In this document: piece by piece, positions 1 through 64,000 of the stretch | Position numbering within the stretch: the first letter of the stretch is position 1 | How the letters are laid out: the number at the start of each line of letters is the position of its first letter | From: Bifidobacteriaceae bacterium | GTDB taxonomy: Bacteria; Actinomycetota; Actinomycetes; Actinomycetales; WQXJ01 | Direction of reading: 5' to 3' | Length of the DNA stretch: 64,000 bases | Assembly: GCA_031272885.1 (NCBI GenBank) | Contig: JAISSX010000037.1 | Coordinates: 79,034-143,033, forward strand | Position numbers and translations under genes: made by a program | The notes under the pieces: generated by a model | Told to the model about the DNA's origin: nothing | What the model saw: the letters and a program-made list of their open reading frames with translations, nothing else | The model's database searches: none

Positions 1-88
1 CCAATTCCTGCCCGATGACGCGCAGGGCGTCAAGGCTCAACGGGTCCACGGCAGTGCCTTTCCCTTCGGTTGCTTTGGCGGCGCTCAT
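1..88 (-). CDS. sdhA: Succinate dehydrogenase flavoprotein subunit, N-terminal fragment (truncated by window edge)
   Basis: Reverse strand reads MSAAKATEGKGTAVDPLSLDALRVIGQEL directly downstream of an sdhC-like gene; assignment mostly from context. Confidence 0.5.
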   Translation of the reverse strand, partial: MSAAKATEGKGTAVDPLSLDALRVIGQEL

Positions 89-870
89 GAGATCACCCCT
101 GCCAACACGGCCAGCGGAATGGAGGCGTTGCCGATCACGATCACCAGGGCGATCAGCCCGGCCAGCACCAGGAAGACGCTGCGGGTACGGCTGGCCGTGC
201 CGCCGAAGTCGTTGATGATGGACCAGATGCCGTGTGACAGGTGAATCGCGATCAGCACCATGGTGATGATGTAGAAGGCGGCCACCGCCGGGCGTTCGAA
301 CGAGCCGATCAGGTTCTGATAGGCGTTGGTCACCACTTCGCCGTCTTCCAGCGTGTAAGTGGCCTTGCCGGAGAACGACTTGGAGGCCACACCCTTGGCG
401 CCCACCGTCAGGTCAAGCAGGTGGAAGATGATGAAGCACAGGATGATCAGGCCGGTCCAGATCATGGTGCGGCCGGTCAGGGCGTGCCACTTGGCGGTGA
501 TGGCCCGGCCGAAGCCGCCGCGGGCCACACGGGCCCGGAAGAAGATCGTGGTGCCGGCGTAGACGTGCAACACCAGGCAGAGGGCGATGACGGCCCGGAA
601 GGCCCACAGGAAGCTGGAGCCCGGCAGCAGCGGGTTCAGGAAACCACGCAGCCAGTGGGCGTACTCGTTGAAGTGCAACTCGGCATCGGGCAGGTAGACC
701 TTCAGGTTGCCGGCCATGTGGAACAGCAGGAAGGCCACGAAGACCGAGCCGGTGACGGCCATGATGACCTTGAGAACCCAGGTCTCAGGTTTCTGCGGTG
801 GTGAGGTGGCCGGTCGTTTGGCCACCGGGATCTGATCTACGTCAGATCGACTGACTACTTGCGAACTCAC
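85..870 (-). CDS. sdhC: Succinate dehydrogenase cytochrome b subunit
   Basis: 261 aa, multiple TM segments with conserved His (FHMAGNLKVY, LHVYAGTTIFFRAR, IFHLLDLTVG, IHLSHGIWSI) typical of the B. subtilis/actinobacterial SdhC family. Confidence 0.85.
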   Translation of the reverse strand: MSSQVVSRSDVDQIPVAKRPATSPPQKPETWVLKVIMAVTGSVFVAFLLFHMAGNLKVYLPDAELHFNEYAHWLRGFLNPLLPGSSFLWAFRAVIALCLVLHVYAGTTIFFRARVARGGFGRAITAKWHALTGRTMIWTGLIILCFIIFHLLDLTVGAKGVASKSFSGKATYTLEDGEVVTNAYQNLIGSFERPAVAAFYIITMVLIAIHLSHGIWSIINDFGGTASRTRSVFLVLAGLIALVIVIGNASIPLAVLAGVIS

Positions 871-1099
871 TCAGGACCTCCAGGCGCTGGGGTTCATCGA
901 CGGACAGGCTGGCTGACAGCGATTGTTCGCTGAAGCCGACAGCCAAATTTACCTCACGAAATGGCAAAAGAACTTCCCCATTGGGCCCGGTTAAGCCTGG
1001 TCAGCGCCGTTTTTTCGCTATTCCAATGATGCGTTAATCGAAGGGTGGCCGTTTTGGGGTCGTTGTTGTTTGACCGCGGTGATGTGACACCATGCCTGC

Positions 1100-2335
1100 G
1101 TGACAAACGCCGGTTTCCAGTTCTCGGTTGGGACTCGCCTGCCTGGCAAGCCCGGCCGCACCGGCGTCATCACCACCCCCCACGGCCAGATCCGCACCCC
1201 GGCCTTCATCCCGGTGGGAACGCGCGCCTCCGTCAAGGGGGTGCTGCCTGAGGCGATGGCCGCGCTGGGGGCTCAGGCAATCCTGGCTAATGCCTATCAC
1301 CTGTACCTTCAGCCCGGCGCCGACGTGGTGGATGAGGCCGGTGGGGTGGGCCGGTTCATGAACTGGCCCGGGCCAACGTTTACGGACTCGGGCGGCTTCC
1401 AAGTGCTGTCGCTGGGGGCCGGTTTCAAGAAGGTGCTGGCGATGAGCACCGCCGGATTGGCGAACGATGACGTGATCGCCAAACAGTCCGGCCGCATGGC
1501 CCATGTGGACGATGACGGTGTGACATTCAAGTCACATTTGGACGGCTCGCTGCATCGCTTCACGCCCGAGGTGTCGATGACCGTGCAGCACCAGTTGGGG
1601 GCAGACATCATTTTCGCCTTCGACGAATGCACCACGTTGATGAACACCCGGCACTACCAAGAGGCATCGGTGGCCCGGACGCACGCCTGGGCCGAACGCT
1701 GCCTGGCGGCCCACGCCCAATTGACCGCCGAACGGCTGGGCAAGCCATATCAGGCCCTGTTCGGCGTGGTGCAAGGGGCACAGTTCGAGGACCTGCGGCG
1801 AATGGCGGCCACGGGGTTGGCTGGGCTTGAGGTGGACGGATACGGCTTCGACGGCTACGGCATTGGCGGGGCGCTGGAGAAGGAGAACCTGGCCCGGATT
1901 GTGGGCTGGTGCGCCACTTCGCTGCCCGAGGCCGCGCCACGCCACCTGTTGGGCATTTCCGAGATGGATGACCTGTTCGCGGCCGTGGAGGCGGGGGCGG
2001 ACACGTTCGACTGCGTGGCGCCGTCCCGGTCCGCGCGCCACGGGGCACTGTATTCGCCGGACGGCCGCTACAACGTGACCCGGGCCGCCTTCAAGAAGGA
2101 CTTCGGCCCGCCCAGTGACGAGTGCGACTGCTACACGTGCCGCCATTACACGCGGTCCTACCTGCACCACCTGCTCCGGTCCGGCGAGATGTTGGGCGCC
2201 ACCTTGGCCACCATCCACAATGAGGCGTTCGTGGTGCGGCTGGTTGACCGGATGCGGGCCGCCATCGAGGACGCCGGCCAGGCGGCGTTCGATCATCTAC
2301 GCAGTGAGTTCCTGGGGCGGTATTTCGGCGGCTGA
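1100..2335 (+). CDS. tgt: tRNA-guanine transglycosylase (queuine tRNA-ribosyltransferase)
   Basis: TPAFIPVGTRASVKGVLPE, DSGGFQVLSLG, VQGAQFEDLR, C-x-C-x-x-C zinc motif (CDCYTCRHYTRSYLHHL). Confidence 0.93.
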   Translation: MTNAGFQFSVGTRLPGKPGRTGVITTPHGQIRTPAFIPVGTRASVKGVLPEAMAALGAQAILANAYHLYLQPGADVVDEAGGVGRFMNWPGPTFTDSGGFQVLSLGAGFKKVLAMSTAGLANDDVIAKQSGRMAHVDDDGVTFKSHLDGSLHRFTPEVSMTVQHQLGADIIFAFDECTTLMNTRHYQEASVARTHAWAERCLAAHAQLTAERLGKPYQALFGVVQGAQFEDLRRMAATGLAGLEVDGYGFDGYGIGGALEKENLARIVGWCATSLPEAAPRHLLGISEMDDLFAAVEAGADTFDCVAPSRSARHGALYSPDGRYNVTRAAFKKDFGPPSDECDCYTCRHYTRSYLHHLLRSGEMLGATLATIHNEAFVVRLVDRMRAAIEDAGQAAFDHLRSEFLGRYFGG

Positions 2336-2474
2336 GGTAGTCCGCCGGCTGCCGGCTGGCTGCCCGATGGCGCCCGGTTGGGTTGGGTGGTTGGGCCGGC
2401 GGCCTCGGCAGGGGGCCGGTTTCGGGTATCCTCAACGGGCGTACCGTTTCGCGGGGCCGCGGCGGTGCGTTCCC

Positions 2475-2559
2475 GGAGGTGTCGCCTAGTGGCCTATGGC
2501 GCACGCTTGGAAAGCGTGTTGGGTGCAAGCCCTCGGGGGTTCGAATCCCCCCACCTCCG
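2475..2559 (+). tRNA. tRNA-Ser (anticodon GGA)
   Basis: GGAGGTG/CACCTCC acceptor stem, long variable arm, CTTGGAAAG anticodon loop, GGTTCGAATCC T-arm. Confidence 0.93.
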
Positions 2560-2562
2560 CAA

Positions 2563-2601
2563 GTGAAAGGGCCACGGGCGCCGCTCGTGGCCCTTTCGCT
2601 C
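2563..2601 (+). terminator. Putative terminator hairpin after tRNA-Ser
   Basis: GAAAGGGCCACG...CGTGGCCCTTTC inverted repeat. Confidence 0.6.
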
Positions 2602-2604
2602 GCA

Positions 2605-2890
2605 GTGGGGGGATTCGAACCCGTGAGGGCTGAGCCGTCGTGAGGAAGCCCGGTGGGCTTCCGAGCAGGCTCAGTCGCGCCGCCGGGCCAGCGGCCCGGC
2701 AAGCGGTGCGCTGCAGCGCGCAGCGCCGCAGCGCGTCGAATCCCCCCACCTCCGCGACGAGTGAGAGGGCAACGCGCAGCTTGCTGCGGCGTTGTGCCGA
2801 GCGAGGAGCAGAGGTCGTAGGCCGCAGGCCGAGCACCTCCGCGACGAGTGAGAGGGCAACGCGCAGCGCCGCAGCGCGTCGAATCCCCCC
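2605..2890. repeat. Mosaic of tRNA-Ser 3'-end fragments, palindromes and direct repeats
   Basis: Copies of the tRNA T-arm/acceptor (2605-2620 inverted, 2736-2755 and 2878-2890 direct), 34-bp repeat at 2747-2780 and 2834-2867, 30-bp repeat at 2718-2747 and 2861-2890. Confidence 0.8.
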
Positions 2891-2966
2891 GGATTACCGA
2901 AAGGACGCCATTCCAACGTCGCGACCTGGTTGAACATATACGCATATCGGCTGTATGCTTGTATGT

Positions 2967-3218
2967 ATGCGGACCACACTGATGATCGATGACGACCTAT
3001 ATCGGGACACCAAGGCCACGGCCGCCAAGCTAGGGCGCACTGTGGGGTCGGTCATGGAAGAGGCTCTCTTGGACCTCCTGGCCAAGTACCAGGAGCATCA
3101 CGTGCCACGCAAGCCGTTCCGGATCCGGGAGTTCACACCAACAGTTCCCGGGACCCTGCCTGGTGTTGACCTGAACTGCAACGCTGCACTCCTGGACATC
3201 ATGGATGGCCTCGCATGA
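2967..3218 (+). CDS. VapB-like (ribbon-helix-helix) antitoxin
   Basis: MRTTLMIDDDLYRDTKATAAKLGRTVGSVMEEALLDLL RHH-like N-terminus; stop overlaps the start of a PIN-domain ORF. Confidence 0.75.
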   Translation: MRTTLMIDDDLYRDTKATAAKLGRTVGSVMEEALLDLLAKYQEHHVPRKPFRIREFTPTVPGTLPGVDLNCNAALLDIMDGLA

Positions 3219-3649
3219 TCCTGCCCGATGTCAACATCCTGGTGGCCGCTAACCGGAGCGATCACCCTCAGCACGAAGCCATCAACGCCTGGCTGGCCAC
3301 TGTCAATGAGTCAAGCGACTGGTTGGGTCTGACGCCCGCGGTTGCCTCGGGATACCTGCGAATAGTGACCAACCCGCGGATTCACAAGGAACCGACGCCA
3401 CTGGATCGGGCGTTGGAGGTGATTGATGACCTCTTGGCAGCAGACCGAGTTTCATGGGTCTACCCGGGCCCAGACCACTGGGTGATCTTCCGCCGCCTGT
3501 GCCGGCAGGCCAATGCCACCGGCAACCTGGTCCAAGACGCCCACCACGCCGCCGTCGCCATTGAGCACGGCGCCAAGTGGGCCACCATGGACCGCGACTT
3601 CGCCCTGTTTCCCGGCCTGGACTGGTTCAACCCACTAAACCTCAGCTAG
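3215..3649 (+). CDS. VapC-like PIN-domain toxin
   Basis: MILPDVNILVAA N-terminal acidic motif, NLVQDAHHAAVAIEHGAKWATMDRDFALFPGL C-terminal PIN motif. Confidence 0.88.
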   Translation: MILPDVNILVAANRSDHPQHEAINAWLATVNESSDWLGLTPAVASGYLRIVTNPRIHKEPTPLDRALEVIDDLLAADRVSWVYPGPDHWVIFRRLCRQANATGNLVQDAHHAAVAIEHGAKWATMDRDFALFPGLDWFNPLNLS

Positions 3650-4955
3650 CCGGTGTGGCGCTGGGAGGCCGGCGATAGAAGGCCACCGTTACAACAAGGC
3701 CCAGTGCCAACAGCACCGTGGTCAGAACGAACGGCAGCGACCGGTTGACGCCGGACAGCAGCCCGCCGATCCACCCGAACGGCGCCACCGCCAACATGAT
3801 GACCGTGCGCTGCACCGCCATCACCCGCGAGCGTTCTTCCTTGTCCACGTTCAACGCCACCAAGGACTCGGCCAGCATGGCCAGAATGCCGGCGCCGAAA
3901 CCGTCCAGCACCAGGCACAACGCCAACAGGCAGTAAACAGAAGCCCCCGCCACGGCCACCCCACCGCCACCAGCACCACCCGTCGGCGCTGGAATCAACG
4001 CCAGCAGCGCCTGGGACGCCCCGAACACGCCGAACCCCAGCAGCAACGGCCGCTTCAGGTTCGTATCCCCCGTCACCCGCGGAATCACAAAGAAGAAGAA
4101 GCCGATGGCCAGGATGGACCGCGCCATCGGGAAGAAGGGCAGTAGCGCGTCCGGCACCAGCAGCTTCTTCGAGGCGATGACCTGCCAGAACGTCGTGTTG
4201 ACGGTCGAAACAGCCCCCACCAGGGCGGCGATCACCAAGGAAAAGATGGTGCCAGGGGAGCGCCGGATGACACCCAGCACGCCGCGGTAGCCACGCAGCA
4301 GTTGGAGCATCGGCACCCCGCGGGTGGCTTCGCGCCGGATGACACCCATCTCGGTCTCGTGCGACGCAAAGTACAGAATGACCAGTTTTATGGTCATAAT
4401 GGCGAAAGCATTGAAGTAGAGTATCCGCACCGCCGGCACCAGCGAGAAGTGCGACACCATCAGGGCGGCAATCGGCGCGAACAGGGCGGATAGATTACCG
4501 GCTACCATCACCAGCGAGTAGATGCCGGTGATCTGCTGGCGTTCGGCATCCTCCACCATCAGGCAATCCCACGAGTTCTGGGTCACCTGCCAGGTGCCGT
4601 TGACCAGCGAAGCGCCCAGAAACAGCCAGAACGCCGCCCGCCGGTCAACCATTGACGCGCTGGCCCAGATCAGGCAGGGGATAGACCAGGCCAGCACGTC
4701 GAACACCGCCGTGGTCAGGCGCCGCCCCAGCTTGTCGGTGATGACCCCGCCCAGCAGGCCCCACACCATCTGGGACAGCATGCCGCACGAGGCCAGCAGC
4801 CCGATCTGCGCGTCCTTCAACCCCAGCGCCAACATGTAGACGGAGGCGTACGGCAGGCACAGGTTCATCGACAAGCCCCACATGGGCTCGGTGTAGACGC
4901 AGGCCCTGGGGTTGCCGCGCAGGCTGATCATGGTCTTGAACAGCGGGTTGCTCAT
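3642..4955 (-). CDS. MFS transporter
   Basis: 437 aa, ~12 hydrophobic segments, [16 protein letters not shown] signature loop. Confidence 0.8.
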
Positions 4956-5103
4956 CGGCGGGCTCGTCTCAGGGGAATTGGCCGCACAGCCAGCAAGGTA
5001 CTCCTGTTGCCGGGCGCGGCCAATATGCCCGACGGCGCCCGCAAGCGTTTACATCCCACCGCACCCCGGCGTCCCGCCCCAGGTCACGGCTAGTCTTTGT
5101 GTC

Positions 5104-5922
5104 GTGTCAGGAGTCAGCGCGCCAGAACTGCGCCTTTGGGCCGTCCCGGGCATCCCCGAGATCGGACCAGGAGATGACCTGGCCGCCCAGCTGGGCGATG
5201 CCCTGGAGGCCGATGCCGCCCAGCACCCGGACCATGCCCTGGCCGATGGCGACGTGCTGGCGGTGACTTCGAAGATTGTCTCCAAAGCGGAGGGCCGCCA
5301 AGTTATCGCCGCCAGCCGTGAACAGGCCATCACCGACCAGACCGTCCGCGTGGTGGCCACCCGCCACCACGAGCGAGGTGTCACCCGGATCGTGGAGAAC
5401 CGCCTTGGCCTGGTGATGGCGGCCGCCGGGGTGGACGGGTCCAACGCACCTGACGGCACCGTGCTGCTGTTGCCGGAAGACCCGGACCGCTCGGCCCGGC
5501 AGTTGCGGCAGGCGCTCACAACCCGCTTTGGCGTCACCATCGGCCTCATCATCACCGACACGGCCGGCCGGCCCTGGCGCAACGGCCTGACCGATTTCAC
5601 GGTGGGCGCGGCCGGCCTGCAGGTGCTGGAGGACTTGCGTGGCACCACCGACACGGCCGGGCACCGGCTGGAAATGACCATCACCGCGGTGGCGGACCAA
5701 CTGGCCGCCGCCGCCGAGCTGGTCAAAGGCAAGGCCAACGGCCTGCCATTGGCGGTGATCCGCGGCGCCGGCCGCTGGGTCACCGAGGAGGACGGCCCAG
5801 GTGCCACGGCGCTGATCCGCCCGGCGGCCGAAGACATGTTCCGTTTGGGCACGGCCGAGGCCTTCGCGGCCGGCTACCAGACGGCCGGCGAGGGCCGCCC
5901 CGGTGAAAGCGGACCAGAATGA
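5104..5922 (+). CDS. cofE: Coenzyme F420-0:L-glutamate ligase (stand-alone CofE)
   Basis: [75 protein letters not shown]; in-frame GTG start at 5104. Confidence 0.88.
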
Positions 5923-6962
5923 TGGTCACTATGCCCAAGAACCAGCGGGCCACAGCCACCGCGGCCAGCCTGGCCCTGCTCGCCTTCAGCCTGACCGCCT
6001 GTATCGATGACGACCCCAACATCACGCCCGATGGCGCCCCGGCCGCCAGTGCCGCCACGGTCACCATCACCGCCACCGCTGACAACTTCCCGGTGACGGT
6101 GGACAACTGTGGCACCCAAGTCACCTTGAACCAACCCCCAGAACGGGTGGTCACCATCAAGTCCACGCCCACCGAACTGCTCCTGGCGCTGGGGCTAGAA
6201 GACAAGATCGTGGGCTGGGCCTTCCAGGATGATCCCGTCCCCGAACAGTGGACCCAGGCCGCCGCCGCCATCCCCGTCCTCTCCGAGGGCGTCCCCTCGC
6301 AAGAGGCCGTCTTGGCCCTGAATCCGGACTTCGTCTACGCCGGCTGGGAATCCAACGTCTCGGATCAAGGCGCCGGCAGCCGCGATTCCTATGCCGCGCT
6401 GGGCATCGCCACCTACGTGTCGCCATCGGCCTGCAAGGAACCCGGCTACCAGCCAGACCCGCTGACGTTCGCTGACGTGTGGGGCGAGATCGAAGAGCTA
6501 GGCCGGCTGTTCGGGGTCGAAGCGGCCGCCACCAGCCTGGTCGAAGAACAACGAACCGAACTGGCCGCCATCGCGCCGGTACAGAACGTGACCGCCTTCT
6601 GGTGGTCCTCCGGCGAGGACACGCCCTACGCCGGGGCCGGCATCGGCGCCCCCCAGATGATCATGGACGCCGCCGGGCTGACCAACGTGCTGGCGGATGT
6701 TCACGACACCTGGGCCTCGGTGGGCTGGGAGGAACTGGTGGCCACCGACCCGGACGTGATTGTGCTGGTGGACGCCAGTTGGAACAGCTACGACAAGAAG
6801 CTGGCGGACATCGCCGCGCACCCGGCCCTTCAGGCCATGACGGCGGTCAAAGAGCAGCGTTTCATCCGGTTGCCGTTCGCCGCCACGGAGGCCGGCGTGC
6901 GCAACGTCGACACCGTCAAGGCCGTGGTTGACCAGACGCGAGCCATGGGGTTGGGTGGATAG
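5919..6962 (+). CDS. ABC transporter substrate-binding lipoprotein, Fe-siderophore/B12 fold, putative F420-0 transporter type
   Basis: Lipobox-like LTAC, BtuF/FepB-like fold motifs ([35 protein letters not shown]); start overlaps cofE stop. Confidence 0.8.
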
Positions 6963-8047
6963 ATGGCCACCACCCTGACCGGACAGGGCCGCCCGGGCCC
7001 GGCGGCCACCCAGGCCAAGCCACCCAAACCGGCCACCCCCCGCCGCGCCGCCCTGCCGCTGATCCTGGCCGCCGGCCTGGCCCTGCTGCTGGTCACCTTG
7101 GCCGTGACGGTGACCATCGGTCCAGCCAACCTGGCGCTTACAGAAGTGCTGCGCTCCGTGGCCGGTCACCTTGGCCTGCCGGTGCAGCCCGTGGAGACGA
7201 TCCCGGACGCCATCGTCTGGGACCTGCGGCTACCCCGCGTGTTGACGGCCGCCGCCGTAGGGGCCGGCCTGGGCCTGGCCGGTGCCGTCATGCAGACCCT
7301 GACACGCAACCCGCTGGCCGATCCGTACCTGCTGGGCCTGTCCTCGGGCGCGTCGCTCGGCGCGGCGGCCGTGCTGCTGCTGGGCTGGGCGGTACTACTG
7401 CCCCTGGCCGCCTTCGCCGGTGCCGTGGCCGCCCTGATAGTCACATTGGCCCTTGCCCGCGGGGCCGGCGGCTCACTCACCCCCACCAGGGTGATCCTGG
7501 CCGGGCTGGTGGTGTCCCAATTGGCCGCCGCGGCGACGTCGTTCGTGGTCTTCTGGACCGCCAAGGGCGACTCCTACCAGGAGATCCTGGCCTGGATCAT
7601 GGGTTCCCTGGCGGGTGTCACCTGGACCTCGGTGGGCCTGGCGGCCGGGGCGCTGGCCGTCATCGGCGGCCTGGTGTTGGCCTACGCCGGCCGGCTGGAT
7701 GCCTTCGCCTTCGGTGACACAGCCGCCCTCGCCTTGGGGGTAGAGCCGAACCGGACCCGCTGGCTGTTGCTGACGGCTGTGGCCCTGCTGACCGGCGCGC
7801 TGGTGGCGGTGAGCGGCGCCATCGGCTTCGTGGGCCTGCTGGTGCCGCACGCCGTGGCCCAACTGACTGGACCGTCCCACCGGCGGCTGCTGCCGGTGGC
7901 CGCCCTGGCCGGGGCTATCTTGCTGGTGTGGGCGGACACGATTGCCCGCACGCTGTTTGCCCCCCGGGAACTGCCGGTGGGCGTGGTGACGGCCCTGGTG
8001 GGGGCGCCCGTCTTCGCCCTTCTGCTACGCCGGGCGCGGGGTGGCGC

Positions 8048-8057
<10 letters not shown>
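6963..8057 (+). CDS. FecCD-family ABC transporter permease (putative F420-0 transporter type)
   Basis: DLRLPRVLTAAAVGAGLGLAGAVMQTLTRNPLADPYLLGLSSGASLGAA and GLLVPHAV, FecCD signatures. Confidence 0.9.
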
Positions 8058-8874
<817 letters not shown>

Positions 8875-8878
<4 letters not shown>

Positions 8879-9861
8879 AGCTGACCGTGTTGTCCGGCGG
8901 CGTGGGCGGCGCCCGGTTCACGCGCGGCCTGCTGGCGCTGCTGGCGCAGCGGCTGCCCGATGGCGCCGGCGGCACCACCGCGCAGGTCACCGTCATCGCC
9001 AACACCGGGGATGACCTGTGGCTGCACGGCGTGCGGGTTTGCCCCGACCTGGACACGTTGATGTACACGCTGGGCGGCGCGGTGGAGGAATCACAAGGCT
9101 GGGGCCGGCGCGACGAATCCCGCCGCGTCAGTGACGACCTGGCCCACTACGGTTTGGGCTGGGAGTGGTTCACCCTGGGTGACCTCGACCTGGCCACCCA
9201 CCTGGCCCGGACCGAACTGCTGCGCCAGGGGCTCACCCTCTCGGCCGCCACCGTCCACCTAGCCCAGCGTTGGCACCTGCCGGTACGCCTACTGCCGATG
9301 TCCGATGACGCGGTGGAAACCCACGTCGAAACGGCCGACGGACAGTTGGTTCACTTCGAGGAGTGGTGGGTGCGCTGGCGAGCTTCCCTGCCGGCCAGGC
9401 GTTTTGTCCAGGTGGGGCTCAATGGCGCGTCCCCCGCCCCCGGGGTGCTGGAGGCCATCGCCGAGGCCGATGTGCTAGTGGTGCCGCCGTCCAACGCCGT
9501 GGTCTCGGTGGGCACCATCCTGGCCATCCCGGGTGTGCGGGAGGTGGTGGCGGCGACCGGCGCCCCCGTGGTGGGGGTCAGCCCGATCATCGCCGGGGCG
9601 CCGGTGCGCGGCATGCTGGACACCTGCCTGGCCACCATCGGGGTGGCGGCCGAGGCCGCTGCCGTGGCCCGTCACTACGGCCGCCGGGCGCAGGGGGGCG
9701 TGCTGGACGCCTGGCTGCTCGATACCGCTGACGCCGATGCCGTCCCCGGCCTGGCGGGGGAAGGCTGGCTGGTGGCCGCCGCACCGACCTTGATGACCGA
9801 CGTGCCGGCCGCCGCCGGCGTGGCCGAGGCGGTGCTGCGCCTGGTGGACCGCCTGCCCTAA
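8875..9861 (+). CDS. cofD: 2-phospho-L-lactate transferase (CofD/FbiA)
   Basis: MKLTVLSGGVGGARFTRGLL, NTGDDLWLHGVRVCPDLDTLMYTLGG, VVPPSNAVVSVGTILAIPGVR. Confidence 0.93.
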
Positions 9862-10520
9862 GAAGTGATTGGCAGCCGCCGGACCGCGGCGGCGGTACGC
9901 GGCCCTAGACCCAAGGCCCGGGCAGCTTCGAGGTCACCGGGCAGATCGACGTCCAGCCGTAGGGACGGCCACTGGTCACCGGCCAACGCCTCGTAGCCCA
10001 GCGCCGCGTGGGCCGCGGCCGAACCCGGCCCGAAGCGCGGCGCCAAACCCACGCCCGGCCCGGCGGTGAGCAGAGTAGTACCGGTGCCGGCGGCATCGGG
10101 CACAAAGGCGCGGGCCCGCCGGCCAGCGGCCACGAGGGCTGACTCCAACTCACTCGGCCGCAACGCCGGGAGGTCGCCCAGCAGGGCGGCCACCGCGCCA
10201 TCGAGCACAGCCCCACAGGCCGCCACTACCCCGGCGGCCACGGCAGCGTTGAGCCCGGACAAGGTGCCCCGCTCGTTGGGTTCCCCAAGTACCTCAACGG
10301 GAGCCACGGCATCGGGCAGACCTACCGCCTCGACCGACACCACCGGATCGGCCGTCACCACCCAAACCGAACCGACCGACTGGCAGGCGGCCACGGCGGC
10401 GATGGTGTCGAGCGCCATCGCCCGGGCCAAATCCACCCGGGCGGGGGCGTCCAGCCAGGCGCCCAGGCGTGACTTGCCGGCCCCGGCGTCCTTGACCGGC
10501 ACCACCACCGTCCATTTCAT
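9858..10520 (-). CDS. cofC: 2-phospho-L-lactate guanylyltransferase (CofC/FbiD)
   Basis: MKWTVVVPVKDAGAGKSRLG N-terminus, GALLGDLPALRPSEL-like motif; convergent with cofD. Confidence 0.85.
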   Translation of the reverse strand: MKWTVVVPVKDAGAGKSRLGAWLDAPARVDLARAMALDTIAAVAACQSVGSVWVVTADPVVSVEAVGLPDAVAPVEVLGEPNERGTLSGLNAAVAAGVVAACGAVLDGAVAALLGDLPALRPSELESALVAAGRRARAFVPDAAGTGTTLLTAGPGVGLAPRFGPGSAAAHAALGYEALAGDQWPSLRLDVDLPGDLEAARALGLGPRTAAAVRRLPITS

Positions 10521-10630
10521 AGGCACTATCCTCCCGCGACCAGGCCACACGCGGCAGCCGCCGCAGCGAACGGAGCGGTAACCACCCGTTGCTAGACTGG
10601 CCCCGCCCGTACTACTGAAGGATTCAGCCG

Positions 10631-12100
10631 ATGATTGCTGCACGCCGTCGTGTCAGCGGCAAACTCATCGTCATCGTGCTTCTGTTGATCGCCCTGATCG
10701 TGCCCGCCTTCTTCGGCGCCCACCACGAAGAATCCGACGAGTTGGGCCAAGACCTGAGCTTGTGGCTGTGCCTGCCGTTTGTTGGCATGTTGCTGTCAAT
10801 CGCCATCGTGCCGCTGTTCAAGGTCCACTGGTGGGAGAAGAACCTGCTCAACGCGGCCATCGGCTGGTCGCTGGTGTTCCTGGTGCCGTTCGCCATCATC
10901 TATGGGCCGGGACAAGCCGGGCATGACTTCTACCACGCCATGCTGCTGGACTACCTGCCGTTCATCGTGCTGCTGTGGGGCCTGTTCGCCGTCTCCGGCG
11001 GCATTGTGGTCAAGGGTTCCCTGTCCGGTTCGCCGCTGGTCAACACCGTGCTGTTGGCCATTGGCACCGTGCTGGCCAGTTGTATCGGCACTACCGGCGC
11101 TTCCATGGTGATGATCCGGCCGCTGCTGCGGGCCAACGCCTGGCGTGAGAAGCGGGCTCACATCGTGGTGTTTTTCATCTTCCTGGTCTCGAACATCGGT
11201 GGCTGCCTGACGCCGGTGGGTGACCCACCGCTGTTCCTTGGTTTCCTGCGCGGCGTGCCGTTCTTCTGGACCATGCGACTGGCGCCCATCTTGGCGCTCA
11301 ACGTGGTGGTCCTGTTGGGCGTGTTCTTCCTGATGGACCGGCGGTTGCACGGCAAGGAGATCGCGGCCGGACGCTGGCCGGAACTGCCGTTGGACGGCAG
11401 CCCCAAGGAACGCATCCGGGTCTACGGCCTGCACAACTTGGCCTTCCTGGCCGGCATTGTGGGGGCCGTCATCCTGTCCGGCATCCTGGGCCAACTGGAC
11501 TCGTGGCAGGACCTGGGGCTGCCATTCTTCTACGGTCTGAAGCTGCCGCTCAACAACGTGATCCAGATGGTGTTGATCATCATCTGCGGCATCTTGTCGA
11601 TCATGATCACCAACTCCGAATACCACGCTGCCAACAACTTCAACTGGGGGGCCATACAAGAGGTGGCCTGCCTGTTCATCGGCATCTTCGTCACCATGAT
11701 CCCGGCCCTGGCGATCCTGCACGCCCGGGGCGACCAGTTGGGGTTGACCGAACCGTGGCAGTTCTTCTGGGTTACCGGTGGCCTGTCCTCGTTCCTTGAT
11801 AACGCCCCCACTTACCTGGTGTTCATGACCACGGCCGCTGCCCTGCCCACCGGGGCCGGGGCGTTGACCACTACCATCGGCACCATTGCGCCGTCGCTGC
11901 TTCTGGCCGTTTCGGCCGGCGCCGTGTTCATGGGCGCCAACACGTACATCGGCAATGCGCCCAACTTCATGGTCCGGTCCATCGCCGTGCAGCATGACGT
12001 CAAAATGCCCAGTTTCTTCGGCTACATGAGCTGGTCCGGCCGGTTCCTCATCCCGCTGTTCCTGTTGGACACGGTGATTTTCTTCGTCCTGCTGCAGTAG
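10631..12100 (+). CDS. NhaD-like sodium:proton antiporter / ion transporter superfamily
   Basis: 489 aa polytopic protein, GTTGASMVMIRPLLRANAWR, NIGGCLTPVGDPPLFLGFLRGVPF, SSFLDNAPTYLVF. Confidence 0.85.
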   Translation: MIAARRRVSGKLIVIVLLLIALIVPAFFGAHHEESDELGQDLSLWLCLPFVGMLLSIAIVPLFKVHWWEKNLLNAAIGWSLVFLVPFAIIYGPGQAGHDFYHAMLLDYLPFIVLLWGLFAVSGGIVVKGSLSGSPLVNTVLLAIGTVLASCIGTTGASMVMIRPLLRANAWREKRAHIVVFFIFLVSNIGGCLTPVGDPPLFLGFLRGVPFFWTMRLAPILALNVVVLLGVFFLMDRRLHGKEIAAGRWPELPLDGSPKERIRVYGLHNLAFLAGIVGAVILSGILGQLDSWQDLGLPFFYGLKLPLNNVIQMVLIIICGILSIMITNSEYHAANNFNWGAIQEVACLFIGIFVTMIPALAILHARGDQLGLTEPWQFFWVTGGLSSFLDNAPTYLVFMTTAAALPTGAGALTTTIGTIAPSLLLAVSAGAVFMGANTYIGNAPNFMVRSIAVQHDVKMPSFFGYMSWSGRFLIPLFLLDTVIFFVLLQ

Positions 12101-12350
12101 CCACCGGCCCGTACCACCGGCCTGGGTAGTTCTACCTTTTGTTGCTGTTTGACCAGCTAGGACACCCGAAAACGACCCAATTCAATGGGCATTATTACCC
12201 GCAACCGTATCGGCCATTAGCGGTGGCTCCGCCGGGAAGGTAGTGTCGATTCTAGCTGGTCTTCCCCGCGGCTGAGATCCCCCTAGAGAGCCCAACCTGC
12301 TGTAGAGCCTTGATCAGTGGCATTAGTCCCAGTTGTAAAGGATGTAAGCG

Positions 12351-15300
12351 ATGAGATCGCTGTCGCCTGCCGCTGCCCCAAACCCCTACCGCCGCCTGGC
12401 CACCCGCCTGTCCCTCCTAGCGGTAGCCGCCATGGCGCTCGGTTCGGGCGCCATCGGGCAAACCCTGGCCGCCCCGCCGGTCGAAGCCGCCCAGAACATT
12501 GTTGTGCAGGGCGTGGGTGACCCGTTCCATTCGGCCCACTACTACATCGGCGCCACCGAAGTGGGCCTGATCGATCAGAAGATCCCCGACGGCACCGCCA
12601 TCCGGGACGCCGCCCTGTACGGCCTGACCTCCGAAGAACCCGAACCGGACATCTTCACCTGGCCGGCCGGCGCCAAGTCCTTCGCCGGCTGGTTCACCAC
12701 GGCGGCCGATGCCGCCGCGGCCGCGGATTCCCCGGCCTATGACACCAATCGCTTCGACTTCAACTCCACCGCCCCGATCAACGACGACATCTACCTGTAC
12801 GCCGCCTTCTACTACGACTACCTGGTGGGCTTCCTCAGCCACGCGGGCGATGTCATCCAGTCCAACCTGGTGGCCAGCGGCGGCGCCCTACCCACCTTCA
12901 CCAACCACCACCTGCTGGGCACCCCACAAGGCCAGATCCTGGACTCCTGGTACACCAACGCCGCGCTGACCGCACCCGCCACCGGCCCGGTCAACTCCGA
13001 CCTGACGCTGTACCCCAAGTTTGTGGGCGTCCAATACGTCATCTTCGACTCCCAGGGTGGCTCGCTGGTGGACTTCGCCCCCACCAAGACCGGCCAAACC
13101 CTGGACGCCCTGCCCACGCCCACCAAGACCGGCTACATCCTGGACGGCTGGTCCACCACCTCTGCCTGCACCGCGGGCACCATGTGGGATGTCGATGACC
13201 CGGTGAACAGCGACTTCACGCTCTACGCCTGCTGGAGCCCGGACCCGGACGCCCGGGCGGACGTCAAGGTCATCTTCTGGTTCGAAAAGCCCAACCAGGG
13301 CGTGGCCGCAGTGCCACTGAACACGGACTACTACGACTTTGCCAAGACCGTCACCCTGACCAACCGGCCCGTCGGCGAAGCGATCGAGACCACGGTGGCG
13401 GCCATCCCGGCATCGGGCACCGGCGGCCATCCCAGCCTCAACAGCGCCACGGCGGACCTGAAGGGGGCCGACCCGTGGAACCCCACCGACTGGACGGCCA
13501 ATTCCGCCACCGTGCTGGGAGACGGCAACACCATCATCAACGTCTTCTACAAGCGCACCGTCTACACCATCATCTTCAACCTCAACGGCGGCAGCCTGAC
13601 AGACAACGCCACCTCCGTCACCTACACCGGCACCCAGTACGTATTGCAGGCCAAGGTGGGCCAGAACATAGCGGCCGAATTCCCCATCTCCGATTCCGGC
13701 CGCATGACCCTGACCGGCTCCGGCAGCACGCCCTACTTCACCCAGTTCGACACCTTCAGCCCGGCGTTGCGCGGCTCCGGCGAAACCAGTTGGATCAGCT
13801 CGCGGCCCATCTTCTCTTGGGACATGACGCCCACCAGCGGCACCACCATCACCACCCGAGCCGCCTGGACCGCTTCCAACCACACGGTCTACTTCCACGA
13901 AATGAAGGAGCAACTGCTGGGCGACACCTCCACCCCCACCGCCTTCCGCGGTAAGGACTTCGTGGAGGACACCAACCTCAGCGCCCTGCGCTACTTCACC
14001 TATTCGTCCCACTACGGCAAGCCGATCGAAGGCTTCACCATCGGCGACAACGACTACCAAGCCCTGAACAGCGTCGGCGCGCCCGCCACCGGCGGGAACG
14101 TCACCCAGTACTACCGCTACTACTCCCGTGTGCGCGGCACCTTGACGTTCGACGCCTCTGGCGGCCAGGCCACCTTCCAGGACGCCACCGTGACGCTGTT
14201 GGGCGTTTACGGCGTCAGCTTGCTCGCCAACCCCAACGCCTACAGCGGCGCCTATGGCAACATCATGTTCGAACAGCCGCTTAGCTGGCTGGATGTGGCC
14301 AACAATGTCACCCCAGAGTTGGACAACGACGACTACTACTTCGGCGGCTGGTACTGGGATCCGGACTTCGGCCGGCCCGTCAACTGGGCTACCGACACGA
14401 TGCCGGCCGGTGACACCACGGTCTACGCCCAGTGGCTGCTGAACCCGCACAACGTCTGGTTCTACCCGTCTGTCGAGGCCGCTGACGACAACCCGTTTGC
14501 CGGCTCCCCTCAGTCGGTGCCCGATGGCGCCGTGCCCACTTCCGTACCAGCGCTCAGCAACGACACCCAGGTCTACCTGGATGGGACTGGCCACTATGTC
14601 ATCGCCACAGTGGATGATCCCGACAACTGGCACCTAGGCGAGTTCACCAGTTGGGTCACCCCGTTGACCGTCCAGGGCCTGACCGCCTACGTGCCCTATG
14701 ACCCGGCCACCGTGGCGGTCTACCGCGACATCAAGGTCTACGCCACCTACAAGACCGAAGGCATCGAAGTCAGTTTCGAACCGGGCGCCGGCACTTGGAC
14801 GGACACGTCCACCACCGAAACCCGCACCGAAACCACCACCTTCACCATCGGCACCGACACCCGCCTGTGGCTGCGTCAGACCGTGGCCGCACCCGCCGGC
14901 CAGGTGTTCTTGGGCTGGCAGCGGGACGGCAGCGGGCGGCTGTACTATCCGGGCCAGATCTACCGGGTCACCGGAACCACCCACTTTGTGGCCCTCTACC
15001 TGCCGCTGGATGACGCCGTCATGCTGCGCTACCACGCCAATGACGTGCCCGGCGTGACCCGGTCCGATTCGGTGGCGGCCTACCCGCTGTCGGTGCAGAA
15101 GAACGCCTCGGCCCACCTGCTGCGGGTCGAAGGCGCCTTCGGGTTGGACTTCGAGCGGCCCGGTTTCGACTTTGTCGGCTGGAGCGAGACTCGCCTGGAT
15201 GACCTGGCCTGGGATGACCCCACCCCGGCGGGAGTGACGGCGCCAGGTGACAGCATCTCGATCGGTACGGTCGATGTCGACCTGTACGGGGTGTGGCGTC

Positions 15301-16124
15301 AGGCCGTCTACACGGTCACCTATGCGCCCGGCCTGCACGGTTCATGGCTGGCCACCGCTACCGGCTACCTGTTCGAGCATGTCGCCTACGGGGCCGACAC
15401 CCCGGCGGTCTCTGGCAGCCTGCCGCACGATGCCGGGTGGCAGTTCACGGGTTGGGCGCCGGCGGTGGCGGCCACCGTGACACAGGACGTGGTCTACATC
15501 GCCCAGTGGGAGCGCGCCTACTACGCCGTGACCTATGCGCCCGGTGACCACGGGACCTGGGCCACCACCGATCCTTCGGGTGCGCCGGCCGCCCAGGCCA
15601 CCGGCGTGTACTACTTCAGCGGCCTGGTACACGGCGCCTGGACGCCGGCCGCACCGACCGACACGCCGCATGAGGACGGCTGGACGTTCGTCGGTTGGGC
15701 GCCGGTGCGGTCCCAGACGGTGACAGAATCGACCGTCTATGTGGCCCAGTGGGAGCGCGTGCCCGGGCAGCGTTCGTCGACGCCGCCGGCCACCACCACG
15801 CCGCCGGCCAGCCAAAGCCCCAGCCCCAGCCCCAGCCCCCAGTCGACCGATGACCCGTCACCCACACTGGCGCCATCGCCATCGCCATCGGTGGCCGGGC
15901 CCACAGTGCAGAACACAGCGGGCGGCACGCCCAACCCGCAGGGGTCAGGCGCCACCGCCTCCATCAAGCCGACCCCGGTCGCGGCCGTGCCGGGCCAGAC
16001 GCTTGAGGTTACCGGCACGGTTGGGGCCGGCGTCGCCCTGGTCCTGGCCGGCTTCTGCCTGGCCGTGGGTGCCGCCATGGTGTTGGCGGCCGGCCGCAGG
16101 CAAGAGGCGCGGCACCGGGCCTAA
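12351..16124 (+). CDS. Very large secreted/surface protein with Listeria-Bacteroides (InlB B)-type repeats, Ser/Pro linker and C-terminal TM anchor
   Basis: 1257 aa; signal peptide; repeated F(N/D)LNGGSL..., GWST..., VTYAPG(L/D)HG(S/T)W...FTGWAP...TVTQDVVYIAQWER; SPSPSPSP linker; terminal TM plus RRQEARHRA. Confidence 0.8.
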   Translation: MRSLSPAAAPNPYRRLATRLSLLAVAAMALGSGAIGQTLAAPPVEAAQNIVVQGVGDPFHSAHYYIGATEVGLIDQKIPDGTAIRDAALYGLTSEEPEPDIFTWPAGAKSFAGWFTTAADAAAAADSPAYDTNRFDFNSTAPINDDIYLYAAFYYDYLVGFLSHAGDVIQSNLVASGGALPTFTNHHLLGTPQGQILDSWYTNAALTAPATGPVNSDLTLYPKFVGVQYVIFDSQGGSLVDFAPTKTGQTLDALPTPTKTGYILDGWSTTSACTAGTMWDVDDPVNSDFTLYACWSPDPDARADVKVIFWFEKPNQGVAAVPLNTDYYDFAKTVTLTNRPVGEAIETTVAAIPASGTGGHPSLNSATADLKGADPWNPTDWTANSATVLGDGNTIINVFYKRTVYTIIFNLNGGSLTDNATSVTYTGTQYVLQAKVGQNIAAEFPISDSGRMTLTGSGSTPYFTQFDTFSPALRGSGETSWISSRPIFSWDMTPTSGTTITTRAAWTASNHTVYFHEMKEQLLGDTSTPTAFRGKDFVEDTNLSALRYFTYSSHYGKPIEGFTIGDNDYQALNSVGAPATGGNVTQYYRYYSRVRGTLTFDASGGQATFQDATVTLLGVYGVSLLANPNAYSGAYGNIMFEQPLSWLDVANNVTPELDNDDYYFGGWYWDPDFGRPVNWATDTMPAGDTTVYAQWLLNPHNVWFYPSVEAADDNPFAGSPQSVPDGAVPTSVPALSNDTQVYLDGTGHYVIATVDDPDNWHLGEFTSWVTPLTVQGLTAYVPYDPATVAVYRDIKVYATYKTEGIEVSFEPGAGTWTDTSTTETRTETTTFTIGTDTRLWLRQTVAAPAGQVFLGWQRDGSGRLYYPGQIYRVTGTTHFVALYLPLDDAVMLRYHANDVPGVTRSDSVAAYPLSVQKNASAHLLRVEGAFGLDFERPGFDFVGWSETRLDDLAWDDPTPAGVTAPGDSISIGTVDVDLYGVWRQAVYTVTYAPGLHGSWLATATGYLFEHVAYGADTPAVSGSLPHDAGWQFTGWAPAVAATVTQDVVYIAQWERAYYAVTYAPGDHGTWATTDPSGAPAAQATGVYYFSGLVHGAWTPAAPTDTPHEDGWTFVGWAPVRSQTVTESTVYVAQWERVPGQRSSTPPATTTPPASQSPSPSPSPQSTDDPSPTLAPSPSPSVAGPTVQNTAGGTPNPQGSGATASIKPTPVAAVPGQTLEVTGTVGAGVALVLAGFCLAVGAAMVLAAGRRQEARHRA

Positions 16125-16189
16125 GGGCTTGAGCTTACTTGATGCCCGGGGGTTGCTGGGACCCCGGGCATCAGCCCGCTGCCAACCGG

Positions 16190-17167
16190 TCAGAGCGCTA
16201 TGCGGCGCGGCCCGGCCTGCCAGGCCCGCCAGGCCGAGTCGACGATGGAACGCAGGTCATGCTGCGCCTTCCATTCGAAGACCTGCTCAATCCGGTCCAC
16301 GTCACCGATCAACACCGGCGGGTCACCCGGCCGGCGGGCCGTCACCTGCGGCGTCACATCAAGGCCGGAGATCTCGCCGATCATCTCGATCACCTCGCGG
16401 ACCGAGTTGCCGTTACCGGTGCCGATGTTGAAGACGTCGAACGGGCGTTCATCGCGTTCCAGGTAATCCAGCGCGATCAGGTGGGCGTTGGCCAGGTCAA
16501 CCACATGGACGTAGTCACGCACACAGGTGCCGTCCGGCGTGGGGTAGTCATCGCCGAAGATGGCCGGGCGGGCGCCCTGCTGCAGTTTCTCCAACACCAT
16601 TGGGATCAGGTTCAGCACGGCCGGATCGCCTAGTTCCTCCCAGCCGGCCCCCGCCACGTTGAAATAGCGCAGGTTGACACCCCGCAGGCCCCATGCCCGG
16701 GCAGCGTCCCGCACCAGCCATTCGCTGACCAGTTTCGATTCACCGTACGGGTTGATGGGCTTCATGGTGATGTCTTCACGCACCCGGGCCACATTGGGTT
16801 CGCCGTAGGTGGCGGCCGATGACGAGAACACCATCCGGTCTACCCCGGCCGCCTGCATGGCCAGCAGCAGGTTGGCCATGCCGCCGACATTCTGCTGGTA
16901 GTACCAGGCGGGCCGCTGCACCGATTCGCCCACCTGTTTGCGGCCGGCCACGTGGATCACCGCAGTGCAGCCATCCAGGGCGGCCTGGATGCGGGGAATC
17001 TCGGCCGTGTCCGCCAGGTCCATCTGCACCAGCGTGGCGCCGCCGATCCGTTCCGGGACACCGGTGGACAGGTCATCCAACACCACCACATGGTGCCCGG
17101 CCTGTTGCAGCAACCGCACAATGTGGGCTCCGATGTAGCCAGCCCCGCCCGTTACGCAAATCGACAT
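16190..17167 (-). CDS. galE: UDP-glucose 4-epimerase
   Basis: MSICVTGGAGYIGAHIVRLL, SSSAATYGEP, NPYGESKLVSE, RYFNVAGA. Confidence 0.92.
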   Translation of the reverse strand: MSICVTGGAGYIGAHIVRLLQQAGHHVVVLDDLSTGVPERIGGATLVQMDLADTAEIPRIQAALDGCTAVIHVAGRKQVGESVQRPAWYYQQNVGGMANLLLAMQAAGVDRMVFSSSAATYGEPNVARVREDITMKPINPYGESKLVSEWLVRDAARAWGLRGVNLRYFNVAGAGWEELGDPAVLNLIPMVLEKLQQGARPAIFGDDYPTPDGTCVRDYVHVVDLANAHLIALDYLERDERPFDVFNIGTGNGNSVREVIEMIGEISGLDVTPQVTARRPGDPPVLIGDVDRIEQVFEWKAQHDLRSIVDSAWRAWQAGPRRIAL

Positions 17168-17215
17168 GGTTACCCTCTCGGCTGATTGGTGAACCTGCGC
17201 GCACCATGCTAGCCG

Positions 17216-18148
17216 TCAGGGGTGGAGGCCCGTTTCGGTGTGGTCCGCCGGTTCGATCTGGAAGGTGGAATGCTCCAGGTCGAAGTCACCCGCCAGGCAG
17301 CCGGCCATCTGGTCCAACAGTTCGTGGTAGGCCTGGGGTGTGAACGCTTCTGGGCGCACCACCACGTGGGCGGTCAGCGCCGCCAAACCCGAAGTGATGG
17401 TCCAGGCGTGCAGGTCATGGACCGAGATCACCCCGGGCAGCGCCTCCAGGTGCGCCCGCACCTCGGCCAGGTCCATGTCCTGCGGCGTGGCCTCCATCAA
17501 CACCCGCACCACGTCCCTGAGCAGCGCAAACGCCCGCGGCACGATCAGGCAGGCGATCACCAGGGAGGCCACGGCATCGGCCCTCAGCCAGCCCGTCCAG
17601 GCGATCACGGCGCCGGACGCGATCACCGCCACCGAACCCAGCGAATCCCCCACCACCTCCAGGTAGGCGCCCCGCACGTTGATCGACTCCTTGCGGCCCG
17701 CCCGCAGGATCAGCAGCGATATGGCGTTGGCGGCCAGGCCGATGGCGGCAATCACCATCACGGGCCCGGCCTTGACTTCGCCCGGGTGGACCAGGCGGCG
17801 CACACCCTCTACGGCCACGCTGACCGCGATCGCCACCACCACCAGGCCGTTGGTCAGGGCGGCCAACACCTCGAGGCGCTTCAGGCCGAACGTCCGAGTG
17901 GCGGTAGGCGGCCGGTTGGCCAACGAGGTGGCCACCAGGGCGAAAGCCAACCCGGCGGCATCGGCCGTCATGTGGCCCGCGTCCGCCAACAGGGCCAACG
18001 AACCGCTGACGATGGCGCCCACCACCTCGGCCACCAGAACCAGCGACGTGAGGGCCAGCGCCCAGGCCAGGCGGCCCCGGTGGCCGCTGCCACCAGCCAG
18101 GCCATGGCTGTGCCCGTGACCTTGGCCTCCATCATGTCCGTGCCCCAC
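17216..18148 (-). CDS. Cation diffusion facilitator (CDF) heavy-metal transporter
   Basis: His-rich N-terminus, LALLADAGHMTADAAGLAFAL, HDLHAWTITSGLAALTAHVVV; start codon uncertain (ORF extends to 18259). Confidence 0.87.
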   Translation of the reverse strand: MGHGHDGGQGHGHSHGLAGGSGHRGRLAWALALTSLVLVAEVVGAIVSGSLALLADAGHMTADAAGLAFALVATSLANRPPTATRTFGLKRLEVLAALTNGLVVVAIAVSVAVEGVRRLVHPGEVKAGPVMVIAAIGLAANAISLLILRAGRKESINVRGAYLEVVGDSLGSVAVIASGAVIAWTGWLRADAVASLVIACLIVPRAFALLRDVVRVLMEATPQDMDLAEVRAHLEALPGVISVHDLHAWTITSGLAALTAHVVVRPEAFTPQAYHELLDQMAGCLAGDFDLEHSTFQIEPADHTETGLHP

Positions 18149-18257
18149 CCGATGATTGTGCCCTACAGCTGTTGTAACTGGGAAGGACGCCACTAGTGTG
18201 GTGGCTACCAGCCCCGGCGTGGTCCAAAGTGGGGCCCAAGCGAGGGGAGAGCGCACC

Positions 18258-19268
18258 ATGGCGACGATTCAAGACCCGATGGCGGCCCCGGTGTTGCGGT
18301 GGGGCGTGATCGGCGCCGGCGGCATCGCCGACACCGTCATCACCAATCTGCAGGCGGCCACCCGGCAGGAACTGGTGGCGGTAGGCGCCCGGTCGGCCGA
18401 GCGGGCCCAGGCGTTCGCGGACAAGTTCGGCGCGGCGCGGGCCTATGGCTCCTATGAGGAACTGGTGGCGGATGACCAGGTGCAGGTGGTCTACGTTGCC
18501 ACCACCCACAACACCCACTATCCGGCCGCCAAGCTGGCCCTCGAAGCCGGCAAACACGTCCTGATGGAAAAGGCCTTCACCGTCAACCAGCGCGAAGCGG
18601 CCGAACTGGCCGAACTGGCGGCGGCCCGCGGGCTGTTCCTGATGGAAGCGATGTGGACCCGGTTCTTGCCGCACATGGTTGAACTGCGCGAACGGGTGGC
18701 CGCCGGGGTGATCGGTGACCCGCTGTACTTCAGTGCCGACTTCGGCTTCCGCAACGAGTTCGACCCGGACACCCGCTTCTACAGCCCGGAACTGGGCGGC
18801 GGGGCGCTGCTGGACCGCGGCATCTATCCGATCTCGGCCGCCGTCAGCCTGTTCGGGCTGCCCGAAGCGGTGGTGTCCGCCGCCACGTTGGCGCCCAGCG
18901 GCGTGGACGCCCAGTTCTGCGCCATCCTGGACTATCCCTCCAAGGGGGCCCAGGCGGTGGTCGAATCAGCCCTCAACGTGACCACGCCGCAGGCCGCCCT
19001 GCTGGCCGGCAGCGCGGGCATGGTCAAACTGCCGGCGCCGTTCTGGGCGCCCACCGCGCTGGAGATCGCCGTCGAAGGCAAGGAACCGGAGGTGTGGCGC
19101 TACCAGACGGTTGGCCGCGGCTACGAGTACCAGATCGCCGAGGTGGCCCGCCGGGTGGCGGCCGGTGAAACCGAGTCCCCGGTCATGCCGGTGGCCGAGA
19201 CGGTGGCGATCATGGGACTGATGGACACGATCCGAGCCCAATGCGGCATCACTTTGCCGGGGGACTGA
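18258..19268 (+). CDS. Gfo/Idh/MocA-family oxidoreductase
   Basis: RWGVIGAGGIADTVITNL Rossmann motif, VYVATTHNTHYPAAKLALEAGKHVLMEKAFTVN. Confidence 0.92.
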   Translation: MATIQDPMAAPVLRWGVIGAGGIADTVITNLQAATRQELVAVGARSAERAQAFADKFGAARAYGSYEELVADDQVQVVYVATTHNTHYPAAKLALEAGKHVLMEKAFTVNQREAAELAELAAARGLFLMEAMWTRFLPHMVELRERVAAGVIGDPLYFSADFGFRNEFDPDTRFYSPELGGGALLDRGIYPISAAVSLFGLPEAVVSAATLAPSGVDAQFCAILDYPSKGAQAVVESALNVTTPQAALLAGSAGMVKLPAPFWAPTALEIAVEGKEPEVWRYQTVGRGYEYQIAEVARRVAAGETESPVMPVAETVAIMGLMDTIRAQCGITLPGD

Positions 19269-19335
19269 CCGTCGCGTAGGATTGGCCGGGCTTGCGGGTG
19301 CCACCCAGTGGCCGCGCAGGCACCAGCCAGTCCAA

Positions 19336-19408
19336 GCCCCCATCGTCTAGAGGCCTAGGACACCGCCCTTTCACGGCGGCGGCACCGGTTCGAATCCGGT
19401 TGGGGGTG
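19336..19408 (+). tRNA. tRNA-Glu (anticodon TTC)
   Basis: GCCCCCA/TGGGGGT acceptor, CCTTTCACG anticodon loop, GGTTCGAATCC T-arm. Confidence 0.95.
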
Positions 19409-19411
19409 CTG

Positions 19412-22400
19412 TTACTTGACGCGGGCGCTGCCCGAGGCCACGGCCATGGTGCCGTAGCCGGTTTTCGTACCCGTCACCACCACTGAAACCGTCTGGCCGG
19501 CATCGGCCGCTTGAGGCACGTAGGTGGACGATGTCGCCCCCGGCACCACCGCGCCGCCCACCCTCCAGCGGTAGGACAAGGTCACCGCCCCAGGACCCCA
19601 CACACCCGGGTTAACCGACAAAGTCTGCCCCACCCTGGCCGAACCGACCAGCTTGACCGTGCCCGGCTCCAACACACCCAAGGCGATATCGACGGCCGGT
19701 GACATCACCGCGGCCGTGTCGTAGCCGGCCAGCGTGGCCGTCACCCGGACCGACAGCTTCTTGCCGACATCGGCCGCTTGAGGCGCGTAGCCCTGCCCGG
19801 TGGCGCCGGCCACCGCTACCCCGGCCACCAGCCACTGATAGGACAGGTTGGCTCCCGCCGGGCTCACCCCCGTCACCTGGGCGTCCGCCATGGCGCCGAC
19901 CTTGACCTGACCGCCTACAGTCACCGCGCCAACCTCGACCCGCGGCGTCGCGGCCGTCACCACCACCCCGGGCGAGGTCTTCAGGGCCGTGGTGTAACCC
20001 ACCTTCTGGCCGGTCACCACCACCGTCAGTCTCTTGCCGACATCGGCCGCCACCGGCGTGTAAGTCACCTGGGTGGCCCCTGGAATGGCCTTCCCGTCCA
20101 GCTTCCACTTGTAGGTGTAGGAGTCCGGCACCGGCACCCATGTCCCGGCGTTGGCCGTCACCGTCGAACCGACCCGCGCCTCACCCGAGATGGTTGACCA
20201 ACCGACCCGGAACGTGCCGGGCTGCGGATTGGTCACAAAGCCTTCCCAAGGATCAGGCACGGCCACCGGCTCGAGGAAGGTCTCACCGGGGTAAACCCAG
20301 CCGGAAACGGGCGTGTTCCACTCATCCGCCGGCACGTCACCCTGCAACCAGCCGGGCCGGCCGATCGACATACCGGTGGGCGCATAGGCCTTCGGCTGGA
20401 TGCGGTAGGTGCCGCCGGGCTGGGGCGCGATCCACCACTTCTGTTCCTCGGTGGCCTGGCCGTTCAAGGCCGTCAGGCGCAGCGGGCCGCCGTAGATGCC
20501 ATCATTCGGCGAGGCCGTCAAGACCAGGTTGTCCACCACCGACTTGATCACGGCGTAGCCGTCATCCGTGAAGGAGATCTCGAACTGTTGCCCCGCGGCA
20601 TTGGTATAGGCCGCCACCGCCCCGATGACGCCGTTCCGGTTCTCCAGGGCGTAGGCGTCCAGACCACCGTGCAACCGGTAGACGCCGGGCAGCAGGGGCC
20701 ACACGTCCGCGCCCGCAACCGGCTTAATGAGCTGGTTGGTGCTGTTCAAGGCCCCGGCGCTGCCGGCCCACCCGGCGCCATCGAGCGTGATAGACGTGGT
20801 GGTGCTAAGCGCCTTAACCGCCATGATCTTCGACCCGCCCGCCGTGCCGAAGCCAATCTCGCTGTAGTAGCCACCGCCGCCCACCAGGTCGCTGAAATAA
20901 CCGTGGCCGTAGTGGCCCTCCAGCACCTGGTAGTTGGCCCGTCCGGCCGCGTCCGTGCGAATGGTGCCGGCCGCCCGGCCGTCCAGATAGACGTTGATGG
21001 TGGCGTTGGCCAGGGTCCCACCCGCGGCGTCACGGAAGACGGCGTTCAGGGTGCGGATGTAGGTCAGGTCGGTGTGGGCCGAACCGCGTTCGGGGCCTTC
21101 GAACACCGGGGCGACGTTCTGCTCCGGCGTCAACAGGTTGACGCCTGGGCCTTCGATCGCGTCGATGATCCGGTTGTCCAGGCTGGGGGTCTGGTACCAG
21201 CCCAGCCGGATCGGCTGGAATTGGGCGTCATCGTGCGTGATCCGCTCGTAGGTGTTGCTCTTCAGCACGGCCCCGCCGCCAACTCCGTAAGAAGAACTGA
21301 ACTCGATCAGTTGGAAGTTGCCCATCAGCCGGTTGTTCTCGATCAAGAAATCGTTGAAGGGGTTGTCGTCCCAGGGCGTGGCAGCGCCATGGATTTCCAG
21401 GGCAGCCACCTCGTAGTTGCTGAAGGTGTCAATCCCCAACTGGGGATCCTGCATGATCTCGGCCTTGGCCACGTTGTTCCGCATCACGTTGTTGAGCGAG
21501 GACTCGCCCGTGCCGCCCGACATCCAGAACGCCTTGGCGTAACCGCAGCCCTCCCAGCACTTGACCACCGAGGTGTTGAACTCCCACAACTGGTTGTGGG
21601 CCGTCACGCCGCCCTCCGCGTAGGTGCCGTAGTCGGTGTAGCGGAAACCGCCGCCACCAGACTTGCGCCAGGAGTACTCCGGGTAGCGCTGGGTGGGGGA
21701 ATAGAACTGCATATAGGCCAGATTGTGGCGCAGCGTGGCGCCGCTGCCCCAGCCGTAGCCCTGTGGGTTGAAGCCCATGCCGAAGGCCACATTGTCTTCC
21801 ACCAGGCTGCCATCAGCCGGGCCGATCAGAATCGAGTTGGTGCTGTACGAGTCGCCGTAGACCTCGTTGTGAGTCAAGTTGCCGCTGCTGAGGCCAATAC
21901 CGGACTGACGGGCGCGGCGAACCGAGTTGTAGGACGCCTCCATGTGGCCGGTCATGACCCGGGACTGCTGGTTGCGGTTCAGAGCCTCCGTGCCCAGGTC
22001 ATAGGCCACGTTGTGGGTCACCAACGTATCGGCGCCGGTTTCGATCTGCATGCCGCGCAGGCCGTCGCCGCGGTAGAAGATGGTGACGCCGGCCACCACG
22101 TTGCCGAACCCGTCACCGTTCTGATAGGCCGCGTTGTAGATGGGCGAAAAGCCGATGTTGTACATCGAATCGGCCGCGCCGCCGTTGGCGCCTTGGACAA
22201 TGGTGCCGTTGTAGATCTTCAGGTTGTAGGCCGGGTGGGAGGTCCGGATGCCGGCCGTCGCGTCCGGATCATCGGTGTAGATGTGGGGGTTGTGGCAAAC
22301 GCCCTCCCGGTCTGGGTTGTTGAACACGGCACAGTCCACAATTGAACTGACCAGGGCCTCCTCATTGTCATAAGTCAGGGTGTGGCCGTTCAGGTCGATG

Positions 22401-23065
22401 GTGATGTTGCCGCCCTTCACCCAGAAGCCGCCTTGAGGCGCCACGATGTCCTGCGTCAGCACGTACGTGGTGCCGTTTTCGTCCAGCGGGATGACATACG
22501 GCGGCCCGGCCGGCCGGTCCTCCGGGAGGCGCACGATGTCGCTGGTGAACGTCTTGGTGGTGAAGACGTTGTCCGATGACGCCCGGGTGATGCCGTCCGT
22601 GCCCCGGTACAGCAGGCGGTAGTGGTAGGTGGTGCCCTCCTCCAGGCCGGTCAGATAGGCCAAATGGTTGTAGTAGTAGGAGTCTTCCGGCGTGGTGACG
22701 TGGCCATAGTTGGCGGTGGGGCCCCATTCGACCGCGCCCACGGCCGGCAGGGCGGTTGACCAGCCGACGGCGTGCGAGTTGTAGGAGTTGAAATCCCAGC
22801 GTGATTCCGGCGGCACCGACTGGGTGGTGCCGATGAAGGCCTGGACCTCGTTATCGGTGGCAGGCAGGAAGTACTCCAGTTTGAAGTTGTGGAAATACTC
22901 CAGGAGGTTGGCCTCCGGGTCCGGGTCGTCATACACCACCGGTGCGGCCAGGCTGGGTATCGGTGGATCGGCCTGGGCCGCCGTGGGCACCAGCAGAACG
23001 GCCAAGGCGGCTGCCCCGACCGCTGCGATGAAACGCTTGCCACAAAATGTTGTATGGGGGGACAT
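19412..23065 (-). CDS. Very large secreted protein: fibronectin-like N-terminal region, right-handed beta-helix, ricin/carbohydrate-like segment and C-terminal Ig-like repeats
   Basis: Signal peptide MSPHTTFCGKRFIAAVGAAALAVLLVPTAAQA; beta-helix-like N/G-rich region; three repeats of TYKWKLDGKAIPGATQVTYTPVAADVGKRLTVVVTGQKVGYTT type. Confidence 0.75.
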   Translation of the reverse strand: MSPHTTFCGKRFIAAVGAAALAVLLVPTAAQADPPIPSLAAPVVYDDPDPEANLLEYFHNFKLEYFLPATDNEVQAFIGTTQSVPPESRWDFNSYNSHAVGWSTALPAVGAVEWGPTANYGHVTTPEDSYYYNHLAYLTGLEEGTTYHYRLLYRGTDGITRASSDNVFTTKTFTSDIVRLPEDRPAGPPYVIPLDENGTTYVLTQDIVAPQGGFWVKGGNITIDLNGHTLTYDNEEALVSSIVDCAVFNNPDREGVCHNPHIYTDDPDATAGIRTSHPAYNLKIYNGTIVQGANGGAADSMYNIGFSPIYNAAYQNGDGFGNVVAGVTIFYRGDGLRGMQIETGADTLVTHNVAYDLGTEALNRNQQSRVMTGHMEASYNSVRRARQSGIGLSSGNLTHNEVYGDSYSTNSILIGPADGSLVEDNVAFGMGFNPQGYGWGSGATLRHNLAYMQFYSPTQRYPEYSWRKSGGGGFRYTDYGTYAEGGVTAHNQLWEFNTSVVKCWEGCGYAKAFWMSGGTGESSLNNVMRNNVAKAEIMQDPQLGIDTFSNYEVAALEIHGAATPWDDNPFNDFLIENNRLMGNFQLIEFSSSYGVGGGAVLKSNTYERITHDDAQFQPIRLGWYQTPSLDNRIIDAIEGPGVNLLTPEQNVAPVFEGPERGSAHTDLTYIRTLNAVFRDAAGGTLANATINVYLDGRAAGTIRTDAAGRANYQVLEGHYGHGYFSDLVGGGGYYSEIGFGTAGGSKIMAVKALSTTTSITLDGAGWAGSAGALNSTNQLIKPVAGADVWPLLPGVYRLHGGLDAYALENRNGVIGAVAAYTNAAGQQFEISFTDDGYAVIKSVVDNLVLTASPNDGIYGGPLRLTALNGQATEEQKWWIAPQPGGTYRIQPKAYAPTGMSIGRPGWLQGDVPADEWNTPVSGWVYPGETFLEPVAVPDPWEGFVTNPQPGTFRVGWSTISGEARVGSTVTANAGTWVPVPDSYTYKWKLDGKAIPGATQVTYTPVAADVGKRLTVVVTGQKVGYTTALKTSPGVVVTAATPRVEVGAVTVGGQVKVGAMADAQVTGVSPAGANLSYQWLVAGVAVAGATGQGYAPQAADVGKKLSVRVTATLAGYDTAAVMSPAVDIALGVLEPGTVKLVGSARVGQTLSVNPGVWGPGAVTLSYRWRVGGAVVPGATSSTYVPQAADAGQTVSVVVTGTKTGYGTMAVASGSARVK

Positions 23066-23268
23066 GACAGCTCCTTTGCTGCCGGACTGCTGAGCGGGAC
23101 CATGCTCTGTGCCGAGCTTACAACCCAGGTCGCGGGCACAACAGGGCCAATTCGGGCCAGTTTCGGCCGGACCCAGCCGGGGAACGGCTGCGACGCCCAT
23201 TCGGCGTGGTGGATTGGACGCAAGGCCAGCCAAAATGGCATGATGTCCCTCTGTGCGTAAGCACGCTC

Positions 23269-23342
23269 GGCCCCGTGGCGCAGTTGGTTAGCGCGCCGCC
23301 CTGTCACGGCGGAGGTCGCGGGTTCAAGTCCCGTCGGGGTCG
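23269..23342 (+). tRNA. tRNA-Asp (anticodon GTC)
   Basis: GGCCCCG/CGGGGTC acceptor, CTGTCAC anticodon loop, GGTTCAAGTCC T-arm. Confidence 0.95.
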
Positions 23343-23346
23343 CGGA

Positions 23347-23379
23347 AAGAAGGGCTGACCGTAGTGGTCAGCCCTTCTT
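23347..23379 (+). terminator. Perfect hairpin between two tRNA genes
   Basis: AAGAAGGGCTGACC-GTAGT-GGTCAGCCCTTCTT, 14-bp perfect stem. Confidence 0.6.
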
Positions 23380-23383
23380 GCCG

Positions 23384-23456
23384 GGCTCGATAGCTCAGTT
23401 GGGAGAGCGTCCGCCTGAAAAGCGGAAGGTCACCGGATCGACGCCGGTTCGAGCCA
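23384..23456 (+). tRNA. tRNA-Phe (anticodon GAA)
   Basis: GGCTCGA/TCGAGCC acceptor, CTGAAAA anticodon loop. Confidence 0.92.
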
Positions 23457-23524
23457 CGCCAACCCCGCAAGCGCGACCATCCCTTGCGGGGTTGCTGCAC
23501 GTCTGGGGCCGGTTGGCTGGTCGA

Positions 23525-23977
23525 TCAAGGCCGCCACAAGACCAGGGCCCGGCCCTGGCTGGACGGCTCACGGGGAGCCCTTTGACCACGGGCCAGCGAC
23601 ACGGCATCGCCCGAAGCCGCCACCGCGAAAACCCGCCGGCCCGGGTAGGCCGCCGCCTTCAGATTCTCCAACTGGGCCCGCAGTTCGCGGTTCTCCTTCT
23701 CCAGGTGCAGGATGCGCTTGATGCCGGCCAGGTTGATGCCCTCTTCGGCGGACAGTCGCTGCACCTCGCGCAGCGTGGCCACGTCCCGCAGCGAATAGCG
23801 CCGCCCGCGGCCCCGCGCCCGGCCCGGTACCACCAGCCCCAGCCGGTCGTATTGGCGCAGCGTCTGGGGGTGCATGCCGGCCAGTTGGGCGGCCTGCGAG
23901 ATCAGGTACAGCGGCGTGTCTTCGTCTGGCGGGCCGGCCACCGCCACACGCACATCGATCCGCACCGTCGGGCTCAT
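23525..23977 (-). CDS. hspR: HspR, MerR-family heat-shock repressor
   Basis: LYLISQAAQLAGMHPQTLRQYDRLGLVVPGRARGRGRRYS; last gene of dnaK-grpE-dnaJ-hspR. Confidence 0.93.
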   Translation of the reverse strand: MSPTVRIDVRVAVAGPPDEDTPLYLISQAAQLAGMHPQTLRQYDRLGLVVPGRARGRGRRYSLRDVATLREVQRLSAEEGINLAGIKRILHLEKENRELRAQLENLKAAAYPGRRVFAVAASGDAVSLARGQRAPREPSSQGRALVLWRP

Positions 23978-24966
23978 TCGGCCGCCCGCTCTTTCAGTTC
24001 CGCCCGTGGGTCATCACCCTTGGTCGCTTCGCGCAGTGCCTCCAGCGCGTCTTTGGCCGCCCCGCTGACCTTCTGTGGCACGGCTACCTGCACCGACACC
24101 AGCAGGTCACCGGTGCCCTTGGCGGTCTTGATGCCCTTGCCTTTGACCCGCAACACCCTGCCCGATGGCGTCCCCCCCGGCACCTTGACGGCCACCGTTG
24201 AGCCGTCCAGGACGGGTACGTCCACCCGGGCACCCAGGGCCGCCTCGGCGAACGTCACCGGCACCGTCACCCGCAGGTTGTTGCCGTCCAGGGCGAACAC
24301 CGGGTGGGGTGGCACGTTGACAGTGATGATCAGGTCACCGGCCGGTCCGCCGGTGGCCGATGGCGACCCTTTGCCGGCCAGTTTGATCTTCTGGCCGTCG
24401 TGTACCCCCGGCGGGATGCGCACCGTCAACGGCTTGCCGTCCAGGCTGAGGCTCTGGGTTGAGCCCTCCACCGCCTGGCGGAACGGCAGCGTGACGGAGG
24501 CGTGGATATCGCCGCCCTTGACCGGCATCGGGGGCCTGCCGTAGCTGCCGCCGAAGCCGCCGCCGGCAAACCCGCCCAGCAGGTCTTCCAGGTTGATGCC
24601 GCCGGCGCTGCCGCCGTTGGTGCTGAAGCGCACCCGGCCACCGCCCGGGCCGAACATGCCACTGAACAGGTCCTCGAACCCGCCGCCGCCGGCGCCGCCG
24701 GCGCCGGCCGAGAACCGCGCCCCGCCGGATGCCATGGCCCGCACGCCGTCGTACTGCTTGCGCTGATCGGCGTCGGACAACACCGAGTAGGCCTCGCTGA
24801 CCTCCTTGAAGCGTTCCTCGGCTGCCTTGTCACCCGGGTGGGCGTCCGGGTGCAACTCCCGCGCCAAGCGCCGGTAGGCCTTCTTGATGGTGGTCTGATC
24901 GGCGTCTTTGGCCACGCCCAGGGTCTTGTAGAAGTCCTTCTCGAACCAGTCCTGTCCCGCCATCAA
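23974..24966 (-). CDS. dnaJ: DnaJ chaperone (type lacking the zinc finger)
   Basis: DFYKTLGVAKDADQTTIKKAYRRLARELHPDAHPGDKAAEERFKEVSEAYSVLSD J-domain with HPD. Confidence 0.93.
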   Translation of the reverse strand: MMAGQDWFEKDFYKTLGVAKDADQTTIKKAYRRLARELHPDAHPGDKAAEERFKEVSEAYSVLSDADQRKQYDGVRAMASGGARFSAGAGGAGGGGFEDLFSGMFGPGGGRVRFSTNGGSAGGINLEDLLGGFAGGGFGGSYGRPPMPVKGGDIHASVTLPFRQAVEGSTQSLSLDGKPLTVRIPPGVHDGQKIKLAGKGSPSATGGPAGDLIITVNVPPHPVFALDGNNLRVTVPVTFAEAALGARVDVPVLDGSTVAVKVPGGTPSGRVLRVKGKGIKTAKGTGDLLVSVQVAVPQKVSGAAKDALEALREATKGDDPRAELKERAAE

Positions 24967-25598
24967 ACCTCCTGGTCTTCGACCCCCACACGGGCCGGCC
25001 GCAGCAGCCGGTCACCCATGCGGTAACCGGGTTGCAGCACGGCGAAGATGGTGGGGCCGGTGGCGTCGGGGCTGGTCTGATGCAGCAGCGCCTCGTGGAT
25101 GGACGGGTCGAAGGCTTCGCCGATGGCGCCGTAACGTTCCAGGCCGTACTTGCCCAGGGCGGCCTCGAGCTTTTCGGCCACCGCTTTGAACGGGCCCTCC
25201 AGGTCGCCCGCGTCGCGGGCGGCCTGGAGATCGTCCAGCACCGGGATCAGCGTGGTCAGGACATCGGCCGTGGCGTTGTCGCCGGCCGTGGCCCGGTCGC
25301 GTTCCACCCGCTTGCGGTAGTTGGCGTATTCGGCCACCACCCGCTGCAGGTCCTCGGTGCGCACCGCCAGTTCTTCCCGGGCGGCGATCAGTTCGGCGGC
25401 GGCGATGACTTCGTCTTCGAGTGCCTCATACACTTCGGGGGTGACGGACTCTGCCACAGCCGCCGCGGCATCGGACCGGGCCGCCCCGGTGACCGGATCC
25501 ACCTTGCGGCGGTCGCGGATCACCGGGCCGGTGGTCTGGCCTTCTTCAGGGGTGCCCTCACTAGCCTGGCCGGCTTGGTTCGGCTCGGCCATGTTCAC
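24963..25598 (-). CDS. grpE: Nucleotide exchange factor GrpE
   Basis: [69 protein letters not shown]. Confidence 0.93.
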
Positions 25599-27475
25599 GC
25601 CTGGTCTTCGTCGATGACCTCGGCGTCCACGATGTCCTCATCGGACGGCGTAGACCCGCCGGACCCGGCCCCAGCGCCGGCCGAGGGGCCGTCCCCGGCC
25701 TGCCCGGCGGCATCGGCCGCACCCTGTTGGGCGTACAACGCCTGGCCGATCTTCTGGGCGGCAGCGGACAGGGCGGCCTGCTTGGCCTTGACCTCTTCCG
25801 CGTCGGTTCCCTCGAGGGCCTTCTTCAGGTCATCCAGGGCGGCCTGCACCTCGGTCTTGACGTCATCGGGCAGCTTGTCGCCGTTCTCGCGCAACAGTGC
25901 CTCGGTCTGGTAGCTGAGCTGCTCGGCCGTGTTGCGGATCTCGGCCTCTTCGCGGCGCTTCTTGTCCTCCGCGGCGTGAGCCTCGGCATCGCGCACCATT
26001 CGGTCGATCTCATCCTTCGGCAACGCCGAACCGCCCGAGATCGTCATCGACTGTTCCTTGCCAGTGCCCCGGTCCTTGGCGCTGACGTGCACAATGCCGT
26101 TGGCGTCGATGTCGAACGTGACCTCGATCTGCGGCACGCCCCGCGGCGCCGGCGCAATGCCTGTCAGTTCGAACGTGCCCAGCGCCTTGTTGTCCCGCGC
26201 CAGGGAACGTTCGCCCTGGTAGACCTGGATCAACACGGACGGCTGGTTGTCATCCGCCGTGGAGAAAATCTCCGACCGCTTGGTGGGGATCGCCGTGTTG
26301 CGTTCGATCAGGGTGGTCATGACACCGCCCTTGGTTTCGATGCCCAGCGACAGCGGCGTGACGTCGATCAACAGCACGTCCTTGCGCTCACCAGCAATGA
26401 CGCCGGCTTGCAGAGCCGCGCCCACGGCCACCACTTCGTCCGGGTTGACGCCCTTGTTGGGCTCCTTGCCGCCGGTCAGTTCCTTGACCAGGGCCGGCAC
26501 GGCAGGCATGCGGGTGGAGCCGCCCACCAGGATGACGTGGTTGATTTCGCTGACCGAAATGCCGGCGTCGGCAATGACCGACTGGAACGGCCGGCGGCAA
26601 CGCTCCAGCAGGTCCTTGGTCATCTCTTCGAACTGGGCCCGGGACAGCTTGGTGTCCAGGTGCAGCGGGCCGGCCTCGGTGACCGACAGGTACTGCAGCG
26701 AGATGGTGGTGGTGGTAGCGGTGCTCAGTTCCTTCTTGGCCTGTTCGGCCGCGTCCTTCAACCGCTGCAGGGCGATCTTGTCCTTCGACAGGTCAACGCC
26801 GCTGGACTTCTTGACCTCGGCCACCAGCCAGTCGACGATGCGGGCGTCCCAGTCGTCACCGCCCAGGCGGTTGTCGCCGCTGGTGGCACGCACCTGGATG
26901 GTGCTGAAGCCGTCGTCTTCCTTGCCCACTTCCAGCAGCGAGACGTCGAACGTGCCGCCACCCAGGTCGAACACCAGGATCAGCTCGTCGTGCTTCGACT
27001 TGTCGAGGCCGTAGGCCAGCGCCGCGGCGGTCGGTTCGTTGATGATGCGCTGCACCTTGAGGCCGGCGATTTCGCCCGCTTCCTTGGTGGCCTGACGCTG
27101 GGCGTCGTTGAAGTAGGCCGGCACGGTGATGACGGCCTCGGTGACCGGTTCACCCAGGTAGGCCTCGGCATCGGCCTTCAACTTGCCCAGTACCCGGGCC
27201 GAGATCTCTTGGGCGGTATACGCCTTGCCATCGATGTCGATGCGCCAGTCGGTCCCCATGTGCCGTTTGACGGAGCTGATAGTGCGGTCCACGTTGGTGA
27301 CGGCCTGCCGCTTGGCGACCTCACCCACCAGAACCTCACCGCTCTTGGTGAAGGCCACCACCGACGGGGTGGTGCGCTGGCCTTCGGCGTTGGGAATGAC
27401 GGTGGGGTCGCCGCCTTCCAGTGCCGCAACCACAGAGTTGGTGGTGCCCAGGTCAATACCGACTACACGTGCCAT
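25595..27475 (-). CDS. dnaK: Hsp70 chaperone DnaK
   Basis: [63 protein letters not shown]. Confidence 0.98.
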
Positions 27476-27521
27476 AACTTGTTGCTTCCTTGTTGGTTGG
27501 GGGCCGGGGTGGCCCGTTGAT

Positions 27522-27542
27522 CTTGAGTCTTCCGGACTCAAG
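27522..27542 (-). promoter_or_regulatory. HAIR operator 1 (HspR binding site)
   Basis: CTTGAGT-N7-ACTCAAG, perfect inverted repeat upstream of dnaK. Confidence 0.92.
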
Positions 27543-27574
27543 TTTGACACCACTGCTCGATGGCGTCAAGTCAA

Positions 27575-27595
27575 GTTGAGTCGGTGCGGCTCAAC
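27575..27595 (-). promoter_or_regulatory. HAIR-like operator 2
   Basis: GTTGAGT-N7-GCTCAAC inverted repeat, same 7+7+7 geometry. Confidence 0.75.
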
Positions 27596-27633
27596 TTTGT
27601 GTGGTCTGCGTTACAGGGCTGGTCTCGGGTGAA

Positions 27634-27684
27634 AATCAGGGGCCAATCAGGGTGCCTTAGGGGTGCTTCCCCCATAGTGGACCG
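27634..27684 (+). promoter_or_regulatory. Putative regulatory element with tandem TCAGGG boxes, shared with 34357-34407
   Basis: TCAGGG-N5-TCAGGGTG...GGGG.GC.TCCCCCAT.G.GG.CCG; two hexamers 11 bp apart, second box 65 bp before ATG. Confidence 0.6.
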
Positions 27685-27711
27685 GTCCAGGTGCCTCCTA
27701 GCCTCTGGTAC

Positions 27712-28740
27712 ATGACGAATCAAGTCCCCCTCTTTTTCGCAACCCCTCGTGCCCGGCGTGTCAGCCTGTGTGTGGCCGCGGGCGCCATCGGCCTGGCGGC
27801 GGCCGGCCTACTTGGTGGGTGCAGCGCCCAGTCTTGGGCCGCCACCGAAACGGAATCCACCGACTTCGCCCTGACTGGCACCGATGTAACCATCACCACC
27901 GGCAGCGGCGACCTGGTCATCACACCCGGAAACGTGGACCGCGTCCAAGTGACCAGGAAGGTCAAGGGCGCCGAGGCCCAATGGGAGCTGAAGGCCGGCC
28001 TGGTTTCGGCCGATGGCGGTACCACCGACCTGATCGAACTGCGGCACAACTGCAAGACCACCATCGGCAACTGTGCCGTCAGCTATGAGGTGACCGTGCC
28101 CACGGGTGTGACCGTCCACCTGTCCACCGACAGCGGCAACGTGGACGCCAGCGGCTTCGCGGACGGGTTGGCCATCAAGACCACCCACGGTGATATCGCG
28201 GTTAGCCACCTGACCTGCGCCGTTGGCATTATCACCGACAGCGGCAACGCTGATCTGGACGACATCCAAGGCAACGTCGAGGCCACTGCCACCACCGGCG
28301 ACATGGTTATCAATAACGTCGCTGCCGACCATGTCACCGTCAGCACCACCAGCGGCAACGTCACCTTGAACAGTGTCCAGGCGGACGTCGCGGTCACCAC
28401 CACCACTGGCGACATCAGCGGCACCGACGTCACCGGCGACAGCTTCGCGGCCGTCGCCACCAGCGGCAACGTCACCACGAGCGGCCTGGGTGCGGCCACG
28501 GTGGCGGCCGGCACCACCACTGGGGACATCAACTTGACCTTGACCAGTGTGCCGAGCACGTTAGCGGTTAAGTCCGACACCTCCACCATCACCTTGGCGG
28601 TGCCGCAAGCGAACTACGCGGTGGACCTCGACTCGCCGCATGGCGACGTCACATCGGCCATCCCCAACACCGCCGGCGCCTCAAACACCATTACGGCCAG
28701 TAGCGACAGCGGCGACATCAGCCTGCACTGGGCCGGCTAA
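27712..28740 (+). CDS. DUF4097-like beta-helical lipoprotein (paralog of 34434-35339)
   Basis: Lipobox LLGGC; ESTDFALTGTDVTITTGSGDLVITPG; repeated SGN/TGD beta-strand turns. Confidence 0.7.
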   Translation: MTNQVPLFFATPRARRVSLCVAAGAIGLAAAGLLGGCSAQSWAATETESTDFALTGTDVTITTGSGDLVITPGNVDRVQVTRKVKGAEAQWELKAGLVSADGGTTDLIELRHNCKTTIGNCAVSYEVTVPTGVTVHLSTDSGNVDASGFADGLAIKTTHGDIAVSHLTCAVGIITDSGNADLDDIQGNVEATATTGDMVINNVAADHVTVSTTSGNVTLNSVQADVAVTTTTGDISGTDVTGDSFAAVATSGNVTTSGLGAATVAAGTTTGDINLTLTSVPSTLAVKSDTSTITLAVPQANYAVDLDSPHGDVTSAIPNTAGASNTITASSDSGDISLHWAG

Positions 28741-29020
28741 GAGTCGCTGGCTGCTATCTCCCTGGCGGTTTCGGAAAGAGTCATGCACCAAAAGGGGGAC
28801 CTGATCGCCTATTTGGTACGCGCCAGAGAGCCAGGCAGCGCTATTCGGACATCGACCGGAACCCTTTGGTTTGTGTTTGTACAGGTCAACGCTTTGGGCT
28901 GGTTGTGGTGAGGTGGTCCTGGCCGGGTGTTGGCTGATTGAACCGGCCGTTGGGTGTACCACATAAGCGATTAGGTCGCTGTTGTGAGCGTGGGGTCGTG
29001 TTGTTGGTGTCGTGGCTGGC

Positions 29021-29125
29021 CGTTACAGGGGACGGTTCCACGGAGCGCGTTACAGGGGACATTACAGGGGACGGTTCCGCGGAGCGCGTTACAGGGGACA
29101 TTACAGGGGACGGTTCCGTGGACCC
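29021..29125. repeat. Short tandem repeat array (39-bp unit)
   Basis: CGTTACAGGGGACATTACAGGGGACGGTTCCGCGGAGCG at 29048-29086, degenerate copy 29087-29125, shortened copy 29021-29047. Confidence 0.85.
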
Positions 29126-29149
29126 GCCCCCAGTAACGCGAGAAGAGCC

Positions 29150-30370
29150 CTACGCAGCAGCCGGGGCCGCCACTAGGTTGCCGCCGGCATCGGCCGTCTG
29201 GGTCCGCAGGCGACCCACCAGCAGACCAACCGCGAAGATGGCAACGGCGAACAGCAACACGATGCCGTTGTAACCCCAGAAGGTGCTCATCGGGTCACCG
29301 TCCTGCACCGCAAAGGTGGCCTTGGCGAACCAGAAGGTGGGCGTGGCGTGCGCCACCTTCAGCACGGTGTCACCCATCAGGCTGAGGTCATCCATGAAGA
29401 TGCCGGACAGGAAGGCGAAACCCAGCGAGACGATGTTGGCCACGCCGTTTTGGGCGGCGGCCCGCATGCCGGTTTGGGCCACCAGGAAGCCGATAGCCAA
29501 GGGCACCAGGGCGTAAATCAGGGCCGCCACGGCCAGGATGCCGAACCGGGCCGGCTGGCCCTGCAGCAGGTCCAGCCCACCGGTGGCCGGGATCAGGGTC
29601 AACACCATCATGAACAACCAAGCGAACAGCACCAGGGCCACGCAGGCGAACGCCACTTGGGTGCTCATGCGTCCGGGCGCCAACGGCGAAGCCAGGTTGC
29701 GCCGGCGCACCTCACCGCCCATGAAGGTGGAGAAGACCATGCCCACCAGCACCATCAGCCCAGCCGTCAGCGGATAGGCCATCCAGCGGAAGAAGAAGTA
29801 GGCCTTGTAGTAGATGCTCTTGGCGCCTTCCACCTCAACCACTTCGACCGGCACCTGCTGGTCGGTGGCGGCAGCGGCCTGGCTCAAAGCCTCGGCCAGC
29901 GGTGTGTCCGGTTCGGCGCTCAGCACCATGCGCACCGCGTTCAGGTAGGCGTTGGTGACCTGGTCCATGTACTGGCCAGTGAAGGCTAGGTAGTTGACCA
30001 CCGTCTCCACCGTGGGGGCGGGGGCGCCATCGGCCACGGCGGCCTGGAAGGCGTCACCGAAGCCGGCCGGCACAATCACGATGTAGGGCGTGGTGTTCTT
30101 GGCCGTCGCATCCTGCAGGGCCACCGTGTTGTCTTCCAGGGCGACTGGCGTGGAGCGGGTGGCCAGGTAGTCGGTCAACCCTTCCGACAGGGCCGAATGG
30201 TCGCGGTCGATGACGGCCACGTTCGGTTTGGCTTCCGAGAAGGTCTCCACCGAGGTCAGGTTGATGTTGGCCAGGATGAATACCCCCAGCATGCCCAGAC
30301 CAATCACGTACAGCAACACGTTGGGCCATTGACGAACGATCAGACGCAGGGCGGTCCTAAAGGCTGGCAT
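29150..30370 (-). CDS. ABC-2 type transporter permease
   Basis: N-terminal TM, large extracellular loop, C-terminal TM cluster; adjacent to second permease and ATPase. Confidence 0.82.
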   Translation of the reverse strand: MPAFRTALRLIVRQWPNVLLYVIGLGMLGVFILANINLTSVETFSEAKPNVAVIDRDHSALSEGLTDYLATRSTPVALEDNTVALQDATAKNTTPYIVIVPAGFGDAFQAAVADGAPAPTVETVVNYLAFTGQYMDQVTNAYLNAVRMVLSAEPDTPLAEALSQAAAATDQQVPVEVVEVEGAKSIYYKAYFFFRWMAYPLTAGLMVLVGMVFSTFMGGEVRRRNLASPLAPGRMSTQVAFACVALVLFAWLFMMVLTLIPATGGLDLLQGQPARFGILAVAALIYALVPLAIGFLVAQTGMRAAAQNGVANIVSLGFAFLSGIFMDDLSLMGDTVLKVAHATPTFWFAKATFAVQDGDPMSTFWGYNGIVLLFAVAIFAVGLLVGRLRTQTADAGGNLVAAPAAA

Positions 30371-31544
30371 AGCGCTTCCTCCTCAACATCAGGGTGGACA
30401 GAACAAAGAACACTGCGGCCAGGCCCAGCAGGGCAAGAATCGCCTGGAAGAACTGCTGGTAGCCGTCGTAGTAGTACAGGGCGTGGAAGGCCTGAGTGAC
30501 CTGCCGCGCCGGGTTGGCCAGGGCAAACAAGGGGGCGTTTTCGGCCGCGCTCTCCGCCAGGTCCTGGGCGAACGGCCCATAGAGGCCAGCGAACAGGGAG
30601 AGGAAGCAGGACAAGGTGGCGGTGATACCGCTCTTGGCGCCGCTAGAGATGGGCAAAGACCCCACGAACGCGCCGGTGAATGTCATGGCCAGCACCCCTA
30701 CGGCCAGGGTCAGCAAGACGGCCGGATCCTTGCCGCCGAACGAGGTGCCGAAAGCGAATTTGACGTAGCTGTAGCCGACCAGTTGGACACCGAAACCCAC
30801 CACCCAAGAAGCGGCGATGGCCGGGGCCAGGGTGCGGGCCTTGGATTGGCCGGCCAGCGAGCGCCGAGCCCCCAGAGCCGAGGTGTTGGCCTGGATGTCT
30901 TCGACGGCGGCCAGCGCGAAGCTCATCATCATGATGACCGAGAAAGCCAGGGCCGAATACATGTAGGCCAGCGAGTCACTGGGCGGGTTGGCAGTGACCG
31001 AAACCCGCTGGGTGTAGGACACCTCCGTGGTCAGCCGCTCCAGCAGAGCCGGGTCGGTGAACAGCGACGGGTCCGTTTGGGCCATGGCGCCGACCAGGCT
31101 GGCCGTCTGCCAATACTGGTCCAGCACGATCTTGACGATCGAAGCGTTGGTGCCGGTGGTCGAACTGGCGTAGCGGGCGTCGACGTGGAAGGCCGGCTGG
31201 CCGGTGGCGTCAACCGTGATGAAGCCCGTGTAGTCGCCATCGGTCAGCGCCTGGCGGGCGGCCTCGTCGCTGTCCACGTAGGTGGTGTCGAAGATGGCGG
31301 TGTCACCTTCAGCAACCGTGTCCTTGGACAGCGCCGTGATCATCTCCGGCAGGCCAGTGGTCGCCTGGTAGGCGGCGTCATCGACCACCACGATCTCAAC
31401 CGGCTTGAGGGCGTAGGCCTCATCCAAGTTGCCCAGCATGGCGTAGATCAAGGTGCACAACACCAGGGGGAAGGCGATGGCCCACAACAAGGTGTCGCGC
31501 TGGCGCACCAACGTCTTGACGGTGGTTATGAACGTGATACCCAT
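30357..31544 (-). CDS. ABC-2 type transporter permease
   Basis: Same topology as neighbour (VKTLVRQRDTLLWAIAFPLVLCTLIYAML...); 14-bp overlap with downstream permease. Confidence 0.82.
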   Translation of the reverse strand: MGITFITTVKTLVRQRDTLLWAIAFPLVLCTLIYAMLGNLDEAYALKPVEIVVVDDAAYQATTGLPEMITALSKDTVAEGDTAIFDTTYVDSDEAARQALTDGDYTGFITVDATGQPAFHVDARYASSTTGTNASIVKIVLDQYWQTASLVGAMAQTDPSLFTDPALLERLTTEVSYTQRVSVTANPPSDSLAYMYSALAFSVIMMMSFALAAVEDIQANTSALGARRSLAGQSKARTLAPAIAASWVVGFGVQLVGYSYVKFAFGTSFGGKDPAVLLTLAVGVLAMTFTGAFVGSLPISSGAKSGITATLSCFLSLFAGLYGPFAQDLAESAAENAPLFALANPARQVTQAFHALYYYDGYQQFFQAILALLGLAAVFFVLSTLMLRRKRYASL

Positions 31545-31546
31545 GA

Positions 31547-32482
31547 TCAGTCCCTCAGTTCCTTGCCGGTAATGGCCAAGAAGACGTCATTCAGCGTGGG
31601 CGGCTCGGAGTAGACCCGGCCGTAGGTGAGCCCGGAGCCGTGCAGCAGGTCCAGGATTTCGCCCACCCCGCGCGCGCCGCGCAGGCAGGTCAGCTTGAGC
31701 ACATCGCCTTCCAAGCTGACCCCGGTGACATGCGGCAGGGCCTGCACGGCCGCCACCACGGACTGATCCGGCGTGGCCAGTTCGATCTCTACCTTCTCGC
31801 CGATGTCGACCAGGCCCTTCAGTTCGCTGTTGGTGCCCAACGCGAGCTGCTGGCCGTGATCCAGGATCATGATGCGGGTGCAGATCTGCTCCACTTCCTC
31901 CATGTAGTGGCTGGTGTACAGCACCGTGGAACCCTCTTGGTTGAGGCGTTGGATGCCTTCCAGGATGGCGTTGCGACTCTGCGGGTCTACCGCCACCGTC
32001 GGCTCGTCGAAGAAGATCAGTTCCGGCTTGTGGGCGATGCCGCAGGCGATGTTGAGCCGGCGGGCCAAGCCGCCGGACAGCTTGCGGGGGCGGAACTTGC
32101 GGTAGTCACCCAGGCCCACGAAGTCGATCGCCTCTTCCACCAGAGCCTTGCGGCGGTTGGCGTCCGAGACGTACAGCGAGCAGAAGTAGTCGATGTTCTC
32201 GTACACCGACAAGGTGTCGAACACCGCCATGTTCTGGGGCACGATGCCGATGCGCCGCTTCAGGTCGTAGCGGGTGGGGCTCATCGTTTCGCCGAACAGT
32301 TCGATGGTCCCGCGGTCATAGGTCAGTAGCTGCAACATGCAGTTGATGGCGGTGGTCTTGCCCGAGCCGTTGGGGCCCAACAGGCCGAACACTTCGCCTT
32401 TTTCGATTGACAGGTTGAAATGATCCAGCGCCACCAGTTCCTTGTAGCGCTTGGTCAGATCGTGGATCTCCACAACTCCCAT
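31547..32482 (-). CDS. ABC transporter ATP-binding protein (DrrA/CcmA type)
   Basis: GLLGPNGSGKTTAINCML, LSGGLARRLNIACGIAHKPELIFFDEPTVAVDP. Confidence 0.93.
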   Translation of the reverse strand: MGVVEIHDLTKRYKELVALDHFNLSIEKGEVFGLLGPNGSGKTTAINCMLQLLTYDRGTIELFGETMSPTRYDLKRRIGIVPQNMAVFDTLSVYENIDYFCSLYVSDANRRKALVEEAIDFVGLGDYRKFRPRKLSGGLARRLNIACGIAHKPELIFFDEPTVAVDPQSRNAILEGIQRLNQEGSTVLYTSHYMEEVEQICTRIMILDHGQQLALGTNSELKGLVDIGEKVEIELATPDQSVVAAVQALPHVTGVSLEGDVLKLTCLRGARGVGEILDLLHGSGLTYGRVYSEPPTLNDVFLAITGKELRD

Positions 32483-32576
32483 TGCGATGGCCTTTCTCCC
32501 GAAGTTGGCTCCATCTTTTCGGCCCGGACGGGTGTGCCGGAAGTGAACGCTGTCACCACTTTTCGCCCGTCAGGCT

Positions 32577-32590
32577 GTGACAAATGTCAC
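32577..32590. promoter_or_regulatory. Perfect dyad in divergent promoter region, candidate response-regulator operator
   Basis: GTGACA-AA-TGTCAC between the ABC ATPase and histidine kinase genes. Confidence 0.6.
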
Positions 32591-32610
32591 GTTCTGGCAG
32601 ACTCCTTGCT

Positions 32611-33705
32611 GTGGAAAGGGCCACGGACAAGGCGATGGTGCTGGCACTGTGCCTGATGGCGCTGGGGCTGCACGGCATCGACACTGTGGCCGTGGTGGTT
32701 GGCCTGATCGCGCTGATCGTGGCCTGCCTGTACGAACTGCCGGTGCTACCGCCCTGGGTCCGTTGGGCCCTGCCGCTGGGGCTGTTGGCCTTGGGCTGCC
32801 TGGGCGCCACCTGCACCTGCGTGGTGCCCCTGGCGGTCTACGACCTGGCGCGACGCCGCTGGTGGCTGGGCCTGCTGGGCTTGGGACCGCTGTTGGTGGC
32901 TCACCCGCATGACAAGGCATGGTTCGGCGCCTTGGTGGTGTTGGGCGTCATCGCCGGCCTGCTGGCCTGGCGGACCGGCCGGGTCTTGACCACTGTGGCC
33001 GCCTTCCGGGCCCTCCGGGATGACCTGACCGATCAGTCCCGCTCCCTGCAGGCCCGCCACCGCCACCTGCGTGACCGGCACGAACTGGAGGTGCGGTTGG
33101 CCACGCTGGGCGAGCGGGCCCGCATCGCGCGGGAAATCCATGACAACGTGGGGCACCTGCTGACCCGTTCCGTGCTGCAGGTAGAGGCGCTGCAGGTGGT
33201 GCATGCCGCCGATGACGCCCTGGCGGCCGAGTTGGGTCAGGTGGGGGAGACGCTGCACACCGCTTTCGACACGGTGCGGGCCTCGGTGCACGGCCTGCAC
33301 GATGACGCGCTGGACCTGGGCGCCCAACTGCGCAACCTGGCCGAGGCCGCGCCTGGGCTTGAGGTGGCGGTTGCTTTCGAGGCCGATGCCGCCGCCATGC
33401 CACCGGCCGTGGCCGCCGCCTTCTTGGCCATCGCCCGCGAGGCGCTGGCCAACACCGAACGCCACTCAGACGCCACGCGGGTGCGCCTGAGCGTGGTCGA
33501 GTTCCCGGGGCTCTACCAACTGAGCGTGCAGGACAATGGGACCAAGGCGCCGCGGGCCGGCGGTGGCCCGGATAACAAGGGCCGACGGGACGGCATCGGC
33601 CTGGCCGGTATGGAAGAACGTGTGCTGGGGCTGGGCGGGGTGTTCCGGGCCGGCTTCGATCACGGTTTCAAGGTTTGGGCGACGGTACCGAAGGAGACCC
33701 CATGA
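32611..33705 (+). CDS. Sensor histidine kinase (NarL/DesK-type, HisKA_3)
   Basis: ERARIAREIHDNVGHLLTRSVLQVEAL H-box, AIAREALANTERHSDATRVRLSV N-box, GIGLAGMEERVLGLGG. Confidence 0.92.
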   Translation: MERATDKAMVLALCLMALGLHGIDTVAVVVGLIALIVACLYELPVLPPWVRWALPLGLLALGCLGATCTCVVPLAVYDLARRRWWLGLLGLGPLLVAHPHDKAWFGALVVLGVIAGLLAWRTGRVLTTVAAFRALRDDLTDQSRSLQARHRHLRDRHELEVRLATLGERARIAREIHDNVGHLLTRSVLQVEALQVVHAADDALAAELGQVGETLHTAFDTVRASVHGLHDDALDLGAQLRNLAEAAPGLEVAVAFEADAAAMPPAVAAAFLAIAREALANTERHSDATRVRLSVVEFPGLYQLSVQDNGTKAPRAGGGPDNKGRRDGIGLAGMEERVLGLGGVFRAGFDHGFKVWATVPKETP

Positions 33706-34328
33706 GGGTTGTGATTGTGGATGACGATCCGTTTGTCTGCACCTCGCTGCAAACCATCTTGGGGGCGCAGGCCGATGTCGAGGTGGCAGGTGTGGGGCAC
33801 GATGGCGCGGCGGCGGTGGCGTTGTACGCGCAGCACGGCCCGGATGTGCTGTTGATGGACATCCAGATGCCCGGCATGGGCGGCCTGGAGGCGGGTCAGA
33901 GCATCCTGGCGGCCGATCCGTCAGCCAGGATCGTCTACTTGACTACGTTCGCCGATGACGAGTACATCGCCGCCGCCCTGCGCATGGGAGCGAAGGGCTA
34001 CCTGATCAAACAAGAAGTGGCCACCATTGCCCCGGCCTTACGGCTGGTGATGGCCGGGCAGTCCGTCTTGGGCTCCGAGGTGCTGGAACGGATGGACAGC
34101 CTGGTCCGCGGCCCGGCGTCCGTGGGGGACAGCCCGGCCTTGGCCGAACTGTCGGAACGGGAGCGGGAAATCGTCGCCCTGGTGGCGGAAGGCCTGGACA
34201 ACCGTGACATTGCGGCTCAGCTTTACATGTCCGAGGGCACGGTGCGCAACCACATCAGCGCCATCCTGGCCAAACTGGACCTAAAGAACCGCACCCAGTT
34301 GGCGGTGCTCTACCTGCGGGGTCACTGA
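33702..34328 (+). CDS. NarL/LuxR-family response regulator
   Basis: MRVVIVDDDPFVCTSL, DVLLMDIQMPGMGGLEA, LSEREREIVALVAEGLDNRDIAAQLYMSEGTVRNHISAILAKLDLKNRTQ. Confidence 0.95.
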   Translation: MRVVIVDDDPFVCTSLQTILGAQADVEVAGVGHDGAAAVALYAQHGPDVLLMDIQMPGMGGLEAGQSILAADPSARIVYLTTFADDEYIAAALRMGAKGYLIKQEVATIAPALRLVMAGQSVLGSEVLERMDSLVRGPASVGDSPALAELSEREREIVALVAEGLDNRDIAAQLYMSEGTVRNHISAILAKLDLKNRTQLAVLYLRGH

Positions 34329-34356
34329 GAGCGCGGGCCGTATCTCCCTGGCCCAA

Positions 34357-34407
34357 GTTCAGGGTCGAATCAGGGTGATCTCGGGGCGCATCCCCCATGG
34401 CGGGCCG
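34357..34407 (+). promoter_or_regulatory. Putative regulatory element with tandem TCAGGG boxes, shared with 27634-27684
   Basis: TCAGGG-N5-TCAGGGTG...GGGG.GC.TCCCCCAT.G.GG.CCG; second box 64 bp before ATG. Confidence 0.6.
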
Positions 34408-34433
34408 TCTCCGCCACATCTAGATTGAGAACC

Positions 34434-35339
34434 ATGACGAAGCAGAGCCCTCACCCCCGCCACACCCGCCGCCTTGTGACCCTCACCGTTGCCGCCGCCT
34501 TGGCCGTGGCCGGCGCCGGCCTGTTGGCCGGTTGCGGCACGGTATCGCTGCGCGGGGTTGACCCGGAATCGACCGATTTCGAGCTCAGCGGCACCGATGT
34601 CACGATCACCAGCGCCAACAGCGACATGACAGTGGTGCCGGGCGATGTGGGCCGGGTCCAGGTGACCCGCTGGGTCAGGGGGGGCGACCCTTCGTGGGAG
34701 ATCACCCATGACATGGCACTTGATGGCGGCGGCGCCACAGACCTGATCGAACTGCGGGTCGACTGCCACATTCTGCAGAACTGTCTGGCCCGCTACGAAA
34801 TCACCGTGCCCCGTGGTGTGACGGTCCGCCTGGCATCCGACAACGGGGATTTGACCGCCAGCGGCTTCGCCGACGGCCTAGCCGTCAAGTCCGACAACGG
34901 CGACCTGGACCTATCCAACCTGACCTGCGCGGTGGGCATCGAAACCGACAACGGTGATATCGAACTGCGCAACGTGACGGGCAACGTGACGGTTTCAACC
35001 GACAACGGTTCATTGAACGCCAACCGGATCAGCAGTGACCAGTTCACGGTCGATTCCGACAATGCCGATGTCGAGGTATCCGGCCTGGCCGCCCAAGTGG
35101 TCCGCCTGACCACGCAGAACGGCGACCTGGACGTGGTGATGGATGAGGTGCCCCGAGAGGTGACGGTGGAGTCCAAGAATGCCGACCTGGATCTGGCGGT
35201 GCCACACGGCGATTATGAGGTCTCGATCGAGAAGGACCATGGTGATTCGGACTCGCAGGTCAAGAGCACTTCGGGTGCCTCCAACACCATCACCATCGTG
35301 ACCGAGAACGGCGACATCGACCTGTCCTATTCCGATTGA
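34434..35339 (+). CDS. DUF4097-like beta-helical lipoprotein (paralog of 27712-28740)
   Basis: Lipobox LLAGC; PESTDFELSGTDVTITSANSDMTVVPGDVGRVQVTRWV; DNGD repeats; high similarity to paralog. Confidence 0.72.
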   Translation: MTKQSPHPRHTRRLVTLTVAAALAVAGAGLLAGCGTVSLRGVDPESTDFELSGTDVTITSANSDMTVVPGDVGRVQVTRWVRGGDPSWEITHDMALDGGGATDLIELRVDCHILQNCLARYEITVPRGVTVRLASDNGDLTASGFADGLAVKSDNGDLDLSNLTCAVGIETDNGDIELRNVTGNVTVSTDNGSLNANRISSDQFTVDSDNADVEVSGLAAQVVRLTTQNGDLDVVMDEVPREVTVESKNADLDLAVPHGDYEVSIEKDHGDSDSQVKSTSGASNTITIVTENGDIDLSYSD

Positions 35340-35402
35340 TCTGTTGGCCGGTTCGGCCTGTCGTTCCCTTGACGAGACTGAGTGCGGACTAGAATTGTGG
35401 AC

Positions 35403-35699
35403 ATGACCACAACGACGTCGTTGGCCAACGCCAAAGCCCGCCTGTCAGCCTTTGTCGAGATTGTCGAGACCACCCAGCAACGGGTGGTGATCACCAAGAA
35501 TGGCGAGCCGGCCGCGGTGCTGATCTCGCCGGCCGAACTCGAATCGTTGGAGGAGACCGTGGCCTGGCTGTCGCAGGCCGGCATCGGGCCAAGCCTGGCC
35601 GCCTCGGAAGCCGAGGCCGCCGCCGGGCCGGCCGCCGGCCAGTCCTCCGATGGCCTGCTGGGCCGCCTGGGCAAGCGCCTGGCCGGAGGCGGGCAGTGA
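35403..35699 (+). CDS. Phd/YefM-family antitoxin
   Basis: MTTTTSLANAKARLSAFVEIVETTQQRVVITKNGEPAAVLISPAELESLEET. Confidence 0.85.
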   Translation: MTTTTSLANAKARLSAFVEIVETTQQRVVITKNGEPAAVLISPAELESLEETVAWLSQAGIGPSLAASEAEAAAGPAAGQSSDGLLGRLGKRLAGGGQ

Positions 35700-35995
35700 A
35701 CGCCGCCGCTCCCACCGCCCTAGTGGCACCAGGGCAGGAGTGGGAGGCCCGCTGGACCACCCCTGCTGTGGCCGCCATGGATGCCATGCCGCCCACGGTG
35801 GCGCTGGCCGCTTACGTCTACGTGGCTGGGCCGCTCAGTGCCGATCCGGACAGCTACTCGGTACCCCTGGCCGGCTCACTCGAAGGCCGGCGTTCGGCTG
35901 CGGTGGGCGGCGCCTACCGCGTCCTGGTCCGCCCCGACCAGACCACGGGCGCCCTGTGGGTCGAGGCCGTCAACTACCGCCTACCCCAACGCTGA
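35696..35995 (+). CDS. RelE/ParE-like toxin
   Basis: PLAGSLEGRRSAAVGGAYRVLVRPDQTTGALWVEAVNYR; start overlaps antitoxin stop. Confidence 0.7.
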   Translation: MNAAAPTALVAPGQEWEARWTTPAVAAMDAMPPTVALAAYVYVAGPLSADPDSYSVPLAGSLEGRRSAAVGGAYRVLVRPDQTTGALWVEAVNYRLPQR

Positions 35996-36054
35996 CCCCA
36001 CCGCCAGGTTCCCGATGCCGCCAGGTGACTTGGGGCGCCATCGGGCGCTTCGAA

Positions 36055-36708
36055 CTACAGAAGGTGGCCGGAGGCCATGCGCAGGGTGCGGTCGGCTGCC
36101 ACTTCGGCTTCGGCGGCATCGTGCGTCACCCACAGGGCGGCCGTACCCGCCTGGCGCAAGATGTCACGCACCTGGACACGCAACGCCTCGCGCATGTCGG
36201 CATCGAGGGCGCTGAGCGGCTCATCGAGCAACAACAAGCGCGGCCGTGGTGCCAGCGCCCGGGCGAGCGCCACCCGCTGGGCCTGGCCGCCGGACAGGGT
36301 GGTGACATCCCGCCGGCCGAAGCCTGCCAGGTCCACCAACTCAAGCAGTTCTGCTACCCGGGCGTCCCGTTCCGCGCCGCGCACGCCCGCCATCGTCAAG
36401 CCGAAACCAACGTTGCGGGCCACCGACAGGTGGGCAAACAGTTGGCCGTCCTGGAACATCAGGCCGAAGCGGCGCTGGTGCACCGGCACGCCACGCAGGT
36501 CAACGCCGTCCCACGCCACGCGGCCGCCAGCCAGCGGCTCCAGCCCGGCCACCGCCCGCAACAGGGTCGACTTACCGCAACCGGACGGCCCCACCAGGGC
36601 GACGATCTCGCCCGGCGCCACCGCCAGGGAGACACCGTCCACCGCCACCGTGCGGCCATAGTGCACGATGGCGTCCGTTACCGTGAGGCCAGCCGTCGCC
36701 TCGGTCAC
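36055..36708 (-). CDS. thiQ: Thiamine ABC transporter ATP-binding protein
   Basis: GPSGCGKSTLLRAVAG, LSGGQAQRVALARAL, LLLLDEPLSALDADMR; downstream of thiB/thiP-like genes under a TPP riboswitch. Confidence 0.85.
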   Translation of the reverse strand: MTEATAGLTVTDAIVHYGRTVAVDGVSLAVAPGEIVALVGPSGCGKSTLLRAVAGLEPLAGGRVAWDGVDLRGVPVHQRRFGLMFQDGQLFAHLSVARNVGFGLTMAGVRGAERDARVAELLELVDLAGFGRRDVTTLSGGQAQRVALARALAPRPRLLLLDEPLSALDADMREALRVQVRDILRQAGTAALWVTHDAAEAEVAADRTLRMASGHLL

Positions 36709-38495
36709 AGTTCGCCTCCCTCTTTGCTGCCGCGGGCCAGTTCCGCCACCGCCATAATGCCGCAGGTCACCGCCGCCAGCAGCACGGCGGCCGCCAAGGC
36801 CGCCCCCAGATTGGCGATGCCGGGCCGGCCGATCAGCCGGTAGATCGCTACCGGCAGCGTGGTGGTGTCAGGCCGGGCCAGGAACGAAGTGGCGCCGAAC
36901 TCGCCTAGGGAGACGGCGAAGGCGTAGGCCGCGCCCACCGCCGCCGGGCGGGCCATGACGTGGGCATCGACCGTAGCGAACACGCGCAGCGGTGAAGCCC
37001 CCAGCACTTGGGCGGCCTGCCGTTGGCGCGGGTCGATGGCGCGCAGCACCGGCAACATGGACCGCATCACCATCGGCAGGGCCACCAGGGCCTGGGCCAG
37101 CGGGATCAGCCAGAAACTGGTCCGCAGGTTGACCGGCGGATGGTCCAGGGTAATCAGGAAACCGAAGCCGACGGTGACGGCGGAAACACCCAGCGGAGCC
37201 ATGAAGACCGAATCCAGCAGGCCTTGGGTGCGCCGCGCCCACGGCCCGGTTGGCCGGCGCGACAGGACCACCGAAATGGCGATGCCCAACGCCATCGCCA
37301 CGGCCGTTGCCACCAACGCGATCTTGACCGAGGTGAAGGCCGCCGTCAGCACCGAATAGGGCAGGCCGGATAGGCGGCTGGTGGCCAGGGCGCGGTAGTT
37401 ATCCAGGCCAAGGCCGCTGGCGGTGCGCAGCGAGCGCCAAGCCAGGGTGACCAGTGGCGTTAACACGGCGGCCACCGCCACCAGCGTCACCACCACCGGC
37501 GGCCAGTCCTCGCGGCTGAGCGGCGGGGCGGCGGTAGCTGTGGCCCGGCCGGCGCCCGTCAACTTGAGGGCCCGCTCGCGGCGGCGCCGGGCCGCGCCGG
37601 CCAGGGCCAGGCCGCCCACCACCACCACGATCTGCAGCACCGACAGCACGGCCGCTGCCCGCAGGTTCAGCATCTGGGTGGTCTGGCGCCAGATCTCGGT
37701 TTCGATGGTGCCGTAGCCCACACCGCCCAGGATCAGGACGGTCGAAAAGGCGGTGGTGCAGAACAGAAACACCATCGCCCCGCCCGCCGCCAGGGCCGGC
37801 GTGATGGCCGGCAGCGACACCCACAGCAGGGACCGGAACGGTCCGGCGCCAAGGACCCGGGCCGCTTGTTCCGGCCGCGGGTCAAGCGCCTGCCAGAAGG
37901 TGCCCACAATCCGCACCATCAACCCCAAGTTGAAGAAGGCCAAGGCCGCCACCACGGCCGCGAAACTGCTGTCCAGACCCAGGAAGGCCAGCGGCCCACC
38001 CCGGCCCAGCAGGGACCGGAAAGCCAGGCCAACCACCACCGCCGGGAGGGCAAACGGGGCCGTGATCAGCACCCGGACCAGGCCGCGCCCGGGGAATGAG
38101 CGCTTGTACAGGACGTGCGCCAGCGGCACGGCGGCGGCGCCCACCAGGGCGGTGGCCACCACCGCCTGGCCCAAGGTGCGGGCGATCAGCCGCCAAGTGC
38201 GGGCCTGCGCCAGCAGGGCACCGAACTCGCTGAAATCCAAACCGCCGCCCGCCGCGCCATCGCCCAGGAAACCGCGACCAACCAAGGTGGCCACCGGCCA
38301 GGCAAAAAACAACCCAAGGAAGGCCAGCGGCACCACCGCCAGCCCGCCCAAACCGAGGCGCCGCCCGGCCCGCGCCCAGGCTTCACGCCGCCGGGCCGCC
38401 TCAACCCAAGTGGGGGCGGCGGCCGGCGGCGCTATCTCGGTTTGCCGGGTCGACCCGGTCAGCCCAGAACCGTCTCGGTCCACTCCGAAATCCAC
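36705..38495 (-). CDS. thiP: Thiamine ABC transporter permease (two fused permease domains)
   Basis: 596 aa, two BPD_transp_1-like halves with EAA-like loops (AARVLGAGPFRSLLWVSLPAITPAL; AAQVLGASPLRVFATVDAHVM). Confidence 0.85.
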   Translation of the reverse strand: MDFGVDRDGSGLTGSTRQTEIAPPAAAPTWVEAARRREAWARAGRRLGLGGLAVVPLAFLGLFFAWPVATLVGRGFLGDGAAGGGLDFSEFGALLAQARTWRLIARTLGQAVVATALVGAAAVPLAHVLYKRSFPGRGLVRVLITAPFALPAVVVGLAFRSLLGRGGPLAFLGLDSSFAAVVAALAFFNLGLMVRIVGTFWQALDPRPEQAARVLGAGPFRSLLWVSLPAITPALAAGGAMVFLFCTTAFSTVLILGGVGYGTIETEIWRQTTQMLNLRAAAVLSVLQIVVVVGGLALAGAARRRRERALKLTGAGRATATAAPPLSREDWPPVVVTLVAVAAVLTPLVTLAWRSLRTASGLGLDNYRALATSRLSGLPYSVLTAAFTSVKIALVATAVAMALGIAISVVLSRRPTGPWARRTQGLLDSVFMAPLGVSAVTVGFGFLITLDHPPVNLRTSFWLIPLAQALVALPMVMRSMLPVLRAIDPRQRQAAQVLGASPLRVFATVDAHVMARPAAVGAAYAFAVSLGEFGATSFLARPDTTTLPVAIYRLIGRPGIANLGAALAAAVLLAAVTCGIMAVAELARGSKEGGEL

Positions 38496-39574
38496 CGATC
38501 ACGGTTGGCTGCGATATCGGCCGAAGCCACCACCCACGGGTCATCCGACAGGGTGGCAAACTTGGCCCAGTCTTCCGGCAGGGCAACCGATTCCTTGACC
38601 GGGAAGACCCACATTTCGCCCGGCACCGTGGCCTGGAAGCTGTCCGACAGGAGGAAGTCGATCAGCGCCTGGGCGCCTTCGGGGTTGGCCGCTCCGGCCA
38701 CCACCCCGGCGTATTCGACCTGCCGGTAGCAGGTACCCAGCGCGGTGGCGGTGGAGGGTTCAGTGTTGCCCTCCTCGATTTCGGACGGTGGCGAACTGGC
38801 GTAGCTGACCACCAACGCCCGCGTGCCGTCCGATGACGGCCCGGAGAACTCCGAGTAGTAGGCCGTCTCCCAGTCGCTGGTCACCGTCACGCCGTTGTCG
38901 ATCAGGGACTGCCAGTAGTCCAGCCAGCCGTCCTCGCCATAGGCGGCCACGGTGGCCAGCAGGAAGGCCACACCGACCGATGAGGTCGAGGGGTTCTCTA
39001 CCACCAGTTGATCCTTGAACGCCGGATCGGCCAACAGGTCGAAGCCGAAGGTGGCCGGTGGGTACTGGTCCACCGACACCGCCCGGGTATCAAGGTTGAC
39101 ACAGACGTCCGAGAAGTCGATGGCCGTCAGAGAGCCCGAATCGTCGACGGCGTAGCGGGCCTGTTCGTCGCCGCCCGCCGGCGAGGTGTAGGGCTCCAGC
39201 ACGCCGGCTTCGATGGCGCGGGAGGCGAAAGCGTTGTCGATGCCCACCACCACGTCGAACTCGGGGTTGTCCTTCTCCAGGATCAACTGGTTGACCATCG
39301 ACCCGGCGTCGGAGGCCGGCAGCCATTCGACCTTGACTCCGGCCTGTTCTTCGAAGGCGGCCTTCAACTCGTCCGTCAAGACGAACGAATCGTGTGTCAC
39401 CACGCGGACCGTGGCCGCTGCCGCGCCGTCCTGGGCGCCGTCGGACTGGCTGGCCGCTTTCTGTTCGGTGACCTGTTCCTCGGCCGCATCGCTGCAGGCC
39501 GCCAAGCCTGCCACCAGGGCCGCCGCCAAGCCTGCCACCAGTAGTTGATTCCTTTTCACCACTTGCCTCCACAT
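38459..39574 (-). CDS. thiB: Thiamine ABC transporter substrate-binding lipoprotein
   Basis: Lipobox LAAC, VRVVTHDSFVLTDELKAAFEEQAGVKVEWLPASDAGSMVNQLILEKDNPEFDVVVGIDNAFASRA. Confidence 0.9.
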   Translation of the reverse strand: MWRQVVKRNQLLVAGLAAALVAGLAACSDAAEEQVTEQKAASQSDGAQDGAAAATVRVVTHDSFVLTDELKAAFEEQAGVKVEWLPASDAGSMVNQLILEKDNPEFDVVVGIDNAFASRAIEAGVLEPYTSPAGGDEQARYAVDDSGSLTAIDFSDVCVNLDTRAVSVDQYPPATFGFDLLADPAFKDQLVVENPSTSSVGVAFLLATVAAYGEDGWLDYWQSLIDNGVTVTSDWETAYYSEFSGPSSDGTRALVVSYASSPPSEIEEGNTEPSTATALGTCYRQVEYAGVVAGAANPEGAQALIDFLLSDSFQATVPGEMWVFPVKESVALPEDWAKFATLSDDPWVVASADIAANRDRWISEWTETVLG

Positions 39575-39644
39575 ACTCGATGGAGGGCACCGTCACCACC
39601 GATGGCACCGCGGCACCACCTGGCAGAACGGAGGAGATTCCCGA

Positions 39645-39745
39645 CTTCCTGCGCCGGCATTACCCGGTTCAGGTTCGAGGGTCTGCGGCCAGGCCCCCGT
39701 TGGGGCAGGTCACACTCTCAGCCTCGCCGGGACCCGCAAGCCTGG
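39645..39745 (-). promoter_or_regulatory. TPP riboswitch (THI element)
   Basis: Reverse strand GGGTCCCGGCGAGGCTGAGAGTG...ACCCTCGAACCTGAACCGGGTAATGCCGGCGCAGGAAGT, upstream of thiB. Confidence 0.93.
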
Positions 39746-39819
39746 GGCCGGCTCAGCTCCCCTGTCGTTCGACAGTTGATCTGTCAGCCAACAAGCGTAC
39801 AACCTGACACAATCAGACC

Positions 39820-40101
39820 ATGAAGATTGTCCAACGCCTCTACACCACCGTTGCCACCGTGGCGGCCGGGTTCGTGGCCGCGAAGGTGGTCAAACTGGGT
39901 TGGAAGGCCGTCAGCGGCAGCAAAGCCCCGGACGATGCCGATGACCTGAGCGCCTCCACCGTCCAGGTGGCCTTGTTCGCCGGCCTGCTGGCGGCCGCCA
40001 CCGCGGTGGCCCAAACGCTGGCCAGCCGCAAGGCGCTGGGCCGTCTGGTGGCCAAAGAAGCCAAGCACATCGCCACCGTCACCGGCGCCGACGCCGCCTG
40101 A
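39820..40101 (+). CDS. DUF4235-type small membrane protein
   Basis: 93 aa, two TM; KIVQRLYTTVATVAAGFVAAKVVKLGWKAVSG. Confidence 0.7.
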   Translation: MKIVQRLYTTVATVAAGFVAAKVVKLGWKAVSGSKAPDDADDLSASTVQVALFAGLLAAATAVAQTLASRKALGRLVAKEAKHIATVTGADAA

Positions 40102-40148
40102 CGGCCAGCGGTACCGTCCCTTTCGACCCCTATCAACAGGAGGCCACC

Positions 40149-40628
40149 ATGGCCCAATCGACCCCCGACCTGTGCGACGAATTCCCGGACATCGTCCGTG
40201 TCATGGCGCCCGGTTTCATCAACTACGGCGGCCACGAGGCCTTCAGCGGGTTGGCCACCACCGTCAAGTGTTTCGAGGACAACTCGCTGGTCAAGCACCT
40301 GGCCGGGCAGCCCGGTGAGGGTCGCGTCATGGTGGTCGATGGCGGCGGCTCGCTGCGGCAGGCCCTGTTGGGCGACCTCATCGCGGGTGAGGCCGCCCGC
40401 AATGGCTGGGCCGGGTTTGTCATCAGCGGTGCTGTGCGCGATGTCGAGGTGTTACGCACGCTGCCGATCGGCATCCGGGCTTTGGGGGCCGTTCCGGTAA
40501 AGACCGAGAAGCGCGGCCTGGGTGACATGGATGTGCCGGTCGAGGTGGGCGGCCTGGTGGTGGAACCCGGCCAAACCGTCATCGTGGACGCCACCGGCAT
40601 CGCCGTCATGCCGGCCGAATGGGCCTAG
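40149..40628 (+). CDS. rraA: RraA-family regulator of ribonuclease E activity
   Basis: TPDLCDEFPDIVRVMAPGF, VKCFEDNSLVKHLA, GEGRVMVVDGGGSLRQALLGDLIA, GAVRDVEVLRTLPIGIRALG. Confidence 0.92.
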   Translation: MAQSTPDLCDEFPDIVRVMAPGFINYGGHEAFSGLATTVKCFEDNSLVKHLAGQPGEGRVMVVDGGGSLRQALLGDLIAGEAARNGWAGFVISGAVRDVEVLRTLPIGIRALGAVPVKTEKRGLGDMDVPVEVGGLVVEPGQTVIVDATGIAVMPAEWA

Positions 40629-40840
40629 AGTCCCCCAAATTCGGCAAAATTTCTTCAAGATCGGCCGGATCGCGTAGGTTGTTCTACCCAATTTGTGTCC
40701 TGGGTCACGTTGACCGGGTGTATACAGGACTTGGACACTGCGCGCACACCCCCAGCCGTTGTCGGTCCTGCTCCGCCGGTCTCTGGTGGCCTTTGGCCCC
40801 GCCGGCACCGTCCCCCCGATCCCCAGAAGATTGGTCACCT

Positions 40841-41929
40841 ATGAGGAAAAGTCGCTTTGCCATTGCTGTAACCGCTGCCGCAACCACCGTTGCACTGGCC
40901 GTCTCGCCGGCCTTGGCGGCCCAGACCCAAGCCGAAATCGACGCCAACGTGGCCACCCGGGCCGCGCTCGGCACCATCGTCGGTCCCCAGGTCGATGCCG
41001 CGTACAACAACATCAAGGCCACCGTCACCACTACGGTCTCGAACACGGTCAAGGGCGCCATCGGCAACTCCCAGGCCATCAAGGACACCGTCAAGCCGCT
41101 GCTGAAGGAAGCCATCAAGACCCAACTGGCCTCGATCAATATCTCCGATCCCCAGATCGATACGGTGGTTGACCAGGCTGTTGACGCCGTGGTGGACAAC
41201 CAGTACGTGGACGCGGTCTTGACCAACGAGTTCGTCCAGGCCGTGCTGAACCGGGCGGTTGACTACGCGGTGGCCGATATTGTCAACCAACTTGGCATTG
41301 ACGCCGACAAGGAACAGGTCAAGGAAGACCTGATCAACCAGGTGTGGAACGCTCCGTTGCAGACCGTTGGGACTGCCACCACCAAGGTGAAGGGCAATGT
41401 TGCTCCCACCTATGTGTCCGGTGTGGGCATCAACACTTCGTATTACAACTACAACGTCACCAAGTGGAACACCGCCACCACTTGTATCGGTCTGAAGATT
41501 GGTAGCAAGTGTTACGGGGTCACCACAACCGGCAACACCACCCCCAGCGAGATCACGGTGACCGGCTGGAACACCAGCACCATCAACGTGCTGGTACAGG
41601 CCACCACCGGCCTGGGTGCCGCCAGCCAGTTGAGCGTCTACCAGCAGCGGCTGGGCCAGATTGACTACCTGTCGGTGCTGGGCAACGCCCTGTGGAAGGG
41701 TCTGCAGGACGAGGTCATGTTCCGCATCAACACCCTGCTGCAGCAGGCCAAGACCATGGTGCTGACCGAACTGACCGATGCGCTGGCGCAGTACGGCGTC
41801 ACCGTGTCGCTGGATCCAACCGAGACCTGGGAGGAAATCGGCCAGGATCTGTTGGCCGGCATCGGCACCTGGAGCCAAGCCCAACTTGACGCGCTAGTGG
41901 CCACGTTGCAGTACAACTGCGCGCACTAG
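40841..41929 (+). CDS. Secreted protein of unknown function
   Basis: Signal peptide MRKSRFAIAVTAAATTVALAVSPALAAQ; 362 aa, helical body; no recognised family. Confidence 0.7.
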   Translation: MRKSRFAIAVTAAATTVALAVSPALAAQTQAEIDANVATRAALGTIVGPQVDAAYNNIKATVTTTVSNTVKGAIGNSQAIKDTVKPLLKEAIKTQLASINISDPQIDTVVDQAVDAVVDNQYVDAVLTNEFVQAVLNRAVDYAVADIVNQLGIDADKEQVKEDLINQVWNAPLQTVGTATTKVKGNVAPTYVSGVGINTSYYNYNVTKWNTATTCIGLKIGSKCYGVTTTGNTTPSEITVTGWNTSTINVLVQATTGLGAASQLSVYQQRLGQIDYLSVLGNALWKGLQDEVMFRINTLLQQAKTMVLTELTDALAQYGVTVSLDPTETWEEIGQDLLAGIGTWSQAQLDALVATLQYNCAH

Positions 41930-41983
41930 TGTTCTAATTACTTTGTTGGGGCCCGGGGAGCGGGCGGATCGCTCCCCGGGCCC

Positions 41984-43468
41984 TTGTTTCGTTTTCGCTC
42001 AGTCCTGCCACTGCCAGGACCGTTCCAATCTGAAGCGATCGCTGCGATGAGGAGCGTGACTTCGCCGAATCCCGCCGGTGCCCCTGATGATGCCATGGGA
42101 GGCGAACCGCTGCTGTTCGAAAGCCTGTTCCAGGACGTAGTTGATCCCCACATCCCGCTGGTGGATCACCTGGAGGTGTATGTCAAGAATGTCGTGATTG
42201 GCCTGAACGACGAATGGCAGGCCTGGATTTCCAAGATGGTGTCCCGCCACTACCCGGTCTTCGGCTCCGCCTGGCAGCAGACTCTGGAGCTTGCGTTGGG
42301 TGAGCCACCGTTCGCCACTGCGGAATTGCTGGCTTGCTATGACGCATACCGGCTTGCTGCACGGCAGCGGTTGATCTCGGCCCCGTCAGGGCCGTTCTGC
42401 CTCGCAATCGCCAAACAGTGGCATGCCCTACACCAAGCCGGCCAACCCACTTCGGGTTGCCTGCGTCTGTTCACACCAGACGGAGTCGTCGTGCTGCAGG
42501 GAGGAACCGATTTGACCGCAGACGTGGCCCTGGTGGCAAGGGAGGATCTGACAACGCTGTTGTTCGAACCGCCCACCCAGCCGGCAACTCAGCGCTACGC
42601 CCAGGCACCGATTCGCAGAGCCCTGGAAGACTATCTGCTGAGTCAGTCAGATTGGCTATCCGCCGAAGCCGAAACTTGGCGGGCAACCGACCGCGCGCGC
42701 CTTGGCAAACGCCTCGGAGTAGAAGGCGCCACCTGGCAGCAAGTGGTTGAGAACTACATGGGCGGGCCACCCTGCTCGCCGGAAGTGCTCAAGACGATCC
42801 GTTCCATGTACACCTTCGGTTCCCGGTACAGCTTTGGCTGCCGTAACCGGGCGATGGCTGGCGGCCAGGATCCAGACTCGCTTACTCCCCAGCGGTATGC
42901 CGAGGTGCTCGCCGACGTTTGGCTGGCCCATGCCAATGCCGCTAAAGCGGGCAGTGAACCGGTGGCGCCATGGTGGACACGTTTCCGAGCCTCGTCGCTG
43001 GACGAAAGCGACGGCCTTGCGCCAGCGTCCGCCCCAACGCTCAGCTTCTCCAGCCCCAATCTGAAGCTCCTGGTGGTGGACAAGTTGATGTACCTGAAAC
43101 CGCTGTTAACGCCAGTCTTCGATGTCTATGAGTTTTGCGCTCACTATCCCGATGGTCCACTCGATCCGGAGGCCAACTGGTACAACGACTGGAAGAGTGT
43201 CCCCGAAGTGATGGAGTGGTTCGACCGTCTTCCGGTGCGGGCCGACCTCGCCGAGCACGTCGATGAACTGATCTTCGACGGCGGGAACGACGTTTACGCC
43301 CAGGTGTGCCCATTGTGGGACGGCGAGGATGACCGTTTCGACGTCACTGAGATCACTGACGCCGACTTGGACCAACTGCCGAACCTCAAACGGATCTACG
43401 GCCTCGCACACACCCTCGGCGAGGAGACCAAGGCTCGGCTTGCATCCCGACAGATCACGCTTCAGTGA
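41984..43468 (+). CDS. Hypothetical protein, C-terminal domain possibly DUF6892-like
   Basis: Long ORF; C-term LLVVDKLMYLKPLLTPVFDVYEFCAHYPDG...DELIFDGGNDVYAQVCPLWDGEDDRFDV; start uncertain (ATG also at 42046). Confidence 0.65.
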   Translation: MFRFRSVLPLPGPFQSEAIAAMRSVTSPNPAGAPDDAMGGEPLLFESLFQDVVDPHIPLVDHLEVYVKNVVIGLNDEWQAWISKMVSRHYPVFGSAWQQTLELALGEPPFATAELLACYDAYRLAARQRLISAPSGPFCLAIAKQWHALHQAGQPTSGCLRLFTPDGVVVLQGGTDLTADVALVAREDLTTLLFEPPTQPATQRYAQAPIRRALEDYLLSQSDWLSAEAETWRATDRARLGKRLGVEGATWQQVVENYMGGPPCSPEVLKTIRSMYTFGSRYSFGCRNRAMAGGQDPDSLTPQRYAEVLADVWLAHANAAKAGSEPVAPWWTRFRASSLDESDGLAPASAPTLSFSSPNLKLLVVDKLMYLKPLLTPVFDVYEFCAHYPDGPLDPEANWYNDWKSVPEVMEWFDRLPVRADLAEHVDELIFDGGNDVYAQVCPLWDGEDDRFDVTEITDADLDQLPNLKRIYGLAHTLGEETKARLASRQITLQ

Positions 43469-43696
43469 TCATCGCCCCACCGCCCGTCCAGCGGCTACAG
43501 CGTCAACCTGGGGCGTCGACCTTGGGACCATTTGGTCTTTGCGAATGGGGATGGTCGCTCTCGTCTTGAGCCTCCCGCGGCGGTCGCCATCAACCCGTTC
43601 CGGCAGACCATGAATTGGTTCGTCTGCCTGAGTAACTGAGGAAGCCGGTCTGCGGGTTGTCCTTACGATGTCGGTGGTCGCCTCTAAGGTGAATCC

Positions 43697-45091
43697 ATGA
43701 TCGAAACATGGGTTGCGGCGCTGATAGGCGTGGGCTGTCTGATTCTTGGCCTGGTGTTGGGTTGGCTGCTGGGCCGGCGGGGGAGTAGTGGCCCGGACCC
43801 GGCAGTGGCTCAGGCCGCAGCGGTGGCCCAGATGGAACGAGAGCACGCCCTGCAGGTGCAGGCCACCGCCCAGGTGACCGAGGCCCAACAGCAGGCGGCA
43901 GCCCAGGTGGCGCAGGCCCGTGAGGTGGCGGCGGCGGCCCAGGCCACGGCGGCCCGGCTGGCAGAAGAAAACGCCGAGTTGCGGCAGCGCGCCCAGGAAG
44001 ACCAGAACGTGTTGAAGGCTCTGGTCCCGGTGCAGGCCAAGATTCAAGACGTGGCCCAGTACGTGGCCGTCTTGGAGAAGGAACGGGCCGGCCAATACGA
44101 ACAGTTGCAGGAACAACTCAGGTTGGCCCGGCAGACCGATGAACACCTGCGGTCATCGACCGACGCCCTGGCCGGTGCGCTGCGCTCCAACCAGGTACGC
44201 GGCCAGTGGGGCGAGATCGAGTTGCGGCGCATTTTGGAGCTGTCCGGCCTGGGCCGCCATGTCAGCTTCTCCGAGCAGGTCACCCTGCCCGCCCAAGGGG
44301 GCGAGGGCGGCGGCCGGCCCGATGTCGTGATCAACCTACCGGGTGACAAGTTCCTGGCCATCGACGCCAAGGTGCCCATGGGAGCCTACCTGGAGGCCTC
44401 GGCCCTCGCCGGGGATGACCCGCAGGCGGACACTCGCCGCACCGGCCTGCTGGCGGAGCACGCCCGCCAGTTGCGTTCCCACGTCGACGTACTGGCCAAG
44501 CGCACCTACTGGGAAGGCCTGACCAACAGCCCTGAATTCGTGGTCATGTTCGTCCCCACCGAAGCCCTGCTCAGTTCGGCGCTGGACACCGACCCCGGTC
44601 TGATGGACTATGCCCTCAGCAAGGGGGTGGCCCCGGCGACGCCGTCCTCCCTGCTGGCACTGCTCAAGACGGTGGCCACCATCTGGCAGCATTCGACCGT
44701 CACCGACCAGGCGCGTGACCTGCTGGAACTGGGCCGCACCCTGTACAAGCGTCTGGGAACCCTGGGCGGGCACGTCGGCAAGATGGGCGGGGCGCTGGAG
44801 CGGACGGTCGCGGCCTACAACCAGATGGTCGGGTCGCTGGAACGGCAGGTCTTCTCCACCGCCCGGCGGTTCGAAGCCTTCGATGCCGCCGGCCTTGAAT
44901 CACCCCAACTGGAGTCGGAGAAGATCCAGGTGCGCCAACTGACCGCGCCCGAATTGGCCGAGATCGACGACGAGGCCGAACTGTCTGCCGGTGGCAACCT
45001 GCTGGAGGACGCGCCGTCGGCCACCGATGGCGATGCTGACGGCGCCGAAGAGGAAGAAGGCGGCGCCGAAGAGGAACAGGGTGAGGAATAG
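43697..45091 (+). CDS. rmuC: DNA recombination protein RmuC
   Basis: N-terminal TM, coiled coil, QVRGQWGEIELRRILELSGLGRHVSFSEQ, RPDVVINLPGDKFLAIDAKVPMGAYLEA. Confidence 0.92.
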   Translation: MIETWVAALIGVGCLILGLVLGWLLGRRGSSGPDPAVAQAAAVAQMEREHALQVQATAQVTEAQQQAAAQVAQAREVAAAAQATAARLAEENAELRQRAQEDQNVLKALVPVQAKIQDVAQYVAVLEKERAGQYEQLQEQLRLARQTDEHLRSSTDALAGALRSNQVRGQWGEIELRRILELSGLGRHVSFSEQVTLPAQGGEGGGRPDVVINLPGDKFLAIDAKVPMGAYLEASALAGDDPQADTRRTGLLAEHARQLRSHVDVLAKRTYWEGLTNSPEFVVMFVPTEALLSSALDTDPGLMDYALSKGVAPATPSSLLALLKTVATIWQHSTVTDQARDLLELGRTLYKRLGTLGGHVGKMGGALERTVAAYNQMVGSLERQVFSTARRFEAFDAAGLESPQLESEKIQVRQLTAPELAEIDDEAELSAGGNLLEDAPSATDGDADGAEEEEGGAEEEQGEE

Positions 45092-45100
45092 CCCGCCGGC

Positions 45101-46228
45101 CTACTTGAACAGACCCGGGTCGTCCGGGGCCAGCAGTTCCAGGATGCGGTTGAGGTCTTGCACCGAGGCGAACTCGATGGTGATCTTGCCCTTACGTTGA
45201 CCCAGGTTGACGGTGACACGGGTGTCGAACCGGTCCGTCAGGCGTTCTTGTAGGGCGTCCAAGGCGTCCCGGCGGGCACCCGGCCGGGCCTTGGCCGGCT
45301 TACCCTTGCTGGCGGTGCCCACAGGCACGTCGCCCACAGCCACGATCTCTTCGGTGGACCGCACCGACAGGCCTTCAGCCACGATGCGCTGCGCCAGGCG
45401 TTCCATGGCCGCGGCATCGTTCAGACCGAGCAGGGCGCGGGCATGCCCGGCGCTGAGCACCCCGGCCGCCAGCCGCCGCTGCACCAGCGGCGGCAGTTTC
45501 AACAACCGCAGCGTGTTGGCGATGTGGGGCCGCGACCGGGCGATGCGGCTTGCTAACTCGTCTTGAGTGCAGCCGAAGTCATCCAGCATCTGCCGGTAGG
45601 CAGCGGCTTCTTCCAACGGGTTCAGGTTGGCCCGGTGCAGGTTTTCCAGCAGGGCGTCCCGCAGCAGGTCTTGATCCTGAGTTTGGCGGATGATGGCAGG
45701 GATTTCACCCAATCCGGCCACCTGGGTGGCCCGCCAGCGCCGCTCGCCCATCACCAGTTCGTAGCCGGCCTGGCCGTCTGGCGCCGGGCGTACCACCACT
45801 GGTTGGAGCAGGCCGACTTCCTTGATTGAAGCGGCCAGTTCGGCCAGGGCGTCTTCGTCGAAGACCTCGCGGGGCTGGCGCGGGTTGGGGACGATGGCGT
45901 CCACCGGCAGGAAGGCGAAACTGGCGCCGGGGACTTCGACCAGGTCGGGTTCGGGGGTGGGTGTCTCAGATTCCGGGTCAAGCCCGGGATGACCTTGAAT
46001 GGCACCGGCGGACTGACCCTCGGCAGCACCGGCGGTGGTTGGCTGGGCGGCCGATTCGAAGAAGACGTCTACCGGGCGGCGCTTGGTCTTGGTTGGTGTG
46101 GCGGCGGCGGCAGATGCCGGGTCAAGCCCGGGGTGACCAGAAGGGGCATCGCCAGTGCCGCCGGGTGTCTGGGCCGCCGGAATCAGCGCACCCAGACCCT
46201 TGCCCAGGCCGCTACGACGTTCGCTCAT
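45101..46228 (-). CDS. parB: Chromosome partitioning protein ParB
   Basis: MSERRSGLGKGLGALIP, VDAIVPNPRQPREVFDEDALAELAASIKEVGLLQPVVVR, ELVMGERRWRATQVAGL. Confidence 0.96.
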   Translation of the reverse strand: MSERRSGLGKGLGALIPAAQTPGGTGDAPSGHPGLDPASAAAATPTKTKRRPVDVFFESAAQPTTAGAAEGQSAGAIQGHPGLDPESETPTPEPDLVEVPGASFAFLPVDAIVPNPRQPREVFDEDALAELAASIKEVGLLQPVVVRPAPDGQAGYELVMGERRWRATQVAGLGEIPAIIRQTQDQDLLRDALLENLHRANLNPLEEAAAYRQMLDDFGCTQDELASRIARSRPHIANTLRLLKLPPLVQRRLAAGVLSAGHARALLGLNDAAAMERLAQRIVAEGLSVRSTEEIVAVGDVPVGTASKGKPAKARPGARRDALDALQERLTDRFDTRVTVNLGQRKGKITIEFASVQDLNRILELLAPDDPGLFK

Positions 46229-47253
46229 GCCCTGCCCCTTTCGGCGATTTCCTGCGCCGCGGCCAGGTAGGCCAGCGCGCCACTGGAGTTCGGATCCCAG
46301 GTGATGACAGTCTGGTCGAAGCCGGGCGCCTCGGAGATCTTGACCGACCGCGGAATGGTGGTTTGAAGCGTCTGCGCCGGGAACCACTGGCGCACCTCGT
46401 TGACCACGTCATGCGCCAGGTTGGTGCGGGCGTCATACATGGTCAAGAGGATGGTGGATAGAACCAGTTCCGGGTTCAGGCCGGCCTTGATGCCGGTGAT
46501 GGTGTCGTTCAGTTGGCTCAAGCCTTCCAGGGCGTAGTACTCGCACTGGATGGGGATCAGCACCTCGTTGGCGGCCACGAACGCGTTGAGGGTCAGCAGC
46601 CCAAGGCTGGGCGGACAGTCGATGAAAATGTAGTCCAGCGGGGCCTCTCCAGCGTGAACCAGGCCGCGGCGCAGTTCGTCCATGGCATCGATCAGGCGGT
46701 ATTCCCGGCGCGGCAGATTGACCAGTTCGATCTCGGCCCGGGACAGGTACAGCGTGGCTGGCACGCACCACAGCCCGGCCACGTCCGGGCAGCCCGCCAC
46801 GGCGTTCAGCATGGGCGTGCCGCCCAACAGCACGTCGTAGATCGAGGTCACGCCCTGGTGGTGGTCGATTCCCAAAGCCGTGGAAGCGTTGCCCTGCGGG
46901 TCGGTGTCTATCACCAGCACCCGCAGCCCGCCCTTGGCCAGCGCCGCCGCCAGGTTGACAGCTGTGGAGGTCTTGCCTACGCCGCCCTTTTGATTGGCCA
47001 CGGTGATGATGCGGGTGTGGGACGGTTTGGGGAAGCGCAGGCCGGCCAGGCGGATCCGGCGGCGGGCGTCGATGGCGGCCTGGTCACCCAGTGGGGTGTC
47101 GCTGCCCCGGGCTGGGGTGACGACGTCAGCGGCTGATGTTTCACGTGAAACATCACCAGGGGCCGAGGGGGCATCGTAGGCAGCCGCCCATGGCGGTGTT
47201 TCACGTGAAACATCCACTTGTGCCCTGCCTCCTGCCCGATTCGTTGCCGACAT
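46225..47253 (-). CDS. parA: Chromosome partitioning ATPase ParA
   Basis: RIITVANQKGGVGKTSTAVNLAAALA, VLVIDTDPQGNASTALGI. Confidence 0.96.
   Translation of the reverse strand: MSATNRAGGRAQVDVSRETPPWAAAYDAPSAPGDVSRETSAADVVTPARGSDTPLGDQAAIDARRRIRLAGLRFPKPSHTRIITVANQKGGVGKTSTAVNLAAALAKGGLRVLVIDTDPQGNASTALGIDHHQGVTSIYDVLLGGTPMLNAVAGCPDVAGLWCVPATLYLSRAEIELVNLPRREYRLIDAMDELRRGLVHAGEAPLDYIFIDCPPSLGLLTLNAFVAANEVLIPIQCEYYALEGLSQLNDTITGIKAGLNPELVLSTILLTMYDARTNLAHDVVNEVRQWFPAQTLQTTIPRSVKISEAPGFDQTVITWDPNSSGALAYLAAAQEIAERGRA
47137..47152. other. parS: parS centromere site
   Basis: TGTTTCACGTGAAACA, perfect consensus. Confidence 0.97.
47197..47212. other. parS: parS centromere site
   Basis: TGTTTCACGTGAAACA, perfect consensus. 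Confidence 0.97.
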
Positions 47254-47310
47254 ATAAGTATGGCGGGTCTTCGCCCCGACCGCGAGAGTTCAAGGTTTCA
47301 GGGGTACAAA

Positions 47311-47351
47311 ACGGGCACTATGGGCCAGCGAGGCTGGCGCATAGTGCCCGT
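47311..47351 (-). terminator. Long hairpin, putative terminator of the anti-sigma/sigma operon
   Basis: ACGGGCACTATG-G-GCCAGC-GAG-GCTGGC-G-CATAGTGCCCGT. Confidence 0.65.
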
Positions 47352-47370
47352 CTTGGGGTCTGCCCTGGTC

Positions 47371-48648
47371 TTACGGCGCAGTCAGTACCGTGCAAACCTT
47401 GGTGTCCGCCAGGCAGGTCACATCAACCACTACGCCGCTGGGGAAGTCACCATCGAACAGATCGGTGATCTCTGTCTCCACTTGAATGGTGTAGCCCTGA
47501 TCCAGCAGGCCAAGCTCTTCCAGTACCGCCGTGACGTCATCGACCGTGGAGAACTCCTGCTCCCCAGCCGGGTCTATACCGGCCGGGCCGGAAAGGGCCT
47601 GGATGAACTCGCCCTGCCCAATGTCGGAGAGGGCCATGTCCGGCACAAGAATGAAGCTGCCATCGGCCTCCTCGCTGTAGACCACCAGGGTGTAAGCCTC
47701 CAAGGTCTCCTCCAACTCGGCTTCGTCTGTGCCCGTGGCGCCCACGGCGTAGAACTGGCTGTCCCCGTCGCCAAGCTGGACGGAGTTGACTTGCCCCACT
47801 GGCTCCAGGCCCACCACTACACCCAACTCGACGCCCACGTGGGTTGACGTGGCCGCGGCAGACCCATTGGCGGCGGCCGCCACTTCAGCCAGGGCCGGGC
47901 AGTTCACCCCGGCCCAAATACCCGAATCCTCGTACGGGATCATCACCGTGGCCGAACCGGTTGGTGAGTCGATACGGGACGACACCGCACCGTCCGCGTT
48001 GTCCAGGCCGAACTCGGCGGCCGCCTGGGCGGCGCAGGCCTGAATGGCCGCGTCTTCCGCATCTGAGGGGCCGGACCCTTCGCCCAGAGCTTCATCCAGC
48101 TCGGCCTCCGATTCGGCCAACACCAACGAGATATCGAACGGGATGGTGTCCGTACCGTGGAGCACATAGGCACCGGCCTCGTTCTTGACCAAGGTCACCT
48201 CGTCACCCACCTCGGCCCACTCGCCGCCGGCTACCTGGTCCTTGGTCCAGGCCTTGAACACCAGGTAACTCTCCTGGCCGGTCAGATCATCCAACCGCAC
48301 CGAGAAGGTGGCGGACGTGCCGTAGGCGTCCAGGGCGACATCGACCACTTCACCGGGCAGCTGCGCCGCGGCGGCAGTCCCAGTCCCTGGACCAAACAGG
48401 GCGTAGCCCACGCCGCCCCCCACGACCAGGGCGGCCGCCACCCCAGCGGGCACCAACCGGCGCCCACGCGACCGCCCGGGCTGAACCGCGGCCTCCCCCG
48501 CCGTCTCCTCGGTCCAGACAGTGGCCCTTTCCTGATCGGCCCTAGCCACATCCGGCACCAGCCGGCGCAGCTCCGCCCGGGCCCGTGGCGTCAAACCCTC
48601 ATCCTGCTCCGCCAGGTTGTACCGCGCGAACAAACGCTTAGTCTTCAT
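47371..48648 (-). CDS. Putative membrane-anchored anti-sigma factor-like protein with large extracytoplasmic domain
   Basis: Short cytoplasmic N-terminus, single TM (LVPAGVAAALVVGGGVGYALFG), ~330 aa acidic extracellular region; overlaps the sigma factor stop. Confidence 0.6.
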   Translation of the reverse strand: MKTKRLFARYNLAEQDEGLTPRARAELRRLVPDVARADQERATVWTEETAGEAAVQPGRSRGRRLVPAGVAAALVVGGGVGYALFGPGTGTAAAAQLPGEVVDVALDAYGTSATFSVRLDDLTGQESYLVFKAWTKDQVAGGEWAEVGDEVTLVKNEAGAYVLHGTDTIPFDISLVLAESEAELDEALGEGSGPSDAEDAAIQACAAQAAAEFGLDNADGAVSSRIDSPTGSATVMIPYEDSGIWAGVNCPALAEVAAAANGSAAATSTHVGVELGVVVGLEPVGQVNSVQLGDGDSQFYAVGATGTDEAELEETLEAYTLVVYSEEADGSFILVPDMALSDIGQGEFIQALSGPAGIDPAGEQEFSTVDDVTAVLEELGLLDQGYTIQVETEITDLFDGDFPSGVVVDVTCLADTKVCTVLTAP

Positions 48649-49226
48649 GCTTTTCCCTCCCCTGATTGATAGTGGTGGCGCAGGGCGGCCCGGGCCCGGT
48701 GCAGCCGGACCCGTACCGCTCCGGCTGAGCAGCCCAGCAAGGCAGCACATTCCGCCGTGCTGAGGCCATCCCAGTAATGCGCCATCAGGAGTTCGCGTTG
48801 GTCATCAGCCAAGGCATCGAGCGCCGTGTAGAACCTCTCGCCCGCCTGGTCCCATTCCCAGCCGGAAGGCCTCAAGGCCGCCTCGACTGCCAGTTTCCGG
48901 CCCAGTTCGGCCAGGCGCAGTTCCGCCCGGCTGTCGTTCGCCAGCACGTTGCGGGCGGTGACGAACAGCCAAGCGGCGTTGGGCACGCCGACGGTCCGGG
49001 TGTGTTCCCAGGCGATTCGGAAAGCCTCGGCCGCGATGTCCTCCGCCCGCGCCCGGTCGGCCGTGCGCCGCTGGGCGTAACCCACCACCCGCGGATACTG
49101 CCGCGTGTACAACTCCACGAATTGGGCTTGGGCTTTGGCCGATGGCGCTGCTTGGCTGGTGACCCGTATGGGCGCCGGCGGAACGATGGTGATTTCACCG
49201 CTGCCGGCCATTGCTAACTCCTGCAT
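48645..49226 (-). CDS. ECF-type RNA polymerase sigma factor
   Basis: FVELYTRQYPRVVGYAQRRTADRARAEDIAAEAFRIAWEH region 2; LLMAHYWDGLSTAECAALLGCSAGAVRVRLHRARAAL region 4. Confidence 0.9.
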   Translation of the reverse strand: MQELAMAGSGEITIVPPAPIRVTSQAAPSAKAQAQFVELYTRQYPRVVGYAQRRTADRARAEDIAAEAFRIAWEHTRTVGVPNAAWLFVTARNVLANDSRAELRLAELGRKLAVEAALRPSGWEWDQAGERFYTALDALADDQRELLMAHYWDGLSTAECAALLGCSAGAVRVRLHRARAALRHHYQSGEGKA

Positions 49227-49332
49227 ACCAATTCATGTCCTGGGTCACCCGAAATGTTACGGCCCGCACGATTGCCCGATGGCGCCCGGCCGCCCCAGTC
49301 ATCCCGGCCACCAAGCCGGGAACGCGCCGGGG

Positions 49333-49962
49333 TCAGGGTTTGGTTTTGACGGCGCGGACCACGTAGGTGGCCTCGACGCCCGCCACGGGCGCCAGGCGGA
49401 GAACCTCGGCCTGTTCCAGGCGGTGGCGTTTCAAAGCGGCGCCGGCAGCCGCCAGTTCTTCCGCCGCCGTCTCACCCTTCATGGCCAAGAACAGCCCGCC
49501 GGTGGCCAGCAGCGGCCCGCACCACTGCGCCAACCGGTCAAGCGGACCCACCGCCCGGCTCAACACCGCCCCGGCCTGGCGCCGGCCGGCCAATTCTTCG
49601 GCCCGGGCCCGCGTCACAGTCGTGTTGCCCAACCCCAGCGCCGCCACCGCTTCGGCCAGCCACACCGTGCGCCGCAGCATCGAATCAACCAGTTCCATCG
49701 TCACGTCCGGCCGCATCAGCGCCACCACCAGGCCCGGCAGCCCGGCGCCGGATCCGACATCGATCACCGCCGCCCCGGGCGGCAGCAGCGCCGCCACCGC
49801 CCCGCAGTTGACCAAGTGTCTGGGCCACAAACGTTCTAACTCACGCGGCCCCATCAGGCCACGGACGCCGGCCTCGGCCTCAAGCAGACCTGCCAGGCTG
49901 GCCACCCCGGGATAGGCCTCACCGAAGAAGTCTCGGTACGCCGCCCGGTCTTCGGCCGCCAT
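49333..49962 (-). CDS. rsmG: 16S rRNA (guanine527-N7)-methyltransferase
   Basis: RELERLWPRHLVNC, VIDVGSGAGLPGLVVALMRPDVTMELVDSMLRRTVWL. Confidence 0.95.
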   Translation of the reverse strand: MAAEDRAAYRDFFGEAYPGVASLAGLLEAEAGVRGLMGPRELERLWPRHLVNCGAVAALLPPGAAVIDVGSGAGLPGLVVALMRPDVTMELVDSMLRRTVWLAEAVAALGLGNTTVTRARAEELAGRRQAGAVLSRAVGPLDRLAQWCGPLLATGGLFLAMKGETAAEELAAAGAALKRHRLEQAEVLRLAPVAGVEATYVVRAVKTKP

Positions 49963-50465
49963 CAGGCAGGCCTGATCACCACGTAACGGTCGGGTTCCAC
50001 ACCGGAAGACTCGCTGACCAGCCCGGCCGCCGCCACGGCATCGTGCACCACCTTGCGTTCGAAGGCGTTCATCGGCTCCAGGGACAGGTTGACGCCCTTG
50101 GCCTTGACCTCTTCGATGGCCCGTTCCGCCACCTTGCGCAGTTCGCTGCGGCGCCCCTCGCGGTAACCGGCGATGTCCAGCATCAGCCGGGAGCGCTCAC
50201 CCGTGCGGGCCTGCACCGCGATGCGGGTCAGCTCCTGCAGCGCGTCCAGCACCTCGCCATCGGCCCCCACCAGCCGGTTCAGGGACCGGTCTGAAGGATC
50301 ATCGGTCACCACGGCCACCACGGCCCGGCCGTGGTCTACGTCGATGTCGATGTCGCCCGGCAGCCCGGCAATGTCAAGCAACTCTTCCAGGTAGTCGGCC
50401 GCGATGTCGCCGTCTTCCTCCAGTTTGCTGACGGTGCGGGTTGGGGCGTCTGCTGCCTCACTCAT
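49962..50465 (-). CDS. jag: Jag/R3H-domain RNA-binding protein
   Basis: LVGADGEVLDALQELTRIAVQ KH domain, LEPMNAFERKVVHDAVA R3H domain. Confidence 0.93.
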   Translation of the reverse strand: MSEAADAPTRTVSKLEEDGDIAADYLEELLDIAGLPGDIDIDVDHGRAVVAVVTDDPSDRSLNRLVGADGEVLDALQELTRIAVQARTGERSRLMLDIAGYREGRRSELRKVAERAIEEVKAKGVNLSLEPMNAFERKVVHDAVAAAGLVSESSGVEPDRYVVIRPA

Positions 50466-50475
50466 GGCTACTCCT

Positions 50476-51648
50476 CTACTTCTTCCGCTTCTTGCGGGAC
50501 GTCGACTTGGGTTGCGGGCGTTGCCCGGAAGCCGGCTTGGGCTTGGTCAGGGGCGTGGGGGTGGTGGCGGTGTCGTCGCCACTGGACTCGTCTTCTGGCG
50601 CTACGGGCTCCTCGGCCGCAGCGGCCTCGCCGCCGCCGGCCGAACTTTGCCCAGCCGCGGCGCTACCGGAACTCTTCCGTTGCGACCGGGTGGTGCGTTT
50701 CGGTTGCTGGCGTTGCCCGCCGGTGGTGGGCGTCGCGCCCGCAGCCCCGCCCGCGCCATCGGCCGCCTTGTCGCCGTCTGCCAATTCGGGGTGTTTCTTG
50801 GCCTTGCGGGCCTGCATACGGCGCTCGGCTTCCGAGCCCGGCGCCGGCATGTTGCGGATGACAATGAACTGTTGCCCCATGGACCACAGGTTGGTGGTCA
50901 GCCAGTAGATCAGCACGCCGATGGGGAAGTTGACGCCGGAGACCGCGAAGATCACGGGCATCATGTACATCATGATTTTCTGCGTCCGGAACATCGGGTT
51001 GTCCAGGGCGCTTTGCGGCATGTTCTTCATGGTCAACTGCCGCTGAGTGGTGAACGTGGTGATCGACATCAGGATGATCAGCACCACGGTCACAATCCGC
51101 ACGTTGAGGGCACTAGCGCCAGCCCAAGTAGCGGGGTTCATGAAGGTGGCGCTGAGTGGCGCACCGAACATGTGCGAGTCGACAATTTCCTTCGCCACCG
51201 CGGCATCGATCGGTCCGATGGACGGCTTCTTGTAGGTGCCCTCCGAGACCGGCCCAAGGTTGTACAGCACCCGGAACAGGGCAAAGAACAAGGGTGATTG
51301 GGCCAGGATGGGCCAGCAACCGGACAGCGGGTTGGAGCCGGCCTTGCGGTACACCTCCATCATTTCTTCCTGCTGGCGCCGGCGCGACACCGGGTCGGTC
51401 TTGCCCTTGTAGCGGCGTTGGATCTTCTGCACCTCGGGCTGGATCAGCTGCATGTTGCGGGAAGACTTAATCTGCTTGACGAACAGCGGAATCATGATGC
51501 AGCGCATCACCACCACCAGGACCACAATGGCCAACATCCAGGCCACCGAGTTGTTCACCCTGATCAGCGAAAAGAACTTGTGGGCCCCGTACATGATCCA
51601 GGCGACGCACCACATGATGGGCGTCAGGATCGAATCAAACCAACCCAT
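50476..51648 (-). CDS. yidC: Membrane protein insertase YidC
   Basis: [82 protein letters not shown]. Confidence 0.96.
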
Positions 51649-51949
51649 GGAACACCTTCTCCAATCCTCGGCGCTGCCAGGCGGCCAAACTCGGCGCCGG
51701 CACGTGGTCGACACCGCCCGGATGCCACGGGTTGCAGCGCATGATGCGGCGGGCCGCCAGGCCAACTCCCCGCACCAGGCCGTGTAGCCGGATCGCTTCA
51801 AGGGCATAGGCCGAACAGGTGGGGTAGAAGCGGCAGCGGGGGCCGCTCAGCGGCGAGATGACCACCTGGTAGCAGCGCACCAGGCCGGCTCCCAGCCGGG
51901 CGGGCAGGGTACCCAGGCCGCCGATGCCGCCCACCGCACCCCGCGTCAT
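51635..51949 (-). CDS. yidD: Membrane protein insertion efficiency factor YidD
   Basis: [60 protein letters not shown]. Confidence 0.96.
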
Positions 51950-52287
51950 CGGGCCTTCTCCAACACTCTGGTGAGCGTGCGGCCAACCTGGCCGTCCAGT
52001 TCCCCATAGGTGGCCGCGGCGGCCGGTGGCAGCGCCCGCACCACCAAATTGGTGCCGCCCGGAACGGTGGCCAAGTGGCCGGCCATGACCGCCCGGAGGC
52101 GCCGGGTCACCGTGTGGCGCACCACCGAGTTGCCCACCGCCTTCGACACCACAAAACCCACCAAACGATCAGAAGTTGAACCCGTAGCGGCGTAGACCAC
52201 CGCCAGCGGGCATCGAGCCACCGCCCCACCCCGGATGGTGGAGCGGAAATCCTGGGAACGCCTCATGCGGTGCGCGCGTGCCAGCAC
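51946..52287 (-). CDS. rnpA: Ribonuclease P protein component
   Basis: [51 protein letters not shown]; start may be 52266. Confidence 0.94.
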
Positions 52288-52298
52288 CGTCAGGTGAC

Positions 52299-52436
52299 CT
52301 AGACGGTCAATTCAGCGCGCCCCTTGCGGCGGCGAGCCGCCAGGATGGCGCGGCCGGCCCGGGTCCGCATCCGCAGCCGGAAGCCGTGCTTCTTCGCCCG
52401 GCGGCGGTTGTTCGGTTGGAACGTCCTCTTACTCAC
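52299..52436 (-). CDS. rpmH: 50S ribosomal protein L34
   Basis: Read directly: [45 protein letters not shown] (GTG start); too short for the ORF track. Confidence 0.97.
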
Positions 52437-52713
52437 GAGTCACTACTCCTGCACGCTAGCGTGGCACCGTGTTCCCTGCGCGAACCGCTGCCGCTTTCAA
52501 TCACGCCCGCCCCCGGATGCGCAGACACCGGCTCCCTTATCACTCAAGGGCATTGCCGTAGGGGGTGGGGCACGCTGACATAGCCGGAACAAAACTACGG
52601 GCCTTGGGTCCCCAGGTCAAACCCGGCCCCCGCTGTCGGCGTAACCGGCACAGTCTGCCACCAGTTGGCCACTGGCCCTAGCGGACACGCCGGTCACACC
52701 GGATAGCATTTGC

Positions 52714-52722
52714 TGTGGATAA
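52714..52722 (-). promoter_or_regulatory. DnaA box upstream of dnaA
   Basis: TGTGGATAA, perfect reverse complement of TTATCCACA. Confidence 0.85.
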
Positions 52723-52740
52723 CTCGGAACGGGGTTGACA

Positions 52741-54138
52741 GTGGACACTGAGCAAGACATCGCCCAGATTTGGCAGGCCGCCCTAAGTGACCTGGTCAGC
52801 AGCCAACAGGTGACAGGCCAACGCTACGGCATCTTTTCGTTGGTTAAGCCGGTGGCCCTGGTGGATGACACTGCGTTGCTGGCCGTCGCTAACCAGTACG
52901 CCAAGGACTTCCTGGAAGCTCCCATCAACGCCACCATGCTGTCTGGTGCCCTCTCCCAAGCGGCCGGCCGCGCCTTGAAACTGGCCATCAGTGTGGACCC
53001 GTCGTTGGAACAGGACGACGACCCATACGCCGACCCCAACCCCGAGGTACCGATCACACCCGGCCCCGTGCCGCCCACCGTCTTGACCGGCCGGGAGGAT
53101 GCCGATTCTTCCCATCTGTTCCGCCGCTACACCTTCGAAAACTTCGTCATCGGCACCTCGAACCGTTTCGCCCATGCTGCGGCCGTGGCCGTCGCCGAAG
53201 CCCCGGCCAAGGCCTATAACCCCTTGTTCATCTACGGCGGTTCCGGCCTGGGCAAGACCCACCTACTGCACGCCATCGGCAACTATGCCCGGTCGCTTTC
53301 GCCCGAACTGCGCGTTCGGTACACCACCTCGGAGGAATTCACCAACGAGTTCATCAACGCGGTGCGCGATGGCCGGATGGCCGATTTCCGCCACCGCTAC
53401 CGCAACAATGACCTGCTGCTGATCGATGACATCCAGTTCCTCAAGGGCCGCGACCAAACGATGGAGGAGTTCTTCCACACCTTCAACACGCTGCATACGT
53501 CCGGCAGCCAGGTGGTGATCACGTCCGATCTGCATCCCAAACAGTTGGATGGTTTCGAGGATCGGCTGCGCTCCCGCTTCGAATGGGGCTTGATCACCGA
53601 CGTCTACGCCCCGGACTTGGAAACGAGGATCGCCATTCTGCGCATGAAGGCGGCCAGCGAAGGCCTGTTCGCGCCGGACGAGGTGGTGGAGTACATCGCC
53701 TCGCGCATCACGTCGAACGTGCGCGAACTGGAAGGCGCCCTGATCAGGGTGACCGCCTTCGCCAACCTCAACGCACAGCCGGTCGATTTGGCCTTGGCCG
53801 AAATCGTCCTGCGGGACCTGATCACGGACAATCAGGCCGAGATCACGGCATCTTTGATCATCGGCCAAACGGCCAACTACTTCGATGTCAGTATCGAGGA
53901 GATTCTTGGCCCATCCCGCACCCGCACCTTGGTCGATGCCCGCCAAATCGCGATGTACCTGTGCCGGGAACTGACCGATCTGTCCTTGCCCGCCATCGGC
54001 CGGGAGTTCGGCGGCCGGGACCACACCACGGTGATGCACGCCGAGAAGAAGGTGAAGGCCTCCATGACGGAGGACAAGAAGTTCTTTTACCGTGTGACCG
54101 AACTCACGAACCGGATCAAACAACACGCCGCGGTGTAG
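52741..54138 (+). CDS. dnaA: Chromosomal replication initiator DnaA
   Basis: NPLFIYGGSGLGKTHLLHAIGNYA, LLLIDDIQFLKGRDQTMEEFFHTFN, FGGRDHTTVMHAEKKV; GTG 52741 (or TTG 52735) start. Confidence 0.98.
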   Translation: MDTEQDIAQIWQAALSDLVSSQQVTGQRYGIFSLVKPVALVDDTALLAVANQYAKDFLEAPINATMLSGALSQAAGRALKLAISVDPSLEQDDDPYADPNPEVPITPGPVPPTVLTGREDADSSHLFRRYTFENFVIGTSNRFAHAAAVAVAEAPAKAYNPLFIYGGSGLGKTHLLHAIGNYARSLSPELRVRYTTSEEFTNEFINAVRDGRMADFRHRYRNNDLLLIDDIQFLKGRDQTMEEFFHTFNTLHTSGSQVVITSDLHPKQLDGFEDRLRSRFEWGLITDVYAPDLETRIAILRMKAASEGLFAPDEVVEYIASRITSNVRELEGALIRVTAFANLNAQPVDLALAEIVLRDLITDNQAEITASLIIGQTANYFDVSIEEILGPSRTRTLVDARQIAMYLCRELTDLSLPAIGREFGGRDHTTVMHAEKKVKASMTEDKKFFYRVTELTNRIKQHAAV

Positions 54139-54560
54139 GCGGAGCCCACCAGGTAACGCGGGTAACGGCACCATTACCTGGGTCCAGCACAAATAATTAA
54201 CAGATGTGGGTAAACCTGTGGATAACTGTGGATCGGGCCGGTCTGGCCTGTGCACAGGTCCGGCCTGGTCGGTGGATAGCTGTGCATCGTGCCAGGCTGT
54301 CCACAGCCGCCACCTCGCCGTCCCCAGGTCACCCACCGCCTCATCCACAGGCCCCTACCGCCCTTGAGGTGCGGCAACGGCCGTTTTCCCCACAATCCAC
54401 AGTCCCTACTACGATGACGATCTATCTCTTAAGGGTTTCCGCCCACAGCCCACAGTGGGGCAGGACGGTCCCAGCCAGAGAAAAACCCAAATCGACCAGT
54501 CTTCTGCCCGTCAGGCCCCACCACCGCGTAGGGTTGACTTGGAATCACATCAACCGCTAG
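54139..54560. other. oriC: Chromosomal origin of replication, dnaA-dnaN intergenic
   Basis: AT-rich AAATAATTAACAG, DnaA box TGTGGATAA at 54217-54225, TGTGGATCG 54227-54235, further near-boxes (GTGGATAG, TGTCCACAG, CATCCACAG, AATCCACAG) to 54402. Confidence 0.92.
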
Positions 54561-54569
54561 GAGCAAGCC

Positions 54570-55706
54570 ATGAAGTTCGTGGTTGAACGAGACGTTCTTG
54601 CCGACGCCGTTGGCTGGGTGGCCCGCGCCCTGCCGGCCCGCCCGCCCAGCCCGGTGCTGGCAGGGGTCCGGATCAAGGCCAAGTCCGATGACGGCGGTAC
54701 CGTCACGCTGGCCAGTTTCGATTATGAAGTCTCGGCCAAGGCCGACATCAGTGCCGATGTCGAGGAACCGGGCGAAGTCCTGGTGTCCGGCCGCCTGTTG
54801 GCGGAGATCGCCCGGCTGTTGCCGGCCAAGCCGGTCACCATCCGGCTGGAGGGGCCCAAGACGGTGGTGACCTGCGGGGCGTCGACCTTCACATTGTTGA
54901 CGATGCCGCTTGATGACTACCCGTCCCTGCCGCCGATGCCCAACGCCGTCGGCGCCATTGAGGCCGGGCGGTTCCAAGAGGCCGTCAGCCAAGTGGCGGT
55001 GGCAGCCACCAGGGATGAAACCCTGCCGCTGTTGACCGGTGTGCGGGTGGAGATCGAAGGCGAAACTCTGACGTTGCTGGCCACCGACCGGTACCGGTTG
55101 GCGATCAAAGAGTTGACCTGGAAGCCGACCAGCCCCACGGTGTCACGGGTAGCGGTGGTGCGGGCCCGTACCTTGACCGAAGTGGCGAAGGCATTCGGCC
55201 ACACCGAACAGATCGAGGTGGCGCTGACGGCGCCCGGCTTGGCGGACATTGTCGGTTTTGGGGCGGCCGGAAAGGAAACCACCTCGCTGTTGATCGACGG
55301 CGACTATCCGCCGGTGCGCAAACTGCTGCCCAGTAATTCCGAAATCACTGCGGTGGTTGCTGTGGCCGAACTACAAGAAGCGGCCCGCCGCGTCTCTCTG
55401 GTGGCGGAACGCAACACCCCGGTGCAGATTGCCTTCACGGCCGGGCAGGCGGTGCTCAACGCCGGGACGGGTGATGACGCGCAGGCGTCGGAGGTGATTG
55501 AGGCCACCCTGGAAGGTGAGGACATCACGGTGGCGTTCAACCCCCACTACTTGTTGGACGGCCTTGGGGTGATCGGTGCGCCTTATGTGCGCTTGTCGAT
55601 GACGAACGCCACCAAGCCGGTCCTGTTCGAAGGCATGGAGGGAATCGAGGGCCCAGCCAAGGTGGACTACAAGTACCTGCTGGTACCGATCCGTTTCACC
55701 GTCTAG
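54570..55706 (+). CDS. dnaN: DNA polymerase III beta sliding clamp
   Basis: MKFVVERDVLADAVGWVARALPARPPSPVLAGV; C-terminal KYLLVPIRFTV. Confidence 0.97.
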   Translation: MKFVVERDVLADAVGWVARALPARPPSPVLAGVRIKAKSDDGGTVTLASFDYEVSAKADISADVEEPGEVLVSGRLLAEIARLLPAKPVTIRLEGPKTVVTCGASTFTLLTMPLDDYPSLPPMPNAVGAIEAGRFQEAVSQVAVAATRDETLPLLTGVRVEIEGETLTLLATDRYRLAIKELTWKPTSPTVSRVAVVRARTLTEVAKAFGHTEQIEVALTAPGLADIVGFGAAGKETTSLLIDGDYPPVRKLLPSNSEITAVVAVAELQEAARRVSLVAERNTPVQIAFTAGQAVLNAGTGDDAQASEVIEATLEGEDITVAFNPHYLLDGLGVIGAPYVRLSMTNATKPVLFEGMEGIEGPAKVDYKYLLVPIRFTV

Positions 55707-55713
55707 CCGCCCG

Positions 55714-56880
55714 ATGCACCTGACCGACCTGTCGCTGACCGACTTCCGGTCATACCGCGAGGCGGTGGTGCGCCTGGAGCCTGGGGTCAGCACGTTTCTG
55801 GGTGCCAACGGGCAAGGGAAAACCAATCTGGTAGAGGCCGTGGCCTACCTGGCGACCTTGTCTTCCCACCGGGTGGCGTCCGATGCCGCCCTGGTGCGGC
55901 AGGGCGCGGACCGGTCCGTGGTGCGGGCCAAGGTGGTGCGTGGCGACCGGGCGTTGCTGATCGACCTTGAGATTGTGCCGGGCAAGGCTAACCGGGTCCG
56001 GTTGGGCCGCGCACCGGTCAAGCGGGCTTCGGACCTCTTGGGTTTGGTCAAGGTGGTGCGGTTTGTGCCCGAGGATCTGTCTTTAGTCAAGGGCGGACCG
56101 GATGAACGGCGCCGTTTCCTGGACGAACTGTTGGTGCAGTTCACGCCGGGTGTGGCCGGGGTGCTGGCGGACTACGAGCGGGTGGTCAAACAACGCAGCG
56201 CCCTGCTTAAGTCGGCCGCCAAACTGACCGGCCGGTCCCGCGAAGCGGCCCTCGGCTCGTTGGAGGTGTGGGACGACAAGGCGGCCGAACTGGGCGGGCG
56301 GATCACAGCGGCCCGGCTTGGCCTGGTGGAGCGGTTGCGGGGCACGGTGCCGCCGGCTTACGGCGCGGTGGCGGCGGCCGATGGCGCGGTGACCCGGCTG
56401 ACGTATCAGGCGAGGGTGGAACTACCGGCCGGGCAGGCGGCCGGCGATGCGGCGGCCGCCAGCGGCGGCAGCGGCCTCGCGGCCCAGATCACGGCCGTGC
56501 TGAAGGCGGCCATGACGTCCGGCCGTAGCCAAGAGATCGAACGTGGTCTGACCTTGTGGGGGCCACACCGCGATGACCTGGCGTTGGAACTGAACGGCCT
56601 GCCGGCGAGGGGCTATGCCTCCCACGGCGAATCCTGGTCACTGGCGTTGGCACTGCGCCTGGGCAGCTATGAACTGTTGCGCCGCGACCTGGAAGGCGAC
56701 CCCATTCTGATTCTGGATGACGTTTTCGCCGAACTGGACACCAAACGCCGGTCTGCCCTGGCGCAGCTCACCGCCGGGGCCGAACAGGTCTTGGTGACGG
56801 CGGCCGTGGCCCAGGATGTGCCGGCCGAACTGGTGGGGGCGGTCTACCGCGTGGCTGGAGGTGAGGTGACTCGTGGCTGA
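55714..56880 (+). CDS. recF: DNA replication/repair protein RecF
   Basis: LSLTDFRSYREAVVRLEPGVSTFLGANGQGKTNLVEAVAYL, PILILDDVFAELDTKRR. Confidence 0.96.
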   Translation: MHLTDLSLTDFRSYREAVVRLEPGVSTFLGANGQGKTNLVEAVAYLATLSSHRVASDAALVRQGADRSVVRAKVVRGDRALLIDLEIVPGKANRVRLGRAPVKRASDLLGLVKVVRFVPEDLSLVKGGPDERRRFLDELLVQFTPGVAGVLADYERVVKQRSALLKSAAKLTGRSREAALGSLEVWDDKAAELGGRITAARLGLVERLRGTVPPAYGAVAAADGAVTRLTYQARVELPAGQAAGDAAAASGGSGLAAQITAVLKAAMTSGRSQEIERGLTLWGPHRDDLALELNGLPARGYASHGESWSLALALRLGSYELLRRDLEGDPILILDDVFAELDTKRRSALAQLTAGAEQVLVTAAVAQDVPAELVGAVYRVAGGEVTRG

Positions 56881-57379
56881 ACTAAGCGGCCCCGAACGGG
56901 TCGAACGAGCCAAGGAAGCCGGCCAGCCGGCCGAACTGGCGGCCTTGGACCGGGTCATGGCCGGTCCCAAGGCGGCCAAGCGGGTAGCTCGGCGGGGCGG
57001 TGGGACGGAGCCGGAGTGGCAGACGGGCCGCGACCCAGCCGAGGTGGGCGAACTGGTGGACCAGTACCTGGCCCGCGAAGGCTGGGAACACCAACTGTCG
57101 GTCGGTTCGGTGGTGGCCCGTTGGGAGGAGATTGCCGGCAAGGAAGTGGCCGAACACTGCCAACCGGAGTCGTTCGATGACGGCCGGTTGGTAGTGCGGG
57201 CCGTGTCTTCGCCGTGGGCCACCCAGATCCGCCTGTTGCTGCCCCAGTTGACGGCCCGCATCGACCGGGTGGTGGGGGCCGGGGTGGTGACTTCGGTCAC
57301 GGTCCTGGGCCCGGCGGCGCCGGCGGCCAAACGCGGCCAATGGACCGTCAGAACGGGTCGGCGCACCCCGAAGAGGTGA
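56873..57379 (+). CDS. dciA: DUF721 protein, DciA-type replicative helicase loader family
   Basis: GSVVARWEEIAGKEVAEHCQPESFDDGRLVVRAVSSPWATQIRLLLPQLTARIDRVVG; located between recF and gyrB. Confidence 0.88.
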   Translation: MAELSGPERVERAKEAGQPAELAALDRVMAGPKAAKRVARRGGGTEPEWQTGRDPAEVGELVDQYLAREGWEHQLSVGSVVARWEEIAGKEVAEHCQPESFDDGRLVVRAVSSPWATQIRLLLPQLTARIDRVVGAGVVTSVTVLGPAAPAAKRGQWTVRTGRRTPKR

Positions 57380-57529
57380 TACATCTCTCTTCTGGCGGCG
57401 CCAGGGGCGGCTGGGACGCCCGTAGACGGCCCCTAGGCGGCTTGGGGCGCCATCGGCGGCAGAAAGCGCCCAAGGCCTGTACGGCGGTTCTAGGCCAAAA
57501 ACCCGTCAGAAGGCCGTCAGAGCGGGTAG

Positions 57530-59662
<2,133 letters not shown>

Positions 59663-59746
59663 GACCGCCCAACCAACCCGAACCAGGGCAACCAGACATA
59701 GACCGAGGGCTACCAGCGGCCCGCACAGAATCGAGATCAGAAGCCA

Positions 59747-62376
<2,630 letters not shown>

Positions 62377-62380
<4 letters not shown>

Positions 62381-63510
62381 GTAGCAAAGGGACGGCCGAC
62401 GGCGAACAACAGGGCACGTCAAGCGGTAACGGCGAGGAACCGGCGGCTGGCGCCGGTTCGCCGGGTCGGCCGGCCAGCCCCCGTCCCCGAGGACGGTCCG
62501 TCACCGTGCGGCGCGCCGCCGGCGAACGCCGGTCTACCGCCCGCGCCGGGCAAGCCTTCGAACCGCCGCCCACCATCCGGCCCAAGGCCGTGCCACCCCG
62601 GCCCCCCGCTACCGCCAAACCGGTCAAGGCCGTAGGCCCCGGTGCTGCCGAAGTCGATGCCGCCACGCAGCGGCCCGCCACCGCCCAGGTCGAAGTGGCC
62701 GCCAGCCCCGGCGGCAAGCCGAAGCGGTCCTTCCGCACCTCCAAACAAACCACGGCCGTCACCACCCTGGACGAAGAACTCGATGACGACACCCGGACGT
62801 CGGCCGCCATCAAGCCGGGCGCAATAGCCGAATCGGTGCCGTCCTATGCCCCGGTGTCACCGCCGCCCCCGCCGCCGGCCGGTACCGCCACCGTGGTGGC
62901 GCCGCGCTCCCACCGGGCCCACATCACCACCGCCGCCGATGTCGCCGCCGCCGCCGAAGCCGCCCAGGCCGCCCAGGTGGCTAAGGAAGCCAAGGAAGCC
63001 GTGGCCGCTGCTGCCGCTGCTGCCGCCACCACGGCTGCCGCTGCCGCCACCGCCCAGGCGGCGCCGGTCGACACCTCGCTGGCCGCCTCTGTGGGCGGCG
63101 TCAAAGTCAAGGGCAAAGGCAAGAGTTCCACCACCCCCCGCGGTGCCCGCAAAATCAAACTGCACCTCAGCTACATCTCGCCGCTGTCCGTCATGAAACT
63201 GTCCTTCCTGCTGGCGCTGTGCTTCGGCATCGCCCTGGTGGTGATGGTCTACGTGGTGTGGAACGCCCTGGACGCCAAGGAAGTGTTCGTCAAAATCGAC
63301 GACATGATCACCCAGGTGTTCGGCGACACACGGCCCAAGCAGCTCGACATCCTGAACCAATTGGAACGCGGCCGCATCATGTCCGGCGCCACCATGCTGG
63401 CCGCCGTCGAAGTGGTCATTCTGACGGTTATCTCCACCATCGGCGCCATCCTCTACGACCTGGTGGCAGCCTTGGTGGGCGGCATCAAGGTGACGTTGCG
63501 CGAAAAGTAG
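62377..63510 (+). CDS. DUF3566-domain membrane protein with low-complexity Pro/Ala-rich N-terminus
   Basis: C-term [40 protein letters not shown]...[22 protein letters not shown]; standard position after gyrA in Actinobacteria. Confidence 0.9.
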
Positions 63511-63595
63511 CCCGGTCCGCCACCGATTACTTTGCCCCCGCAGGGCCAGGTAAGGTAGTCTCGCGCAGGCGCCCGCTCACAAGGCTAGGCGCTTT

Positions 63596-63669
63596 GGGCC
63601 TATAGCTCAGGCGGTTAGAGCGCTTCCCTGATAAGGAAGAGGTCGGAGGTTCAAGTCCTCCTAGGCCCA
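63596..63669 (+). tRNA. tRNA-Ile (anticodon GAT)
   Basis: GGGCCTA/TAGGCCC acceptor, CTGATAA anticodon loop. Confidence 0.96.
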
Positions 63670-63670
63670 C

Positions 63671-63790
63671 GTGAAGAAGTTCCTCATCATCGCGGCCCTG
63701 GCCGCCGTTGCCGTGGCCGCCTACCGCAAGTACGCCCAGAACCAAGAAGAACTGGACCTGTGGGCCGAGGTCACGGACCCCATCGCCTGA
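63671..63790 (+). CDS. DLW-39 family microprotein (39 aa)
   Basis: GTG start; MKKFLIIAALAAVAVAAYRKYAQNQEELDLWAEVTDPIA, conserved DLW motif; below ORF-track length cutoff. Confidence 0.88.
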   Translation: MKKFLIIAALAAVAVAAYRKYAQNQEELDLWAEVTDPIA

Positions 63791-63811
63791 CAGGCTAACC
63801 GACCCACCCAA

Positions 63812-63887
63812 GGGGCCGTGGCGCAGTTGGTAGCGCATCTGCTTTGCAAGCAGAGGGTCGCCGGTTCGAGTCCGGTCGGCTCCACCA
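63812..63887 (+). tRNA. tRNA-Ala (anticodon TGC) with encoded CCA
   Basis: GGGGCCG/CGGCTCC acceptor, TTTGCAA anticodon loop, followed by ACCA. Confidence 0.95.
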
Positions 63888-64000
63888 AAGTTCGCTTATC
63901 CGAACCACTGACCCGCGCATCGTCTCCGGGTCGGGCGAGTCCTCCTCCAAGATGGCCGGGTGCAGTTGTCGTGTGCGTTGCCAGTAGTCGGCGTGGAGGC

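Follow-up and report, generated by a model that had tools for sequence, protein, structure and literature searches.

The repeats behind tRNA-Ser(GGA) in the 64-kb stretch of DNA analysed here (the window) are, as read from their sequence, parts of one structured insertion. Positions 2561-2755 are probably one copy of a gene-less mobile family, ~150-200 bp in length, that inserts at the T-loop of tRNA and tmRNA genes by a recombination we infer to act in trans. We consider it very likely that the family as a whole is mobile and structured and that its insertion is att-like. Table 1 presents the features of the window locus.

Table 1. Coordinates of the element and its neighbouring units in the window
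Feature	Position	Strand	Basis
tRNA-Ser(GGA), host gene, intact	2475..2560	+	ARAGORN; Rfam tRNA 55.2 bits
Left T: tRNA 3' end starting in the T-loop; left member of the 20-bp direct repeat	2541..2560	+	20/20 identical to 2736-2755
Terminator hairpin, 18-bp stem	2562..2600	+	Fold; inverted repeats I1, I2
Terminator loop: centre of the palindrome T-terminator-invT	within 2562..2600		Centre coincidence across the family
invT: reverse complement of the host tRNA T-arm	2605..2622	-	18 matching nt
P2: CCC-GTGA-GGG, GNRA-capped hairpin	2620..2629	+	Pairs kept in 25/25 elements, one pair once U-G
P3: long stem, CC-GGT-GG apex	2630..2674	+	Covariation
P4 hairpin	2675..2706	+	Covariation
P5 hairpin and junction G ahead of right T	2707..2735	+	Covariation
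Right T: tRNA 3' end repeated exactly; P1 forms between its first part and invT	2736..2755	+	
Downstream unit ii: GACGAGTGAG-hairpin-GAGCGAGGAG..GGTCGTAGG, ending in the partial T ACCTCCGC (2835-2842)	2756..2842	+	
Degenerate unit iii: unit ii start fused to P5 end, ending in TCGAATCCCCCC (2879-2890)	2843..2890	+	Families D1, D2

Inspection of the window locus bears out the copies reported in a preliminary description, namely the exact recurrence of the last 20 bp of tRNA-Ser (TCGAATCCCCCCACCTCCGC at 2541-2560 and 2736-2755), the shorter direct copy TCGAATCCCCCC and an inverted copy at 2605-2620, which with its context extends to 27 nt at 93% (2528-2554 versus 2605-2631). Unremarked there were the extra partial T copy ACCTCCGC and a ~100-bp palindrome centred on the terminator, of which the inverted copy is the far arm. 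Allowing at most one mismatch, TCGAATCCCCCC occurs at four sites in the 64 kb, all inside 350 bp, where 0.53 are expected by chance; none of 100 shuffles reaches four sites, which rules out chance repeats. Positions 2605-2755 form a single multi-branched fold in which P1, built from invT and right T, encloses hairpins P2-P5. An inverted repeat representing the 3' end of a convergent tRNA was also rejected, given that ARAGORN calls no tRNA there and the core is not a tRNA. Relatives of unit ii follow T in two other loci (L075 and L076) and are also present in a third (L066). After the element, window positions 2955-3649 hold a small gene and a PIN-domain gene, a probable VapBC-type pair; of the pair named in the preliminary description, the PIN-domain toxin gene is supported by Pfam (PF01850) and the first gene is without a Pfam match. 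A tie between the element and this toxin-antitoxin-like pair was discarded, as the neighbours differ at other copies when viewed by eye.

Comparison across the family shows that each copy reads as left T, terminator hairpin, invT, core (P2-P5) and right T, with T beginning at about C56 of the host tRNA. The inserted 165-200 bp consist of hairpins and T copies and contain no genes. Measured back from the tRNA gene end, the start of the direct repeat lies 15-23 nt away in almost all of 55 elements, and in most of them 17-21 nt, which corresponds to T-loop position about C56/R57; in a second set, 28 of 35 start at -17 to -21. The other end of the repeat is the tRNA gene end (including CCA where encoded) in about half of the cases, and the others run into the terminator. 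Where copies are not tandem, the direct repeat measures 18 to 66 bp, and those of 40-66 bp that run into the terminator (L272, L273, L157 and L246) bear, by their sequence, a closer resemblance to a duplicated target than to an att core. The centres of palindrome and terminator lie at most 3 nt apart in 44 of 54 elements and at most 6 nt apart in 53; because these centres coincide, the sequence of the far arm, inverted T-arm included, can be read as copied from the near arm. The arms are paired at 51/52 positions in L290 and at 41/44 in L255. Older copies keep the palindrome only in its T-arm part: the acceptor part shows, on average, no better pairing than the control (0.45 versus 0.42), although 10/86 pair at ≥8/11 positions versus 1.5% in the control.

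Covariation shows that the core and the P1 stem are conserved as a base-paired structure, predicted to form on the tRNA-sense strand. Among six elements aligned with MAFFT, 24 of 49 pairs carry changes on both sides, and among 25 elements compensatory changes are found at 37 of 49 pairs (248 cells); in each case 0/500 shuffles reach the observed number. Because the 25-sequence alignment was fitted to the structure, the six-sequence alignment provides the more independent test. Pairing drops to ~40% in slid controls. Mismatches comprise 43 G-U versus 15 A-C (32 versus 6 without P1), favouring the tRNA-sense strand, which also folds more stably in 23/25 elements. A functional strand antisense to the tRNA, as in model R1, was dropped after this count. 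Many P4 and P5 apices read C-GNA-G, and P2 is a GNRA hairpin. Loops of both types are stable as RNA and as DNA, so the fold does not separate RNA from single-stranded DNA; G-T wobbles, too, are found in folded DNA.

Strand-specific pairing and a GNRA-capped P2 would suit a bacterial counterpart of SINEs, a structured RNA spread by retrotransposition, in which the T of a transcript would pair with a nicked T-loop and be reverse transcribed, with foldback of the cDNA giving rise to invT. Such a route would also accommodate a core joined at a fixed T-loop point, a target-derived invT and direct repeats of variable length. We nevertheless regard it as unlikely: the pairing bias fits folded DNA as well, RVT_1 reverse transcriptases occur in only 8/22 carrier genomes, and they are missing from G518, G519, G516 and G513 (13, 7, 7 and 5 copies), incomplete MAGs in which their absence makes a retro-mechanism less likely.

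Linkage of the family to tRNA genes was assessed with 46 unselected loci from the samples of Actinomycetota and of the Oscillospiraceae order, using search models that leave out the upstream tRNA and include P1, which holds T-arm-like sequence. In 35/46, the match begins no more than 110 nt downstream of a same-strand tRNA or tmRNA, compared with 4.3% of random positions in the same loci. The remaining loci comprise second tandem units 170-270 nt behind a tRNA (6/46), matches at a contig edge (4/46) and one locus without a tRNA (1/46, L313). Occurrence away from tRNA-Ser, raised in the preliminary description as a sign of a genome-wide repeat, is thus seen, though in an unexpected form: the element is found elsewhere in genomes, nearly always behind other tRNAs or tmRNA. 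Individual loci depart from the usual arrangement. At L245 (730-900) the core interrupts a tRNA-Leu gene between variable arm and T-arm, and the same core lies behind the neighbouring tRNA-Lys. Nested insertions at L257 (746-830) and L306 have the right T copy or the core split by further sequence, and L102, a mixed or rearranged copy, has invT and right T from different tRNAs with no intact tRNA upstream.

The genome of the window carries the same arrangement behind tRNA-Ser(UGA) on contig C38, with a direct copy of that tRNA's own 3' end (TCGAATCCCACACTCTCCGC), and a third core behind tRNA-Leu(CAA) without a right copy; contig C66 holds a decayed tRNA-Ser fused to invT. A dead tRNA-Ser(GGA) joined straight to an inverted T-arm is seen at L032 (988-1070). 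Near the second own-genome copy, ~7.5 kb with an apparent integrase gene (L030, 1340-8860) adjoin tRNA-Ser(CGA) and lie between two copies of its 3' end; this stretch looks like an ordinary tRNA-integrated element. A first covariance model, built from the three own-genome copies, identifies elements in genomes G001-G003 behind tRNA-Met, Leu(CAG) and Arg(UCT), a decayed one behind Leu(UAA), and one behind sequence reading as a tmRNA 3' end, where the right copy has diverged. The inverted copy fits the local tRNA in all four tRNA cases, and the right copy does so in Met, Leu(CAG) and Arg. At a contig edge of the same-genus genome G001 (L066, 30-140), related sequence comprises a T end, a terminator and an inverted T-arm.

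In wider searches, elements of this build turn up behind a broad range of tRNAs, and behind tmRNA, in Actinomycetota and Clostridia as well as in a few MAGs of Alphaproteobacteria. Model R2 found one further carrier among 396 genomes of the order; in that carrier's family, carriers number 9 of 151 Actinomycetaceae-type genomes, with 9/11 matches directly behind a tRNA. Through a pattern search over one genome per species, MAGs of Clostridia, Coriobacteriia and Propionibacteriaceae joined the carriers. With model R3, built from 25 sequences, the element is carried by 14/397 genomes of an Actinomycetota sample and by 36/245 genomes from the order of an Oscillospiraceae MAG, counts that are lower bounds because stricter filters were applied to large samples, and a single genome holds up to 13 copies. 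The E-values of the covariance models are rough. Alphaproteobacteria MAGs give weaker matches of similar anatomy behind tRNA-Gly, with a right copy, and behind tRNA-Thr. One genome of the window's order (G037; L077, L082, L084 and L085) contains tandem repeats with a related hairpin, GGCTGAGCCGTTAAGCG..CCAGTGG..GTAGGCTCAGCC; these loci contain no tRNA and match R3 weakly, and the repeats are possibly a tRNA-independent relative of the element.

Movement between tRNA genes is indicated by the copies of single genomes. In G518, cores behind LeuGAG, SerCGA, LysCTT, LeuCAA and SerGGA are 88-94% identical in the best pairs; over the whole set of genomes, the closest cores behind different tRNAs of one genome agree at up to 94-95%. 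Relative to within-genome tRNA shuffles, the match of invT to its own tRNA scores 789 versus 689 ± 15 and that of right T 1036 versus 727 ± 34, values reached in 0/2000 shuffles each. That is to say, sequence comparison shows near-identical cores behind different tRNAs of one genome, with both T copies and invT fitting the local tRNA. An empty site is seen at tRNA-Gly(UCC) of Arcanobacterium bovis (G247), where 184 bp with a 19-bp direct repeat are absent from the congener G257, whose tRNA..CGATTCCCGTCACTCGCTC runs straight into the flank; the locus of a third species holds a remnant that has decayed but shares the terminator. This single pair fits both original absence and loss by exact recombination between the T copies. 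The window's tRNA-Ser(GGA) is present without the element in nine family relatives, and three congeners of G446 have no element at tRNA-Ala(GGC). Local duplication also plays a part, given that several copies lie in tandem or are nested.

These empty sites and tandem copies, together with a patchy occurrence over many isoacceptors, speak against a cis-acting RNA switch for expression of the tRNA or its neighbour, which we consider improbable. Here invT would pair either with its own T-arm or with right T, sensing tRNA folding or integrity, and the switch would have spread by horizontal transfer and selection. The two mutually exclusive partners of invT, the structure conserved on the tRNA strand and the exact retention of right T are the observations in its favour.

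The preliminary description had offered two accounts of the stacked copies, att scars of repeated island integration and excision or a repeat family that includes the T-arm. The second of these stands, as the copies belong to a family containing the T-arm. From the first, the att-type footprint survives: the direct copies run from the T-loop to the tRNA gene end, and a clean empty site exists in a congener of another carrier. What does not survive is their reading as scars of islands, because the element is defined in part by its inverted copy, which fits each tRNA. Ordinary scars, left where larger tRNA-integrating islands or prophages have lost their interiors, would share the repeat that spans T-loop to tRNA end with integrase islands, and the tyrosine integrase gene of a larger element does abut one copy (L313). 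Independent deletions, however, would not leave the same ~100-nt covarying core behind dozens of tRNAs in several phyla, nor would they be expected to yield an inverted T-arm fitting each tRNA, and no full-length island with the core inside is present among the loci examined; we therefore judge such scars to be quite improbable. Least probable of all are non-mobile palindromes formed by template switching at terminators behind tRNAs, their cores swapped by ectopic gene conversion, since the terminator loop at the palindrome centre and the T-loop homology among tRNAs that could support conversion do not account for a core shared by distant phyla, for a right junction that stays fixed at the T-loop, or for a clean insertion with an empty site.

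We favour instead a non-autonomous element that would be inserted in trans by T-loop recombination. The most likely agent would be a tyrosine recombinase resembling those by which islands integrate into tRNA genes, because such enzymes are known to use tRNA genes, with the T-loop as a crossover subsite (PMC4383910), and because a larger element's integrase gene adjoins one copy (L313); a tyrosine recombinase acting in trans is nonetheless a possibility that we hold with some doubt. Upon insertion, left T would restore the tRNA. During insertion, the 3' end of the target itself would be copied by foldback into the far arm of the palindrome, such that every new insertion would obtain an invT fitting its tRNA. 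The terminator-centred palindrome suggests that invT is rewritten by DNA synthesis that folds back and uses this 3' end of the target as its source, a tentative proposal that we consider slightly less likely than not. The core would fold as single-stranded DNA or RNA, and the stem of invT and T may mark the crossover point. A tyrosine integrase acting on a fixed core alone leaves the fit of invT and both T copies to a new tRNA unexplained. A bolder version, which we think somewhat unlikely, is a programmable mobile nucleic acid that tracks tRNAs, in which invT would guide the element to the T-loop and insertion would copy the target back into the guide.

The recombination-inserted family that we favour resembles several known systems in part. 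As in integrative elements, the insertion lies between direct copies of the tRNA 3' end and leaves the tRNA intact. With the islands and prophages that target tRNA genes through a tyrosine integrase, it shares insertion at the tRNA 3' end, a displaced tRNA fragment as direct repeat, restoration of the tRNA by sequence of the element, the T-loop as a known crossover subsite and tandem arrays. In contrast to those islands, it measures ~150-200 bp, encodes no integrase or other gene in the inserted 165-200 bp, has a conserved folded core and an inverted T-arm copy, and uses many different tRNAs with one core. Integron cassettes carry short attC ends that act as folded single strands with strand-specific folding. 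A folded, strand-specific site is common to attC and the element, whereas the latter sits behind tRNA genes and is not arrayed at attI, has no R'/R'' boxes (RYYYAAC / GTTRRRY) recognised by eye, and uses target-derived sequence in its P1. MITEs and REP/REPIN sequences are likewise non-autonomous, multicopy, hairpin-rich short repeats. Unlike these, the element inserts at the T-loop and not at random, and it shows neither fixed terminal inverted repeats nor a fixed-length target duplication, as its inverted repeats follow the local target tRNA and its duplication varies from 18 to 66 bp. Casposons, which are Cas1-encoding transposons, in some cases duplicate a tRNA 3' end as the element does; the element lacks Cas1 or any gene and occurs in different hosts, and we know of no comparable inverted copy and core in casposons. 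To our knowledge, no other known system is gene-less and at the same time combines a conserved fold of several hairpins with an inverted target copy that updates itself.

Database searches agree with an apparently undescribed family. In Rfam 15, no family other than tRNA itself scores above its gathering score, and matches to miRNA-named families lie far below theirs and were rejected as hairpin artefacts. One exact pattern has 0 matches in viral contigs, and the window query matches phages only in its tRNA part and plasmids not at all; divergent members could escape both searches. Searches of the open-access literature on tRNA-linked repeats and on bacterial MITEs or SINE-like elements returned no description of the element, which leaves priority uncertain. 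Islander rejects candidates below 2 kb or without an integrase (PMC4383910), filters under which such elements would not be listed. A widespread class has apparently been overlooked because island finders require >2 kb and an integrase, and because RNA libraries lack it.

It appears that overlooked mobile DNA would sit behind some of the best-annotated genes of bacteria, many of them gut bacteria. The element also generates tRNA 3' fragments and terminators, which can confuse the annotation of tRNAs and the mapping of islands. If invT guides insertion, the element would be a natural system of very small size able to redirect itself from one tRNA gene to another, and a gene-less element of this kind could colonise any tRNA gene without harm.
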